Positions 1 to 63,764 of a DNA stretch of 63,764 nt are shown one piece after another. Location of the stretch: positions 1-63,764 of the forward strand of contig JAFGFW010000095.1 in assembly GCA_016930875.1 (NCBI GenBank), given 5' to 3'. A program made the position numbers and the translations under genes. Every line of letters begins with the position of its first letter. Positions within the stretch are counted from its first letter, which is position 1. This DNA is from Deltaproteobacteria bacterium. Its GTDB lineage: Bacteria > Desulfobacterota > Desulfobacteria > Desulfobacterales > C00003060. The notes below the pieces were generated by a model, which made no database searches, had not been told where the DNA came from, and was given only the letters and a program-made list of their open reading frames with translations.

Positions 1-63
1 GGTGATTCTGAATACTGCACATGTCCTACCAGGAATCAACTGTACACCCGTTATGGGATTTGA
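1..63 (+). CDS. 3' end of a small Cys-rich protein (partial)
   Basis: The first 63 bases are open in one frame and end in TGA. The 20 residues end with a Cys-x-Cys-Pro-x-Arg motif followed by a Leu-Tyr-x-Arg-Tyr-x-Ile C-terminus. The complete gene at 94-336 has nearly the same ending, so this is the tail of a tandem paralogue whose start lies outside the window. Function is unknown; the cysteines suggest metal binding. Confidence 0.55.
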   Translation, partial: GDSEYCTCPTRNQLYTRYGI

Positions 64-93
64 GCTTCGTTGCAAAGTCATATTGAACTCAAG

Positions 94-336
94 ATGGTGA
101 ATTACAAGATACCTGACGAAATCCTGAAGCAGACCACGAGATGCCAGAAAAACTTCAGTTGTTTGTCCGGTGAAGTAGACAATATGTGCCAATTTGAATT
201 TCTTTCAAAATCTGCTCCAGTTCTGTTTGTCGATAAAGTTCAGGATCGGTTCTGCAGTTACTGTGGTCAGTTCAGACACTCCTGCGTTTGCTCCTGTCCT
301 GTGAGGATAGAGCTTTATAATCGCTACCGGATCTAG
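94..336 (+). CDS. Small Cys-rich protein, tandem paralogue of the preceding gene
   Basis: An 80-residue protein from the ATG at 94; an upstream in-frame TTG at 70 is possible but less likely. It has scattered cysteines, a CxxC pair near residue 60 and a C-terminal CxC-Pro-Val-Arg followed by Leu-Tyr-x-Arg-Tyr-x-Ile, the same ending as the partial gene at 1-63. I know of similar short proteins in sulfate reducers but no function for them. A zinc or Fe-S site is a guess from the cysteines. The gene overlaps the convergent gmhB by 4 bases. Confidence 0.6.
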   Translation: MVNYKIPDEILKQTTRCQKNFSCLSGEVDNMCQFEFLSKSAPVLFVDKVQDRFCSYCGQFRHSCVCSCPVRIELYNRYRI

Positions 337-911
337 GCCTTGCATGAGCTTTCACCAATCAGCCATTTGACAGCAGCCAGAAGATCATCCGCTACGTAAT
401 CCGGGACCATGCCATCTTCCCGGCACAGACGTTCGGCCTCCACACCATGGCCCGTGCGAACGAGTATGGCCGCCCCACACCCCGCCCGGCGGGCGCACTG
501 GATGTCTTTGAAACTGTCACCAATCATGCACGCCTCAGACAAGTTCAGCCCGTGCTCAGCTTGCGCCCGGTAGATCAATCCGGGTTCCGGCTTTCGGCAA
601 CTGCAGCCGTCCTCAGGAACATGGGGACAATAATAGACCGCCTCTATCTTGCCGCCGTGGGCGACTGCGGCCCTTGCCATCTTCTCATGTATCTCTCTGA
701 GTTCGGCCTCGCTAAGCATTTTTCGATTGATCACTGACTGGTTAGTGATTACAACAATGCGGAACCCGCGAAGGGTTAACAACTTCACGGCATCAAGGCT
801 TCCCGGTATCCAGTCGAACTCAGGCGCGCTTTTGACATAGTCAGCGCGATCCCGGTTGATCACCCCGTCTCTGTCCAGAAAAATTGTCTTCAACTTACGA
901 AATTGTTCCAT
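333..911 (-). CDS. gmhB: D-glycero-D-manno-heptose-1,7-bisphosphate 7-phosphatase
   Basis: A 192-residue HAD-superfamily phosphatase that removes the 7-phosphate of heptose bisphosphate during synthesis of ADP-heptose for the LPS inner core, in the cytoplasm. The nucleophile motif is at residues 13-17 (Asp13, Asp15), the second HAD motif ITNQS at 55-59, and the GmhB-specific zinc loop uses Cys95, His97, Cys103 and Cys105, followed by Lys107. A later Gly-Asp at 131-132 supplies the Mg-binding acid. Length is normal for the family. The zinc loop separates it from histidinol-phosphatases. Confidence 0.93.
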   Translation of the reverse strand: MEQFRKLKTIFLDRDGVINRDRADYVKSAPEFDWIPGSLDAVKLLTLRGFRIVVITNQSVINRKMLSEAELREIHEKMARAAVAHGGKIEAVYYCPHVPEDGCSCRKPEPGLIYRAQAEHGLNLSEACMIGDSFKDIQCARRAGCGAAILVRTGHGVEAERLCREDGMVPDYVADDLLAAVKWLIGESSCKA

Positions 912-945
912 GATTTTTTTTGAGAAAAAATGTCAATGCCTCTTC

Positions 946-1704
946 CTAGCGAGCTACTACAATGGCCTCCGGGAATCCATCGGCTTCCAGCATTTTTTCG
1001 TACTCCCTGGCCTGATCCAGGGTTGTGCACCGTGCAACACGAACCCTGTAGAATGTCCCCTCCTTGCTCTCGTATGCAACAATATGGACGTCCTTATACG
1101 CCGGAACCAGTCTGTCTTTTATCTTTAGAGCGTTAGCCCTCTCTTTGAATGCGCCAACCTGAACCGCAAAATCCCCAACATAGTAATTGCCCGGCACATA
1201 AGTCGGTTTGCCATCGGCCTTTGCCGCCATTTTTTTCGGTGTCCCCAATGCCACAATCTCCACAGGCGCTGTTCCCGGGCCCACCAATCCAATCTTTTTG
1301 GCGGCGCCGTATGACAGGTCAATGATCCGGCCACGGACAAAGGGCCCCCGGTCGTTTATTCTCACCACTATTTTTTTCCCGTTCCTTAAGTTATGCACCT
1401 TCACGTGAGTTCCAAAAGGCAGGGTTTTGTGCGCAGCCGTCACGCCATACATGTTATAGGTCTCGCCGGTGGATGTCTTTCGGCCGTGAAACTTCTTCCC
1501 GTACCACGAACCAACCCCCCGCTCTCGAAAACCACGAGCATGTTTTGCGGGTTGATACCATTTTTTACCAATCTTGTACGCGGCGGGATAACCCGGAAGG
1601 TAAGGGGGTTCTTTTTCCGGCGTGGCACAGCCGAACAAGAAAAATAGGGAAATATATAATGCAAATGGCAGGGTATGGTGCTTAGGAAAAAATTTTGACG
1701 GCAC
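946..1704 (-). CDS. rlpA: RlpA-family septal lytic transglycosylase lipoprotein with SPOR domain
   Basis: A lipoprotein combining a double-psi beta-barrel RlpA domain (SWYGKKFHG start and RINDRGPF core) with a C-terminal SPOR domain that binds denuded septal peptidoglycan. RlpA proteins cleave stem-peptide-free glycan strands during daughter-cell separation. I prefer the GTG at 1704: a GAGG lies 8 bases upstream, and it gives a compact lipoprotein signal with a Phe-Gly-Cys lipobox at residues 24-26. The frame stays open upstream to a GTG at 1749. Its minus-strand neighbours on either side are unrelated. Confidence 0.9.
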   Translation of the reverse strand: MPSKFFPKHHTLPFALYISLFFLFGCATPEKEPPYLPGYPAAYKIGKKWYQPAKHARGFRERGVGSWYGKKFHGRKTSTGETYNMYGVTAAHKTLPFGTHVKVHNLRNGKKIVVRINDRGPFVRGRIIDLSYGAAKKIGLVGPGTAPVEIVALGTPKKMAAKADGKPTYVPGNYYVGDFAVQVGAFKERANALKIKDRLVPAYKDVHIVAYESKEGTFYRVRVARCTTLDQAREYEKMLEADGFPEAIVVAR

Positions 1705-1779
1705 GGTTCTTTCCTCAAGCATGGGGCAATTCGACAAGGCCCCGCCCACGGCGGGACCACTTGGAATCGCGAAGCGGTT

Positions 1780-2175
1780 CTATCTAACGTTTTCTTCTAT
1801 GAAACGAACAGTATCGCTTGTGGAGGTGCCAGGCCCGAAAATGGCCCTTATACCAGCCTTCTTCAAACCCGGGATATCTTCTTCGGGGATGATTCCGCCA
1901 CCAATGACCAATATATCGCTCGCGCCAGCCTCCTTTAGAAGTTCCATGACCCTCGGAAAGAGGTAATCGTGGGCGCCTGACAGCACACTCATGGCAATAA
2001 CATCCACACCTTCCTGGATGGCTGCCTGGACGATCTGCTCAGGGGTCTGGCGCAAACCCGTGTAAATCACCTCCATGCCGGCATCACGCAAGGCATAGCA
2101 GATGACTTTGATGCCTCTATCATGACCGTCCAGCCCTGGCTTTGCAGCCAGGACCCGAATCTTTTTCTTTGTCAT
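1780..2175 (-). CDS. mcmA2: Methylmalonyl-CoA mutase, B12-binding small subunit
   Basis: A 131-residue stand-alone cobalamin-binding domain. The DxHxxG motif is Asp16-Gly-His18 to Gly21, where the His supplies the lower cobalt ligand, followed by the typical Ser-Val-Leu-Ser and Gly-Gly-Gly-Ile-Ile-Pro segments. With the catalytic subunit encoded just upstream it interconverts succinyl-CoA and (R)-methylmalonyl-CoA. It is the last gene of the propionate operon, 18 bases after mcmA1. Separately encoded B12 subunits are common in Archaea and many anaerobes, whereas other bacteria fuse them. Confidence 0.95.
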
Positions 2176-2193
2176 CGGCTGACCCTCACACCT

Positions 2194-3870
2194 CTATAAC
2201 GTCGACACCGCCCTGTACTCTCCGAAAACCTCCCTCAGTGTATCACAAATCTCCCCCAGGCTGGCATAGCATCTGACTGCTTCAATAATATGCGGCATCA
2301 AGTTATCGGTCCCCTGCGCACAGTTCTTGAGCCTTTCAAGGGCCGAAACCACGGCAGCACCGTCCCGCCGTGCCTTGACCTGCTTAAGCTTGGCCACCTG
2401 AGACTCCCCGACAGCAGGATCCACACGCAGGAGGTTCCTGGGCGGCGCTTCCTCCTGTTGAAACTTGTTGAGCCCAACCACTACCTGGTCGCCGGACTCC
2501 ACAGCCCGTTGATAAGCATACGCGCTTTCCTGTATCTCTTTCTGGATGAATCCTTGTTCAATGGCTGCCACGGCTCCTCCATTTTCGTCAATTTGGTCAA
2601 GGTAGGCCTGCGCCAGCTGCTCAATCTCGTCGGTCAGCCTCTCGACAAAAAATGAGCCTCCCAGGGGGTCGACTGTATTGGCAACCCCAGATTCGTAAGC
2701 AACAACCTGTTGGGTTCTAAGGGCTATTTGAACGGCCTCTTCCGAAGGAAGTGAAAAGGCTTCATCCATGGAATTCGTATGAAGAGATTGGGTACCGCCA
2801 AGCACGGCAGAGAGGGCCTGGAGGGTGACTCTCATCACGTTGTTGTACGGCTGCTGGGCCGTGAGTGTGCATCCGGCCGTCTGCGTATGAAAGCGCAGCA
2901 TCAGAGACCTGGGGGACTTGGCACCGAATCGCTCCTTCATGATCCGCGCCCACAAGCGCCGAGCCGCCCTGAACTTGGCGCTCTCTTCAAAAAAGTCCAT
3001 ATGGGCATTAAAGAAAAAAGAAAGCCTCGGAGCAAAGTCATCCACCTTTAGGCCCGCCTGGAGGGCTGCCTCTACATAGGCGATACCGTTGGCCAAGGTA
3101 AAGGCCACCTCTTGCACGGCTGTGGACCCCGCCTCCCTGATGTGATATCCGCTGATACTGATAGTATTCCATGTGGGAATGTGCTGGGAACAAAAGCTGA
3201 AGATATCCGTAATAATGCGCATGGAAGGCGCAGGCGGAAAGATGTAGGTCCCTCTTGCTGCGTACTCTTTTAGGATGTCATTCTGAATCGTACCTTTCAG
3301 TTTTTCGGGAGTAACTCCTTGTTTGGCCGCTGTTTCCACGTACATTGCAAGCAAAACTGCAGCGGGCGCATTGATTGTCATCGAGGTGCTCACCCGGTCC
3401 AGCGGGATGCCGTCAAACAGGGTCTCCACGTCCATCAGAGAATCAATGGTTACGCCCACCTTTCCGACTTCGCCTTGAGCCAGGGGATGATCCGAATCGT
3501 ATCCAATCTGAGTTGGAAGATCAAAGGCGATGCTCAGCCCTGTCTGTCCCTGCTCAAGCAGATACTTGTACCGCTTGTTCGACTCCTCTGCAGTGGCAAA
3601 ACCGGCATACTGCCGCATTGTCCAGAATCGACCGCGGTACATAGTGGGCTGAACCCCCCGGGTGTAAGGATAACTCCCAGGAAATCCAAGGCTCTTCATG
3701 TAGTCTAAGTCAGATTCGGAAAGGGGTGTATAGAGACGCTCCAGCGGGATTTCTGAAAGGGTTTGAAAGGTCTCTTTGCGCTCAGGACGCTTAGCAACAA
3801 GCGCTGCCGTCTTCTCGGCCCAGCCGGCAGACGTCTCCTCAATTTCCTTCAGTTTCTTTGCATCATACAT
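2194..3870 (-). CDS. mcmA1: Methylmalonyl-CoA mutase, catalytic large subunit
   Basis: A 558-residue TIM-barrel subunit of the adenosylcobalamin-dependent mutase. The N-terminal third carries the family segment [15 protein letters not shown] and the following Arg-Gln-Tyr-Ala-Gly-Phe, which line the CoA and active-site channel. The family-typical phrase around Asp-Pro-Leu-Gly-Gly-Ser is near residue 400. It has no fused B12 domain, consistent with the adjacent mcmA2. It lies 17 bases downstream of the carboxyltransferase gene and is surely cotranscribed with it. No MeaB chaperone gene is next to it. Confidence 0.96.
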
Positions 3871-3887
3871 CGCACTAGCTCTGCACC

Positions 3888-5438
3888 TTACAAAGGCAAG
3901 TTGTCGTGTTTTTTGGGGGGCATGGAATCCTTTTTGTTCTTGAGAGACTCCAGCGCTATGATCAATTTGGGACGCGTCTGCTCCGGCGAGATAATCTCAT
4001 CGATAAATCCCCTTTCAGCCGCGCGATACGGACTGGCAAAAATTCTGCGATATTCTTCGATCATTTCAGCTTCCTTTTCCGCTGGATCTTCTGCCCCGCT
4101 TATCTCCTTTTTGAACACGATGTTCACCGCCCCCTCCGGCCCCATCACGGCAATCTCCGCTGAAGGATAAGCATAATTGATATCTCCCCACAGGTGCTTG
4201 CTCGACATCACGATGTATGCCCCACCATAAGCCTTGCGGGTGACCACAGTAATCTTGGGCACTACGGCCTCACAGTAAGCATAGATGAGCTTGGCGCCGT
4301 GTTTTATGATTCCGCCAAATTCCTGAGTTGTGCCAGGGAGAAACCCCGGTACGTCGCAAAATGTAACAAGCGGAACGTTAAAGCAATCGCAGAATCGAAC
4401 GAACCGGGCGCCCTTGATGGAGGCATTGATGTCCAGGCACCCTGCAAAGAAGGAGGGTTGGTTAGCCACCACCCCCACGGTCATACCATTTAAGCGGGCA
4501 AAGCCGATTATGATATTGGGCGCATACCTGAGCTGGACCTCAAAAAAGTAATGATTATCCATGACCGAGTGGATAATCTTGCGCATATCGTAAGGCTGTC
4601 TTGGATTATCCGGCACAACCTCCCGAAGCCCCATATCGATTCGGGTCGGGTCGTCCGAAGGCTCAACAGCAGGGGGATTCTCCCGGCAGTTCTGAGGCAG
4701 GAAGCTCAAGAGACCACGAACCATGGCAAGTACTTCCTGATCGTCTTTTCCCGCAAAATGTGCAACGCCGCTTGTTGTGTTATGTGTGAGGGCGCCGCCC
4801 AGTTTTTCAGCCGTAACCTCCTCGTGGGTGACTGTCTTTATGACCTGGGGACCTGTGATAAACATAAAGCTGGTGTTTTCAACCATAAAAATAAAGTCGG
4901 TCAGGGCTGGGGAGTAGACTGCCCCTCCGGCACATGGTCCCATAATGACCGAGATCTGCGGGATAACGCCGCTTGACAGGACGTTTCGCATGAATATGTT
5001 CCCGTATCCGGCCAGACTGGAGACCCCTTCCTGGATACGAGCGCCTCCTGAATCGTTTATGCCGATAAGCGGCGCGCCGTTTTTTTGCGCAAGGTCCATG
5101 ACCTTACAGATCTTGTCACTTACTGCAAGGCTCAGGGAGCCGCCCAGTATAGTAAAGTCCTGGGCAAAGACATAGACCAACCGCCCGTTGATGCGGCCGT
5201 ACCCTGTCACAACTCCGTCGCCGGGAAACCTCTTTTTGTCCAGACCAAAATCTGTGGCCTGGTGGAGAACAAACTTGTCGATCTCTTCAAAGCTGTCTTT
5301 GTCCAGAAGCCCGTATATCCGCTCCCGCGCTGTCCATTTCCCTTTCTTGTGCTGGGTGTCAATCCGGTCCTGGCCGCCACCCAGTTCGGCCTCCGCATTC
5401 TTTTCAATCAACGCTTGAATCTTGTCTTCATTTGTCAT
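3888..5438 (-). CDS. mmdA: Acyl-CoA carboxyltransferase (propionyl-CoA carboxylase beta / methylmalonyl-CoA decarboxylase alpha)
   Basis: A 516-residue biotin-dependent carboxyltransferase with both crotonase-fold halves: the N-terminal Gly-Gly-Ala-Arg-Ile-Gln-Glu-Gly and [13 protein letters not shown] segments, and the C-terminal DVPGFLPG and Lys-Ala-Tyr-Gly-Gly-Ala segments that form the oxyanion holes. It moves CO2 between biotin and propionyl/methylmalonyl-CoA. The carrier is encoded just upstream, but neither a biotin carboxylase nor the membrane decarboxylase subunit is in the window. Carboxylase, decarboxylase or transcarboxylase therefore cannot be decided here. Confidence 0.93.
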
Positions 5439-5473
5439 GATATTTCTCCAAGACGAACTACGCCTTCCGCACC

Positions 5474-5926
5474 CTATCCTTGATCTATCACCACAAGAAC
5501 ATCATCAGTTGACACTTGATCTCCTGCCTTGACCCGCAGTTCTTTGACGGTCCCGTCTGCGGGAGCGGGAATCTCGTTTTCCATTTTCATGGCCTCCATC
5601 TTGACCACAGGCGTGCCGGCAGCCACGCTATCGCCAACGGAAACCATAACCTCCAATATGAGGCCCGGCATGGGTGCCAGAACCTGACCTCCCGACCGAA
5701 CCGAGGCCACAGGCGCCAGGAACGGTTCAGGGGTTGCCGGCCCCCTGTCTTGTGGAACACCTGGAAAGGGTGGGGCCACGCGAGGGGCAACGACTGCTTC
5801 TGCTGCCTTTTTTACGTCGATTTCATAGGGCTTGCCATCCACCTTCACCACAGCCTGCTTACCGTCAAATTTCTCAATATCAATCTTATACTCTCTTCCC
5901 TCAACGGTTAGCTCAAATTTCTTCAT
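5474..5926 (-). CDS. Biotin carboxyl carrier protein of the methylmalonyl-CoA module
   Basis: A 150-residue carrier. Its C-terminal biotinyl domain contains EAMKMEN with the acceptor Lys114, in front of the usual hammerhead segment. A Pro/Ala-rich linker (about residues 45-75) joins it to an N-terminal beta-rich region, as in oxaloacetate and methylmalonyl-CoA decarboxylase gamma subunits. It is the first gene of the propionate operon and would shuttle CO2 for the carboxyltransferase encoded 35 bases downstream. A terminator at 5972-6003 separates it from lon. Confidence 0.93.
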
Positions 5927-5971
5927 ATTCTTAGAAGTTCTCCGTTTTTTCCATTTTCATAATGGTCATAG

Positions 5972-6003
5972 AAAAAGGGTGTCGGCAACACCCGGACACC
6001 CTT
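5972..6003 (-). terminator. Rho-independent terminator of hsp20-lon
   Basis: Read on the minus strand, AAGGGTGTC (6003-5995) pairs perfectly with GACACCCTT (5983-5975) across an 11-base loop, and a T run follows at 5976-5972. It lies after the lon stop codon and before the start of the biotin-carrier gene, so it isolates the two transcription units. Confidence 0.8.
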
Positions 6004-6083
6004 GAATTCTTTACTATAACCGCCAAATTTTGCAAGGGAAAAGTATGGTAGTTGCCGAAAAGCTCTCAAACACGAAGCTTCAA

Positions 6084-8447
6084 CTACTTCTCAGGCAGGG
6101 CAGTCCTCAAGACATCATCCATGGTCTCCACAAAATGGAATCGAATAGCTTTGCGCACCTTCTTGGGGACATCTTCAAGGTCTTTTTCGTTCCAATTTGG
6201 CAATATGATCCGCTTTATTCCGGCCCTGTGAGCGGCAAGGACTTTTTCCTTGATGCCCCCCACAGGAAGGACCTGGCCCCTTAAGGTGATCTCGCCCGTC
6301 ATGGCCAGGTCGCTCACCACAGCCCTATCCGTGAGTAGCGAGGCCAGAGCCGTCAGCATGGTCACCCCCGCTGACGGGCCATCCTTGGGAATGGCTCCGG
6401 CCGGCACATGGATATGAATTTCCTGGTTTTCATAGAAATCCTCCGGGATGCCAAGCTGTTTGGTATGAGAACGGATAAAGCTTAGGGCCGCCGTGGCAGA
6501 CTCCTTCATGACATCGCCGAGTTGGCCGGTCAGGGTCAAGGCGTGTTTCCCTTTCATCTTGGTGGCTTCTACGAAAAGGAGGTCTCCTCCGGCCTGAGTC
6601 CAGGCCAGCCCTGCTGCCACACCTGGGATTGAGGTTCGCTCCTTCACCTCGGAACGGAACCGCACAGGTCCTAAGAATTTATGCAAATCCTTTGCTTTGG
6701 CGTGTGTGGCCTTTTTGTATCCTTCTGCTATCACACAAGCCACACCACGACAGACGGTCGCTATCTCCCGTTCGAGGTTCCTTAAACCGGCTTCCCGCGT
6801 ATACCCCGATATCACCCGCCGGATAGCGTCTGCAGTAATCGTGAGCTGTTCCACTGTGATACCGTGGGCCTCCAACTGGCGGGGGATGAGGTAGCGTTGA
6901 GCGATCTTTACCTTTTCGTCATCCGTATAACCGGGAAGATCTAACACCTCCATGCGGTCTCTAAGGGCCGGGGGAACAGTATCCAGGATGTTGGCAGTCG
7001 TGATGAACATCACCTTGGAAAGGTCAAAGGCAACATCGAGGTAGTGATCGGAAAAGGTGTAGTTTTGCTCTGGATCAAGGACCTCCAGGAGGGCCGCAGA
7101 GGGGTCACCGCGAAAATCGGCTCCCACTTTGTCGATCTCGTCCAACATGAAAACAGGATTATTGCTCTCGGCCCGTCTGATTCCCTGGATGATACGGCCG
7201 GGCAGTGCCCCCACATAGGTCCGACGATGACCGCGTATTTCAGCCTCATCTCGCACGCCTCCCAGCGACAGCCGGACAAACTTCCTCCCCAGGGCCCTGG
7301 CAATCGAACGGCCCAGGGAGGTCTTGCCTGTGCCCGGCGGTCCCACAAAGCAGAGGATAGGGCCCTTGGAGTCAGGCTTGAGTTTACGAACTGCAAGGTA
7401 TTCGACGATACGCTTCTTCACTTTTTGCAGGTCGTAATGGTCTTGGTCCAATATGGTCTGGGCCTTCTTTATGTCCAGCATGTCTTCGGTGCTTTCGTTC
7501 CAGGGAAGGGCAACGATCCAGTCCAGGTACGTGGAAGCCACAGTGTACTCGGCTGAAGACGGATGCATTCGCTTCAGGCGTCCCAGTTCGCGCTCCGCCT
7601 CCTTCCTGGCTTCCTCGGGAAGATTCTTCTCGGCAATCTTGGTCTTATAGTCCTCCACCTCTACCTTGCTTTCATCCTGTTCACCCAGCTCTTCCTTTAT
7701 GGCCTTAAGCTGTTGTCGCAAGTAAAACTCCCTCTGGGTCTTGTCCATGTCCTGCTTGACCTGAGATTGAATCTTATGTCCCAACTCAAGGACCTGAAGC
7801 TCCTGGTTGATCAGCCGTGTCACCTCTTTTAGGCGTTTCTTTATGTCCACAGCCTCAAGGATCTTTTGCTTCTTGTCTTTACCTATGTTCAGGCTTGAGG
7901 CAATGAGGTCCGCTAGCATCCCACCTTCATCCAGGGATCTTGAAAGGGCCCCCAGCTCCCTTGGAAGGTAAGGAGAAAACTCCAGGACTTTTTGGTAGAG
8001 GCCAACGAGGTTGCTCATCATCGCATCTACTTCGATATCTTTGACGGTTTCTTCGGAGATAGGTTCAATTCTCGCGCTAAGATATGGCTCGTCGGTGGTG
8101 AATCTCTCGATGCGAAACCGGCTTACACCCTGCACAAGGAGTTGCGTCACGTGGTCCTCAGGTTTTGCCATCTTTAGGATTAAGGCGGCAGTGCCTATCT
8201 TATACAGGGCATCTGATTTGTGAGAAGCCTTCAGGTCTTTCTCTTTGGAAACAACGATTCCGATGAGACGGTCTTTGGCCATGGCCTCATCTACCAATTT
8301 CTGAGACCCCTCTTCCTCGACCATAACGGGAAGGACCATCTTAGGAAAAAGCGTGAGATCCACAACCGGCAAGATCGGCAACACTTCAGGAATCTTGAAA
8401 GTCTCGTCTCCTTGTTGTGGATCATGGTCATTCTGCGCTGCTGTCAT
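6084..8447 (-). CDS. lon: ATP-dependent protease Lon
   Basis: A 787-residue soluble LonA protease that degrades damaged and regulatory proteins. The N-terminal LON substrate-binding domain spans roughly 20-220, followed by a coiled-coil stretch. The AAA+ Walker A GPPGTGKT is at 369-376 and Walker B ends in LDEID near 435-439. The protease domain has the Ser692-Lys735 dyad (DGPSAG and GGIKEK). Length is normal. It follows hsp20 by 24 bases, so holdase and protease genes form one stress operon closed by the terminator at 5972-6003. Confidence 0.97.
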
Positions 8448-8471
8448 GACAATATCTCCAAATCCTCCGGA

Positions 8472-8924
8472 TTACTCACCCTCAATACGAATCTGACGAA
8501 CCTGTTCACGCGGCCGCTTTGCCATGGTGATTTTGAGAAGACCATTGGTATAGGAGGCCTGGACTTCCTCAGGATTTATGGGCACGGGCAGGAGCAAAAT
8601 CCTTTCGAATCTGCCGTAGGTGATTTCGGCCAGGTGGTATCTCATGCCTGAAACAGGTGCGATTTCCGGCCTCACACCTGTTATCTTCACGGCCTTGTGA
8701 TCAAGTTCCACTTCCAGGTCCTCCTTGTCCACCCCGGAAACCTCTCCCACGACTACAATCTCCTCAGGCGTTTCATACATGTCCATCTGAGGACGCCACG
8801 TTTGTTGGGGCAGCACTAGCATGGGGTTGACCTGTCGGAACATCTCCTCTATGGTTCTTTGCAGCCTGCCGTGCATCTGCCCAAGATCCTTCCCAAAGCG
8901 TATTTTTATGTACTCCATGAACAA
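8472..8924 (-). CDS. hsp20: Hsp20/alpha-crystallin small heat-shock protein
   Basis: A 150-residue holdase chaperone. The alpha-crystallin domain runs from about residue 45 to 140, with the conserved Val-x-Gly-Val-x-x-Glu-Asp-Leu-x-Val strand and the Gly-Leu-Leu-x-Ile (I-x-I type) end. ATP-independent proteins of this family bind unfolding proteins as oligomers. It precedes lon in the same operon. I saw no CIRCE element and no convincing sigma-32 promoter in the upstream 300 bases. Confidence 0.9.
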   Translation of the reverse strand: MFMEYIKIRFGKDLGQMHGRLQRTIEEMFRQVNPMLVLPQQTWRPQMDMYETPEEIVVVGEVSGVDKEDLEVELDHKAVKITGVRPEIAPVSGMRYHLAEITYGRFERILLLPVPINPEEVQASYTNGLLKITMAKRPREQVRQIRIEGE

Positions 8925-9228
8925 CTCCTTTGTTCCATGCTTCCAGTATTCCCTAAATCATAAACATCTGGTCAAGCTGCTCGGGCATAACTGGTCCGCC
9001 GCAGGCGGTTTGATATCGCCTAAAACAAAAAGCCTTCATTCCCGGGTTATTGAGAACATTCGCCAAGTGGGGCTCACCCGGACATTTCAATAATAAATCC
9101 TATCTTCCAGTTTGTAAAGGTGCGATTGACCTATGGGCTGGCATCTGTTAGTTAGTTGCTTGTGAAGTCCGAATACTTTTTGGTCCACCATACAAGGCAG
9201 ACCATCGGTGGACCCAGGTTAAACGCAA
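8925..9228. other. Divergent intergenic region, hsp20 / hypothetical gene
   Basis: This 304-base spacer must carry the promoters of hsp20 (minus) and the gene at 9229 (plus). The only clear structure is a perfect 8-bp inverted repeat, GGTCCACC at 9182-9189 and GGTGGACC at 9207-9214, just before the plus-strand start. It could be an operator or a translation-controlling hairpin. No gene was seen. Confidence 0.4.
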
Positions 9229-9765
9229 ATGACTAGAGTCGTTGATCTTCAAGCGTATCGAATCAAGGCAGTCGAGCAAAGAGGCTTCCGAGCCTGGCAC
9301 AAACGCTTTGGTGAAACATATGGCGCAAAGACCAAGCTTGCGGATCTCTCAGACAGCACACTCTACATACTAGCCCTGCCTGGAGAGAAGACTGCTGTTG
9401 CCTTCTATGAGCTCATCCTGGGCATCCTTGGGCTTGGAGAAGCGCTAAAATTCTACTATCTTCCGACTACAGATCAAATGATGGTTGTGGATATCCACCT
9501 TTTCTTGGCAGATCAGGTGCGCTTTGAATTGATGCGTCGATTGGGATGGCTTACCAGTTTCCCCGGAGAAAAATATACCCTTATTGAAATGGTTCAGCGC
9601 TTCAAAGAGATGAAAGCCGAGAACAAAGCAACCCCCCCAAAACTCTCGAAAGCTCAACCCGACTCTGATGTGTATGACGCGCTAACAAATGGCGACAAAG
9701 GCGCTTTTGTGCGGCGAAAGCTGCAAGAGGCCTTAAGTGCCTTTCGCACCCGGCTTGCCACCTAG
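9229..9765 (+). CDS. Conserved hypothetical protein, 178 residues
   Basis: A cytoplasmic-looking protein with no signal peptide or membrane segment. The N-terminal half is helix-rich, with a hydrophobic stretch around Leu-Gly-Ile-Leu-Gly-Leu-Gly-Glu (about 65-75). A charged linker at 130-145 precedes a basic helical C-terminus. I recognise no catalytic motif. Codon use and the lack of a competing frame support coding. The start ATG has no clear Shine-Dalgarno, but a hairpin lies 15 bases upstream. It is the only plus-strand gene between the hsp20-lon operon and the minus-strand defence island. Confidence 0.65.
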   Translation: MTRVVDLQAYRIKAVEQRGFRAWHKRFGETYGAKTKLADLSDSTLYILALPGEKTAVAFYELILGILGLGEALKFYYLPTTDQMMVVDIHLFLADQVRFELMRRLGWLTSFPGEKYTLIEMVQRFKEMKAENKATPPKLSKAQPDSDVYDALTNGDKGAFVRRKLQEALSAFRTRLAT

Positions 9766-9787
9766 TTTCCATCCAGAAATGCCAAAA

Positions 9788-10099
9788 TCACTCCCCCACC
9801 CACTTCTGCAATGCACCAATAATCTTCGTCGCCTGATCCTTGCTGGAAATATTGAATCTCGACTGCTGTCTGTACTCGCCATTCAACTTGCGATACCGGC
9901 GAATAGTAAAACGATCCGGACCGTACCCTTCTTTCTTTCGATCCCATTCCTGGTACCTGAAAATAATTGTCGTCCATGCGCCTTTGGAAAGGACTGATTT
10001 GTCCAGTTCCTTGACGACAACCATATCGCCTTCTTCGTAATTTACTGTAATGTCATTGACATCTGAAGCCAAAATCCTTCTCCTTTCAAAAGCAAACAT
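9788..10099 (-). CDS. Hypothetical protein, 103 residues
   Basis: A small protein with an N-terminal acidic, beta-rich half and a basic Arg/Tyr-rich middle (residues 55-80), probably cytoplasmic. No known domain is recognised. It converges on the 9229 gene with a 22-base gap. Just upstream lies the MITE-like element at 10108-10226, which may supply or disrupt its promoter. Confidence 0.5.
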   Translation of the reverse strand: MFAFERRRILASDVNDITVNYEEGDMVVVKELDKSVLSKGAWTTIIFRYQEWDRKKEGYGPDRFTIRRYRKLNGEYRQQSRFNISSKDQATKIIGALQKWVGE

Positions 10100-10107
10100 T
10101 GATGAAG

Positions 10108-10226
10108 TCGTAAAAAGTCGTCACTCCGGTGAAAACCGGAGTCCAGAGCCTTTGTAACTAGCTGAATAAACTCGATTCCGGCTTCCGCCGGAATGACAGA
10201 AAGAGGTGTTTTTCGACTTTTTACGA
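10108..10226. mobile_element. MITE-like inverted-repeat element with two internal hairpins
   Basis: Perfect 13-bp terminal inverted repeats, TCGTAAAAAGTCG at 10108-10120 and its reverse complement at 10214-10226, enclose 93 bases holding two strong hairpins: CTCCGGT/ACCGGAG at 10124-10141 and ATTCCGGC/GCCGGAAT at 10175-10194. It has no coding capacity. The layout fits a small non-autonomous mobile element. The CCGGAATGAC-type hairpins resemble dispersed palindromic repeats of many proteobacterial genomes. No second copy was seen in the window. Confidence 0.7.
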
Positions 10227-10244
10227 GACTGTCAACATTCAGAA

Positions 10245-10874
10245 CTACGCCGATGTAAAGCACCGGGCCTCAACACGCTTAAGATATCGAGAAAAAAGAA
10301 CGCCATTAAACTCCTTCATATTCCTGCGAACATCAATGAAATTGATCCTCTTTATGAATCTCAGAAGTGGCTCGTTATCACAAAGAATGATGGCCCTAAA
10401 AAAGAGCTTGGCCCTTAACTCAAGTGTTGGTTCCTTGAAAAATGCTTTGCGCAAGCCCAGATATTCATCCACGAATTCTTTGATACCTTCATTGAGCTTT
10501 AGGATCTTAGGTCCAAACAAGCCCTGGATTTAAGTCAGAAAAAAGGATCTCTTGATGTCCGCAACAATATTTTCACATCTAAAACCTACTGACTGCACAT
10601 ATTCTTCAAAAGATGTCCAAAACCCACACAAGTAGGAAGGCTCATCAGGACAAGCTTCCGGCGCGCCGGCAAAACCCTTCATCAGGAAATCAGTAAGCTT
10701 TAGCTCAGCATGAACATCCTCTTCACGGCGATACAGCGCCTTGTAACGCTCAAACGACCCTTTTGCCTCTTCCAGGTCCAGCCTTGTCAATTCCAATATA
10801 CCCCGGTTAAGCAAGACCCGTTTGTCCTCAAAAAGCGGCAACTGCTCGCTTGTGCATGGTTGGCTCAGACTCAT
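10245..10874 (-). pseudogene. Hypothetical gene interrupted by an in-frame TAA
   Basis: Two open stretches, 10874-10530 (114 residues) and 10520-10245 (91 residues), lie in the same frame and are separated only by a TAA at 10532-10530 and three sense codons. Read through, they give about 208 residues of consistently helical, TPR-like character. The N-terminal part has a helix hairpin around Leu-Asp-Leu-Glu-Glu-Ala-Lys-Gly-Ser-Phe. The simplest reading is a nonsense mutation; a sequencing error or two separate small genes (the second would need a TTG start) remain possible. Function unknown. Confidence 0.5.
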
Positions 10875-11045
10875 AGAAACCTCATCATACCCCGTCTACC
10901 TCATCACCATCAATATGGTCCCAGCCCATCCCCTTTAGCTGCTCAAGAAATCTTTTAAGTTCTGATGTCGTAATTGATGATGAGTCGAGTTCCCTTTCGG
11001 TGAAAACGTGTTGTTTGGCCCGGGTTCAACTCAAATGTCAATATT
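10875..11045. other. Spacer with a start-less 46-codon open stretch
   Basis: Between the small Cys-rich gene and the interrupted gene, the minus strand is open from 11025 to a TGA at 10885. The composition is protein-like (Glu-Leu-Lys-Arg-Phe-Leu-Glu-Gln-Leu core, then an acidic end), but there is no usable start codon or ribosome site. It may be a remnant of a longer gene. Nothing else is evident. Confidence 0.25.
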
Positions 11046-11210
11046 TCACAGACATCCCCTATTATCTCCCAGCTTCTCGTCGCAACAACCGCATTTCAAA
11101 AGATATCGAGGCATTCTCTTCCCTGCCCCCTTCTTCTGATATACCCTGATTTGTGGATATCCTTCCGCCCTTGTGTGATAAAAACGATTCGTTCTCTTCA
11201 ATATTTTCAT
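11046..11210 (-). CDS. Small Cys-rich protein downstream of the Res helicase
   Basis: A 54-residue basic protein from the ATG at 11210, preceded by GGAGG 11 bases upstream inside the end of the Res gene. The start is 16 bases after the Res stop. It has a Tyr-Pro-x-Ile-Arg-Val-Tyr segment and a Lys-Cys-Gly-Cys-Cys-Asp motif near residue 40. As I recall the family, small Lys-Cys-Gly-Cys-Cys proteins usually continue 20-30 residues past this motif, so the C-terminus may be shortened by a frameshift. Function unknown; position suggests membership of the restriction operon. Confidence 0.45.
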   Translation of the reverse strand: MKILKRTNRFYHTRAEGYPQIRVYQKKGAGKRMPRYLLKCGCCDEKLGDNRGCL

Positions 11211-11226
11211 CGAAAAACCGGCCTCC

Positions 11227-14200
11227 TCAACGGCAACTCCACATCCGATAAAGGCCTCTGGCCCATTCTTGGAGTGCCTCTTTTGCAAGTTCCGAATCAC
11301 TTAGTTCACGATCCTGATGGGCCACGTATTCATTTCGGAAGCTGTAAATAGCATCTATCACGGAATACAAATCGCTTTTCGATACGTCGTCGAAGCGGAT
11401 GCGCAGAAGCTCAAAGATACCTCCGATCTTTCTCCGGGTGGTCCGCACATAATCGAGACACCAGCGCAAAAGACCTATTGGCATCAAGCCGTTCTGATCC
11501 ATCAGAGTCCTTTCCAGGTTTGTAGCCTGCCGCTTATGGTAGTTTGCCTCCCCCGTAGGCAAATCAGTCAGATCGGGATGGAAAAAGGAGTACTGTTCGG
11601 AGCGCTCCGCCGGAATAACATCCTTGAGCTCCCGCAGGATCATACCCCTGGCAGCCTCATCCAATGGGCCAAGAAGTGGTGTAAACACAGGAGCGAAGGA
11701 TACCTCGTTCTTATTCTTCAAAAAATGGTATAAAGCCACTGCCTGCTCTACAGCCTTCTGATAGCGGGAAGGAAGTTCCTTAAAGCTCTTTATGGAAAGG
11801 AACACCGAAATTTGACTCTCTCCCCCCGGTTCAGGTTCCCCAAAGGGCAGACTCAATTGCGGACTCATTGTCTCATCCAATAACTGCCGCAGGGATGGCT
11901 TGCACATTCGCATGAGCGTCTTCAGCTTGTTGTCACTGAGATCCTCGAAGACTGCTTGCGGGACATAGGTGTATGCCCATTTCTCCTTTTCTTTTGATGC
12001 TGCTTCGCACCAAGCCACTGCAGCCCGTGCCTTTAAGGAAACATCCCTGTCTTCACGTCCCTTTGTCTCGATCAGGGCATAATCATTCCGGTTCAACCGG
12101 GCCATGAAATCCGGCGTATACAGGGCGAGCCTTCTCTTTTGCGAGAGGTAATCTATACGAAGGGCCTGAGGTCCGGCATTCTTGCAAAATGCTTTCACAT
12201 CCGGGGCATGATCCAGGAACTGGCTCATTGCAATCTCAAACTCGCGGTTGCAGGTTACAAGATTGAAAAGGGTATGTTGTGCGGGAATGGCCGGGTGGTT
12301 CTCGGAATGCGAGACCTGAAAAGGTTTCCATCCGGATACAGATACGCCTTCGCCTAATGGCTTACGCTCTTCCTTGACGGTCGTCCGGGCGAGAATCAAC
12401 GGCACAAAGGCGGCCCTGATATGTTCTCTCACATCGCTGTCCGCAAGCCGGCTCAAAAGGCGTGGATCGAACAGGGTGACCCTTTCCTCAAAGAGTATCT
12501 CTGTTATGAAGGTCTCAAGAAGAGGAGCCAGGACCTTGTGAGTGCCTCGAAGCCCTGCGATGTGTTCAAGCTCTTCACGGTAATAGGAGACCGCGCCGAT
12601 TCCGCTTTCTAAGAGCGGCAACCGGATATTCATCTTTTCCACGATCTCATTGGTGAAGAGGTGTCGCCCCTCGTATTGGATCTCCTCTGCCCGCTTGTTG
12701 CCAAGGGGCAAGGGGCTATATTTTGAAAACTCCTTGCGAATATCCCCGATAGCCAGGTTTTCCAGCTTCGGTGTGCGCGTATAGCCCACGGAGACTGCGG
12801 GCAGAACCACATCAAGCCTCTTGACATCCTTGTTCTCCCTGTCCGGGAATATGGTCACCGTGCTCTTCGGCACCTTGTCAACATCCACGACCTCAATGGG
12901 GAGCCCCTCCTGGCTGAGTTCCTGTTGGTAGAGGCTTATAAAGGCATTGTGTTCAACAACCGTAACGAGTTCAGCAGCGCCTCCGGTCGGGGTCATGCGC
13001 CGCAAGCCCCGGCCAAGGGTCTGTTCCGGAAGGATGTTTGCCTTGGATGTATAGGCGCGAAGCGGGACAATCGTCGTGACGTTGCGCACGTCCCAGCCCT
13101 CGCGAAGCATGAGGACCGACACGATGCACTGATAGGGGCTTCTGCCGGAATCGAGATCACGGGAGAGATCGCGGAGCGCCCTCAGGTCATCTTCGCTGAT
13201 CTCCTTCTCGCTTTCTAAAAAAACCGGATAGCCCTTCTTTTTCCCGCCGATCCATTTGATCCTTCCCTTGAGGTTCGTGTGGAGGTTGATGGTCCTCCCG
13301 TTCAGTTCGGCAAACTGGGGATCAGTATCCAGTCGCCTCGTGATCTGGTCAGCGGCCTCCGTGTCTTCGGTCATGACAAAAAGCAGGGGCTTTTTTTCGC
13401 TCTTATCCCATTCCTCCCTGGATTTGAGCCATCTCTGATAGCCCATCATCAGGTGTTGCTCGAATCGCTCGGATGCGTCTTTGCTCGGCCTCTCGCTTAA
13501 TCCCTCGCCGCGGCCGATGATGGGAATCTTAACGATGCCTCCGTCAACCGCTTCGCCTAACGGCGAGTCGCATATCACATGCTGGAAGATATTTCCGTGA
13601 TTGTCCTTGGGGGTGGCCGAAAAGTCTAATTGAGCGCAGAGACCGCCTTCGGTTTTATTCCGGATTTCTTGATGAAGAAAACTTATCGCCTCGTTCCATG
13701 CAGATCCGGGGTCCCAGAGGTGATGGGCCTCGTCATTGAGCACTATAACCCGGTCATGGGCAGTGATCCGTTTCCGCAGTTCCTTGCCTGTATCGAGGGC
13801 GGTTGCTTTGGACACAGGAGGTCCCATCCATTCGTAGGTCTCATCTTCCTTTTTTGTCCTGCGTTTGCTGATGTCATAGAGCCGGTGAATGTTTGTAAGA
13901 TACAGGGTCCCGCCCGTTGCCGCGCCTGCCGCCTCGCCCTGTAAAACCACGGAAAGGTTCCAGTCACCCCGCCAGGCCACAGGGATAAGAGGGTCTTTGT
14001 CGAAAATAACGCCGTTTCCGAAATCCTCCTTGAGTCGCTCAAAGACCGTCAGGTTAGGAGCAATGACCACAAAGTGTCTGGCCATGGGAGAGTCGCTTTC
14101 ACAAAGGGCATGAAAGTAACTCCACGCGATGGCCAGGCTCATAACTTTCGTCTTCCCCGTACCTGTGGCCAATTTGAATGCATACCTGGCCCAACGGTCT

Positions 14201-14628
14201 TCGTCCGGGTTGACGCCAAGGGCCGCTGTTTCGCGGTCGTCCCCTCCAAATTCTGAAATGATATTGGAAAGGCTTCTCAGTCCCCGGACCTCCCATAGAT
14301 AGATCAGGGACTCAATGGCCTCCCGCTGGCAGAAGTAGTAGCTGAACGGAATGCGTTCTTTCGTGGGCGTTTCAATCATGTGATCCCGCTCGAACCAGTG
14401 AAAGAGAAGCTCTCGTGTGGTATCAGAAGCACCCGCATATTCACTCTGACGCCATGCCTTTACAAAGGAACGGAGGTTGTTTGCTACAGTGATGGATGAC
14501 GGCCTTCTCCCCTTCACTACCTTAGCCGGATCGCCGGGTTTCTCAGCCCGGACTCTGTGAAAGTTCGGCTCCTCGTGGGGTGCAAACAGGGGTTCAAGGG
14601 CGGCTGAGTTGATGATGGGGCTGGTCAT
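11227..14628 (-). CDS. Type III-style restriction helicase-nuclease (Res) with C-terminal HEPN-like motif
   Basis: A 1133-residue SF2 translocase. Gln101 lies in a Q-motif-like segment, Walker A GTGKT is at 156-160, DEAH at 299-302, the Ser-Ala-Thr motif at 337-339 and motif VI (Gln-Thr-Leu-Gly-Arg-Gly-Leu-Arg-Arg) at 536-544. A PD-(D/E)xK nuclease follows with Pro-Asp840 and Glu855-Thr-Lys857. Beyond residue 930 there is an extra helical region ending in an Arg1098-Asn-x4-His1104 motif typical of HEPN ribonucleases. Known Res subunits cleave DNA with a Mod partner; a Mod-like gene lies 231 bases upstream. The HEPN assignment rests on the motif only. Confidence 0.85.
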   Translation of the reverse strand: MTSPIINSAALEPLFAPHEEPNFHRVRAEKPGDPAKVVKGRRPSSITVANNLRSFVKAWRQSEYAGASDTTRELLFHWFERDHMIETPTKERIPFSYYFCQREAIESLIYLWEVRGLRSLSNIISEFGGDDRETAALGVNPDEDRWARYAFKLATGTGKTKVMSLAIAWSYFHALCESDSPMARHFVVIAPNLTVFERLKEDFGNGVIFDKDPLIPVAWRGDWNLSVVLQGEAAGAATGGTLYLTNIHRLYDISKRRTKKEDETYEWMGPPVSKATALDTGKELRKRITAHDRVIVLNDEAHHLWDPGSAWNEAISFLHQEIRNKTEGGLCAQLDFSATPKDNHGNIFQHVICDSPLGEAVDGGIVKIPIIGRGEGLSERPSKDASERFEQHLMMGYQRWLKSREEWDKSEKKPLLFVMTEDTEAADQITRRLDTDPQFAELNGRTINLHTNLKGRIKWIGGKKKGYPVFLESEKEISEDDLRALRDLSRDLDSGRSPYQCIVSVLMLREGWDVRNVTTIVPLRAYTSKANILPEQTLGRGLRRMTPTGGAAELVTVVEHNAFISLYQQELSQEGLPIEVVDVDKVPKSTVTIFPDRENKDVKRLDVVLPAVSVGYTRTPKLENLAIGDIRKEFSKYSPLPLGNKRAEEIQYEGRHLFTNEIVEKMNIRLPLLESGIGAVSYYREELEHIAGLRGTHKVLAPLLETFITEILFEERVTLFDPRLLSRLADSDVREHIRAAFVPLILARTTVKEERKPLGEGVSVSGWKPFQVSHSENHPAIPAQHTLFNLVTCNREFEIAMSQFLDHAPDVKAFCKNAGPQALRIDYLSQKRRLALYTPDFMARLNRNDYALIETKGREDRDVSLKARAAVAWCEAASKEKEKWAYTYVPQAVFEDLSDNKLKTLMRMCKPSLRQLLDETMSPQLSLPFGEPEPGGESQISVFLSIKSFKELPSRYQKAVEQAVALYHFLKNKNEVSFAPVFTPLLGPLDEAARGMILRELKDVIPAERSEQYSFFHPDLTDLPTGEANYHKRQATNLERTLMDQNGLMPIGLLRWCLDYVRTTRRKIGGIFELLRIRFDDVSKSDLYSVIDAIYSFRNEYVAHQDRELSDSELAKEALQEWARGLYRMWSCR

Positions 14629-14859
14629 AAGATAACTCTCGTTTTATTAGTTTTTATTGCTTTTCCCTGTTAACAGTCGGGAATTAACAAAAGGACAACT
14701 TATTGATAATATTTATTTTACTATTATTGACGCCCGATTTCTTATTGTTTTTTTATTGATTTTATTGCTAATTATCGCCTTTAATATTCCACTTTAAGTA
14801 TTTCCGCGATATTTTCAGCGCTTTGCTTTTACCGAACAGCGTCGCTTGGCATGCCGGTT
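14629..14859 (-). promoter_or_regulatory. AT-rich regulatory gap upstream of res with TTATTG repeats
   Basis: This 231-base gap breaks an otherwise tightly packed operon between the Mod-like gene and res. It is strongly AT-rich, and TTATTG or close variants recur on the plus strand at about 14652, 14700, 14722, 14742, 14755 and 14763. A separate promoter or operator for res is likely. No protein-coding potential was seen. Confidence 0.4.
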
Positions 14860-16887
14860 CTAAATAGAGATCTCCACCGTGATGCTGGTGTCGCAGCCAA
14901 ACACGTCGATCACTTTCACGCAGGCGGTGTAGACGCCCTTCTTTGGATATTTGTCATACCCGAAGTCACTGACCGTCTTTAGAGAACGGTCCTTTCGCGT
15001 CCGGTAATCCTGCCAGTGATGCTCAAATGGCTTGCCATCGCGCCAGTCAAAGTCCACGGCCCAGAAGTCGATAAAATCAAATCCGCTCTTTATAGCCCGT
15101 TCCTTCAAGGCTTCCAACTCCTTGCTCGGCACTTCAGCAAGGCTCGGCAGGAACCTGGTGAGCTTTATGTCCACAACGCGCTTCTTGCCTTTCTTTCTAT
15201 ACACCGGTTCAGCCTCTAAAACGGCGACCTCAAGAAACGGCGGCGGATTCGTCCTGTTCTTCTCCATGATCTCGCGGGGAATCGGAATAAGCTTTATCTT
15301 AAGGCCTTCCGCTGCCTCCAGCTCATGGCATACCAAACGAAGGTCCATCTCAAATTCCCATGCAAGGCAATGCACCTCCCTGGCCCCGGCTTCCCGCGCC
15401 GCCTTTACCACGGCCCGCACCTCGTCGCGTGTGAAGATGCTGTCAATACCGTCCACATGCACAAAGGCTTGTCCCTTGCGCCCGTGCAGCAAGCCTGTGG
15501 CATTGGGCAGCGGCTCCGCCTTGTAGAATTCCATCACTACGCGGCGGTGTTCCTCATCGGCCCCTTTGAGCCGCTCCTTCTGCCACCACTGCCGCTCATA
15601 GCGGCCAAGGTTATAGACATCGAATGAGCGGTATTGCTTGTTTGAGTTATGCAGTGTTCGTTGAGCCTCAATCAAGCGTTTCCGGCTGGTGTGTATGGCA
15701 AATCGCCCAAGGTCGCACATGATCCAGCGGCGGCCAAGTTTTTCAGCCACTGCGCCGGTTGTGCCGCTTCCACAGAAGAAGTCGGCTATGAGGTCGCCTT
15801 CGTTGGAGGATCCCTTTATAATCCTCTCCAGAAAGGCCTCTGGTTTCTGTGTGGCAAACTGGGTGTCTTCCAGGGCCTGTGAATTAACAGGGGGAATGTC
15901 ATCCCACAGCGATTGAAGTGGCACCCCCTTTTGCTGGTCGAGGTAGCGCTTCAATCTCGGTATACCACCTCCTTCAGGCCAATAAAGCCTCCCAGCTGCG
16001 TCAAGTTCCTCTATCCGATGTCTCGGATATCGCCACGGCTTGTTTAGGCCGCGCCATGCATAGACCGGGTTGACGCCAGTGTGCCCTAGAAGGCTTGTCG
16101 GCTGAAAGAGACGCCCTGTGCCCTTCTCTATCTGGCAGTAGTATTTCTTGATGTATTCTTTTCGATATGGCACATACTGGTCGTTCCAAATGTAGTCGTC
16201 GGCTTTCGTATAGAACAAAAGATAGTCAGTCAATTCAGGGAATCGCTTCCCGGCATTTCCGCGTGGAGTACTCCGCTTCCATGTGATTTGATTATGAAAT
16301 TTGTCGGCCCCAAAAACTTCGTCCATTAGAAGCTTTAGACTGTGGCCCGTGTGCCAGTCACAGTGCAAATAGAAGCTACCTCGTTCACTAAGAAGTTCCC
16401 GCATCAAGATCAGGCGATCATTCATCATGTGCAGATATGAGTCCGTTCCCCTCCCCCACATATCCCGGTATGCAACCATCTCAAGGGCGGATTGATCCTT
16501 GCCAATAGTCTCCCTCCTGTCCCCGAGAGGCACATCCATCGTAAAATCCGCCCCCACATCAAACGGCGGGTCAATATAGATCAAGTCGATCTTGCCCTTA
16601 AACTCTTTCAGCATGCTTGCCATCACCAGCTTGTTGTCGCCCCAAATCAGCATGTTGCGGAAGTCGTCGCGATGTGCCTTGAGCGGGTCAAACAAGTCAC
16701 CCTGAACCGCTGCGCGGGAAGCAGGTTCATCAATCGTCTCGATCTTCTGAAGCGGCATGGCACACCCGGCGATATCCAGCGTCCGGCGGTTGCCGTACTC
16801 GTCATACTTGCCCTCCCAAATCAACTCCGTCTTCATCTGCGAAAAAGGATGCGGGTTATCCAATCCCCATCGGATGTTGTTAGTCAT
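14860..16887 (-). CDS. Mod-like site-specific DNA methyltransferase (beta class)
   Basis: From the ATG at 16887 (676 residues), preceded by GCGGAGAG at suitable spacing; a GTG start at 16929 directly after the PIN stop would add 14 residues. Motif IV DPPF is at about 106-109 and the AdoMet motif FCGSGTTG at 371-378. This order defines beta-class amino-methyltransferases such as type III Mod subunits, which methylate adenine N6. The region between the motifs should recognise DNA, and the 250-residue C-terminus is of the kind seen in Mod proteins paired with Res helicases. It is cotranscribed with the upstream PIN gene. Confidence 0.88.
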   Translation of the reverse strand: MTNNIRWGLDNPHPFSQMKTELIWEGKYDEYGNRRTLDIAGCAMPLQKIETIDEPASRAAVQGDLFDPLKAHRDDFRNMLIWGDNKLVMASMLKEFKGKIDLIYIDPPFDVGADFTMDVPLGDRRETIGKDQSALEMVAYRDMWGRGTDSYLHMMNDRLILMRELLSERGSFYLHCDWHTGHSLKLLMDEVFGADKFHNQITWKRSTPRGNAGKRFPELTDYLLFYTKADDYIWNDQYVPYRKEYIKKYYCQIEKGTGRLFQPTSLLGHTGVNPVYAWRGLNKPWRYPRHRIEELDAAGRLYWPEGGGIPRLKRYLDQQKGVPLQSLWDDIPPVNSQALEDTQFATQKPEAFLERIIKGSSNEGDLIADFFCGSGTTGAVAEKLGRRWIMCDLGRFAIHTSRKRLIEAQRTLHNSNKQYRSFDVYNLGRYERQWWQKERLKGADEEHRRVVMEFYKAEPLPNATGLLHGRKGQAFVHVDGIDSIFTRDEVRAVVKAAREAGAREVHCLAWEFEMDLRLVCHELEAAEGLKIKLIPIPREIMEKNRTNPPPFLEVAVLEAEPVYRKKGKKRVVDIKLTRFLPSLAEVPSKELEALKERAIKSGFDFIDFWAVDFDWRDGKPFEHHWQDYRTRKDRSLKTVSDFGYDKYPKKGVYTACVKVIDVFGCDTSITVEISI

Positions 16888-16929
16888 GTAGTCTCTCCGC
16901 GAAAATAACATATAAGGCTCTTTAGACAC

Positions 16930-17445
16930 CTATTTCCAAGCAGCAATTTGAAGAGGGTAGGACAAAGTAGACGAGACTTCCGCAATTCGAGACATACGAT
17001 CCTGGGTAACCAGGATTAAGTTGTATTGAATTGCCTGGGCAGCTATCCAGATATCATTTTCTTGAACACCCAGCTCCTTGGCCGTTGTTCGATCGACAAG
17101 ATCTTCCGGTCGCCTCTTTCTCTTGGCCACCCTTCCCTTGGGGTCCTTGGGCGCATACTTCTTAAATAACGCTGCTCGAAGATCTGAATAAGGGCCCACT
17201 GTGTGCTTATCGAGATCAAGCACAAAGGGAAATTGGCCCATTTCCTTCCTAACGTCATTTTGCCGACTTATGTCCATTTTAGGAGCTATTTTCAGGCCGT
17301 ATTCTACCTCTGCCAACACGACAATAGAAATCCAGAAGGGGGACAATGAGATATTTTGAAGAAACGCGTTTATCCTTTCGCGATCTGGATGCCGAGCATC
17401 CCATAGAATGCTGACGGCAGTGGTATCCAATAGGTAGCCATTCAT
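16930..17445 (-). CDS. VapC-like PIN-domain nuclease
   Basis: A 171-residue PIN protein with all four expected acidic residues: Asp7 in the N-terminal strand, Glu46 (Leu-Ala-Glu-Val), Asp131 (Glu-Asn-Asp-Ile-Trp-Ile-Ala) and Asp149 (Thr-Gln-Asp). PIN toxins are Mg-dependent ribonucleases, often cutting tRNA or rRNA. A basic insertion (about 100-115) makes it longer than typical VapC. No VapB-like antitoxin gene is adjacent. Its ATG shares the A of the upstream methylase stop (TGATG), and the Mod gene follows directly, so it is embedded in the restriction operon. Confidence 0.85.
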   Translation of the reverse strand: MNGYLLDTTAVSILWDARHPDRERINAFLQNISLSPFWISIVVLAEVEYGLKIAPKMDISRQNDVRKEMGQFPFVLDLDKHTVGPYSDLRAALFKKYAPKDPKGRVAKRKRRPEDLVDRTTAKELGVQENDIWIAAQAIQYNLILVTQDRMSRIAEVSSTLSYPLQIAAWK

Positions 17446-20000
17446 CAGGCTTGTCTTTCCTCAAGGTCCATGACAAATTCGTGAATATCTTCGGAATCAA
17501 AGGGAGTTATTCTCTTTAGCAGCTCTCCAGCACTGGCCTGTTTCAAATCCATTTCAAGATATTTGTGCAATGGAATACAGGGGGCAAAATCCTCGGGATA
17601 AAAGTCGGGAAAATCAAATGGAACTGGTCGAGGATATTCCCTGAAAAAGTCAAGCAACTTTCGTTCAAGTCTTGGAGGGAGGTCGTAAGCTTTCAAGATC
17701 AAAGCATCGATTTCCATCAGAGTTTTGATGCAGTCGTGGACAGTGGTCTGTTTGTCGGGATATTTCTCAATTTCCGATCTGAGCTCAGTGTAGCGCTTAA
17801 TGAGATGAGCAATTTTGTCGTTCTCGATGGCTTCCGGGAATGGGATAGGAATCTCCCTTAGCGTAGTATTGCGATTGCGTCGCTTTTCCTCTCGGAAGAA
17901 AAGTGCCGCGTTGACCAAAGGACAATTAATAAGAGCTGATATGGTTTCAGTCAACACTGGCGCTTTGGGCCAAATCGCAATGAAGTTTTCACGACAAACT
18001 AAACCACTCGAATCCGGAAATCCGACAATACGCCAAGGACCTCTGCTAATAGCATGTCTATTGGAGATGACCTTCGGCTTTTCCCATGGAAACGAATGGG
18101 CATTTGTGCGGCGATACCTCTCTTCCATATTAAGATATACGAATTCTGAGGCATAGTAAGGTTCTATTTTCCCCGGGACCACGTCTAGTCCCTTTTTGAA
18201 CCCAGGCTTGGGCTCAGATGATATTAAAATGCTCCTATTTTCCTTGAGTGGAATATTCCACTCAATACCTCTGTGAATTTCAGCGATGTTTTTTAGATTA
18301 GGATAACCTTTGAGGTAATCCCAAACATCTGAAAGTGGAACATTAGCCAAGGAAATATGCCCCAGATTTGCGGATCTATTTACGACCTTGCCTACCCCTT
18401 CGGGCAGCAAGCCTGTTTGAAGAAAAGCTCGCCTGTGGTTTTCACGAACCCAAAAGGTCCTGGTAGATACAATTGACCTTCTGGACTTATTACGTTCCGA
18501 TGCTAAAACTAGCATAGTTTCTTGATCTGAATGCGCGAAGATGCGATCAGGTAGGGCTATGGACTCTATGTGCTTGTAAGTGCGGGCAATATGATCCTGG
18601 ATATCTCTATATTTCGCTCCTACTATGGCCGACTTCGGCAACACAAACCCGAGCATTTCCGGAGGCTGTTCCAACACTCTTCGAAGAATTTCGTAAGGTT
18701 TATGAGTACTCTGTATTCTGTCGCCGTACCGATTTCTTTCTTGCAATCTAAAGTCTTCAAACGGGGGATTGCAGAGGATTATTTGCGCATTTTGTAATTG
18801 CCTTTCCAGAACATCAGTGCCGAAGATATCTTGAGATTTTATTTGCCATCCGTCCGGATTGGGATAATCGGCTAACATGAGAGATAAACGGCAGACCTCA
18901 GCGGCAAAGGTGTCAACCTCTATAGCGGTTAATCGATCTTTCAGGTACTTGTGTCTTTGCTGGTCAGTCCATGAAGAAGGCAATAACTCCCGAAGCCGAC
19001 GCAGGGCAGCAACCAAAAAGACTCCATGGCCTGCACAAGGCTCCAGAACGTGACGTTTACCCTGAGGGAGTGATTCAAAAGGAAGGCGGTCTACAATGAG
19101 CCCGGCTACGGTGGACGGCGTACTGTGTATGCCAAATTCTTTCCGGGTTTCCTTTCGTATCAAAGTATTTTCGTAAATGAAGGCCAAATCTTCCACAGAA
19201 AGGTTTTGAAAATTGAAGGCGGCCCGAAACCTGTCCCAAACTATCTGCTGCGTATTCGGCTCCTCAAGTATCCGTTGCGTCTCCGGAGTTGCGAATCCGT
19301 AAAACTTTTGGATCGCATCTATGATGGTATTTGCATTATTAGCAGACCAATCGCCGGGGTGTTTCCTATTGTCAAAAATCTTGGCTGCAAGGAAACGAAA
19401 AACCAGCCGAAAGAGCAAAGCCTCATCAGGCTTGACACCAGAGGTATTGCTTTCATAAGTAATGATGGCTTCGTGGAGTATATCCCTCAACAGGCGATCC
19501 AACTTATCATGGATCATGCCCTTCAAAGCAGGCAGAAGACCTATATCAACAAAATCGAGCTGAATTGCCCCTTCAAACGGCGTAATGGCTTTGGCACGAA
19601 AAATTGCGTCAGGACTCCACGTTTTACTGTTAGCCTGAAACGCTCGGTGAATATCTATAGCTGGGATGGTTTCCAAATACACGGCTCTGCCCGTGGATTC
19701 GATGCGGTACCGGTCGAGACGATCATTAAAAACCTCAAAGAACATGGGAGCACCCAGGCTTTGATAGCCTGAAACATGGTTCGGACCCGATTGGCCATTT
19801 GCAGTCAATACCCCGATGCAGGCATTGCGGTAGGACGGCGGCCATTGGGCAAATGCTGCCAACGGAACCTCAAGGTCACGCATTTCAGAAGTAGATGCAT
19901 CATCGAAGACATAATCTTCCTGTAACAAGTTTTTCAAATAACCTAAGCTGGTTAGCTCATTACGGACTGTATGTAAGACATTCATGGCCTTTGGGCTCAT
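17445..20000 (-). CDS. N6-adenine DNA methylase with C-terminal specificity region (gamma class)
   Basis: An 851-residue protein from the ATG at 20000, which has GGGAG upstream and starts 20 bases after the MerR stop; upstream in-frame starts to 20069 would overlap that gene. Motif I (Leu-Glu-Pro-Cys-Ala-Gly-His-Gly) is at about 320-327 and motif IV NPPF at 411-414, the order of type I HsdM and type IIG enzymes. About 300 N-terminal residues precede the helical HsdM-like part and match nothing I recognise. The C-terminal 350 residues resemble a target-recognition region. It should methylate adenine for self-recognition; whether it also cuts is unclear. Confidence 0.85.
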   Translation of the reverse strand: MSPKAMNVLHTVRNELTSLGYLKNLLQEDYVFDDASTSEMRDLEVPLAAFAQWPPSYRNACIGVLTANGQSGPNHVSGYQSLGAPMFFEVFNDRLDRYRIESTGRAVYLETIPAIDIHRAFQANSKTWSPDAIFRAKAITPFEGAIQLDFVDIGLLPALKGMIHDKLDRLLRDILHEAIITYESNTSGVKPDEALLFRLVFRFLAAKIFDNRKHPGDWSANNANTIIDAIQKFYGFATPETQRILEEPNTQQIVWDRFRAAFNFQNLSVEDLAFIYENTLIRKETRKEFGIHSTPSTVAGLIVDRLPFESLPQGKRHVLEPCAGHGVFLVAALRRLRELLPSSWTDQQRHKYLKDRLTAIEVDTFAAEVCRLSLMLADYPNPDGWQIKSQDIFGTDVLERQLQNAQIILCNPPFEDFRLQERNRYGDRIQSTHKPYEILRRVLEQPPEMLGFVLPKSAIVGAKYRDIQDHIARTYKHIESIALPDRIFAHSDQETMLVLASERNKSRRSIVSTRTFWVRENHRRAFLQTGLLPEGVGKVVNRSANLGHISLANVPLSDVWDYLKGYPNLKNIAEIHRGIEWNIPLKENRSILISSEPKPGFKKGLDVVPGKIEPYYASEFVYLNMEERYRRTNAHSFPWEKPKVISNRHAISRGPWRIVGFPDSSGLVCRENFIAIWPKAPVLTETISALINCPLVNAALFFREEKRRNRNTTLREIPIPFPEAIENDKIAHLIKRYTELRSEIEKYPDKQTTVHDCIKTLMEIDALILKAYDLPPRLERKLLDFFREYPRPVPFDFPDFYPEDFAPCIPLHKYLEMDLKQASAGELLKRITPFDSEDIHEFVMDLEERQA

Positions 20001-20020
20001 ACTTTTCTCCCGAAGGAAGT

Positions 20021-20461
20021 TTACATTTTTTGGAGTTTTTTTGAGACGCCCCCCTTGTTTGGATGCCAAACCTCCGACTTCTGTAAACCTACTATCTCAG
20101 CTCCGATTTGCTCGGTATCAAATCGCAAATACTGCTGTCTTGTTATGGCGCTAAAGTACTTCCCTTTTTCAGCAACAATCATATCCACACCGTCAGTATA
20201 GATGATCAGCCGCGAAAGGGGCTCGTCATCCGGCAACATCTTGGATAGGTTCTCTATCCCGTCTCTCACCTTTTGGAGGCTTAACCCCTTGTTTCTCAAT
20301 GACGCCAAGACTCGTAATTTGACAATATCCTTAAAAGAGTAGAAAGAGGACTTGCCCTCTCTTTCCGGGGAAACGAGATTGATCCTGACCCAGTACTTCA
20401 GCTGATTTGGGGTCGCCCCTGTCAGTTTACGAACCAGATTTGTTGGATATGCGTTGTCCAT
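20021..20461 (-). CDS. MerR-family regulator of the restriction operon
   Basis: A 146-residue protein with an N-terminal MerR winged helix: helix-turn-helix at about 8-30, wing with Ser-Phe-Tyr-Ser-Phe-Lys-Asp, then the long helix region with Lys-Gly-Leu-Ser-Leu-Gln-Lys-Val. The C-terminal half has no ligand-binding domain I recognise. It is the first gene of the island operon, directly ahead of the methylase. An 11-bp inverted repeat at 20470-20510 lies between promoter and start codon and is the probable operator, implying autoregulation. Confidence 0.82.
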   Translation of the reverse strand: MDNAYPTNLVRKLTGATPNQLKYWVRINLVSPEREGKSSFYSFKDIVKLRVLASLRNKGLSLQKVRDGIENLSKMLPDDEPLSRLIIYTDGVDMIVAEKGKYFSAITRQQYLRFDTEQIGAEIVGLQKSEVWHPNKGGVSKKLQKM

Positions 20462-20469
20462 GTCAGATT

Positions 20470-20510
20470 TTGGTTGAAAAGGGTGCGTTTATCGAATCTT
20501 TTTCAACCAA
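20470..20510 (-). promoter_or_regulatory. Probable MerR operator (11-bp inverted repeat)
   Basis: TTGGTTGAAAA at 20470-20480 and its exact reverse complement at 20500-20510 are separated by 19 bases. The repeat begins nine bases upstream of the MerR start codon and directly follows a possible -10 at 20511-20516. Binding here would block transcription of the whole island operon. Confidence 0.6.
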
Positions 20511-20538
20511 TTTAGACATAAAACGTTTGGAAGGTCAA
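20511..20538 (-). promoter_or_regulatory. Candidate sigma-70 promoter of the island operon
   Basis: On the minus strand, TTGACC (20538-20533) and TCTAAA (20516-20511) are 16 bases apart. They lie immediately upstream of the MerR operator and about 50 bases before the start codon. The match to consensus is moderate; another TTGACA lies slightly further upstream. Confidence 0.4.
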
Positions 20539-20899
20539 GCGAAAACCCATCTTAAAGGATTGTCAATCGGGACGTTCGTGCAGAACGTGCATAGCTGATC
20601 TTTCTGATCTATTTGCTGTGAGAACCCGCCTCGTATCTTCACCTGTGGTTTGCACATGACAAGATACGCCACGAACTCTCTCTATCCCTGCAAGCACAGG
20701 CATATCGTCCCACGTTCGACCATCCAATACCCGCCTCGCCTGCGTCGCAGAGCAACCTGTCTGCGTACGGACCTGCCGCTGCCTCAGCGGGGCAAGCTGG
20801 GGCGCACAGGCGGGAGCGTCATGGTAGCCAGGTTACTTCTTGTTGAATCCCCCAGTGCTTGCAGAAAAGAAGGTTCCCCGCCGGCCACTGGCGGCCGAG
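20539..20899. other. GC-rich, palindrome-rich spacer
   Basis: No gene is evident between the island promoter and the antitoxin gene. The stretch from 20730 to 20900 is GC-rich, with inverted repeats CCCGCCT/AGGCGGG (20730-20736 and 20808-20814) and CCGCTG/CAGCGG (20776-20790). It also holds one copy of a 23-bp repeat at 20706-20728. It looks like degenerate repeat-element DNA. Confidence 0.4.
20706..20728 (+). repeat. 23-bp direct repeat, left copy
   Basis: It matches 21609-21631 at 21 of 23 bases; the last 16 bases (20713-20728) are identical. The two copies flank the toxin-antitoxin genes, 903 bases apart, in the same orientation. Confidence 0.6.
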
Positions 20900-21211
20900 T
20901 CAACCCTTTACTGCCTTCCTATCCTTTTTGAAAGCCTTAAGCTCATCCGGGTCAAACACAATGCTTCTGCCTACCCTCTGATGTTTTATGTTTCCTGCTT
21001 TAATCCATCTCCTCAAGGTAATCTCGGCCACATCAAGGTATTCCGCTGCTTCTTTGACAGTAAATGGCGATTGTCTGATTTCATCAAAGACTTCATTATG
21101 ACTGTATGAATCTTTCTCAAATCCCCGCCTCGCTATAACAGAGAATAACTTTTCTCTTTCTTTCAACGGCATCTCCAAAATTTCCCTATAAACTTTCTCA
21201 GCAGTAATCAT
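20900..21211 (-). CDS. Antitoxin with excisionase-type helix-turn-helix
   Basis: A 103-residue protein from the ATG at 21211; a GTG at 21217 overlapping the toxin stop is also possible. The C-terminal half has a MerR/excisionase-type helix-turn-helix (Thr-Val-Lys-Glu-Ala-Ala-Glu-Tyr-Leu to Val-Gly-Arg-Ser-Ile, about 50-90). Its basic tail could bind DNA or the toxin. It follows the RelE-type toxin gene by two bases. Toxin-first order is the reverse of relBE and typical of HigBA-like pairs. It probably represses the operator at 21509-21528. Confidence 0.75.
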   Translation of the reverse strand: MITAEKVYREILEMPLKEREKLFSVIARRGFEKDSYSHNEVFDEIRQSPFTVKEAAEYLDVAEITLRRWIKAGNIKHQRVGRSIVFDPDELKAFKKDRKAVKG

Positions 21212-21213
21212 TA

Positions 21214-21498
21214 TCACTCAACCTCCTTCAAATACCTCTTGAGTTCACGATAAAAATTCTCATGGGGACCTATCATGAAAAACACTATTTCTCCCTCTTG
21301 GAGACGATAGGCAATCAGATATTTCTGTCTCATATGTGAAAATTTATGAACTTGAAATCCTTTCAGGTCACCCTTTTTGGATTCGCCCATCTCAGGATTG
21401 ATTATTATCTTCTCGACTTCATCCTCAATAACGAGTTGAAAAGGTCTTGTTTGCTTCTTCACGAATTTCCTGAATAGTGGCTTGTAAGATTTTTCCAT
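21214..21498 (-). CDS. RelE/ParE-superfamily toxin
   Basis: A 94-residue basic protein with RelE-like order: N-terminal helices, then strands with Lys-Gly-Asp-Leu-Lys-Gly, Tyr-Leu-Ile-Ala-Tyr-Arg and Ile-Val-Phe-Phe-Met-Ile-Gly-Pro-His-Glu-Asn-Phe-Tyr, ending in a Lys-rich helix. Relatives cut mRNA on the ribosome or inhibit gyrase; which applies cannot be told from sequence. It is the first gene of a two-gene operon with the helix-turn-helix antitoxin, at the upstream edge of the defence island. Confidence 0.82.
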   Translation of the reverse strand: MEKSYKPLFRKFVKKQTRPFQLVIEDEVEKIIINPEMGESKKGDLKGFQVHKFSHMRQKYLIAYRLQEGEIVFFMIGPHENFYRELKRYLKEVE

Positions 21499-21508
21499 GA
21501 TACCTTTT

Positions 21509-21528
21509 ATGATAAGCTATATTATCAT
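21509..21528 (-). promoter_or_regulatory. Promoter/operator of the toxin-antitoxin operon
   Basis: A 7-bp inverted repeat, ATGATAA (21509-21515) and TTATCAT (21522-21528), overlaps a possible -10. A TTGACA lies about 16 bases further upstream on the minus strand. This is the usual arrangement for autorepression by a toxin-antitoxin complex. Confidence 0.5.
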
Positions 21529-21842
21529 TTTGTCAATCATTATTTCGTGAATCCACTGGAATGCTCGTCTGGCGTGAAATTCGGAACAGCACCTAAAAAA
21601 AGCCACGTCGTTCCCCGTTCGACCATCCAATTGTCCCCCCGCTGTCGATAGGATGAGGGCTAATGACAAAAACACCTTTGCCCTTGACTAATACAACCAA
21701 CTCTGAGAAATAACCCCATACTAACGAAGGGGGGCTTTGACTACGCAGACAATTCACCATAAAGCAAATTCGACGGATCAATTGAAAAAGCAAGTGTTCG
21801 TCTTTCGGACATCAGAAACTCAAGAAAAGTGAGGAGTAGACC
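21529..21842. other. Spacer between toxin-antitoxin operon and cyclophilin
   Basis: It contains the -35 of the toxin operon at its left end, the right copy of the 23-bp repeat (21609-21631), and the untranslated leader of the cyclophilin gene with GAGGAG before its start. No gene was seen. Confidence 0.4.
21609..21631 (+). repeat. 23-bp direct repeat, right copy
   Basis: Pairs with 20706-20728 (21 of 23 bases identical, same orientation). The two bracket the toxin-antitoxin operon and may mark an insertion or recombination boundary. Confidence 0.6.
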
Positions 21843-22448
21843 ATGCAGAACAGATCATTAATGGTGATGGTGTTGAGCATCGCGGCTATGGCAATCGTTC
21901 AATTGACCTTTGCAGGGGAGACAAGAAAGATGGATAAAGGAAATGTAATTGTGGCTATGGAAACCTCAGAAGGTGTGATCAAGATCGAGCTTTGGGCTGA
22001 CAAGGCCTCGGAAACGGTTAAGAATTTCTTGGCGTATGTTGATGAAAACTTCTATGATAGCACGATATTTCACAGGGTTATCGATAACTTCATGATACAG
22101 GGCGGGGGCTTTACCGCAGATATGAGAAACAAGGATAAAGGCCAGCCCATAAAGAACGAGGCGACAGCGGAACTGAAGAACGACCGGGGCACTATTGCCA
22201 TGGCAAGGACACAGGATATCCATAGCGCCACATCCCAGTTTTTCATTAACCTCAAGGATAATGATTTTCTAAACCACTCTGACAACACACCCGGGGGATT
22301 TGGATATGCCGTCTTTGGCAAAGTGGTCGAGGGCATGGATGTGGTTGACCGCATAGGCAAAGTCAAGACCACGACTTCCGGTCCGTACAGAGATGTTCCC
22401 GCAAAGCCCGTGGTTATCAAGAACGTAAAGCGCCTGGAAAGCAACTAG
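21843..22448 (+). CDS. ppiA: Exported cyclophilin-type peptidyl-prolyl cis-trans isomerase
   Basis: A 201-residue cyclophilin with a signal peptide (residues 1-24, Ala-x-Ala-like end before Gly-Glu-Thr), so probably periplasmic. The PPIase core has FHRVI, the QGG(G) segment, the Ala-Thr-Ser-Gln-Phe-Phe-Ile-Asn strand and [12 protein letters not shown]. The catalytic Arg of Phe-His-Arg is present. It would assist folding of exported proteins by isomerising prolyl bonds. GAGGAG precedes the ATG. The gene converges on lepA. Confidence 0.94.
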
Positions 22449-22483
22449 TAAAACATTTCATAGACGCCTTTTCCATTCTCCAC

Positions 22484-24280
22484 TCACTCGGTGTCCCGCT
22501 TAAGGACGGCAAGGAAGGCAGACTGGGGGATCATGACGGAGCCGACCATCTTCATCCGCCGTTTCCCCTTTTTCTGTTTTTCAAGGAGCTTTCTCTTCCG
22601 CGTAATATCTCCACCGTAACACTTGGCTGTCACATCCTTGCGATAAGCCGAGATAGTCTCCCGCGCAATGATCTTTGCACCGATTGCACCCTGGATGGCG
22701 ATCCTGAACATCTGTCTCGGGATCTCCTTTTTCAGCTTTTCGCATGCATACCTCGCCCGGTCGTAAGCCCCGTCTCGATAGACCAGTTGGGAGAGGGCAT
22801 CCACTTTTTCGCCGTTGATAAGGATGTCTAGTTTGACAAGATCGCTGTCACGGTAGTCAATGAGTTCGTAATCAAAGGAACCATAGCCCTGAGTGACGGT
22901 CTTGAGCCTGTCGTAAAAATCGTAGATTACCTCAGCCAGCGGGAGCTCGCATGTCAGCTCAATCCTTTTGCTGCCCATGTATTGATGCTTTGCATTGACG
23001 CCCCGGCGCTCAAGGCAGAGCTTTATCACCACGCCAAGATATCTATCGGGCGTCATAATGGCTGCCCTGATATAAGGCTCTTGCGTCTTAGCGATCTTGG
23101 CAGGATCGGGATAAAGAGCAGGGTTGTCGACAACCTCTGTTGCCCCGTCGGTCATGATGAAAATATACTTTACCGAAGGCGACGTTATGATAAGAGAAAG
23201 GTCAAATTCACGCTCCAAACGTTCCTGCACTATTTCCAGATGCAGCAGCCCAAGGAAACCACACCGGAATCCAAAACCCAGGGCTGCCGAGGTGTCCTTC
23301 TCGTACACGAGGGAGGCATCATTTAGCTTCAACTTATCCACGGCCATTGCCAGGTCTTCGTATCCGTCAGATGCCACGGGATAGATAGAAGAAAAAACCA
23401 CGGGCTTGATTTCCCGGAAACCCGGCAACGGCGCTGCACAGGGACAATTATCATGCGTGACGGTATCCCCACATCTGGTGTCGCTCACGGTCTTGACCCC
23501 AGCAATAATGTAACCCACCCCCCCGGCTGAGAGCATGTCCTTTCGAACCCTGTCAATCTGAAAGACCCCAACCTCTTCCACCCGGTATGTGGCATTATTG
23601 GACATAAAGCGTATGGCGTCCCCAGGCCTTACAGTGCCTTCAAAGATCCGGCAGTGGATAATCGTACCCCGGTAGGGATCATAGTGAGAGTCAAATATAA
23701 GGGCCTGCAAAGGGCTGTCCGGATCTCCCGCGGGTGCGGGGAGCCTTTTAACAATCGCTTCTAGGACATCGTCAACCCCGATCCCTTCTTTGGCCGAAGC
23801 GAGTATTGCCCCTGCCGAGTCCAGTCCAAGATCGTCTTCGATCTGCTGTCTAACCCAATCCACGTCAGCGGCCGGAAGATCGATCTTGTTGATCACCGGA
23901 ATAATCTCAAGATCATGGTCCATGGCCATATAAAGGTTCGCCACCGTTTGGGCCTCCACCCCCTGGCTCGCATCCACCAGGATGAGGACCCCTTCACAGG
24001 ATGCAAGGGACCTGGAAACCTCGTAGGTGAAATCCACGTGACCGGGTGTATCGATAAGGTTCAAGGTGTAAGTGTGGCCATCTTCAGCAGTGTAAGGCAG
24101 GGAGACGGCCTGGCTTTTGATCGTAATACCCCGCTCCCTCTCAATGTCCATTGTATCAAGGATCTGCTCTTTGAAATCTCGGTCCGAGATGATGCCGGTC
24201 GCCTGGATGAGACGGTCCGAAAGGGTCGATTTGCCGTGGTTTATGTGAGCAATGATGCTGAAATTTCGGATGCGTTTCAC
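22484..24280 (-). CDS. lepA: Elongation factor 4 (LepA)
   Basis: A 598-residue ribosome-associated GTPase with the expected EF-G-like domains and LepA-specific C-terminal domain ending in Lys-rich and Lys-Arg-Asp segments. The G1 loop reads Ala-His-Ile-Asn-His-Gly-Lys-Ser, so Asn14 replaces the nearly invariant Asp (codon AAC). G3 DTPGHVDF and G4 NKIDLP are normal. It starts at GTG overlapping the iorB stop by four bases, so translation is probably coupled to iorB, an unusual operon partner. Confidence 0.96.
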
Positions 24281-24861
24281 GATGTCCCAAAACCCATGCC
24301 AAAGGCCCGCAAATTTGCCTCCACAAACTTCTCCTTTGTCTTGGTGCGGATAGTCTCTTCAAAGGCTTCTCTGGCAACCGGCAAGACTCCGCTGCTGGCC
24401 AGAGCGCCAATCATCACCACGTTGGCTGACAGCGCAGACCCGGCTTGCTGCGCCAAGGTCTGTGCATTTAACGTAATCAGTTTCTTCACGCGGCTCCGGA
24501 CAAAGGCAAAGAGCTTCTCAACATCAGGGTAAGCGCCTTTCCCAATAGCCACACTGAAAGGGGTCACCCGTACGCTATTAGAAATGACCACGGAGTCGGC
24601 CGAACATCTCCGCAAAGCCCGATAAGTCTCCACCGGTTCAAATCCGAGAAGAACATTTGCCTCGCCGTCCGAAATGATCGGGCTTTTGATATCGCCGATC
24701 ATCACGGTCGATTCTACTACTCCGCCCCGCTGGGCCATACCATGGACCTCGCTGGCCAGGACATTATGACCCGCGTAAATTGCAGCTTCGGCCATAACCT
24801 TGGTAGCCAGAAGAGTTCCCTGCCCGCCAACGCCCGTGAAACATATACGATAATTGTCCAT
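24277..24861 (-). CDS. iorB: Indolepyruvate ferredoxin oxidoreductase, beta subunit
   Basis: A 194-residue subunit from the ATG at 24861, which follows AAGGGAGAG; the frame stays open upstream but without a better ribosome site. It has the POR-gamma-like fold with Gly-Val-Gly-Gly-Gln-Gly-Thr and [11 protein letters not shown]. With IorA it oxidatively decarboxylates aryl pyruvates from aromatic amino acids to aryl-CoA, reducing ferredoxin. A strong hairpin (24892-24934) lies between iorA and iorB and may tune their ratio. Confidence 0.93.
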
Positions 24862-24891
24862 TCGATCTCTCCCTTTTACGAAACCTTCCAT

Positions 24892-24934
24892 TTAATTAGT
24901 GTCCATCCATAATTCGTGGATGGACACTAATTAA
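24892..24934. repeat. Perfect 18-bp hairpin between iorA and iorB
   Basis: TTAATTAGTGTCCATCCA at 24892-24909 pairs exactly with 24917-24934 across a 7-base loop. It is not followed by a T run on the minus strand, so it is not a standard terminator. An mRNA-stability hairpin or the footprint of a small mobile element fits better. Confidence 0.7.
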
Positions 24935-24996
24935 ACCAATTCAACTAATCAAACGGTGTTTCTCAGGCATCAACGTCGCAACACCTGATCACTGCC

Positions 24997-26874
24997 CTAA
25001 ATCTTTTTTGGCCTGATCTTCTTGCAAAACTGGATACATACCCCGCAACCGATACAAAGCTGTTGGTCAATGATCATGGTTGTCTTGGCATCAGGAGCCG
25101 GATTCTTGTAAAGGGCGGGACACCCGAAAGTGTCAATGCATTCCGTGCACTCCGTATTGCACTCAGGACCTACCACGAACGCCCGTTTTGATTTCTTGCC
25201 AAGGACCCGCCTCTCGTATAGAGGACACGGGGCCTTGGCTATAATGACGGAAAGCTGGTTTGACTCCAGGGCCTCCTGGATCGCCTTCTTGGTCTTGGAC
25301 AGGTTGTTCGGATTGACTACTGCCACCTGCTCAACGCCACAGGCCCTGACAATGGCCTCAATGGAAATAGAGGGCTTGTCCCATCCGGGCAGCGTGATAT
25401 CCGCGCCAGGATGAGGTTGGTGGCCGGTCATGGCTGTTGTGCCATTGTCGAGGATGACAAGAATGAAGTTGTGTTGGTTGTGCACGGCATTGATCAGCCC
25501 TGTGATACCCGAGTGAAAAAACGTTGAATCGCCGATAAACGCAATCACCTTCTTGCCTGTTACCCTGGAGATGCCGGCCGCTGAAGTGACACTGGACCCC
25601 ATGCAAATAAGAAAGTCCGCTGTCTGCAAGGGGGGCAGAATCCCCAGGGTGTAACACCCGATATCTGTGGGAAAGATGACTTCGGCCTTGGTCTCTTTCA
25701 GCACGCTGTTGACTGCATAATAGGCTGCCCGATGGGGACAACCCGCACACAGGTTTGGAGGCCGCATAGGAACCTGAATGGGCTCCGGGTTCTTCTCTAC
25801 GTCGACGGGTTCTGGCAGGGTATAGTCAATGCCGAAAAACCGCGCTATGACCTCACGCACCATGCCGGGGTTGTATTCATATAGACGTGAAAAGAGATCC
25901 GCCCTTTTTCCGGCAATAGGTGTGACAAGACCGTCGGTCTGGGCTGTAACCCTAAGACTATCCTCTAACAGAGGCTCCAGTTCCTCCACAACGAGGATCT
26001 TTTCCACCGATTTGATAAAGTCTAGTGCAAGCTTTTCAGGAAATGGGTATGTGAAACCGAGCTTCAGCACCCTGACCTTGTCCTCAATCCCAAGATCCTT
26101 GATGGCATCAGCCACGTAGTTATAGGCCATTCCGCTTGTGGCAATGCCCCAGGAGCCTTCGCCGGTCACTGTATTAAAAGTCGATTGGCAGGCCATGTCC
26201 CGAGCCTTTTCCGCCTGATCAAGAAGCACCTTGTGGCGGACCCTGGCATTTGCCGGTACAGTGACAAATCGAGCACTATTCTTCTCAAAAGCACCTTTGG
26301 TCTTCGGGGGCCTCAGTTGGGCCGTTGTGACAATGCCGCGATAATGGCTCAACCGTGTGGTGGTCCGAAGCAGCACTGGGAGCTCAAGGGCTTCTGAAAT
26401 TTCAAAGGCTGCCTTGGTTATCTCTTTGGCCTCTTGGGCGGATGCGGGTTCCAGCATCGGCAGGCTGGACAATCTGCCGTAGATCCGACTATCCTGCTCG
26501 TTCTGGCTTGAAAACATCGACGGGTCGTCGGCCGTAACGATAACCATGCCTCCCCGCACGCCGACATAGGCCAATGTCATCAATGGATCGGCAGCCACAT
26601 TAAGGCCCACGTGTTTCATACTGCACATTGTCCGCACGCCAGACACAGCAGCACCTGCAGCCGTCTCCAGGGCCACCTTTTCATTGGTAGAATACTCAAA
26701 GTAAAGCTCTGATTCGGAAGCTATGCGAAAAAAGTTGTCTCCTATCTCAGATGACGGTGTGCCCGGATAGGTCGTGGCAAAGCTCAGGCCAGCCTCAAGA
26801 GCGCCTCTAACAATGGCCTCGTTTCCCAGAAGGAGAAGTTTCTTGCCTGTCTCTTCAGTCAACAGGGGATGCAT
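24997..26874 (-). CDS. iorA: Indolepyruvate ferredoxin oxidoreductase, alpha subunit
   Basis: A 625-residue subunit with an N-terminal pyrimidine-binding half (TYPGTPSSEIGD), a thiamine-diphosphate domain with Gly-Asp-Ser-Thr-Phe-Phe-His-Ser and the following Asn, and two C-terminal iron-sulfur clusters (Cys-Asn-Thr-Glu-Cys-Thr-Glu-Cys and Cys-Ile-Gly-Cys-Gly-Val-Cys). It ferments or activates aromatic amino-acid-derived 2-oxo acids in anaerobes. GGAGGG precedes the ATG. It heads iorA-iorB-lepA. Confidence 0.95.
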   Translation of the reverse strand: MHPLLTEETGKKLLLLGNEAIVRGALEAGLSFATTYPGTPSSEIGDNFFRIASESELYFEYSTNEKVALETAAGAAVSGVRTMCSMKHVGLNVAADPLMTLAYVGVRGGMVIVTADDPSMFSSQNEQDSRIYGRLSSLPMLEPASAQEAKEITKAAFEISEALELPVLLRTTTRLSHYRGIVTTAQLRPPKTKGAFEKNSARFVTVPANARVRHKVLLDQAEKARDMACQSTFNTVTGEGSWGIATSGMAYNYVADAIKDLGIEDKVRVLKLGFTYPFPEKLALDFIKSVEKILVVEELEPLLEDSLRVTAQTDGLVTPIAGKRADLFSRLYEYNPGMVREVIARFFGIDYTLPEPVDVEKNPEPIQVPMRPPNLCAGCPHRAAYYAVNSVLKETKAEVIFPTDIGCYTLGILPPLQTADFLICMGSSVTSAAGISRVTGKKVIAFIGDSTFFHSGITGLINAVHNQHNFILVILDNGTTAMTGHQPHPGADITLPGWDKPSISIEAIVRACGVEQVAVVNPNNLSKTKKAIQEALESNQLSVIIAKAPCPLYERRVLGKKSKRAFVVGPECNTECTECIDTFGCPALYKNPAPDAKTTMIIDQQLCIGCGVCIQFCKKIRPKKI

Positions 26875-27362
26875 AAGTACCCTCCATATTCATACGAAAT
26901 AATGAAGCTCCCCGCAGCAAGCTGCAGGGTATCAAAGCGGAATTGCGCCGTAGCCAAAAACCCGCCTTGCCTTCGCGCAGCGCAGGCGCTTGCGCCGCGT
27001 GTCATCCGTGAAGCCAAGTCGCCGACGCGCCATAGCTTGGGCGACGGTGCGCTGCAGGGTATCCCGGCGAAGGCGAATCAAAATCCAGAGTAACTATATT
27101 ACTTTCTTACCAAAAGTCCTGTTGGAAATCCAGCCTTACTAATCGAGTAACCGTTTACAGGTTAACCATTGAGGGTTGCTTTTCTTTTGTTAACCTTCCC
27201 GTATCCGTTGACGGAGTATTGGAACAAAACCAGGCTCCCAAACAACGTCCGACTTGGAAAAACATCATGGTTACTCGACTGCAACACACAGATCGTGATA
27301 ATTTGTCTATTTCATGGAGACTTTCAGACCCATTGCTCCATCACTCCAGTACTCCAATACTA
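26875..27362. other. Repeat-containing spacer between livG and iorA
   Basis: This 488-base gap has no convincing gene. GCTGCAGGGTATC occurs twice in direct orientation (26921-26933 and 27051-27063). The first copy is part of a hairpin CCCGCAGC/GCTGCAGGG near 26911-26929. The GC-rich 26990-27070 stretch contains further short complementary segments around GCCGACG and GGGCGACGG. It looks like repeat-element remains. The promoter of the iorA operon must lie here. Confidence 0.4.
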
Positions 27363-28187
27363 CTACGTGAATCTTGATCCGGTAGCCCTTCTCAGGTCAG
27401 AATAGTCTATAGCTTCTCCCAGATAGGCATCAATGACATCCTGGTTGTCCTTGATGGCATGAGGGTGGCCCTCCGCTATCTTCTGGCCGTAATTAATAAC
27501 CACGATCTCGTCAGATATGTTCATGACAAGATTCATGTCATGTTCTACGAGCAACACGGTGATGCCCTGATCCCGGATGGCGCAGATTCGTTCTGCCAGA
27601 TACTCCGTTTCACGATCGTTAAGGCCTCCTGCTGGCTCATCCAGGAGCAGCAGTTGGGGGTCGGTTGCCAGAGCCCTTCCAATCTCTAGGAGCTTCTGGT
27701 CGCCCAGCGGAAGGTTGTCTGCCTTCATGTTTTTTTTCTCAAGCAGCCCTGCGAATTCGAGGCGCTCCAGGGCAGCTTGCCTGATCTTCTCTTCCTCCTG
27801 TCGCATTCTCTTGAGGCGAAAGCCAGCAGCAAAAAACTCTGATCGAGTCCTCACATGACGTCCTACCATCACATTTTCAAGCACCGTCATCTCGCCAAAA
27901 AGCTCCACGGTTTGAAATGTACTCGAAATACCTTGATCTGCGATCTGATACGGATTCAGACCGTTTATGGGCCGCCCCTTCAACCGGACCTCGCCCCTTG
28001 TGGGATCAAGAAGACCGGTAATCATCTTAAACAGCGTGGTCTTTCCAGCGCCGTTTGGACCAATGACAGACTTGATCAACCCTGAATCCACGGCAAAGGA
28101 AAGAGAGTTGATGGCCAAGAGGCCGCCGAATTCTTTGCATAGCCCATCAATTTCCAATAAGGCTTTATTATCTTTCGTTAAACGCAT
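27363..28187 (-). CDS. livG: Branched-chain amino acid ABC transporter ATPase (LivG-type)
   Basis: A 274-residue cytoplasmic ATPase from the ATG at 28187 (GTG at 28196 also possible). Walker A is GPNGAGKTT, Walker B LLLLDEPAGG, and a His switch (Val-Glu-His-Asp) is present. The signature is Leu-Pro-Leu-Gly-Asp-Gln rather than the usual Leu-Ser-x-Gly-x-Gln. The C-terminal extension ending in Val-Ile-Asp-Ala-Tyr-Leu-Gly is typical of LivG. No permease gene adjoins it; livK-livH-livM lie 19 kb away on the other strand without livG or livF. Confidence 0.9.
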   Translation of the reverse strand: MRLTKDNKALLEIDGLCKEFGGLLAINSLSFAVDSGLIKSVIGPNGAGKTTLFKMITGLLDPTRGEVRLKGRPINGLNPYQIADQGISSTFQTVELFGEMTVLENVMVGRHVRTRSEFFAAGFRLKRMRQEEEKIRQAALERLEFAGLLEKKNMKADNLPLGDQKLLEIGRALATDPQLLLLDEPAGGLNDRETEYLAERICAIRDQGITVLLVEHDMNLVMNISDEIVVINYGQKIAEGHPHAIKDNQDVIDAYLGEAIDYSDLRRATGSRFT

Positions 28188-28400
28188 AGTTATCACTTAA
28201 ACGTGCAACTTCTCAACAACCACTGGGACGATAGATGAACCCCGGGATCTTGTCAACCTGAGCCTCAATGCGCAATTACGTGCATTCAATGAAAAAGTTT
28301 TTCTAATATCAGATTGGCAGGATACTTGCACGAATACACAGCCGATAGACCTTGATGACAACATTTCGTTCACTTTTTCTCAAGAACAAGGAGCACGAAA
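28188..28400. other. Divergent promoter region, livG / receiver fusion
   Basis: A 213-base spacer between the divergent livG and the receiver-binding-protein gene. AAGGAG precedes the plus-strand start. I saw no clear operator. Confidence 0.3.
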
Positions 28401-29774
28401 ATGTCACTTGATAAGCAAATGACAATCCTGGTTGTAGATGATTCCGGAACCATGCGGGCGATGTTCAAACAGATGCTAAACAAACTTGGTTTTGCTAACA
28501 TCATTTCCGCTGTGGATGGCGTTGATGGAATCGAGAAGCTTCAAGAGCATAATATAAATCTGATAATCAGCGACTGGAATATGCCGAACAAGGACGGGTT
28601 GGACTTTCTGAAATGGGTCCGTCATGATGAGAAATGTGAGAATATCCCTTTCATACTGGCAACAGCACAGGGCGATAAGTCTCAACAAGAGCTTGGCAAA
28701 AAGGAGGGGGCAAATAACCATATTGCAAAGCCCTTTGACACTGAAGAACTCAAGGCAAAAATCGATGAGACTCTTGGCCTAAAAGACGGGGTCGCGGAAG
28801 AAAAGCGCGAGCCAAGGTTGATTCACGGGAAGGTTCAAATGAGAGTGGGACATATTCAGATTACCGATCACCTTGCACTCGGAGTTCTAAGGCATCAAAT
28901 ACAAATAGGAGAGGTTGGTCCCAAATATTTTGACCTGGAGACTCTATGCATGCCCGGCTGGAACCCGATTCAAGAATCTCTGGAAAAGGGAAACGTTGAT
29001 GCCGCTTTTATTCTGGCCCCTATTGCAATGGATCTCTTTGGATTTCGTGCACCCATAAAACTAGTACTGCTGGCTCACAAAAACGGCAGCATTTTTGTGC
29101 GTTCAAACAAGGATGAAATCAATAATTATGAATCACTGAAAGACTTCTTCAAATATAAGGTAATAGACATCCCCCATAAGATGTCTGTCCATAATATGTT
29201 GGCACACAAATTCTTGACCGACTTGGGTCTGAAGCCGGGAGTCCCTGGAAAGAAGCCCATTAATGTCCGTTTTGAAGTCGTGCCGCCAGTAAAGATGGCA
29301 GGCATAATAAAGAAGAACGAAGAAGTCGCAGGCTTTATTGTGGCCGAACCGATCGGTTCGAATGCTATTGCAAAGGGAATTGCAGAGTTTCAGTTCCTCT
29401 CTGCATCGCTCTGGAAAAACCATCCCTGCTGCGTCGTTGCCATGCGGGATGAGTTTATTTCAGAATATCCCGATGCCGTGTATGAGTTTACGTCTTTGCT
29501 TGTTCAGGCTGGGAAGTTTATCGAGCAAAACAAAAAAAAGGCTGCTGAAATTGCTGTTGCTTTCTTGGATCCGAAAAAAGAATTGGGCTTGACCACATCC
29601 GTTCTGGATAAGGTCCTTAACGAACCTCAAGGGATAACAATGAATGACCTGTACCCGGTGCTTGAGGACCTTGACAAGATTCAACGATATATGCACGATC
29701 AAATGGACATAGGCGTTTTGATTGACGTCGAAAGGTTCGTTGATCTAAAATTTGCCGATGCAGCGTGCAAATAG
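28401..29774 (+). CDS. CheY-like receiver fused to an NMT1/SsuA-type solute-binding domain
   Basis: A 457-residue protein. Residues 6-127 form a complete receiver: Asp13-Asp14, phospho-acceptor Asp58 (Ile-Ser-Asp-Trp-Asn-Met-Pro), Thr88 and Lys110. Residues 146-450 resemble the periplasmic-binding-protein-like domain of nitrate/sulfonate/THI5 proteins (Gly-His-Ile-Gln-Ile-Thr-Asp-His-Leu start and an Asp-Ala-Ala-Phe segment). There is no signal peptide, so the binding domain should be cytoplasmic. I infer a phosphorylation-controlled ligand sensor. It has its own ribosome site and no adjacent histidine kinase. Confidence 0.85.
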   Translation: MSLDKQMTILVVDDSGTMRAMFKQMLNKLGFANIISAVDGVDGIEKLQEHNINLIISDWNMPNKDGLDFLKWVRHDEKCENIPFILATAQGDKSQQELGKKEGANNHIAKPFDTEELKAKIDETLGLKDGVAEEKREPRLIHGKVQMRVGHIQITDHLALGVLRHQIQIGEVGPKYFDLETLCMPGWNPIQESLEKGNVDAAFILAPIAMDLFGFRAPIKLVLLAHKNGSIFVRSNKDEINNYESLKDFFKYKVIDIPHKMSVHNMLAHKFLTDLGLKPGVPGKKPINVRFEVVPPVKMAGIIKKNEEVAGFIVAEPIGSNAIAKGIAEFQFLSASLWKNHPCCVVAMRDEFISEYPDAVYEFTSLLVQAGKFIEQNKKKAAEIAVAFLDPKKELGLTTSVLDKVLNEPQGITMNDLYPVLEDLDKIQRYMHDQMDIGVLIDVERFVDLKFADAACK

Positions 29775-29836
29775 ATCTCAGTAGTCCAGCATGAATCAGT
29801 TGCCGATAGCACGGGTTATCAAAATTGAATTCTCGC

Positions 29837-30310
29837 TCAGTCCACGACAATAACGGACATTTTCTTCGCAAGTTGCACAACCTTGTTGGAAACACTTCCA
29901 AAGAAAAACTGCTTAATACCCGAGAGTCCCCGTCTTCCAATAACAAGCGTATCGTATTTCCCATGCTGGGCCTCTCTTAATATATCTCTTGCCAGGCCTA
30001 CCTTCTTTTTCCTGATCTTGACGGTCACATTCTTGGAAGCAAAACCTCCCCTTACAAGACCCTGCTTGGCCTTTTCCATAAAGGCTTTAACACTCTCTTT
30101 CTTGGTGTCCTCTATGGCACAAAATGCTTGTCTGCTTTCCTTAAATAGTGGCGTAAGGGCGGGGCTGTCCAGCCCGCAGGCTGCAGTGGAATCTGGTATA
30201 ACACTAAATAGCGTAACCAAGGCGTTTGGATGCATGCTTTTAGCCACGTAGTTAACTGCCTTCATGGAATTCTTGGATTCATCGACTGCAACTAGAATTT
30301 TTTTTGCCAT
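29837..30310 (-). CDS. Universal stress protein (UspA family)
   Basis: A 157-residue UspA-fold protein from the ATG at 30310, preceded by GGAGAGG. The N-terminus has Ile-Leu-Val-Ala-Val-Asp-Glu-Ser and the ATP-binding signature Gly-Arg-Arg-Gly-Leu-Ser-Gly followed by a 9-residue spacer and Gly-Ser-Val-Ser near the C-terminus, so it should bind ATP. It converges on the receiver-fusion gene. A 16-bp imperfect inverted repeat (30339-30354 and 30384-30399) lies upstream. Confidence 0.9.
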   Translation of the reverse strand: MAKKILVAVDESKNSMKAVNYVAKSMHPNALVTLFSVIPDSTAACGLDSPALTPLFKESRQAFCAIEDTKKESVKAFMEKAKQGLVRGGFASKNVTVKIRKKKVGLARDILREAQHGKYDTLVIGRRGLSGIKQFFFGSVSNKVVQLAKKMSVIVVD

Positions 30311-30338
30311 TTTTCCTCTCCTTTCATGAAGCCTTCTG

Positions 30339-30399
30339 TCACACAAAGTGCCTTGATTTCTATCGATAATCCTTTATCAATATAAGGCTCTTTGTGTCA
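30339..30399. promoter_or_regulatory. Imperfect 16-bp inverted repeat upstream of the stress-protein gene
   Basis: TCACACAAAGTGCCTT (30339-30354) is complementary to 30384-30399 with two mismatches. It is a possible operator of the stress gene or terminator of the gene at 30545-30817. Confidence 0.4.
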
Positions 30400-30544
30400 A
30401 GGGCAAAAGATACAAGTCTCAAGAGTTGTGGCGCCCCCTTTCAATTCCTCAAAGGGTTGTGGGGCTGTACAGTCACCAAAATGGTGGGAAAAGGTATGGC
30501 TTGGGGAGCTAAAGGAGAGAAGAATTACGTGTCCTTGTTGTGCT

Positions 30545-30817
30545 TCACGTTGATTCCATTGATACGCCTGCCAGTTCTTCGTCTTCTGGTTCAATCCAGA
30601 CAATGTGGGCCTTGTTGATAATGAAGACCTTTCCAGAGCCTCCAGAGTATGCAGCATCAAATAGAACAACAAAAGGCTTATCTGATCTAGTAAATATGTC
30701 TGAAACCCGTCGTTCTGAACCTAGATTTACCTTGCCTTGTATGACACTACCTTCTACTGTTCTCACGGTAATTGCTGCAGGTCTGACTATTCTGTCCGCT
30801 TCAACTTGTGTTCCCAT
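30545..30817 (-). CDS. Small conserved beta-rich protein, 90 residues
   Basis: From the ATG at 30817, which follows GGGAGGG. The core reads Val-Glu-Gly-Ser-x-x-x-Gly-Lys-Val-Asn-Leu, then Arg-Val-Ser-Asp-Ile-Phe, Pro-Phe-Val-Val-Leu-Phe and Ile-Asn-Lys-x-His-Ile-Val-Trp. It is soluble. The same pattern (Gly-x-Leu-x-Gly, Ser-Glu-Leu-Leu, Asp-Phe-Val-Pro-Leu, Leu-Leu-x-Lys) recurs in the protein at 55034-55489, so the two may be distant paralogues. Role unknown; the second copy sits with motility and signalling genes. Confidence 0.7.
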   Translation of the reverse strand: MGTQVEADRIVRPAAITVRTVEGSVIQGKVNLGSERRVSDIFTRSDKPFVVLFDAAYSGGSGKVFIINKAHIVWIEPEDEELAGVSMEST

Positions 30818-30903
30818 GATAAGACCCTCCCTGCTTGGCACAAGATTATCATGATTCCAACAAAAAGGGTCAACCGAAATGGCCAACCCATCTCATAACA
30901 ACT

Positions 30904-30979
30904 TGGTGGAGCTGAGGGGGATCGAACCCCTGACCTCATGACTGCCAGTCATGCGCTCTCCCAGCTGAGCTACAGCCCC
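30904..30979 (-). tRNA. tRNA-Ala (GGC)
   Basis: A complete 76-nt cloverleaf. The acceptor GGGGCTG pairs with CAGCTCC, the discriminator is A and CCA is encoded. The anticodon stem CATGA/TCATG encloses loop CTGGCAG, giving anticodon GGC. The T arm has GGTTCGATCC. Confidence 0.97.
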
Positions 30980-31181
30980 GATTAGTCTGTTTTTTTGTGG
31001 TAGAAAATTCTTGAGACAACCACGAAGATACGAAATGTCTCTGGAAATCTTTTCTTCGTGCTTTCGTCTCCCTTTGCGTTTTGCGGCGTTCGCCTTGAGA
31101 ACATCACGTGGTAATCTTTTTTCTTTGTTTCACCTTGTTCAAGTTAATTTTTATTATTTTATAACAATAACAAATCAACTG

Positions 31182-31586
31182 TCAATTATCTTTTTTGGAT
31201 ACCAATTCGGTCAAAACCCCAAAACAGCTCTTTGGGTGCAAAAAAGCTACTTGTTTCCCATGGGCCCCGGCGCGGGGGGTCTCATCCAGGAGTTTGACAC
31301 CTTGGGCTTTGAGCCTCTCAAGCGTGTCACCGACATCATCAACCTCATAGGCAATATGGTGGATACCTTCGCCACGCTTGGTAATGAACCTGGCGATTAC
31401 ACCCTCTTTTGAAGTTGGCTGAATCAACTCAATATTCACCCCGCCTACAGGAACAAAGGCGATCTTCATTTCCTTTAAAGTCTCTTCATGTTCCACTGCC
31501 AGGCCAAGCGACTCCTCGTAAAAGCACTTGGCGTGCTCGATGTCAAAGACGGCAATGCCTATATGGTCGATCTTTTTAGCCTCCAT
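31182..31586 (-). CDS. mce: Methylmalonyl-CoA epimerase
   Basis: A 134-residue vicinal-oxygen-chelate protein interconverting (S)- and (R)-methylmalonyl-CoA, linking the carboxyltransferase and the mutase encoded at 1.8-5.9 kb. Metal ligands fit the family: His in Asp-His-Ile-Gly-Ile, Glu in Asn-Ile-Glu-Leu-Ile, His in Ile-His-His-Ile-Ala-Tyr and Glu near the C-terminus. The Gly-Ala-His-Gly segment is typical. It is unlinked to the main propionate operon. Confidence 0.92.
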   Translation of the reverse strand: MEAKKIDHIGIAVFDIEHAKCFYEESLGLAVEHEETLKEMKIAFVPVGGVNIELIQPTSKEGVIARFITKRGEGIHHIAYEVDDVGDTLERLKAQGVKLLDETPRAGAHGKQVAFLHPKSCFGVLTELVSKKDN

Positions 31587-31805
31587 AAAATCTCTCCTTA
31601 TTTATAAAATCCCTTTTGCGAAAACCGGCGACTCCTTGACAACACTCCTATAACCCGCTATATATCATAAAAAAGCTTGGCGCCCACAAGCCAAGCACAA
31701 CCTTAAACAAAAATTGTTAGCTTGTGGCCTGTCAGTTTACTCATGCAACACAGTTTTTTTGCAAACCAGCGTCAGCGTGCCTCCGGCATTTCCACAAAGC
31801 AGGAA

Positions 31806-31991
31806 ATGTTTAAGGAGTTCGACGCCACGGAACTCTATTGCCCAAGGTGCGGGAGATCAATGCCCGTGCGCAAGCGCCTGTTGTTGGTCCTCCCAGAAGG
31901 AGACAAGTACGAATATCTGTGCAACATGTGTGGAGCTTCCGTGGGAACCAAGGTAGTTCGGGGAAGCGAACAGCTTCGCGTGATCATTTGA
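31806..31991 (+). CDS. Small zinc-ribbon protein
   Basis: A 61-residue protein from the ATG at 31806, with a short Shine-Dalgarno-like AGGA close by; the frame is open upstream to 31722. Two Cys pairs, Cys-Pro-Arg-Cys and Cys-Asn-Met-Cys, about 27 residues apart form a zinc ribbon around a Leu-Leu-Leu-Val-Leu-Pro strand. I believe similar proteins occur in other sulfate reducers; function is unknown. It converges on the thymidylate synthase gene. Confidence 0.65.
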   Translation: MFKEFDATELYCPRCGRSMPVRKRLLLVLPEGDKYEYLCNMCGASVGTKVVRGSEQLRVII

Positions 31992-31997
31992 TCCGGG

Positions 31998-32777
31998 TCA
32001 GGCAACGACGTTTCGAGTTCCTTCGTTGCGCATAGTGCGGAGTTGGGCCAATTCCCATACATAGTCATAAAGATGGAGGCCCTTGCTGGCTGCCACTATC
32101 TCACCATCTGCGACACCGATTTCGCTAGCCATGTACTCCTTTAGAAGTTGAATTCCGCCAAGGTTGGCCGGAAAACCATTCCATAAATCCCAAGATCTGA
32201 AATAGACCACGAAGTGGAGCCTCTCGTTGCGAATACGAGTATCTATGTGGCGCAGACACGGGGGATCTCCCAAACGAACATCGGATGGAACCGAAACTGT
32301 CATTGCTGCTTGGTTTGTGCCATAGCCTTTTGTCTTGTACATATTGATGACTGATTCTATCTGGTTAACAACACTCAACTCTACCGTATTCTTCGAGGGA
32401 TCACGCTGTAACTCCTGTCCATTTTTTGCAATAAGACCTGCTTCGCCGGCACACGGCAATGACCAACCAGCAAGACGCTCGCCGTAAGTGTAGTCTTCGT
32501 TTGGCTGCTTCTCGGGGGTCATCAAGTACGGTAGGTATTCCTCTAGATATCCTTCTGCCACGGGATTTGGTATGCCAAAGGAAGCGGGTATATCCGGAAT
32601 TAAGGGCCGGACCGCAGGATATTTGATGTGAACAGTCACATAGTCAAACTCGAGCCGTTTCTGTCCGACGTAGCTACCATGATCGACCTTGTACTGATGA
32701 CCCTTGTCCAAAATCTCATATACACATTGAAACCACGCATCGGGTAAGTCCCGTGCCTCTATGGAAACGAGATTCAT
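31998..32777 (-). CDS. thyA: Thymidylate synthase, archaeal-like ThyA type
   Basis: A 259-residue protein with the catalytic Pro-Pro-Cys followed by Leu-Arg-His-Ile-Asp, and a substrate-binding segment Phe-Arg-Ser-Trp-Asp-Leu-Trp-Asn-Gly-Phe-Pro-Ala-Asn that corresponds to the Arg-Ser-x-Asp region of ThyA. The Ala-Asn instead of Phe-Asn and the overall spacing resemble archaeal thymidylate synthases, as I recall them. It would make dTMP from dUMP. Its start directly abuts the gyrB stop, so the genes are cotranscribed and likely translationally coupled. Confidence 0.75.
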   Translation of the reverse strand: MNLVSIEARDLPDAWFQCVYEILDKGHQYKVDHGSYVGQKRLEFDYVTVHIKYPAVRPLIPDIPASFGIPNPVAEGYLEEYLPYLMTPEKQPNEDYTYGERLAGWSLPCAGEAGLIAKNGQELQRDPSKNTVELSVVNQIESVINMYKTKGYGTNQAAMTVSVPSDVRLGDPPCLRHIDTRIRNERLHFVVYFRSWDLWNGFPANLGGIQLLKEYMASEIGVADGEIVAASKGLHLYDYVWELAQLRTMRNEGTRNVVA

Positions 32778-36291
<3,514 letters not shown>

Positions 36292-36555
36292 GATTAACTC
36301 CTTATACTAATAAATAATAAAGAACCATAATAATAAAGACTGTTTGTTTTGTTTAAAAAAAATTCAACGTCTTTAAATACAACAAAAATAAACGTTAATT
36401 ACTGTGTTTAAAAATAAGAAAAAAATAAGAAATCCAAAGAAAAAAGTTATTTATCCATAACCTAATTAATTATTGAAAAGATATCAACAAAATTATAATC
36501 GTCCTATTATGGAATAAAAAACTACCACTATTTATTCGCTCAAAACATGGTTAAA
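36292..36555. other. AT-rich spacer upstream of dnaN, possible origin-proximal region
   Basis: A 264-base, very AT-rich non-coding stretch. One DnaA-box-like nonamer, TTATCCATA, is at 36451-36459 (one mismatch to TTATCCACA). No cluster of boxes was found. It surely holds the dnaN promoter; an origin role is speculative. Confidence 0.35.
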
Positions 36556-37839
36556 CTAAGAAGAAAAGTAGTCTCTGACAATTCTTATAGCGCAAAATTC
36601 TCCGCACATTGTGCATACTTCGTCTAAACTCGGCTCACTGCTGGCGCGATAAGCCTTGGCCTTTGAAGGATCTATTGATAAGGAAATTTGTTTTTTCCAG
36701 TCCAATGCCTTTCGTGCCTCAGACATCTCAAGATCCCACTTAATAGCACGCTTATTTCCCCTTGCAATGTCAGCTGCATGGGCTGCTATCCTATTTGCAA
36801 TAACACCTTCTTTCACATCTTCTACAGACGGAAGCCTGAGGTGTTCTGCAGGTGTAACATAGCAAAGAAAGTCAGCACCTGCCATACCTGCTATAGCACC
36901 TCCAATAGCACCTGCAATATGATCGTAGCCTGCAGCTATATCTGTAACTAAAGGTCCTAATACGTAAAAAGGCGCGCCTTTACATAGTTTTTTTTGCATA
37001 ATAACATTTGCTTCTACTTGATTCATAGGTACATGGCCTGGTCCTTCTATCATAACCTGAACACCAGCTTCCCACGCCCTTTCGGTCAATTCTCCCAGGG
37101 TCAGAAGCTCCTGGACTTGGGCACGATCTGTGGCATCTGCCAATGACCCGGGTCGTAGTGCGTCACCAAGGCTGAGAGTTATATCGTATTTCCTTGCAAT
37201 AGAAAGGAGACGTTCAAAATGTTCGTAGAATGGATTTTCCTTCTGGTGGTGAAGCATCCAGGCGGTTAGAAAAGCACCCCCCCTGCTGACAATATCTGTT
37301 GTTCGGCCTTGAAGACGCAGCCTTTCGAGCGCATTAAGTGTTATGCCGCAGTGGACCGTCATAAAATCAACTCCATCCTGTGCTTGGGCTTCCACAGTTC
37401 GAAAGAGGATATCCGGTGTCAGACGGATAATCCCGCCAAGATTTGCCGCTGTTTCCACAGCTGCCTGATAAATTGGAACAGTGCCTACAGGGATATTGGA
37501 CGCTTGCAATATTGATTGGCGTATCTTTGTTATGTCACCGCCTGTACTAAGATCCATGATCGCATCTGCTTTTGCATTTATTGCTGCCGAGAGTTTTAAG
37601 AGTTCCTCATTAATGTCCGCCCGATCTAATGATGTCCCAATATTCGCATTAACTTTAATACTTAGTCCCTTTCCTATTCCAATTGGATCAAGATCTTTGT
37701 GGTTGATATTGGCTGGTATAACCACAGTCCCTTGTGCCACAGAGAGCCTAATATTTTGGGCATCGATTTTTTCCTTACAAGCCACTGTCTTCATAGCCTC
37801 GGTGATAATACCCTTTCGGGCTTGTTCTATTTGTGTCAT
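36556..37839 (-). CDS. thiC: Phosphomethylpyrimidine synthase
   Basis: A 427-residue radical-SAM enzyme that rearranges 5-aminoimidazole ribotide into the HMP-phosphate moiety of thiamine. It is the short form without the N-terminal extension, typical of anaerobes. The iron-sulfur motif Cys-Thr-Met-Cys-Gly-Glu-Phe-Cys is at the C-terminus. The central Asp-Phe-Met-Thr-Val-His-Cys-Gly and Glu-Gly-Pro-Gly-His-Val-Pro segments are normal. I found no TPP riboswitch in the upstream 340 bases. Confidence 0.96.
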   Translation of the reverse strand: MTQIEQARKGIITEAMKTVACKEKIDAQNIRLSVAQGTVVIPANINHKDLDPIGIGKGLSIKVNANIGTSLDRADINEELLKLSAAINAKADAIMDLSTGGDITKIRQSILQASNIPVGTVPIYQAAVETAANLGGIIRLTPDILFRTVEAQAQDGVDFMTVHCGITLNALERLRLQGRTTDIVSRGGAFLTAWMLHHQKENPFYEHFERLLSIARKYDITLSLGDALRPGSLADATDRAQVQELLTLGELTERAWEAGVQVMIEGPGHVPMNQVEANVIMQKKLCKGAPFYVLGPLVTDIAAGYDHIAGAIGGAIAGMAGADFLCYVTPAEHLRLPSVEDVKEGVIANRIAAHAADIARGNKRAIKWDLEMSEARKALDWKKQISLSIDPSKAKAYRASSEPSLDEVCTMCGEFCAIRIVRDYFSS

Positions 37840-38195
37840 TATGACTCCATATTATAAAAGATTTATTTTTTTTGTGAGTTATAGGATATTATCAAAATAT
37901 ACATTAGAAAACAATTTTTGAAAAAAAATAACATTTTTTTACATCTTTAACGTAAGGGTTGACTCTGGTTTTTCGATTATGTAAGGTTAACAAATTCTTA
38001 AGAATTCTTCACACTCGAAAGCCGTGGTTATTTGGAGTAAAGCGATAAATCTTAGACACTTAACATTTTAAAAGTATAAGATTTTTAGGTTCGCTCGAAA
38101 CAACACCTTTATTAAATTGTACTTTTTACGAGTTTATTAATCTCAAAACTTGCAATATTGCCACCAATATTTCGTCCTTGACGACGGAGACGAGT
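37840..38195. other. AT-rich divergent spacer, thiC / transaldolase
   Basis: This 356-base region carries the promoters of both divergent genes. It contains a perfect 14-bp palindrome, AATTCTTAAGAATT, at 37993-38006 and long A/T tracts around 37860-37940. No riboswitch consensus (CTGAGA, or the conserved second TPP helix) was found on either strand, and no gene. Confidence 0.4.
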
Positions 38196-39290
38196 ATGGA
38201 AACAAATAAACTTATGACACTGGCTACGTTGGGACAGAGCCCTTGGTATGACAATATAGATAGAAGGCTAATCCAGAACGGAGAGCTTAAGAGGTTTTTT
38301 GATCTCGGTATAACAGGTGTGACTTCTAATCCAAGTATATTTGAAAAAGCCATCATTGGTTCTTCAATTTACGATGAAACCATACAAAAACTGGCTAAAA
38401 AAGGAATGTCTCCTCTAGAGATCTACGATATTATTACAGTACAGGATGTGCAGTCTGCTGCTGACCTTTTATCAGGTGTTTATGACAAGACTCAAGGCAT
38501 CGATGGTTATGTGAGCCTTGAGGTCCTTCCAGAATATGCCGACGACCCAGTAAAGACTATCTATAACGCCAGGAAAATACATAAACAAGTGGGAAGACAG
38601 AATCTCATGATTAAGGTGCCTGGAACAAGGGAGGCGCCAGAGGCTATAGAGGCATTGACCGCCGAGGGTCTCAACATCAATGCAACTCTTCTTTTTTCTT
38701 TGGAGCACTATGAACAGTGTGCCATGGCATACATAGAAGGGTTAAAGCATAGGTTAAAAGACGGCAATCCTATTAATACTGTCTCTTCAGTGGCAAGCGT
38801 CTTTGTGAGCAGACTAGATACGGCAATTGATAAGGTACTGGATCATTCAAACGCAAATCTAAAAGGTAAGATTGCAGTTGCCAATGCTAAAATGATCTAC
38901 CGGAGATTCAAGGAAGTCTTTTATGGTGAGATTTTTGAGGATTTAAGATCTAAAGGGGCTAATATTCAGAGAGTCCTTTGGGGCAGCACAAGCACTAAGA
39001 ATCCTGAATATAGTGATGTTAAGTATGTTGATGAATTAATTGGCAAAGATACGGTTAATACCTTACCTCACAAGACACTGGAGGCGTTGCTTGACCATGC
39101 CACATTAAAGCCAACTATAGAAGATAATCTGGACAAGGAGAAGGCGCACTTAACAGAGTTGAAAGGTTTGGGAATAGAATTGAATAAGATATGCGATGAT
39201 ATTCAAGAACAAGGCGTTGATGCTTTTTGCAGTTCTTTCAACCAGTTGATCAATACCATTGCATCAAAAATGAATGTGAATTCTCAATAA
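38196..39290 (+). CDS. tal: Transaldolase
   Basis: A 364-residue enzyme of the non-oxidative pentose phosphate pathway, moving dihydroxyacetone units between sugar phosphates. Start ATG at 38196 follows GGAG; an in-frame TTG at 38178 is less likely. Gly-Val-Thr-Ser-Asn-Pro-Ser-Ile-Phe is the N-terminal signature, and the Schiff-base Lys lies in Met-Ile-Lys-Val-Pro-Gly-Thr. Length and the Thr-Ser-Thr-Lys-Asn-Pro segment fit the long transaldolase type (TalB/Tal-PGI class) rather than the short FSA-like form. Confidence 0.95.
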   Translation: METNKLMTLATLGQSPWYDNIDRRLIQNGELKRFFDLGITGVTSNPSIFEKAIIGSSIYDETIQKLAKKGMSPLEIYDIITVQDVQSAADLLSGVYDKTQGIDGYVSLEVLPEYADDPVKTIYNARKIHKQVGRQNLMIKVPGTREAPEAIEALTAEGLNINATLLFSLEHYEQCAMAYIEGLKHRLKDGNPINTVSSVASVFVSRLDTAIDKVLDHSNANLKGKIAVANAKMIYRRFKEVFYGEIFEDLRSKGANIQRVLWGSTSTKNPEYSDVKYVDELIGKDTVNTLPHKTLEALLDHATLKPTIEDNLDKEKAHLTELKGLGIELNKICDDIQEQGVDAFCSSFNQLINTIASKMNVNSQ

Positions 39291-39323
39291 TATCACATTC
39301 CCCCGATAACACAGGAAAAATGG

Positions 39324-40502
39324 CTACCCCACGACTTGTGAAACAGGTACGAGATCAACCTTGCGCTTGATATTGGGCAGATCCTCCCTGAGGACTTCCA
39401 GTGTAGTGGCATAAGGATGGCCGATGCCAATAGCATACCCACGCGTCTTAGCAACAGAGACAAGCCGCTTAATTTGAAATCGAATAGTCTTTGTGTCTTG
39501 AACGTGATCCAAAAAGACATTACGGCGGCCAAATTTAAGTTTCAGGAGTTTTGCTGCCCCAAGGCAATGCGATTTTGGACTAGTTAAACTGTCAACAAAA
39601 AAGAGATTGCGTTTTTTCAGAACTGTAAATATCTGTCGCATCTTAGCTGAGTCTTGTGTCAACTTGGATCCCATGTGATTATTCACACCCACGATGTAGG
39701 GGACAGCATCGAGGTTCTTGTTAAGTTGATCCAGAAGTTCCTCCGGGCTCATGGAAGAGATCAATGCCCCTACTCCTGGGTTCACATGCGGATACTCTAT
39801 TGGTTCCATTGGAAGATGAAGGAGCACATCTCGACCCATTTTATGAATAGCCGAAGCAATTTGCTGTTGAAAGGGACTGTTTGGAAGGACAGAAAAAGAT
39901 AAAACCCCGTCAAGCTCCAAGAAGTTGGACGCCATCTTTGTGTCGTATCCCATATCGTCAATGATGATGGCAACACGTGGGAGACCGGGTGGGTGGGAAG
40001 GGGTCGCTGCCTTTTCCACGAACGGAAGAAAGACAAGACGATGTGTTGGGTGTCCGTCAATTGACACAGTAAGAATTATTTTATGACTTGGTCCTCCTTT
40101 GAAGCTCAGGGATGTTCCCTGAACCCTACCAGAGATCTCCCTGGAAAATATTGCCTTTAAGGTCTTCCTGGATAGGGCTTTTCTAAGGCGTACTTGCAGT
40201 TCAGAGTAAGTCCACTGGTCCGCATCATCCCATTTGGTTTCCACTGAGTTGAATTGGACATCCTCAGCAGGGACACCTAAGGCTAACAGCGCATCGCACA
40301 TGCGTCGATCAAACTCTTTTATTCTGGCTTCTGTTCCGTGGGAGGCGTAGGTTTCAAAAAGAGGCGCCTTACTGCTCAGCCTTGAAGAGAAAAGCCGATA
40401 GATCCCAAATCCGGAAACTCCAAGTAAGAGCAATAGGCCGATAAGATAAACAATTAGAGATTTGGTTGGTTTTTTCTTTGAGACCTTTCTGGATGAGGCC
40501 AT
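39324..40502 (-). CDS. Divergent polysaccharide deacetylase family protein
   Basis: A 392-residue protein with an N-terminal membrane anchor (about 15-35), a roughly 120-residue extracytoplasmic spacer and a C-terminal NodB-like barrel: Ile-Ile-Ile-Asp-Asp-Met-Gly, His-Leu-Pro-Met-Glu-Pro, Asn-Asn-His-Met-Gly-Ser and a late Gly-His-Pro-Tyr. These match the divergent polysaccharide deacetylase family often found beside ctp proteases. Substrate is unknown, presumably a periplasmic glycan. It follows ctpA by 85 bases in the same direction. Confidence 0.88.
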   Translation of the reverse strand: MASSRKVSKKKPTKSLIVYLIGLLLLLGVSGFGIYRLFSSRLSSKAPLFETYASHGTEARIKEFDRRMCDALLALGVPAEDVQFNSVETKWDDADQWTYSELQVRLRKALSRKTLKAIFSREISGRVQGTSLSFKGGPSHKIILTVSIDGHPTHRLVFLPFVEKAATPSHPPGLPRVAIIIDDMGYDTKMASNFLELDGVLSFSVLPNSPFQQQIASAIHKMGRDVLLHLPMEPIEYPHVNPGVGALISSMSPEELLDQLNKNLDAVPYIVGVNNHMGSKLTQDSAKMRQIFTVLKKRNLFFVDSLTSPKSHCLGAAKLLKLKFGRRNVFLDHVQDTKTIRFQIKRLVSVAKTRGYAIGIGHPYATTLEVLREDLPNIKRKVDLVPVSQVVG

Positions 40503-40587
40503 TCGTCTGTTATCTACGAAGGTTGTGTTCTTTCTGCCAAAGATCTTTGATGTAGTGTTTTCTGGTTAGTGTTTGTCCGGGGTAAGT

Positions 40588-41937
40588 CTAAAAGGACGTC
40601 TTTGAAAATATTTGCCAACTTGTGAGAATTTCCAGGGCTCTTTTGGCCTGATTGTCCTTTGTCAGCAGTTCTTGAACCGCTTCAGATGGCTCCTCGCCAA
40701 ACACCTGCCCCATATACCTTTTTTTACTACCTTTTTCCGACACACCCTCATCTGGTTCAGCCGAGATATGGTTTAAAAGATCTCTCTCTTGGATATGATG
40801 TTTTTTCTCAGTGTCGATTTGCTGAATGAATCTTTCCTCCACAACAACATCAGGCTTAATCCCTTCTGCCTGTATTGCATGGCCATTTGGCGTGTAGTAC
40901 CGGGCGATGGTGAGTTTCAAACCGGACCCATCACGTAACGGCTCTACGGCTTGGACAGATCCCTTTCCGAAAGAGGTGGCGCCCAAAATAAGTGCGCGGG
41001 CATGATCTTGCAAGGCTCCAGCTACGATTTCTGATGCGCTCGCACTTCCTTCGTTGATCAGGAGGACAATGGGGTAGGCATGTTTTTCTTTGTCGGAATG
41101 AGCAGAATATACCTTGGAGTGGGACCCGGACCTCCCCTTAATAGACACGATCTGTCCTTCTTGCAGAAAGGTGTCCGCCACCTTAACGGCCTGTTCCAGT
41201 AAGCCACCAGGGTTGTCCCTAAGATCGAAGATCAGACCTTCTAATGGCGTTTCACCTGATTCCAGTTCCACCAGAGCTGCCGTTACATCGCCGTAGGTTC
41301 GGTCCCTGAAGTTCGTAATCCGCAAATAACCGTAACCAGGCTTAAGGGTATAGGAACGTACACTTTCCAACGGGATAACATCACGAACAATCTTGAATTC
41401 TATAGGCTCGGGAGCCTCTTTTCGCCAAACCGTAATTACAACAGTGCTTCCCTTCTTTCCTCGCATTTTCTTGACGGCTTCCCAAAGCTTCATCTCTTTT
41501 GTGTCTTCCCCGTCCACATTAATAATACGGTCTCCAGCCTTGACACCGGCCGTGTGAGCGGGAGACCCCTCAATAGGGGATATCACTGTCAATTGGTGGT
41601 TTTGCATAGTTATAACGATGCCTATACCACTGAATTCTCCTTTAGTGTCTATCCGAAGTTCCTTGTAGGCTTCAGGCGACAGAAATGATGAGTGGGGGTC
41701 AAGAGATTTCAACATACCCTGAATGGCGCCGCGAATCAACTTCTTGGAATCTACCGTGTCCACATAGTTTTTTTCTACGATATCAAGAATATCGCTAAAT
41801 ATCTTGAGCTCTTCATAGGTCTTCTCTGTCCCTGCCAACAGGTGTTCCTGAACTCCGGCGGAGCCAAGCCACAGACCAGCAGAGCAAAGAAGAATTACAC
41901 AGATGAATCCTTTGTATTGTTTTGGCAAGAGTCTCAT
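40588..41937 (-). CDS. ctpA: C-terminal processing peptidase (S41 family)
   Basis: A 449-residue periplasmic serine protease with an N-terminal signal segment (about 10-30), a PDZ domain (Gly-Ile-Gly-Ile-Val to Val-Lys-Ala-Gly-Asp-Arg-Ile) and the S41 catalytic core. The nucleophile is in Glu-Gly-Ser-Ala-Ser-Ala-Ser-Glu and the catalytic Lys in Thr-Ser-Phe-Gly-Lys-Gly-Ser-Val-Gln. Ctp proteases trim C-termini of envelope proteins, including peptidoglycan hydrolases. It heads a two-gene operon with the deacetylase. Confidence 0.95.
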   Translation of the reverse strand: MRLLPKQYKGFICVILLCSAGLWLGSAGVQEHLLAGTEKTYEELKIFSDILDIVEKNYVDTVDSKKLIRGAIQGMLKSLDPHSSFLSPEAYKELRIDTKGEFSGIGIVITMQNHQLTVISPIEGSPAHTAGVKAGDRIINVDGEDTKEMKLWEAVKKMRGKKGSTVVITVWRKEAPEPIEFKIVRDVIPLESVRSYTLKPGYGYLRITNFRDRTYGDVTAALVELESGETPLEGLIFDLRDNPGGLLEQAVKVADTFLQEGQIVSIKGRSGSHSKVYSAHSDKEKHAYPIVLLINEGSASASEIVAGALQDHARALILGATSFGKGSVQAVEPLRDGSGLKLTIARYYTPNGHAIQAEGIKPDVVVEERFIQQIDTEKKHHIQERDLLNHISAEPDEGVSEKGSKKRYMGQVFGEEPSEAVQELLTKDNQAKRALEILTSWQIFSKTSF

Positions 41938-42112
41938 AAGTCCTCCCGGTTATCTCCAGACTCGACCAACAAGCGAGTCTGGAGGCATTCGTACTAACAT
42001 GCCGAAATCATTTTTGGTGCAGGCAATAACCATACCATAGTCAGCACAGAGAATAAACCACTATTAAAGCTATATTCAATTTGGAAAATAAGACCCTTTA
42101 GACCTGGATTCT

Positions 42113-43459
42113 CTACTCTTCGAGCTCTACCCCCATAGCCCAGTCAAGCTCTGCTTTGGATATGTTGTATGTCCTCAATGCATTATAGTAATTCGTCTGT
42201 GTCTTGGTGAGAAGCGTTCGGGCGTCGAGAACCTCTGTGGATGTGGCCACTTGCTCTTTGTAACGATCTTCACTAATCCTGAAGTTCTCTTGGGCCTGTT
42301 CCACGGCCTTTTTTACCGTTACTATGTTCTTTTCGGATTCTTTCAGTTTGAGGTAAGCTACTTTTACCTGCTGCCGGATGTTGTCCTCGATTTCAGTCCT
42401 CTTGAGCTTTGTCTGTGCCAAGCGCCTCAGTTTTTCCGTCACCCCGTAACGCGTTTTTCCCCATTGCCAGAAAGTCCAAGATGCGGTTGCTACAAGATCC
42501 CATTCTTCTTCATCGGCAATACCTGTTCCGCCATTTAGTTCTGGGCTGTCGCCCCTGCTGTAATAGTTTGCCTGAAGGTCTATGGACGGGAAGTAGTCCT
42601 TCTTGGTCAAGCGCACTTGTTCTTCAGCGGTCTCCACTTCCAGGTTGGCAATGAGTCTCTCGGGTCTTCGTCTCAGAGCTGTTTCCACACACTCCTCATA
42701 AGCGTCGGTGAAAGGCTCAAGAGTCATGACATCCTCTATAAGCACGGGCGCATCAATGGGCCGTCTCAGAATGGTGTTGAATTGCGAATTTGCAAGTTGA
42801 ACATTGTTATCTGCCACCACGAGGTCCTGTCTGGCATTGGCCAGTTCAACCTGTGCCTCGAGAAGATTATTTTTCGGTATCATACCCACCTCATAGAAGT
42901 TTCGGGCAACTTCTGCGTGGGCTGACAACTGGGTCACAGCTTGTTTAGCAACACCTTGGAGTTTTATCCTCTGAAGAATTACAAAATATGCACGTTTAAC
43001 CTCCAGAATGACATTATAGCGGGCTTGCTGTTCGAGATATCTTGTAACATCAAGGCCCAGGCGAGATATATTGTGCTCTGCTAACCGAGAAAACCCAGAG
43101 AAGATCGGTTGGTCGAGGGTAGCCACAAAAGCGTATAGATTTTCAGGGCTTGTGAAAACACCTGGGGCAATCGTTTTATCCTCATCCAACCGCATGTACG
43201 TGTAGCTGCCGCTGAGCTTGGGCAGAAATTCTGTGAATTGCTTTTTCTTATTTGCTTCGGCGGCAGCAACCTCTTCCTTGGAGATCAGTATCTGTGTGTT
43301 GTGTTTCAGGGCGTAGTCAACACTTGACTTTAGTGTAAAAGCCGACGTGGGTTGTTCGCCTCGACAAGGCCAGGGCAAAGAGACGAAAGCCACAAGAAGA
43401 AAGAAGAGGATCTTCTTTACAAAGGCTGCTTGGTCCGAGGGCAAACGATAAGGTTCCAT
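42113..43459 (-). CDS. TolC-family outer-membrane efflux protein
   Basis: A 448-residue outer-membrane factor with a signal peptide (hydrophobic core about 15-32) and the duplicated OEP repeat: long coiled helices with Leu-Leu-Glu-Ala-Gln-Val-Glu-Leu-Ala-Asn-Ala in the first half and the Glu-Val-Leu-Asp-Ala-Arg equivalent in the second. As a trimer it would form the exit duct for an RND, MFS or type I exporter. No inner-membrane pump or adaptor gene is adjacent, so its partner is unknown. Confidence 0.92.
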   Translation of the reverse strand: MEPYRLPSDQAAFVKKILFFLLVAFVSLPWPCRGEQPTSAFTLKSSVDYALKHNTQILISKEEVAAAEANKKKQFTEFLPKLSGSYTYMRLDEDKTIAPGVFTSPENLYAFVATLDQPIFSGFSRLAEHNISRLGLDVTRYLEQQARYNVILEVKRAYFVILQRIKLQGVAKQAVTQLSAHAEVARNFYEVGMIPKNNLLEAQVELANARQDLVVADNNVQLANSQFNTILRRPIDAPVLIEDVMTLEPFTDAYEECVETALRRRPERLIANLEVETAEEQVRLTKKDYFPSIDLQANYYSRGDSPELNGGTGIADEEEWDLVATASWTFWQWGKTRYGVTEKLRRLAQTKLKRTEIEDNIRQQVKVAYLKLKESEKNIVTVKKAVEQAQENFRISEDRYKEQVATSTEVLDARTLLTKTQTNYYNALRTYNISKAELDWAMGVELEE

Positions 43460-44369
43460 GGGTTAACTGCCTCCGAGATCTGAAAAACCATATTGATTAA
43501 TTTAAACGCTGTTGATATACATACGTGAAGGTGCGAGGAGTGCCGGCAATGGTTTTCCTTGCACAAAGAGCCTCCGCTGAACGTGCAAGAAAAAGGGCTT
43601 CTTCCTGTTTGGCGGGGGTTTCTTTGTCTGGGTACTTCTAATACCATGGTGCTATGATTTCAAGCCCTATCTGTGATGGAGGGAAAACCACGTCCTCTGT
43701 GCTAGGTTAGAGACAAGTGGCCCCACCTCAGAGTTTTGCTTTTTGGGAGTGCGGATAACCAAAGCAGGGTCTTCTGGCCCCGGATTTCTACTTCAGGTGC
43801 TTCCACACAAGCCTCACCGCATCCAACATTGGACATGCCCAAGCTCGGCAAGGCTTTGCGGGCACAGTTACATAGCAACTGCCGCCTGGATAACCCTTGC
43901 TATCAAAACTCGGGCACGACATCCGATTTCTTGCCAGGCCAACTGCTCTTTGCTACTGTTTTTATAACACGGCGTCGGCTCGGCTGGGTTTGCCTCCCCG
44001 GATTTGGGCGCATTGGTCCCCATTTGGTTTTCAACCTCCGATTCTGCTGGAAATAGGCAACATGTGGTAACTCCGACTGTTTTGCAAGGCGATTTATGAT
44101 TTCCAGATTCCTCACCTTCAAATCCCGTGCCAAGCCCTGAAGGCCAACCAATGTTCTAATATTTATGATCACTTGTCTCACATGCACTTAGTCCTGGTGT
44201 AGAATTGTTTGGACCTTGCCAGTAAGAGCATAGGTAAGAATTTCCTGTCGTGCACATATGCCTTGCAATCCTTCGGGGATAGTATTAAACGCAGATGCAA
44301 ATGAGGTTTTGTTCCTATTACGGGCCTTGGGGAAAAACAGCCAGGCACGGCTTTGGGGAAGGAGCTAAC
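43460..44369. other. 900-base gap without a recognised gene
   Basis: The region between the divergent tolC-family and TPR genes has only short open stretches. The least unlikely is 43903-44187 on the minus strand (94 codons, basic C-terminus), which I cannot match to any family. A weak hairpin, CCACGT to GTGG with CTCT/AGAG inside, is near 43690-43721. It may be decayed coding DNA or contain an unrecognised RNA. Confidence 0.35.
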
Positions 44370-45071
44370 ATGGCAAAAAAAAAGAAACGATTAACAAGAA
44401 AACAACTTCTTAAAGAGCCGGATGAGTTTCTGACTTTTTCGGCCAAAATGATCCAGTTTGCAACAGAGAACCAAAGACGGATTTGTTATGCCTTGATCGG
44501 ATTGGTTGTTGTTATGCTCGTTTTGGGGGCATTTCGATATTTCTCGAATCTGTCAGAACGCAAGGCCTATGCTCTATTTGAGGAAGGGCTTGTTCACTAT
44601 CTTGGGCAAGTTTCCGGGGGGAAGTCAGCCCACTTTGACGAGGCAGCCAAGGCAAAATTTGCCGAGGTTCTCCGTAATTATCCATCAACAAAGGCTGCTC
44701 AACTCAGCTTACCGTTGTACGCGGACATTAACTACAAGGAGGGTTTGTACGATGAGGCCATTGAGCTTTACAAGGGGGCGCTTGAGGCTTTTTCAGAAGA
44801 AGAAGCTTTCCAACAGCTCATGTGGAACGGCCTGGCATATGCTTACGAAGGGAAAAGAGATTACAGCTCTGCGGCCCAGTGTTTTCAGAAGTTGACTCAC
44901 TCTGAAAGTGGATTCATGAAGGCGGGGGCCTATTTCAATCTGGGCCGCATTTATGAGACCTTGAACAATCGGGAAAAGGCCATGGAGGCATACAACAGGG
45001 TGTTCACTGACTTTCCTGCCTCTGTCCACGGCAAGATAGCCGAAGAAAAGGTCCTTGGCCTCAAATGGTAG
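44370..45071 (+). CDS. Membrane-anchored TPR protein (YfgM-like)
   Basis: A 233-residue protein from the ATG at 44370 with GGAAGGAG upstream. A Lys-rich cytoplasmic N-terminus precedes one transmembrane helix (about 43-62), then 3-4 TPR-like helix pairs (Phe-Glu-Glu-Gly-Leu, Tyr-Asp-Glu-Ala-Ile-Glu-Leu-Tyr and Asn-Leu-Gly-Arg-Ile-Tyr-Glu). The topology matches YfgM/ancillary SecYEG-translocon proteins, with TPRs outside the cytoplasm, but the function is inferred only from architecture. Confidence 0.8.
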   Translation: MAKKKKRLTRKQLLKEPDEFLTFSAKMIQFATENQRRICYALIGLVVVMLVLGAFRYFSNLSERKAYALFEEGLVHYLGQVSGGKSAHFDEAAKAKFAEVLRNYPSTKAAQLSLPLYADINYKEGLYDEAIELYKGALEAFSEEEAFQQLMWNGLAYAYEGKRDYSSAAQCFQKLTHSESGFMKAGAYFNLGRIYETLNNREKAMEAYNRVFTDFPASVHGKIAEEKVLGLKW

Positions 45072-45396
45072 ATTTTTCTTGACACAACGAGGAAAATCCA
45101 ATAATAGTTCAAACATTATGAAACAGTACGGTTTTTTTGCGGATTTTGTGAAGGCCTTTTTTGGAGGTTTCCTCTTCTTTTTTAGGAAGCCTGCCCATGG
45201 GTCTTCCTAGGTCTGAAGCCGGCTGACAGATAGAGACCATGGGTAGGCGAAGGTGGGCGCCCCGTGGTTTTTTTGTGTCCACAATTAAAAAGGCCATGGG
45301 GCTTGGCTCCATGGCCTTTTTTGGGCCGCCAGGGCGGGCTTGCCGTAAAAGAACTGGATGGCGCGGGAACAATACTCTTTAGAGGAGGTATCAGAT
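45072..45396. other. Hairpin-rich spacer upstream of paaK
   Basis: It holds two strong inverted repeats: GCCTGCCCATGGGTCT (about 45190-45205) against a near-complement at 45231-45247, and the terminator hairpin at 45287-45322. Both contain the CCATGG core. GGAGG at the right end is the paaK ribosome site. No gene was seen. Confidence 0.45.
45287..45322 (+). terminator. Bidirectional-looking terminator hairpin
   Basis: AAAAAGGCCATGG (45287-45299) pairs perfectly with 45309-45321 across a 9-base loop, with A and T runs on either side. It would end transcription from the TPR gene before paaK. Confidence 0.75.
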
Positions 45397-46698
45397 ATGA
45401 TTTACGATGAGGAGTTTGAGACCCTGCCGAGGGAGGCCCTTGAAGCCATTCAGTTAAAAAGGCTCCGGGACCTGGCAGAAAGGGTGTACGCCATTGTTCC
45501 TTTTTACAAAAAGGCGTTTGATGAACAGGGGGTGAAACCAGACGACATTAAGTCCCTCGAGGACTTGCCCAAGCTCCCCTTTACCATGAAACAGGATTTG
45601 CGCGACAATTATCCATTTGGCATGTTTGCCACGCCAATGGAAAACGTGGTACGGATCCACGCTTCCTCCGGCACGACAGGCAAGCCAACCGTGGTGGGCT
45701 ACACGCGCCGGGACATTCGTACATGGTCAGAGCTCATGGCTCGCACGCTGGCAGCCGCAGGCGCACACAAAGGCGATATTGTCCATAATGCTTACGGGTA
45801 CGGGCTCTTTACCGGTGGCCTTGGTTTCCATTACGGCGCTGAAAGACTGGGGGCTTCGGTGATTCCCGTGTCTGGGGGCAACACCAAGCGACAGATTTTG
45901 CTCATGAGAGATTTTGGCGCCACGGTCATCACCTGCACACCTTCCTACGCCCTTCGCCTGGCCGATGTGGCGGCTGAGGAAGGGGTTGATTTTAAGGCGC
46001 TAAAGTTCAGAGTCGGGGTTCTTGGCGCTGAGCCCTGGACTGAGAATATCCGAAATGAAATTGAAAGCCGGCTTGGTCTTGATGCTGTGGATATCTATGG
46101 CCTGAGCGAGGTCATGGGGCCCGGTGTGGCAGTGGAGTGTGTGGAGGCCAAGCACGGGCTGCACATTTTTGAGGATCATTTCATTGCCGAGATTATCAAT
46201 CCGGAAACCGGCGAACCCCTCCCGTACGGGGAGCCCGGAGAGTTGGTCTTTACCACGCTTACCAAAGAAGCTTTTCCGCTCATTCGCTACCGGACCAGAG
46301 ACCTCTCTGTGTTGCATCGCGAACCCTGCAGATGTGGCAGAAACCTCGTCCGCATGGGACGGATCACGGGGCGTTCTGATGACATGCTCATCATTCGAGG
46401 TGTGAATGTTTTTCCGTCCCAGATAGAGAGTGTCCTTATGGCCAGAAAGGAAGTGGCGCCCCACTATCTGTTGATCGTTGATCGCAAAGAGCGCATGGAT
46501 ACACTGGAAGTAAATGTTGAAATCAACGAAGAGATCTTTTCCGATGCCGTGAAGGATCTTCAGAATATAGAAGGGGATATTGAAAAGGACATTAAGGATC
46601 TGCTGGGGGTGTCATGCAGGGTTCGCCTGGTAGAACCCAAGACCATCCAGCGCAGCGAAGGAAAGGCCCAGCGAGTAATAGACAAACGCAAGACTTAG
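45397..46698 (+). CDS. paaK: Phenylacetate-CoA ligase
   Basis: A 433-residue AMP-forming ligase from the ATG at 45397, which follows AGAGGAGG. The P-loop is Ser-Ser-Gly-Thr-Thr-Gly-Lys-Pro. Tyr-Gly-Leu-Ser-Glu and Arg-Tyr-Arg-Thr-Arg-Asp-Leu follow, and the C-terminal domain has the catalytic Lys region near Gly-Lys-Ala. It converts aryl acetates, the oxidation products of aromatic amino acids, to CoA thioesters, complementing indolepyruvate oxidoreductase. The ACT gene follows after 14 bases. Confidence 0.95.
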
Positions 46699-46712
46699 GA
46701 AAGGAGGCAGTT

Positions 46713-47144
46713 ATGCGAGTCGAACAGATATCCATATTTCTGGAAAACAAGGCGGGCAGGCTCGCCGAAGTCACCCGGGTGCTGTCAGGGGCAGGAGTGA
46801 ATATCCGGGCCCTCTCCTTGGCCGACACATCTGATTTCGGCATTTTGCGTCTAATCGTCAACGACAATGACAAGGCCAAGACAGTTTTGAAAGAGCACGG
46901 TTTCACCGTGGGAAAGACTGATGTTGTAGCAGTGGAGGTGGAAGACCGGCCAGGAGGGTTGAGCAGTATTCTGAATATCTTGAGCAAGCAGAATATCAAT
47001 GTGGAATATATGTACGCTTTTGTTCAGCACAGCGGAAAGAACGCAGTCATCATCTTCCGTTTTGATGATATTGATACCGCAGTCAAACTCCTTCAAGAAA
47101 ACAATGTAAAAGTCCTTGAAGGCAAAACCGTATACACGCTGTAG
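46713..47144 (+). CDS. Double ACT-domain protein
   Basis: A 143-residue protein from the ATG at 46713 with AAAGGAGG upstream. It has two ACT repeats, residues 1-70 (Phe-Leu-Glu-Asn-Lys-Ala-Gly-Arg-Leu start) and 70-143 (Val-Glu-Asp-Arg-Pro-Gly-Gly-Leu start). ACT domains bind amino acids; this form commonly sits between paaK and livK and probably senses an amino acid to regulate the pathway. The target of regulation is not known. Confidence 0.9.
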
Positions 47145-47194
47145 GTGTCCATGGTGGCCACCCACAAAATCCAATGAAAAGGAGGACAACAGCA

Positions 47195-48385
47195 ATGAAG
47201 GCAAATCTTAGTGTTGGCAAAGGGGCGGTGTGTTTGTTGGCCGCCGTGGTTCTGGCGATTTTCATCCTGATACCCGTGGTGCAGGTGTCTGCTGCTGAGG
47301 CTTACAAGGTGGGGGCGGTCTTCTCAGTGACAGGGAGGGCTTCTTTTTTGGGCGACCCTGAAAAAAAGACCGCTGTAATGCTCCAGGAAGAGATCAACAA
47401 AAAAGGTGGTATCAACGGTCATCTCCTGGAACTGGTCATCTATGACGACGAAGGCGATTCGACCAAGTGTGCTCTTGCCGTGCGGAAGCTGATCAGCCAG
47501 GATAAAGTCTGTGCCATAATTGGTCCCTCCTTAAGCGGACTTTCTTTGGCGGTCCTTCCAGAGGCAGAAAAGCACAAGATACCACTGGTGTCATGCGCAG
47601 CCAGTTACAAGATTGTGACCAAGAATGCCGAGACTGGCGAACAGTGGAAGTGGGTCTTTAAGACCCCCCAGTCTGACAGCATGGCGGCGGAGGCCATCTA
47701 CACGCACATGAAAAAGCATGGCATTTCAAAGGTCGCCATCATGTCTGGCACCACCGGTTTTGGTGCAAGCGGACGGAGTGAATTGTTACGGCTGGCTCCC
47801 CAATATGGCATCACTATCCTAGCAGACGAGAAATACGGTCCAAAGGACACGGACATGACAGCTCAGCTCACCAAGATCAAGGGAAAAGCCCCCCAGGCCA
47901 TTGTGAACTGGTCAATTGGCCCCACACAGGTGGTTGTGGTGAGAAACCGCCAAGAGTTAGGTATGAGCAATATTGTTCTCTATCAAAGTCACGGTTTTGG
48001 GAGCCGCAAAAACATTGAACTTGCCGCAGGCGCTGCCGAGGGCGTCTACTGTCCCCTGGGGGCCTGCAATATTGCCGAAGTGCTTCCGCCAGCTCATCTG
48101 CAGAAAAAGGTCACCATGGAATACCTTAAGGCCTATAAGGCAAAGTATAACGAAGCCCTGTCATCCTTTGGAGGTCACGCCTGGGATGCCCTTGCTATGG
48201 TGACCAAAGCCCTGGGAGCCGTGGGCTCGGACAAGGCCAAGATCAGGGATTATCTGGAGAACCTCAAGGGCTATGTAGGACAACATGGCGTATTTAACTT
48301 CTCGCCCAAGGACCATAACGGTCTTACTAAAGAGGCCTTCCAGATGGTTGTGGTAAAGAACGGAGACTGGGCATTGACCGATTAA
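47195..48385 (+). CDS. livK: Branched-chain amino acid ABC transporter, periplasmic binding protein
   Basis: A 396-residue binding protein from the ATG at 47195 (AAGGAGG upstream). A signal peptide covers about 1-33, ending Val-Ser-Ala-Ala. The Leu/Ile/Val-type fold follows, with Gly-Ala-Val-Phe-Ser-Val-Thr-Gly at the start and Tyr-Asp-Asp-Glu-Gly-Asp. Aryl ligands are also plausible given paaK. It is followed by livH and livM; inverted repeats in the 211-base gap after it may stabilise the abundant livK message. Confidence 0.92.
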   Translation: MKANLSVGKGAVCLLAAVVLAIFILIPVVQVSAAEAYKVGAVFSVTGRASFLGDPEKKTAVMLQEEINKKGGINGHLLELVIYDDEGDSTKCALAVRKLISQDKVCAIIGPSLSGLSLAVLPEAEKHKIPLVSCAASYKIVTKNAETGEQWKWVFKTPQSDSMAAEAIYTHMKKHGISKVAIMSGTTGFGASGRSELLRLAPQYGITILADEKYGPKDTDMTAQLTKIKGKAPQAIVNWSIGPTQVVVVRNRQELGMSNIVLYQSHGFGSRKNIELAAGAAEGVYCPLGACNIAEVLPPAHLQKKVTMEYLKAYKAKYNEALSSFGGHAWDALAMVTKALGAVGSDKAKIRDYLENLKGYVGQHGVFNFSPKDHNGLTKEAFQMVVVKNGDWALTD

Positions 48386-48401
48386 TCGGTTGGGCCGGTT
48401 A

Positions 48402-48537
48402 GCCAGTTGGCCGGTTTTGCCCGTTCACGTAACTTGTCAATAAGCTTGTTTGAGCCTATCTGTTGCACAGGAGTGAAATGATACGAAAGATCATGGATCG
48501 ATTGATGAGATATCTTAGGACTGATTGGCCAACTGGC
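48402..48537 (+). promoter_or_regulatory. Inverted repeats between livK and livH
   Basis: GCCAGTTGGCC (48402-48412) and its exact reverse complement GGCCAACTGGC (48527-48537) are 114 bases apart, and short repeats of GGGC and CCGG surround them. A structure here could lower expression of livH and livM relative to the binding protein. Confidence 0.4.
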
Positions 48538-48596
48538 GCGTCTACTGGCATAACGGGCGAACAGGCACAACGGGCATAACCGGCTTAACCAAGATT

Positions 48597-49499
48597 ATGG
48601 AAGAGATTTCTTTTGCAAGCCAGCTTCTTCAGTACGCCATAACCGGTGTCACCATCGGGAGTATCTATGCCATGGTGGCTATCGGGTTTAACATTATTTA
48701 TAATGTTACCGAGGCCATCAATTTTGCCCAGGGTGAGTTCGTCATGCTGGGGGGGCTGGTCATGGTATTTTTGCGGGTTGCCGTGAATATCCCGGTGATA
48801 TTTTCCCTACCCCTTACGATCATGCTGGTTACAATGGTGGGCATTCTTCTGGATCGACTAGCCATCAAGCCCCTTTCCAAACCATCGGTTCTTGCCATGG
48901 TCATTGCTACGATTGGGGCGTCTTTTTTTATCAGAGGAGCCGCCATGATGCTTTGGGGGAAGAACCCTTTTGACTTGCCCCCTTTTTCGGGCCGAAACCC
49001 TATCTCTTTTCTGGGGGCCGTCGTGCAACCTCAGGGCTTGTGGGTCGTTGGTTTCCTGTTAGTGGTCGTGGTCGTGCTAACTCTCTTTTTCGACCGCACC
49101 ATTCTTGGAAAAGCCCTCAGGGCCTCTGCCGTGAATCCGAGCGCATCCAGTCTCGTTGGCATAAATGTCAAACATATGGTCCTTGTCTCCTTTGCCTTGA
49201 GTGCAGCAATTGGTGCCCTGGGCGGGATCGTGATAACGCCGATATCTCTTATGGAATACGATAGAGGCGCCATGCTTGCGGTGAAAGGATTTTCGGCTTG
49301 TGTTCTTGGCGGTATTGGGAGTTTTCCGGGAGCTGTGACCGGCGGTCTCCTTATCGGCTTGATTGAGTCCCTTGGGGCCGGGCTTGTCTCTTCCGGATAC
49401 AAGGATGTTTTTGCTCTTTTACTTCTGCTTCTTGTTCTGTTTGTGAGACCGAGCGGTTTGTTGGGAAATGCGGAGGTGAGCAAAATAAGGAAGTTTTGA
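48597..49499 (+). CDS. livH: Branched-chain amino acid ABC transporter permease LivH
   Basis: A 300-residue inner-membrane permease from the ATG at 48597, with about eight hydrophobic segments. The N-terminal Gly-Ile/Val-Thr-x-Gly-Ser-Ile-Tyr-Ala-Met-Val-Ala-Ile-Gly and Asn-Phe-Ala-Gln-Gly-Glu are LivH signatures, and the late Gly-Gly-Ile-Gly-Ser-Phe-Pro-Gly-Ala contacts the ATPase. The ribosome site is weak. livM follows after about 50 bases. Confidence 0.92.
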   Translation: MEEISFASQLLQYAITGVTIGSIYAMVAIGFNIIYNVTEAINFAQGEFVMLGGLVMVFLRVAVNIPVIFSLPLTIMLVTMVGILLDRLAIKPLSKPSVLAMVIATIGASFFIRGAAMMLWGKNPFDLPPFSGRNPISFLGAVVQPQGLWVVGFLLVVVVVLTLFFDRTILGKALRASAVNPSASSLVGINVKHMVLVSFALSAAIGALGGIVITPISLMEYDRGAMLAVKGFSACVLGGIGSFPGAVTGGLLIGLIESLGAGLVSSGYKDVFALLLLLLVLFVRPSGLLGNAEVSKIRKF

Positions 49500-49551
49500 C
49501 CTCACGGCGTGGGGACTTTTTTGCGAAGTAGTGATGACGAGGAGTTACAGA

Positions 49552-50529
49552 TTGGCAAAAAACAGGAGCGCTGTGCATCTGACAATCTTTGGGGTGTGTC
49601 TGTTTCTATTTCCTTTGCTTGCCCGATGGATCAGTTTTTTAGTGCATTACGTGGATGTCATGGTCTTTGTAGGGATTTATAGTCTTGTAACAGTTGGGCT
49701 CTGTCTTCTCATGGGTTATGCAGGCCAGATATCCCTTGGCCACGCCTCGTTTTTCGGGTTGGGGGCCTATGTTTCAGGTATCATAACGGCAAGGTATGGC
49801 GTGAATCCATGGTTTTGCATCCTCCTTGGCATGGTGGTCTCCGGGGGTGTTGCTTTCATAATTGGCGCCCCATCTTTGAGGCTGAGAGGGCACTACCTTG
49901 CCATGGCTACCCTGGCTTTTTGCATAATTATCACGGTCATCTTCAATGAGTCCATAGCGTTTACAGGAGGTCCTGACGGGCTGGCTTTCATTCCGGGCAT
50001 TAGCATTATGGGGTATGCTCTCGATTCGGTCGTGAAATACTACTTCTTTGTCTGGAGCGTGGTGCTCATGGTGCTGTTGCTTTGTCTTAACATTATCCAA
50101 TCAAGGGTGGGCAGGGCCCTGCGGTCAATACACGGCAGCGAGTTGGCAGCCAGCGCCGTTGGGGTGAACGTTGCAAAATACAAGATCTATGTTTTTGTGC
50201 TGTCTGCCGTGGTGGCCTCGGTTGCAGGCAGCCTGTATGCCCATTATTTAAACTTTATCAACCCTGCGAGCTTTGATCTCTTTGTCTCCATCAAACTTCT
50301 TATTATGATCATCCTGGGGGGCATCTACAGTCTTTGGGGGGCCATCCTGGGCGCCGTGCTGATCACTTTTCTCAGTTATGAATGGCTTCACTATTTTGAA
50401 GAAGCCGAGGTCATGGTGTACGGTGCCATTGTATTGATCATTGTGATCTTTCTCCCGGGCGGGGTGGTAAGCATACCCGAAAAGGTCAGAAGCCTGTGCA
50501 GGAGCTCAAAGCTCAAAGTTGAAGGGTGA
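49552..50529 (+). CDS. livM: Branched-chain amino acid ABC transporter permease LivM
   Basis: A 325-residue permease from the TTG at 49552, chosen because GAGGAG lies 7 bases upstream; GTG 49531 or ATG 49534 would add seven residues without a ribosome site. It has 8-10 membrane segments, Gly-Tyr-Ala-Gly-Gln-Ile-Ser-Leu-Gly-His-Ala and a late Gly-Gly-Ile-Tyr-Ser-Leu-Trp-Gly coupling segment. The expected livG and livF do not follow; the next gene is on the other strand. Confidence 0.92.
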   Translation: MAKNRSAVHLTIFGVCLFLFPLLARWISFLVHYVDVMVFVGIYSLVTVGLCLLMGYAGQISLGHASFFGLGAYVSGIITARYGVNPWFCILLGMVVSGGVAFIIGAPSLRLRGHYLAMATLAFCIIITVIFNESIAFTGGPDGLAFIPGISIMGYALDSVVKYYFFVWSVVLMVLLLCLNIIQSRVGRALRSIHGSELAASAVGVNVAKYKIYVFVLSAVVASVAGSLYAHYLNFINPASFDLFVSIKLLIMIILGGIYSLWGAILGAVLITFLSYEWLHYFEEAEVMVYGAIVLIIVIFLPGGVVSIPEKVRSLCRSSKLKVEG

Positions 50530-50540
50530 AAGCGAGAGGC

Positions 50541-51596
50541 TCAAAGCTGAAAGCTCAAAGGCCAATACGTCCTCTGCACCTCTATCACGTCTTTTACAAT
50601 GGGGGGTATTGTCCCTTGTTCAAGGGACTCCAAGTCGTCCTTGGTCAGTATGCTTTCCCGGGCAAGTTCCTTAAGTACCGCCTTGACTGATTCTCGAAGT
50701 CCTTCCAGGTGATAGCCTCCCTCGAGAGTAATGGCCAGCCGGCCAGAGCAATATGTTTGGGCAATCTCCATGATAACACGAGTAAGGGCAGCATAACCCT
50801 TTGGTGTGACCTTCATCCCCCCCAGGGGATCATCCACATAGGTGTCAAACCCAGCAGACACCAGGATAAACTCAGGCTGGAATGCGCTTGCAACAGGAGT
50901 GAGGATCTGTTTGAAAATTTGGAAAAAATCCGTATCTCCGTGGCCCGGCCATAACGGCACATTGACGGTATAGCCCTTGCCCTTGCTCTGTCCCACTTCC
51001 GCGAGATCGCCGCTTCCCGGATAGTAAGGGAACTGGTGTGTGGAAAAGTAAAGGACAGCGGGTTCTTCATAAAAGCTGTTTTGAGTGGCGTTACCATGAT
51101 GCAAGTCCCAGTCTACGATGAGTACTCTCTTAACCGAATGGATGTTCATGGCATAGAGGGCGCCGCAGGCCACATTGTTAAAGAGGCAAAAGCCCATAGC
51201 GCGGTCACGTTCTGCATGATGTCCCGGGGGTCTTACCAGGGCAAAACCGTTTCTTACAGTGCCGTCAAAGATCTTGTCAACGAGGCAGAGCAGACCGCCA
51301 ACTGCCAGTTCAGCCGCCTGAAAGGACAGGGGGGTTGTTTGGGTATCAGGGTCCAGAGACGAATGGGGCTTTCCGTCTGTGGCGGCGACCCTTTGGATGT
51401 GAGACTCGCTGTGGACCCAGGCAAGCTCCTCGCGGGTGGCTGCACGGGGCGAGATTGCAACGAATTTTCCAGCCATCTCTGCCTCATCCAGCATGTCATA
51501 AATCACTTCCAGACGCTGTGGGCTTTCAACATGGGGATAACCGGCAAGGTGCTGTTTGTAAATGTCATGGCGGACCACGCCCGTGCTTGACGACAT
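50541..51596 (-). CDS. Histone deacetylase-family amidohydrolase
   Basis: A 351-residue protein from the ATG at 51596 (GGGAGG upstream). It has the HDAC/acetoin-utilisation/acetylpolyamine amidohydrolase core: Arg-Pro-Pro-Gly-His-His-Ala-Glu with the catalytic His pair, Phe-Cys-Leu-Phe-Asn-Asn, zinc-binding Asp-Trp-Asp-Leu-His-His-Gly and Ser-Ala-Gly-Phe-Asp. The substrate may be acetylated lysine or polyamine and cannot be named from sequence. It converges on livM with an 11-base gap. Confidence 0.9.
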   Translation of the reverse strand: MSSSTGVVRHDIYKQHLAGYPHVESPQRLEVIYDMLDEAEMAGKFVAISPRAATREELAWVHSESHIQRVAATDGKPHSSLDPDTQTTPLSFQAAELAVGGLLCLVDKIFDGTVRNGFALVRPPGHHAERDRAMGFCLFNNVACGALYAMNIHSVKRVLIVDWDLHHGNATQNSFYEEPAVLYFSTHQFPYYPGSGDLAEVGQSKGKGYTVNVPLWPGHGDTDFFQIFKQILTPVASAFQPEFILVSAGFDTYVDDPLGGMKVTPKGYAALTRVIMEIAQTYCSGRLAITLEGGYHLEGLRESVKAVLKELARESILTKDDLESLEQGTIPPIVKDVIEVQRTYWPLSFQL

Positions 51597-51896
51597 GATG
51601 CCTCCCTTGATTTCTTGGTCCCTGGTTACTGATGAGTTAGTTGCGCGTTTGAGTCTGTAACATGCTGGCTTGTAACCCGCAACACCTAATGACCCCAAGG
51701 TCACGGCAACGCCAGGGGAGTATTAACGATTTCTTATCGGCCCCAGAATACCCTTGCAGAGCCGTAGGTTCAAACCCTTAACGCATAACGACCCGTAAAA
51801 GGACTGGTTTTTTTCTTGTGTCTTTGCTAAAATTTTTATCAGATTGTAAGAATTCCTATTGCACTGAGGGTGAGGCGCTAGGCGCGGAGGTGTGGA
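51597..51896. other. Divergent spacer, deacetylase / pilT
   Basis: A 300-base region. GGAGGTG before 51897 is the pilT ribosome site. AT-rich DNA around 51805-51860 probably holds its promoter. No gene or clear operator was found. Confidence 0.35.
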
Positions 51897-52940
51897 TTGG
51901 CGAAAATTGATGTCCTGCTCAACATGACGATCCAGCATGGGGCCTCAGATCTTCATGTTTCTGCTGGTGATCCGCCCATGCTCCGTATTGACGGGCGGCT
52001 GCAGCGTGTCAAGTATCATGACCTTACTCCTGAGGAGACAGAAGTAATTCTTCTGGAGATGCTCGACGAGGAACAGGCGGGTCTTCTCAAGGCCAGAATG
52101 GATATCGATTTTGCATATGAAATGGAGGGGATGGCACGTTTCCGGGCAAACGTTTTCATGGAGAGAAAAGGCTATGCCGGCGCATTCCGACTAATTCCCA
52201 CAGAGATAAAGACCTTAAGAGAGCTCATGCTCCCGGAATCTATCCACTCCCTCGCTCGCGTCAAGAACGGGCTCGTGCTGGTAACCGGGCCAACAGGATC
52301 CGGCAAATCCACGACACTTGCCGCCATGATCGATTTGATCAATAAGGAACATAATCATCACATTATTACCCTGGAAGATCCCGTCGAGTTCATCTATCCC
52401 AGGGGGAAGTGCCTGATCCACCAGAGGCAAGTAGGTTTCCATGTGGAGAGTTTTTCTGGCGGCTTGAGGGCCGCGTTGCGCGAAGATCCTGATGTCATCC
52501 TTGTAGGGGAGATGAGGGATCTGGAGACCATACATCTCGCCCTTACCGGAGCAGAAACCGGGCTTTTAGTCCTCGGCACCCTCCACACATCCAGTGCTGC
52601 CAAGACCGTTGATCGCATCATTGACGTGTTTCCAACAACTCAGCAACCGCAGATCAGGACCATGCTCAGCGAGTCCATGCGAGGCGTGGTTGCTCAACAG
52701 TTGTTGAGGAGATCCGGCGGAGAGGGCAGGGTTGCTGGGGTGGAAGTGATGATATGCAACCAGGCTATCAAGAACCTTATCAGGGAGGGCAAGACGTACC
52801 AGATCTTTTCAGTGCTACAAACGGGCAAAGCGGCTGGTATGCAAACCCTGGAAGACCACATCAAGAAATTTGTAGAAGAAGGCGTGGTTAGCCAAGAGGA
52901 AGCAAATCTTTATATCCAGAAAACAGAGGGAGCCTCCTAG
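51897..52940 (+). CDS. pilT: Type IV pilus retraction ATPase PilT
   Basis: A 347-residue secretion ATPase starting at TTG 51897 after GGAGGTG. Walker A is GPTGSGKST, the Asp box follows around Leu-Glu-Asp-Pro-Val-Glu-Phe, Walker B is Asp-Val-Ile-Leu-Val-Gly-Glu-Met-Arg-Asp and the His box Gly-Thr-Leu-His-Thr. The C-terminal Ala-Ile-Lys-Asn-Leu-Ile-Arg-Glu-Gly-Lys matches the PilT-specific AIRNLIRE motif needed for retraction, which separates it from PilB and GspE. No other pilus genes adjoin it. Confidence 0.94.
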   Translation: MAKIDVLLNMTIQHGASDLHVSAGDPPMLRIDGRLQRVKYHDLTPEETEVILLEMLDEEQAGLLKARMDIDFAYEMEGMARFRANVFMERKGYAGAFRLIPTEIKTLRELMLPESIHSLARVKNGLVLVTGPTGSGKSTTLAAMIDLINKEHNHHIITLEDPVEFIYPRGKCLIHQRQVGFHVESFSGGLRAALREDPDVILVGEMRDLETIHLALTGAETGLLVLGTLHTSSAAKTVDRIIDVFPTTQQPQIRTMLSESMRGVVAQQLLRRSGGEGRVAGVEVMICNQAIKNLIREGKTYQIFSVLQTGKAAGMQTLEDHIKKFVEEGVVSQEEANLYIQKTEGAS

Positions 52941-52993
52941 TGCAGTGTGTTGAAAGTTCAGTGCACGATTTTGCCAATTTAACATAGTTATTT

Positions 52994-55018
52994 ATGAAAC
53001 AAGGTACTAGCAGCAGAATGGCTGACACCTCGAAGCTCAGAAGTCATCTCCTGAGTAGCGGTCGATTGACCGAGGATCAGTTCTTGCAGGCGGAAGACTA
53101 CGCCTTGACGCGGAAGATATCCGTGGAGGAGGCGCTCCTTTTTCTCGATTTCGTTGACCATACTTGGCTGGGAGAGCGCCTTGGCAAGATTTACAAAAAG
53201 CCTTACCGTCCCCTCATGACAGAACCGCCTCAGGATTCTGCCAAAGAAATAGTCCCTCTCAAGTTTGCCGAGCGCTGGAAGGTCTTCCCTGTATCCCATA
53301 ACCCTGAAGAGAACCTCCTCACCATCGCCATGGGTGATCCGGAGGATGGTGAGATAGTTGGGCAGCTTCGAAGCATCTTGCCGGCCCCCATCCGGCTCGA
53401 ATTTACGGTGGCTTCGACAGCCGAGATTGAGGAGGCCATAGAAGTTCACTACAAGGGCAAGGCCTACGCGCCGACTCCCGAGCTGCAGGTTCCGCAGGAC
53501 TTTACCATTCTTGCCGACCAGCAGAAAAGCAAAGAAAAGATCTCTCTGGAAGAAAGGGCCCCTAGCCAAAGCAAAGTCCTCCTCCTTGAACCTGATCGTG
53601 CTCGAGCCAGCGCCCTGAGAACCATCCTGCGTGGCGAAGGTTACCCTCACGTAAAATGGGTAATGTCTCCACAAGAGACGGTCAAGGCCCTTAAGGGGGA
53701 AGCCTCTGACCTGCTCTTGGTCAATGGTCGTTTTTTCCAGCCCCGGGGTTCTTGGCACAGGGATATCTGTCAAGAAATCAAACTTCCGCACGTCTCGTAT
53801 TACGACCTTGCTCCGGTCCTGCTGGGCCAGGAGTATTCTTACCGCCAGATGAGCGAGGCCTTTATCGGCTTGACGGCTTTTCTTGTCAGAAAGGACCTAA
53901 AGGATGATCAGGGCCAGCTTCAGGAAATACTCATGCGGGTAAGATACTGCAAGCTCCTGGCCTTAAGACTGGAGTTGCGCCCTGGCCAGGTGGATGGCGC
54001 CGTGCTGGCAGCATGGCTTTCCGCAGGGGCAATCGGGACGGAACTGTTGAGTCGCGTCGTTACGCCCTATCGTCTGGAAGAAATCGTTGAGCCGGAACGG
54101 CGCGGGGAGAATGTCGAGAGGGTGGAAGCGGCTATCCTCGACTTGGTGAAGGAGTATCAGGACCTAAAGGGGGCTGACCCTGATGTGGCCAAAGACATGA
54201 GCAGGGTCCGAAGAATGCTGAGCCCAAAATCGTCTTCTCCCGAAGCCGAAGCCATACTGGAAGCCTTTCTCCATCTTATTCAGGACGAGGAATTCCTGAG
54301 AGAAGTTGATCAGCCTGTTGGCCGTATTATTGTCGTGGATCCAGCGCTGGGACAAGGATCCAGCATGGTTCTTCGTTTGAGTAATGACGGCTACGAGGTT
54401 GAGGCGGTGCCGGACCCCCGCAAGGCCGTGGAAATCATGTCGAAATCCAAATTTGATTTGGTTATTTCCGAGGTGAACATGCCGGGCGCTGACGGGCTGA
54501 GATTCTGCCGGGCTTTGCGAAAAAACGCCATGACTGCGCATATCCCGTTTTTCTTCGTGACTGCCGAAGAAGGCGAGAGGCTTCCAGCGGAGTGTCTGGA
54601 AGCCGGCGCTGATGATTTCCTCAAGAAGCCGGTCGATTTGGAACTGCTTTCTCTTAAGATTCAACGTTTGCTCGCCATGAGGAGCCCCAAGGAATCAAAG
54701 AGAGGCGTGAGCGGGTCCCTAAAAGAGATGAGTTCCACGGACTTTATTCAGAGCCTTTCAGCAGGAGAAAAGGATGTTGAAATCAGCCTCGAACATATGG
54801 GCGAAAAGGGCAAAATTTGCATGCAACGGGGCCAGATTATTGATGCTAACACGGGAGGCTTGACAGGAGAGGAGGCCTTTTACAGGCTCATGACATGGGA
54901 AGAAGGAGAGTTCCAGATAATTCCCTGTTCCAATTTTCCGGCTCGCACCATCCATGCCCCTACCATGTCCCTCTTGATAGAGGGCGCACGTCTTATTGAT
55001 GAGGCAAGGGATGAATGA
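52994..55018 (+). CDS. Multidomain response regulator: MshEN-like, two degenerate receivers, DUF4388-like end
   Basis: A 674-residue soluble protein (ATG 52994; ATG 53018 equally possible). Residues 15-155 resemble the GspE/MshE N-terminal domain, a possible c-di-GMP site. Residues 194-300 form a degenerate receiver with Asn244 at the phospho-site. A helical linker follows. Residues 443-560 are a second receiver with Thr523 and Lys545 but Glu493 in place of the phospho-acceptor Asp and only one N-terminal acid. Residues 575-660 resemble DUF4388/PATAN. It sits between pilT and the motility genes and likely relays signals without phosphorylation. Confidence 0.8.
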   Translation: MKQGTSSRMADTSKLRSHLLSSGRLTEDQFLQAEDYALTRKISVEEALLFLDFVDHTWLGERLGKIYKKPYRPLMTEPPQDSAKEIVPLKFAERWKVFPVSHNPEENLLTIAMGDPEDGEIVGQLRSILPAPIRLEFTVASTAEIEEAIEVHYKGKAYAPTPELQVPQDFTILADQQKSKEKISLEERAPSQSKVLLLEPDRARASALRTILRGEGYPHVKWVMSPQETVKALKGEASDLLLVNGRFFQPRGSWHRDICQEIKLPHVSYYDLAPVLLGQEYSYRQMSEAFIGLTAFLVRKDLKDDQGQLQEILMRVRYCKLLALRLELRPGQVDGAVLAAWLSAGAIGTELLSRVVTPYRLEEIVEPERRGENVERVEAAILDLVKEYQDLKGADPDVAKDMSRVRRMLSPKSSSPEAEAILEAFLHLIQDEEFLREVDQPVGRIIVVDPALGQGSSMVLRLSNDGYEVEAVPDPRKAVEIMSKSKFDLVISEVNMPGADGLRFCRALRKNAMTAHIPFFFVTAEEGERLPAECLEAGADDFLKKPVDLELLSLKIQRLLAMRSPKESKRGVSGSLKEMSSTDFIQSLSAGEKDVEISLEHMGEKGKICMQRGQIIDANTGGLTGEEAFYRLMTWEEGEFQIIPCSNFPARTIHAPTMSLLIEGARLIDEARDE

Positions 55019-55033
55019 GTTCAGGAGAAAATC

Positions 55034-55489
55034 GTGTTCAAGATAGAGACGATCAAAAAAGGGGCGGAAGTCTTTTTCTCCGACGGGAGCCATCTGTCCG
55101 GCAACTTTTTTGTTTTACCACGATCCCCGAGTCGTGCAGGCAGCGAGCTCATATCCGAGTTACTCAATGGCGATAGGGACTTCGTGCCTCTGGAGTTGGC
55201 GGAAGGCGAAGTCGTCCTGCTTCAAAAGGGATGTGTTGTAAAGGTTCTTTTGGAGGGAAATGAAGTCAACAGGGATCTCCCTTACCAAAAAAAAATCGAA
55301 GCTCAGGTTTGCTTCCTTTCGGGTGACAACATGGATGGCAGAGTGTATCTGGATCTGCCGGAAAGCCACTCTCGTCTGTCCGATTTTCTAAACTACAGCA
55401 TGCAGTTTTTTTGCCTCGAAGCAGAGGACAAGGAGTATCTGATAAACTCCCGGTTCGTCAAGATGGTCCGCCCCAGCCTATCAGAGTGA
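55034..55489 (+). CDS. Conserved beta-rich protein in the motility cluster
   Basis: A 151-residue protein starting at GTG 55034 after CAGGAGA. It has Gly-Ser-His-Leu-Ser-Gly-Asn, Ser-Glu-Leu-Ile-Ser-Glu-Leu-Leu-Asn and Asp-Phe-Val-Pro-Leu segments, then a second half with Met-Asp-Gly-Arg-Val-Tyr-Leu-Asp-Leu-Pro followed by Asp-Phe-Leu-Asn. It reads as two copies of a small beta unit related to the protein at 30545-30817. Function is unknown; position suggests a role with the upstream regulator or the MotAB stator. Confidence 0.65.
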   Translation: MFKIETIKKGAEVFFSDGSHLSGNFFVLPRSPSRAGSELISELLNGDRDFVPLELAEGEVVLLQKGCVVKVLLEGNEVNRDLPYQKKIEAQVCFLSGDNMDGRVYLDLPESHSRLSDFLNYSMQFFCLEAEDKEYLINSRFVKMVRPSLSE

Positions 55490-55613
55490 TAACAGTCCGC
55501 TCTGGCCCTCCTCTGGTTTTCCGCAAGACCAAATATGTCTCAGTGCAATTGCCAGGCATGATTCCTGCAGGGAGCACTCGGATAGTCTTCAGTCGAAAGG
55601 TAGAGGTTCGTCC

Positions 55614-56393
55614 ATGGACATTGCATCTCTGATCGGGGTTATTTCAGGCGTTATGCTGGTCATCTCCGCCATATTAATCGGCGGCAGTGTTCATAATTTC
55701 TTTAATCTGCCCGGATTCATGGTTGTGTTCGGCGGGACAATAGCTGCAACCTTTTTGACTTTCCAGTTAAGGGACGTATTGTCTGCTTTCAAAGCCGCTT
55801 TTTTTGTGTTTTCAGAAAAGAAACGAGATCCGAATGATATGATATCAACCATGATTTCACTTTGTTATGTCACCAGGAGAGAAGGGATTGTCAAGTTGGG
55901 CGGCGTAAAGACACAATCAGTTTTTCTGAAAAAAGTGTGCAATCTGATTGCTGATGGTTCTGAGGAAGAGCTCTTCCGCAAGACAATGGCAATCGAAATG
56001 GAGGCGATGAAGGCGAGGCACTTCATGGTTCAGGACGTTTTCAAGAAAATGAGTCTTTATGCCCCTGCTTTTGGCATGCTGGGGACACTTATAGGCCTGA
56101 TCCAGATGCTCAGCAGATTGCAGGAGCCGAGTTCCATCGGGCCGGCCATGGCCATAGCCCTTTTGACAACCTTTTATGGCTCGCTTCTCTCCACGTTGTT
56201 TTTTCTGCCCGTTGCGGGAAAATTAAAGTCCAGAACGCTCTTGGAGCTTATCAACATGGAGATCATTACGGAAGGAGGCATATCGATTCTGGAAGATAAT
56301 AATCCGATGTTGGTATATGAGAAGCTCTCATCTTACGTAGCTGCCAGAATTCGCAGGCCCATGAAACGAACAACGCAAAAGAAAGATGGATAA
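55614..56393 (+). CDS. motA: Flagellar stator protein MotA/PomA
   Basis: A 259-residue inner-membrane stator subunit with four membrane segments: two N-terminal (about 5-25 and 30-50), a long cytoplasmic loop with charged residues that contact the rotor, and two C-terminal, including Pro-Ala-Phe-Gly-Met-Leu-Gly-Thr-Leu-Ile-Gly-Leu. It forms an ion channel with MotB, whose gene overlaps its 3' end by eight bases. No other flagellar genes are in the window. Confidence 0.92.
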   Translation: MDIASLIGVISGVMLVISAILIGGSVHNFFNLPGFMVVFGGTIAATFLTFQLRDVLSAFKAAFFVFSEKKRDPNDMISTMISLCYVTRREGIVKLGGVKTQSVFLKKVCNLIADGSEEELFRKTMAIEMEAMKARHFMVQDVFKKMSLYAPAFGMLGTLIGLIQMLSRLQEPSSIGPAMAIALLTTFYGSLLSTLFFLPVAGKLKSRTLLELINMEIITEGGISILEDNNPMLVYEKLSSYVAARIRRPMKRTTQKKDG

Positions 56394-57153
56394 AGCCAGT
56401 CAAACCCTTTCTGAAATAATGGAAGAGGAATCCACGGTAGGGTGGCTGGTCACCTATGCGGATTTGATGACTCTCCTTCTTTGCTTTTTTGTCCTTTTGT
56501 TTGCCATATCGACTATGAATCTTGAGAAATTCAAACAAGCCCTGTCTGCAATTCAAATAAGCCTCGGAGAAAAAGCCCCTCCAGTGGGTCTTCTGGAACT
56601 GGTTGTTGACTCTCCCCCTGCGGCTATCGGTCTTGCTAAACCGAGTTCACGGGCCGGCCCATCGGAGAAGAAGATTGTCCTGGAAGATTTGATTGGGCTG
56701 ACGTCGAGGGATATTTACAGGGATGTGCAGCATTTTGTTCACAAAAGCAAACTGAGTGATCACATCGTTGTCTCCATGGATGGATCAAAGGTTATTATCC
56801 GCGTGACAGGCAAGGTCCTTTTTGAATCCGGCATCGCAATCCTCAACCTGGGAGCAACCCCGATACTGGACGATATTGTCGAAATATCAAAGCGTTATCC
56901 GGAATACAATGTCCGTATCGAAGGTCATTCCGATAATATTCCTATTTCAACGGCGCAGTTTCCTTCGAACTGGGAGCTATCTGCGGTTCGAGCAACAACA
57001 GTGCTTCGCTATCTCATTGACGGAGGTATAGACCCTAACAGACTGACGGGAACAGGATACGGATCATTGCTTCCACTGGTACCAAACAACACGGACAGCA
57101 ACAGAGCACGCAACAGGAGGGTGGAGTTTGTTTTGGAAAAGAAGCCAGAATGA
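56386..57153 (+). CDS. motB: Flagellar stator protein MotB/PomB
   Basis: A 255-residue protein with one N-terminal membrane helix carrying the ion-binding Asp in Tyr-Ala-Asp-Leu-Met-Thr-Leu-Leu, and a C-terminal OmpA-like peptidoglycan-binding domain (Ile-Glu-Gly-His-Ser-Asp, then Asn-Arg-Ala-Arg-Asn-Arg-Arg-Val-Glu). The linker around 60-110 would act as a plug. The ion (H+ or Na+) cannot be fixed with confidence. It overlaps motA, and the PilZ gene follows after one base. Confidence 0.92.
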   Translation: MDKASQTLSEIMEEESTVGWLVTYADLMTLLLCFFVLLFAISTMNLEKFKQALSAIQISLGEKAPPVGLLELVVDSPPAAIGLAKPSSRAGPSEKKIVLEDLIGLTSRDIYRDVQHFVHKSKLSDHIVVSMDGSKVIIRVTGKVLFESGIAILNLGATPILDDIVEISKRYPEYNVRIEGHSDNIPISTAQFPSNWELSAVRATTVLRYLIDGGIDPNRLTGTGYGSLLPLVPNNTDSNRARNRRVEFVLEKKPE

Positions 57154-57154
57154 T

Positions 57155-57547
57155 ATGGGGATAATTTCTTCCGACTCAATTGATCGGCGATCCTCATACC
57201 GGGTCCGCCCGCTTTCCACAGAACCCATACGAATAGAGTTTAAGGGAAAGACGCTCTTTGTAAAGGATATCAGTGCCGGTGGGCTATCGTTTTGCAATGA
57301 CAATTTTGCGGCAGGAGACTCCCAGTTAATTACTCTTGATTTGCCGGGGGAAAACGTAACCATAACTGCAAAGACGGAAGTCATCAGGATCGACCGGCAA
57401 GGCGTTTGCCATTGTCGTTTCGTAGGGTTAAGTGATGATTTAGTCAATGCAATCCATCAGTATGTGATGGCAGTTCAAGTAGAGGAAATGCGGGAAAAAA
57501 GACGAGATTCACGCCAGGTCTCTCAGTCTGGAGACATGACTATCTAG
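57155..57547 (+). CDS. PilZ-domain c-di-GMP receptor
   Basis: A 130-residue protein from the ATG at 57155, one base after the motB stop; an upstream TTG would overlap motB. PilZ motifs are present: Arg-Arg-Ser-Ser-Tyr-Arg (RxxxR type) near residue 11 and Asp-Ile-Ser-Ala-Gly-Gly (DxSxxG) about 26 residues on. Such single-domain proteins bind c-di-GMP and can brake flagellar motors (YcgR-like). Cotranscription with motAB makes stator control a reasonable guess. Confidence 0.85.
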   Translation: MGIISSDSIDRRSSYRVRPLSTEPIRIEFKGKTLFVKDISAGGLSFCNDNFAAGDSQLITLDLPGENVTITAKTEVIRIDRQGVCHCRFVGLSDDLVNAIHQYVMAVQVEEMREKRRDSRQVSQSGDMTI

Positions 57548-58908
57548 AGATATAGCCTCTTTTCCTTCTCGACTACGTCAATTATGTCATAAAGAATGTT
57601 GGGTATTTTCCGCTGAACCCGCTCCCATGAAACGGTTTGAGGGGTTTCGAAAAGCTGCTCTCTGTTCTTTTGAGCTGTGGCCGCAATGGCCTGCAGTAAA
57701 CCTGTAGCCAGGAAAGGTTCGAATGCTTCGTGGCTTCCCACAAAAGTGCTGAATCGGTCCACGAGCCGATATGGCGAAATGAGCAGATCACCGGCATAAA
57801 GGATGGCGTCTTTGACCATCCCGTGAACCATTGCCTCTTCCAGGTTGGTTTCATAATGCAGACCCGAAAAGGCCGCGTTATCCGCGTACATTTTGATGAG
57901 GCTGTCTGCCACATCCAGATACGTTACGGTCAGATCTCGAATAAAATGATCTGAGATCTCCAACCCCTCTTCAATAACCAGGGCACTCAGAACTGTCGTC
58001 ACAATATCAACTACCATCTTATGAAGACCTTTTTCCGGGTCTTTTTCCGACAGGAGCTGGTGTTTGTGATCAAAGGGTTCATGAGAGATTTCCACTTGAG
58101 CGATATTGGTAGCCTTTCGATAGACTTCAATGAGCGTAAAGATTTCCACGCCCCAATTCATGGCGAAATGCATTCGGTTAAGGAGACTGGTATCAAAGAC
58201 AACTTCACCTGAAAGCTGATAGTTGAAATTCAGAAGGAAATCGACCAGGCGTAGAATTTTTGCCTCATTGGTATCCGTGAATTTTCGCTTCAAAGCGATG
58301 AGCAAAGGATCAAGCAGGAGTCTTTTGACCCGGCCGTACATTTGCCTACCCTTCAACCGAGCGTAGAACGCTTTGGAAAACTGATAATTCAGCACCTGAA
58401 CCGGATAAAAGAGCCGGTCCAATTGCTCTCGTCGGAACGTACGGATGTCGGCATCAATGAGCCCGACACTCTGAGCTCCCAGGGCAATGGCTATGCCGAA
58501 GGAAAGGAACATGTTCCTACCCTTGCCTCGCACATCAAGGCCGAAGCCTGCCTCAGACAACTGGTCATAAATACCTGAAAAACCAAGGCCATCGTTGTAC
58601 TGGATGAGGCAGTTTCTTAAGTCATAGCGATGAATGAGGCGAGCGAGTTCGTGCACATCTTCCGTCTCGGCTTGATCGAGACCAAAAATGATTCGAGAAA
58701 GGTACGAGGCAGAGCGGAGTTGTTTGAGGATGTTTTCAAAAACAGGGCGATTTGCCGTATCCCCATATTCGGATGCCAGCAGGGGGACAACAAGTACGGC
58801 TTTTTTCCACTTGCAATGATGGCGAAGTTGTGATTTTAAAGTAAGGTTGGACTTGCTGAGGAGATAGAAGGCCGTAACTTTGGTGTGCTTTTGAGCGAAA
58901 TTCGACAT
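57544..58908 (-). CDS. GT-A glycosyltransferase, glucosyl-3-phosphoglycerate synthase-like
   Basis: A 454-residue cytoplasmic glycosyltransferase. A Rossmann-like N-terminal half holds Gly-Lys-Gly-Arg-Asn-Met-Phe and the metal-binding Asp-Ala-Asp-Ile (Leu-Ile-Asp-Ala-Asp-Ile-Arg). The C-terminal half is helical. The architecture is like family-81 glucosyl- or mannosyl-3-phosphoglycerate synthases, but donor and acceptor are not certain. It converges on the PilZ gene with a 4-base overlap. Confidence 0.65.
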   Translation of the reverse strand: MSNFAQKHTKVTAFYLLSKSNLTLKSQLRHHCKWKKAVLVVPLLASEYGDTANRPVFENILKQLRSASYLSRIIFGLDQAETEDVHELARLIHRYDLRNCLIQYNDGLGFSGIYDQLSEAGFGLDVRGKGRNMFLSFGIAIALGAQSVGLIDADIRTFRREQLDRLFYPVQVLNYQFSKAFYARLKGRQMYGRVKRLLLDPLLIALKRKFTDTNEAKILRLVDFLLNFNYQLSGEVVFDTSLLNRMHFAMNWGVEIFTLIEVYRKATNIAQVEISHEPFDHKHQLLSEKDPEKGLHKMVVDIVTTVLSALVIEEGLEISDHFIRDLTVTYLDVADSLIKMYADNAAFSGLHYETNLEEAMVHGMVKDAILYAGDLLISPYRLVDRFSTFVGSHEAFEPFLATGLLQAIAATAQKNREQLFETPQTVSWERVQRKIPNILYDIIDVVEKEKRLYL

Positions 58909-59010
58909 TGGTCATCTCCCTTTTTGTTTCACATGGAAAACCTGGTCCTTTGGGCTAAGTCAGAGTGAGATGGCTCTGCCTCAGGGGGTTCCGTAGCCGG
59001 GCCCTCCTGG

Positions 59011-59586
59011 TCATGCATGGCCTGCAACATCGGCAAGCCGAGCCGGATCGATACCCAGGAGCCTGGCAGCCTGCTCCCACCGCTGCTCAACAGGGGTTTC
59101 AAAGAGAATAGCTTCATTGGCAGGACAGGTCAGCCAGGAATTGGCCATGATCTCAGATTCCAACTGGCCTGGCCCCCAACCCGCACACCCGATGGCAAGT
59201 ATGAAAGATTTGGGTCCTTTCCCTTGAGCAAGCACTTCCACGAGATCTCTGGAATTACTCAAAGCAAGGGAAGGGGTAACCGGACGGCAGGCTTCCCAGC
59301 CAAAGGGAGGACCATGCAATATGAAAATCTGTTCCGTATGCACAGGTCCCCCCAGGTGAAGAGGAAGGGAACTTATTTCGGGCACGGATTTCAGGTTCAG
59401 TTCCTCGAATACGGCTTGCGTGATCAGTTCCGAATGGACACGGTTGATGACCAGACCCATGGCCCCCTCTGGAGTGTGCTCTCCCAGATAAGTCACGCTT
59501 TGGGAAAAATTCGGATCCAGCAGGCTGGGCATGGCAATCAGGAAGTGTCCTTTCAGGGATGTCTCGTATGCTTTTTCCTGACTCAT
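59011..59586 (-). CDS. algH: YqgE/AlgH-family protein
   Basis: A 191-residue protein from the ATG at 59586, preceded by TGGAGGAA. It has Gly-His-Phe-Leu-Ile-Ala-Met-Pro, Gly-Ala-Met-Gly-Leu-Val-Ile-Asn-Arg, Leu-His-Leu-Gly-Gly-Pro-Val and Gly-Cys-Ala-Gly-Trp-Gly-Pro-Gly-Gln-Leu-Glu, the full family signature. Its molecular function is not established; AlgH is linked to alginate regulation in Pseudomonas. Length is normal. Confidence 0.92.
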   Translation of the reverse strand: MSQEKAYETSLKGHFLIAMPSLLDPNFSQSVTYLGEHTPEGAMGLVINRVHSELITQAVFEELNLKSVPEISSLPLHLGGPVHTEQIFILHGPPFGWEACRPVTPSLALSNSRDLVEVLAQGKGPKSFILAIGCAGWGPGQLESEIMANSWLTCPANEAILFETPVEQRWEQAARLLGIDPARLADVAGHA

Positions 59587-60098
59587 TGTTCCTCCAGGAT
59601 ATTTCATTCCAGCGTGTTATCAATCAGGTTCTTGGAAGTCAGATCGTACCAGCTAGTTTAACATCTCTAATTCATGAACTGCCTGGTGTCAACACCGCAA
59701 ATCCCCCTGTAAGGGAAACGTCAAAGTCGCAAGCAATAAAAGAAGTCATGATCACAAAAGGTATATTTCGTCATTAATGAGTAAAAATATCAACGAAGCG
59801 CAATGGCCTCTGTTTTAGATCCTGGAAAAGCCCTGGTGGTTCATCATGAATCTGCCAGCACCCAAGAGGCCGACGCTCGCGCCATGGCATCCTTCCGCAA
59901 AAAGCATCTCAAACATCTCTTTCTCAAAAGCAGGTAACCGAAAGATTTGAATTTTCCGGCCTTTTCTCCAACCTGCAGACCTTGAGAAACACAATGAAAA
60001 GGGTGTTCTTGAGTGCTTTCTGTGACATTCTGTGATGTTTGACAAAAAAGAAAAAGGCTTGCAACTTATTGATTTCCTTGCAAGCCATTGACTTTACA
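59587..60098. other. Spacer without a recognised gene
   Basis: About 510 bases between algH and the tRNA-Cys remnant. A 76-codon minus-strand open stretch (59815-60045) is the only candidate and resembles nothing known to me. Base composition changes towards the accessory region beyond 60.1 kb. Confidence 0.35.
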
Positions 60099-60175
60099 TG
60101 GAGGTGGCAACCGGATTTGAACCGGTGTATAACGGTTTTGCAGACCGCAGTTTCTCAAGCGCAACTACTTGTTAT
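60099..60175 (-). pseudogene. tRNA-Cys (GCA) remnant lacking its 5' acceptor strand
   Basis: On the minus strand the 3' part of a tRNA-Cys is intact: anticodon stem GCGGT/ACCGT with anticodon GCA (60141-60139), T arm CCGGTTCAAATCCGG and TGCCACCTCCA ending at 60099. A D-arm-like CAAGTAGTTGCGC is recognisable upstream, but the expected GGTGGCA acceptor strand is absent; AT-rich DNA stands there. It is a disrupted tRNA gene or the attachment-site copy left by an integrated element. Confidence 0.65.
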
Positions 60176-60693
60176 ATATAAACTATTCAACATCGCAATT
60201 TCCCGTGGTGTGAATTTTGGGGGGACTTGGACCGAGGCAACCACTCCGGGGACCACAGAAAGGATTTGCAGATGCCCTTATCCCCACCTTGCCAGTTTGC
60301 TGGCGGTGTGATAGCTGTTTCAGATAGAAACAACTCCCAGAATCAACATCATGGCAAATAAATCTATAATCGGCCAACGATCGGTTTGAGTTTCGATGTT
60401 GCTAGGTATCTTTAGACAGGCTTGACAGCCACTTCACCGGTGATATTTACGGGATAGACAAAATCTGAAGCTGGTGATCAACCGCCAGGGACACTCCAAA
60501 ACAACGGCTCCTCCTAAGGGGTAGAGGCCACTCATGTTCCTAAAAAGACAGCCAATATCAGAATTACACGGAATCGGTTCCGCTTTTGACGGTCAATATC
60601 AGGGTTATTCAAAACTTTTTTCCAGATTTGCCAATCAATATCAAGATTATGCGGAATCAGGTGTTCTGTATAATCACCGTTTTTATGTTGAGC
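60176..60693. other. Accessory spacer with imperfect 41-42-bp repeats
   Basis: No gene is evident. AATATCA recurs at 60554, 60595 and 60637 within related blocks that also share a TTAY-N-CGGAATC-like continuation, giving three imperfect repeats with a 41-42-base period. Confidence 0.4.
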
Positions 60694-60705
60694 TCAACAT
60701 AAAAA
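60680..60705. repeat. Perfect 26-bp palindrome
   Basis: TTTTTATGTTGAG (60680-60692) is followed without a loop by its exact reverse complement (60693-60705). It overlaps the premature end of the transposase fragment. Confidence 0.75.
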
Positions 60706-60885
60706 ATGATTGGGAATCAATGCCCAAGCAAAACACTGAGTTTGTGTATCGACCGCGATGCTGCCGAGCCGATCTAAAAAGTTGACTCGATCAGCGTCCT
60801 CTCGGAATATTTTTCTGTGCTCTATTACCCTGATGATTATGTGATGGAACGCTCCAGGCGCATCTATCCTCGCTTTTCTTGGCAT
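60694..60885 (-). pseudogene. N-terminal fragment of a Y1/REP-associated tyrosine transposase
   Basis: A 63-residue fragment starting Met-Pro-Arg-Lys-Ala-Arg-Ile-Asp-Ala-Pro-Gly-Ala, the typical start of IS200-like/RAYT transposases. It runs to Ala-Leu-Ile-Pro-Asn-His-Phe, where the catalytic His-x-His should continue. Instead the frame enters the palindrome at 60680-60705 and stops. The catalytic Tyr and the remaining two thirds are missing. Confidence 0.75.
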
Positions 60886-61006
60886 TTAAGCCCGACACCA
60901 ACTTTCTTCAACCAGCGTAAAGCATAAAATCATAGACTGTCCCCAAGTCCCAAACGTCCCCAAGTCCCCCCCTGTTACCAGAGCAGCATCTCTTGAAACT
61001 CAATAA

Positions 61007-61552
61007 TTAAGATGCTATCCTAAGGTTTCTCTCATTCTCCACAAATTTGACAGACTGCAAAATTGTCCAGAATTCACCTCTACCGTTTTCCCCGCCTAAA
61101 TATTCAACTACAACTTGCCGAGAAGGAATAAATACATATTCCTGGCACTGGGTTGTGTCAGATTTCTCCGACCCGGTAATAACATAAAACTCTTTTCGAT
61201 CGACCTTCTTTGCCTCTCTGTTAACCGACACAAATTGCAGCTTTTCTAATCTATGACTATAAGTGTCAAAAAATTGGTCAGGAGTTAATATCTCAGTTCT
61301 TTTGAACAGAATTATACTATCCCTTTTAGGATATTTTACTAGTACTAAGCTCTGTTCTTCTACGTTCTTGACAAAGCTATATGGAACTGTGACTATCATT
61401 TGCTCAAAAGAGACTTCTCTAGGAGACGTCAAGTATAAATAACAAAGTGAAATACTGTTGCTTATTCTGCTATTGGTTAATTTATCTCCCACTATTAGCA
61501 TTACGGAAACCGCTAATAATGCTGCAACCAAAATGACTACTTTTGTCTTCAT
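61007..61552 (-). CDS. Membrane-anchored hypothetical protein downstream of the Rhs gene
   Basis: A 181-residue protein with an N-terminal signal or anchor helix (about 4-22) and a soluble, charged remainder of alternating strands: Val-Thr-Val-Pro-Tyr-Ser-Phe, Ser-Leu-Val-Leu-Val-Lys-Tyr-Pro and Val-Val-Val-Glu-Tyr-Leu-Gly-Gly. No family is recognised. It is 168 bases downstream of the Rhs gene on the same strand and is visibly more AT-rich than the Rhs core, as expected for an immunity gene or other tail-associated cargo. Immunity is an inference from position. Confidence 0.6.
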   Translation of the reverse strand: MKTKVVILVAALLAVSVMLIVGDKLTNSRISNSISLCYLYLTSPREVSFEQMIVTVPYSFVKNVEEQSLVLVKYPKRDSIILFKRTEILTPDQFFDTYSHRLEKLQFVSVNREAKKVDRKEFYVITGSEKSDTTQCQEYVFIPSRQVVVEYLGGENGRGEFWTILQSVKFVENERNLRIAS

Positions 61553-61720
61553 GGCCTTAAGATGGAGTACTATAAATGGGTATGTGATTTATAATAATAT
61601 CAATACCACGCCAGTAAAGTGCCTTTATTACAGTCCTTTGCGATGGAATAATCTTTTGTGCGCTCAGTTATTAATAGCATGGCTAATCTGTAAGAGGTAC
61701 ATGAACGCGCCAACGGATTG

Positions 61721-63764
61721 CTAATATTTGGGTTTGCACGCACCATGATTTTCAAGTTGCTTTAGCAAGTCCAAAACGTCGTTTAGAATCTCAATAGCTA
61801 TCTCGGATTTAGTAGTTGGGGGGAGCCCGCCAATAGTTGTTCCAGGAGGGGCATTTCTAATTGCCTCCAGTAACTCACTATAACCTTGTTTTTGAAGTTT
61901 CCTCTTAATACTGTTTATGACTATCGCTCTCTCAGTATCTTGCTTCCTCCATGCCTCATCCTCCATTTTGTCGAGTTTTTGGTACATTTCGCCAGTTTTT
62001 GCTGCCTCTTTAAGTGAATGAAAAGCAGCCATTAAACCATTATCATCAACCAAATTAACCGGATCGTTGAGACAGTACCCATAGAGATCAGTATCTCCAC
62101 CAGCAAACAGTATCGGATCCTTAGCCGTCCATCTCCCAGTATCTGGATCATAATCCCTGTAGCCGAACCTTACAAGGCCGGTATCTCTGTCGTGCAGTCC
62201 TCCTGCAAACCCAAAGGGGATCGTAAAAGATGAATTTGTATCATCGATGCTATTCCCAAAAGAATCATAGTCAATTCCCTTGACCACATTACCCGAGGCA
62301 TCGGCAACCACCCGCAATGACCCCACCTGGTCATAAGTCAAGTAGTAGGTGGCGCCACCCTGGGTCATGGCAACGGGCATTCGGCCGTCGGCATATTCAA
62401 AACGCATTATGAGGTTGTCGCTTCCGTCAAATACTGCCAGAAGCCTAGTCAACCCATCCCAAAGGTATTTTTCAGTGGTGACATCATTGTATACCTTTGC
62501 AATTCTCCTGCCAAGAGGATCGTGGACGTATTCGATTACGGTGCCGTCCGGCAGGGTCACACCAAGAAGCTCCCCGCGAGAAGAGTAGTCGTAGGTGGTG
62601 ACATGTGCGCCATCCGTCTTGGTGGTCAGGAACCCATCCACGTCATACTGGTAGGTCGTGCTTCCCGCAGAGAGAAGATGATCCTCGTCAGAGTAACTAA
62701 ACGTCTTTCCAGCGATGCCCCGTAGAGTGTTCATCTCATAGGAACGGGTGCCGTTTAGGTCATACTGGTACTCCTCCACCAGGTTACCATCCTTGGTGAC
62801 CGTGAGAAGCCTTCCCATGGCATCGTAGGTATAGGCATAGCTTGAAGTAAGCCCGTCTGCCGTCTCCGCCTTTTCAGTTATTCTCCCGTTATCATCACGA
62901 GTCAGCTCCCATAAGGTGAGGCTGCTACCATTGACGACGAAGTCCTCTTCCTCCACCTCACCGTAGCCGTTAAAAGTGCGGGCCAAACTCAAAGCCCCGC
63001 CAGTGACGGCTTCAGGCAGACCATTTCCCGCATTGCGAAAGATCGCAAAACCACCGGCACCGGTCAAAAGACCGTCATCGTCGTAGGTGTATACATGGGT
63101 GTCGCCGGCATATGTGAAACTGGTCAGGTTAAAGTCGTTGTTGTAGGTGTACTCCAGGGATTGATTCAGGATACCGCTCAAGGTCTCGGACGTAACAAAC
63201 TTTCCGTCATAGCCGTAGACGATCAATTCTGTGCCTTTTGTGATCGACCCCACCTTGGTGCCGCACAGATAGGTGAGATCAATGTTTCCCTCCGGCGTTT
63301 GGATCTGCTCCAGCCTGCCGTTAGCATAGATGTTGTTGATCTGGTTACCTGAAGGAAAGTTGGTCTGGATGAGTCGTCTGTCCTTGTCGTACACGTAACT
63401 ATAACTGCCGCTTAGCGGCGTCTGGTAAGAGCTGTTTCGATTGACCGCGTTATAACCGAATCCGTGGTCAATGGTTGAAGGATTGGTCAATACCGTCATG
63501 TTGCCGTTTTGGTCATACGTAAAGCCAACCGTGGTGGTGTCCGGCCGATTGATCCCAGTCATGCGGCCCACGGCATCGTAGGTGTATGATGTGGTTTGGT
63601 TTTCGGGGTCGGTAATGGAGTCAAGGAGCCCCTGTGCGTTATAGACAAAGCTGGTTTCCCTGGTATTCGTTATAATCGAAGTCAGCCGCCCACGAGTATC
63701 ATACCCATAGGTGGTGTCATGAAGACCCGGGATGGAAAGGCTACTCGTTAGAAGGGTTGCAGGA
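61721..63764 (-). CDS. Rhs/YD-repeat protein with variable C-terminal tail (5' end outside window)
   Basis: The frame is open to the window edge, giving about 680 codons. YD repeats (Tyr-x-Tyr-Asp-x-x-Gly-Arg) fill the N-terminal part. The Rhs core boundary is near Arg-Tyr-Asp/Tyr-Arg-Asp-Tyr-Asp-Pro-Asp-Thr-Gly-Arg and Tyr-Gly-Tyr-Cys-Leu-Asn-Asp-Pro-Val-Asn. The last ~105 residues are a helix-rich, lysine- and glutamate-rich tail matching nothing I recognise, where polymorphic toxins carry their effector. Secretion route unknown: no T6SS or Tc genes are visible. Confidence 0.88.
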   Translation of the reverse strand, partial: PATLLTSSLSIPGLHDTTYGYDTRGRLTSIITNTRETSFVYNAQGLLDSITDPENQTTSYTYDAVGRMTGINRPDTTTVGFTYDQNGNMTVLTNPSTIDHGFGYNAVNRNSSYQTPLSGSYSYVYDKDRRLIQTNFPSGNQINNIYANGRLEQIQTPEGNIDLTYLCGTKVGSITKGTELIVYGYDGKFVTSETLSGILNQSLEYTYNNDFNLTSFTYAGDTHVYTYDDDGLLTGAGGFAIFRNAGNGLPEAVTGGALSLARTFNGYGEVEEEDFVVNGSSLTLWELTRDDNGRITEKAETADGLTSSYAYTYDAMGRLLTVTKDGNLVEEYQYDLNGTRSYEMNTLRGIAGKTFSYSDEDHLLSAGSTTYQYDVDGFLTTKTDGAHVTTYDYSSRGELLGVTLPDGTVIEYVHDPLGRRIAKVYNDVTTEKYLWDGLTRLLAVFDGSDNLIMRFEYADGRMPVAMTQGGATYYLTYDQVGSLRVVADASGNVVKGIDYDSFGNSIDDTNSSFTIPFGFAGGLHDRDTGLVRFGYRDYDPDTGRWTAKDPILFAGGDTDLYGYCLNDPVNLVDDNGLMAAFHSLKEAAKTGEMYQKLDKMEDEAWRKQDTERAIVINSIKRKLQKQGYSELLEAIRNAPPGTTIGGLPPTTKSEIAIEILNDVLDLLKQLENHGACKPKY

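Follow-up and report, generated by a model that had tools for sequence, protein, structure and literature searches.

The window, by which we mean the whole analysed stretch of 63,764 nucleotides, holds a solitary gene with livG divergent on one side and usp convergent on the other, encoding a protein in which an N-terminal CheY-like receiver (REC) is fused to a solute-binding domain (SBP) (Table 1). The livG-type ATPase gene is a lone one with the indolepyruvate:ferredoxin oxidoreductase genes iorAB beyond it; L031 and L032, the loci of a 95% and a 72% identical gene, respectively, have this arrangement too. The predicted sigma-54 site of the window gene is a consensus match with one mismatch to TTGGCACGNNNNTTGCW, and a similar site is also present 5' of the genes in L031 and L032; in the contigs of this genome that were examined, the background of such sites is ~0.02 per kb on each strand. 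A solo SBP gene of the same genome carries a sigma-54-like site at -245 (L055:12566-12582, minus strand), found at -151 in the ortholog L133.

Table 1 Features of the REC-SBP locus and its flanks, in window positions.
Feature	Position	Strand	Basis or remark
REC-SBP fusion gene, ATG ORF, 457 aa	28401..29774	+	ORF call, Pfam, purifying selection, AlphaFold
Ribosome binding site AAGGAG, 7 nt 5' of ATG	28388..28393	+	direct sequence reading
Sigma-54-type promoter-like site TTGGCAGGATACTTGCA (GG-N10-GC), predicted	28314..28330	+	71-87 nt 5' of start codon
CheY-like receiver, residues 9-121, phosphoacceptor D58	28425..28763	+	PF00072, E 7e-25; CheY fold
Cytoplasmic solute-binding domain, residues 144-457	28830..29771	+	PF13379, E 2e-27; fold match
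Conserved cleft loops, predicted	28851..29432	+	near-invariance in REC-SBP domains; residues in text
livG-type ATPase gene	27363..28196	-	
iorAB genes	24277..26874	-	

The Response_reg and NMT1_2 profiles both scored far above their Pfam cut-offs, so that the earlier note's reading of the product as a receiver joined to a binding-protein domain holds. Structure prediction in AlphaFold2 (mean pLDDT 91.7, pTM 0.88), followed by Foldseek, returned a CheY fold and a NitT/TauT-type binding-protein fold for the two parts. The predicted receiver superimposes on CheY with a TM of 0.95 and an rmsd of 1.0, and its top NCBIfam match is CheY (5.7e-29, under the cut-off of that model). The phosphorylation site, claimed to be intact, is indeed complete, as D13, D14, D58, T88 and K110 are all present in the doubly wound fold expected of PF00072. 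Four of these residues (D14, D58, T88 and K110) are invariant across 24 REC-bearing homologues, and position 13 is D or E. Pfam detected no ANTAR or DNA-binding output domain in the protein.

The absence of a signal peptide was likewise confirmed. The N-terminus is the receiver itself, no membrane segment was found and no 19-residue stretch exceeds a hydropathy of 1.52 (reached at residue 201), unlike the exported relatives, which carry clear twin-arginine (RR) leaders. Export through a missed upstream leader was rejected, because the open frame upstream of the ATG is only about 14 codons long and the receiver begins directly. Neither an export signal nor an enzyme or effector fold turned up, either of which would have spoken against a cytoplasmic binding protein. 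The product does not qualify as the binding subunit of an ABC transporter, given that the leader is absent and the nearest ABC gene is the divergent livG, of another transporter class.

The NMT1_2 match spans residues 144-385, and the binding fold continues to the C-terminus in the AlphaFold model. This region corresponds to both the PF13379 profile and the type-II binding-protein fold, with 3un6, a NitT/TauT-type binding protein, as the top Foldseek match (TM 0.90 on target); next come CmpC through its cytoplasmic regulatory domain, NrtA, NrtC, TauA and SsuA, and NrtA matches in sequence as well. The proposed NMT1/SsuA-type identity therefore stands, a binding-protein fold and no enzyme fold having been found. 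Residues H151, ITDH 154-157, W187, H226, GS 229-230, P258, S262, H264, AEP 315-317, W338 and HPCC 341-344 show little or no variation across 53-54 REC-SBP domains, and most of them recur in exported relatives. Their assignment to the cleft follows from the type-II fold and the predicted secondary structure. This invariant cleft supports the earlier suggestion that the protein binds a small molecule, with binding itself a prediction from sequence. The signature common to the exported relatives comprises T155, W187, H226, G229, S230, P258, S262, H264, E316, P317, C343 and C344. In alignments to the window SBP, W187 and H264 match a Trp and a His of NrtA, CC343-344 stands where NrtA has EK, and both NrtA and CmpC are without the CC pair and H226.

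The structure title of 3un6, a NitT-type binding protein from S. aureus, names zinc, and a 3un6-like transporter adjoins clade B CO dehydrogenases, for which nickel import has been proposed (Inoue et al., PMC6344411). Two CO dehydrogenase loci with an exported relative were seen here (L153 and L167), Mrp-type antiporter genes adjoin the exported relatives L165 and L166, and a weak SaoX match, below cut-off, was also obtained. A further exported NMT1_2 protein is flanked by a double-CheW gene and an MCP gene (L177:224-3966), a set that probably forms a binding-protein-assisted chemoreceptor. The attempt to read a single ligand from transporter context failed, since the CO dehydrogenase, Mrp-type antiporter, weak SaoX and MCP (L177) contexts disagree, so that a metal, an oxyanion and bicarbonate are all possible. 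Given the zinc of 3un6, the CO dehydrogenase loci, the antiporter neighbours and the common cleft signature, the foremost ligand candidates are transition metals and small oxyanions.

REC-SBP proteins are patchily spread over at least 20 sampled Desulfobacterota genomes, and outside this phylum they were found in single MAGs labelled Melioribacteraceae, Anaerolineae (Chloroflexota) and Thiotrichales. Homologues of the window protein occur in 10/60 near relatives (E up to 1e-20, solo and exported SBPs counted in) and in 23/395 Desulfobacterota genomes (E up to 1e-40); the samples overlap, and L032/L114 and L043/L136 look like identical contigs. An assembly error or a chance fusion was ruled out, because the same fusion recurs in many genomes and habitats. 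A defence role was also considered and discarded, the sole PADLOC match being the receiver part of a different protein. Searches of the open-access literature yielded no description of a REC-SBP fusion.

Most sampled REC-SBP domains (36/54) are followed by a C-terminal tail, which is nearly always CheW. SpoIIE (L044) and HATPase_c_2 with STAS (L073, L074 and L127) are the other tails, L086 places a second REC-SBP with CheW after the first, and some proteins, including the window type, have no tail. The binding domain is thus more likely to serve as input than as output, as the REC-SBP pair is a module standing before several different outputs. CheA adjoins three cases among L073, L074, L127 and L044, and we read these four fusions as putative partner-switching modules with binding-protein input. 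Two further cytoplasmic members are encoded in the same genome: a 655-residue REC-NMT1_2-CheW paralog on contig C71 (57% identical; CheW with Pfam E 7.6e-33) and a solo cytoplasmic binding protein of 312 residues on contig C30 (48% identical). A complete che operon ends with the C71 paralog, which follows cheR, cheA, a CheY-like gene, cheB, cheD and an MCP gene.

Elsewhere, CheA is a direct neighbour in L124, L125, L127 and L128, whose arrangements are unrelated, as are CheR in L123 and an MCP in L142. Sigma-28-type boxes TAAAGTTG-N11-GCCGATAA, with one mismatch to the flagellar consensus, precede the CheW-type genes in L037 and L046 by ~140-170 nt; the boxes (FliA type) are conserved and the spacers differ. 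The interpretation of the window protein as a two-component output or phosphorelay component in the earlier note was therefore too general: the C-terminal CheW domains, che operons and CheA neighbours of the relatives point to a chemosensory family that it had missed. Che genes adjoin only a minority of CheW-type members, and the window clade adjoins cheA at none of the loci examined.

In a rapid maximum-likelihood tree built from 73 binding domains, the REC-SBP proteins form a clade (SH-aLRT 100) apart from the exported and the solo cytoplasmic proteins, which are themselves separated. Nine tail-less proteins of the window type make up a single clade (support 100) among CheW-bearing lineages, and L071 is a tail-less REC-SBP protein outside it. 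CheW was likely lost once in the window clade, a single loss being likely and not proven because the binding-domain tree has long branches and open forks. The distance matrices of REC and SBP agree (r 0.88, reached in 0 of 5000 permutations), so that the two domains have diverged as a pair. The residues fixed in the window clade and absent elsewhere include five in the receiver, D13, F22, Q96, H107 and D113. H107 aligns with CheY Tyr106, which suggests a changed output face, and these receiver changes together may reflect another kinase or target.

NitT-type ABC genes accompany seven family loci (L034, L117, L036, L038, L039, L120 and L121), some with a Tat-exported NMT1_2 protein. Within the window clade, the genes of L034 and L117 are in line with an ABC transporter that has such a Tat-exported protein, and a solo cytoplasmic SBP gene lies 57-77 nt upstream in L115 and L116. 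Beside the tail-less REC-SBP genes of these four loci, a conserved family starting with M(R/K)ITDPxIIKTGE was observed (L034:3978-4703, L115:10717-11502, L116:7390-7986 and L117:10731-11579), with no Pfam match and no member found in the genome of the window. A conserved protein of ~343 residues, also with no Pfam match, ends the ABC operon beside REC-SBP-CheW in L036:12821-13852, L038:12844-13869 and L039:12843-13898. A DUF169 gene and an aminotransferase with an N-terminal DsrC-like stretch lie beside REC-SBP-CheW in two distant MAGs (L041:9928-12215 and L042:1964-4277), a possible link to sulfur.

Building on the directly observed domains, fold, conservation, family architectures, operon contexts and tree, we favour, with a probability of roughly 55%, the reading of the window protein as a cytoplasmic sensor of a solute, joined to a CheY-type switch and derived from an array adaptor of the CheV/CheWS kind. 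A NitT/NrtA-type binding domain would have been recruited from an ABC transporter, kept inside the cell and made to close on a small solute; closure of the cleft would be coupled to the receiver, which would take phosphate from a CheA-type kinase. The CheW-ending form may, like CheV and CheWS, be an adaptor of the array that informs the chemosensory kinase about a solute in the cytoplasm. The CheW-less window form probably functions off the array as a response regulator or phosphate acceptor gated by its ligand; CheA, the motor and the solo cytoplasmic binding protein are candidate partners, and the output of the system would be behavioural. Counting against a chemosensory role, the window gene has no CheW and stands solitary between livG and usp. 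A broader version, which we put forward more tentatively, would make REC-SBP a general intracellular solute-sensing module plugged into chemosensory arrays through CheW, into PP2C-type phosphatases through SpoIIE or into partner switching through HATPase-STAS; it would let the cell compare inside with outside levels of one solute where it lies beside the corresponding transporter, with the window form as a separate, freely diffusing branch.

The transporter contexts would also suit a one-chain counterpart of NasS/NasT, in which the receiver, under the control of a binding domain that detects a transported solute, would act on gene expression or the transporter and not on chemotaxis, phosphorylation perhaps being minor. 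NasS, a nitrate sensor of the cytoplasm that resembles NrtA, frees the receiver-ANTAR protein NasT upon ligand binding (PMC3795266), and the arrangements in L034 and L117 and in L115 and L116 as well as the sigma-54 site, suggestive of metabolic regulation, are in line with such a regulator. We nevertheless consider it rather unlikely, as the window protein has no ANTAR or DNA-binding output domain, its relatives end in CheW, SpoIIE or HATPase-STAS and not in nucleic-acid-binding domains, and the phosphorylation residues are invariant. CheV receivers act as a phosphate sink or in adaptation in other bacteria. A similar role for the window protein in one of the two che systems of its genome, whose CheA proteins are encoded on contigs C71 and C86, with the binding domain tuning the drain of phosphate from CheA, would fit a CheY-like receiver without an output domain, yet it appears less probable still, given that the window clade is not co-localised with cheA and that the invariant cleft suggests a central role for ligand sensing. 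That the window type is a decaying remnant of REC-SBP-CheW, as its nesting among CheW-bearing members might suggest, is very improbable: nine members diverging to ~59% identity all retain the two domains and stop at the same position, and pN is low relative to pS in REC and SBP alike (0.16 against 0.88 versus the 72% identical homologue in L032), which rules out decay.

As its closest relatives carry chemotaxis or other signalling parts, the window protein appears to belong to an undescribed family of intracellular nutrient or metal sensors connected to bacterial behaviour. Chemotaxis normally senses extracellular solutes, and soluble cytoplasmic ligand sensors linked to the array are few, CheWS being one. 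If the reading is true, the internal nutrient or metal status would gain a direct route to behaviour through a transporter-type domain and a phosphorylation switch, a question that the REC-SBP family makes approachable with small soluble proteins.

The nearest precedents for the putative mechanism are CheWS and NasS, and the closest cytoplasmic ones by structure match are the regulatory domains of CmpC and NrtC. In Muok et al. (PMC10653840), who list 30 unstudied CheW architectures, CheWS of Treponema denticola is described as a cytoplasmic, CheR-like sensor domain that binds SAM and is anchored to the array through CheW. This composition of CheW and a cytoplasmic ligand domain is shared by the C71 paralog and most homologues and not by the window protein, which has no CheW; CheWS differs from the family in its CheR-like SAM binder and in having no receiver. 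CheV resembles the family in its phosphorylatable CheY-like receiver, paired in the family with CheW and che operons, but it has an N-terminal CheW followed by REC and no ligand domain, whereas the relatives are REC-SBP-CheW and the window protein is CheW-less. NasS, like the window protein, is NrtA-like, has no signal peptide and senses inside the cell with a receiver partner (PMC3795266), but it is a separate chain whose partner NasT carries ANTAR, whereas the window receiver lies in the same chain and has none. The C-terminal regulatory domains of NrtC and CmpC are also of the NMT1_2 type and on the cytoplasmic side, but are fused to an ABC ATPase and regulate transport. 3un6 and the binding proteins beside clade B CO dehydrogenases (PMC6344411) share H226, H264, E316 and CC343-344 with the window SBP, from which they differ as exported transporter subunits of ~19% (3un6) to 36% identity.
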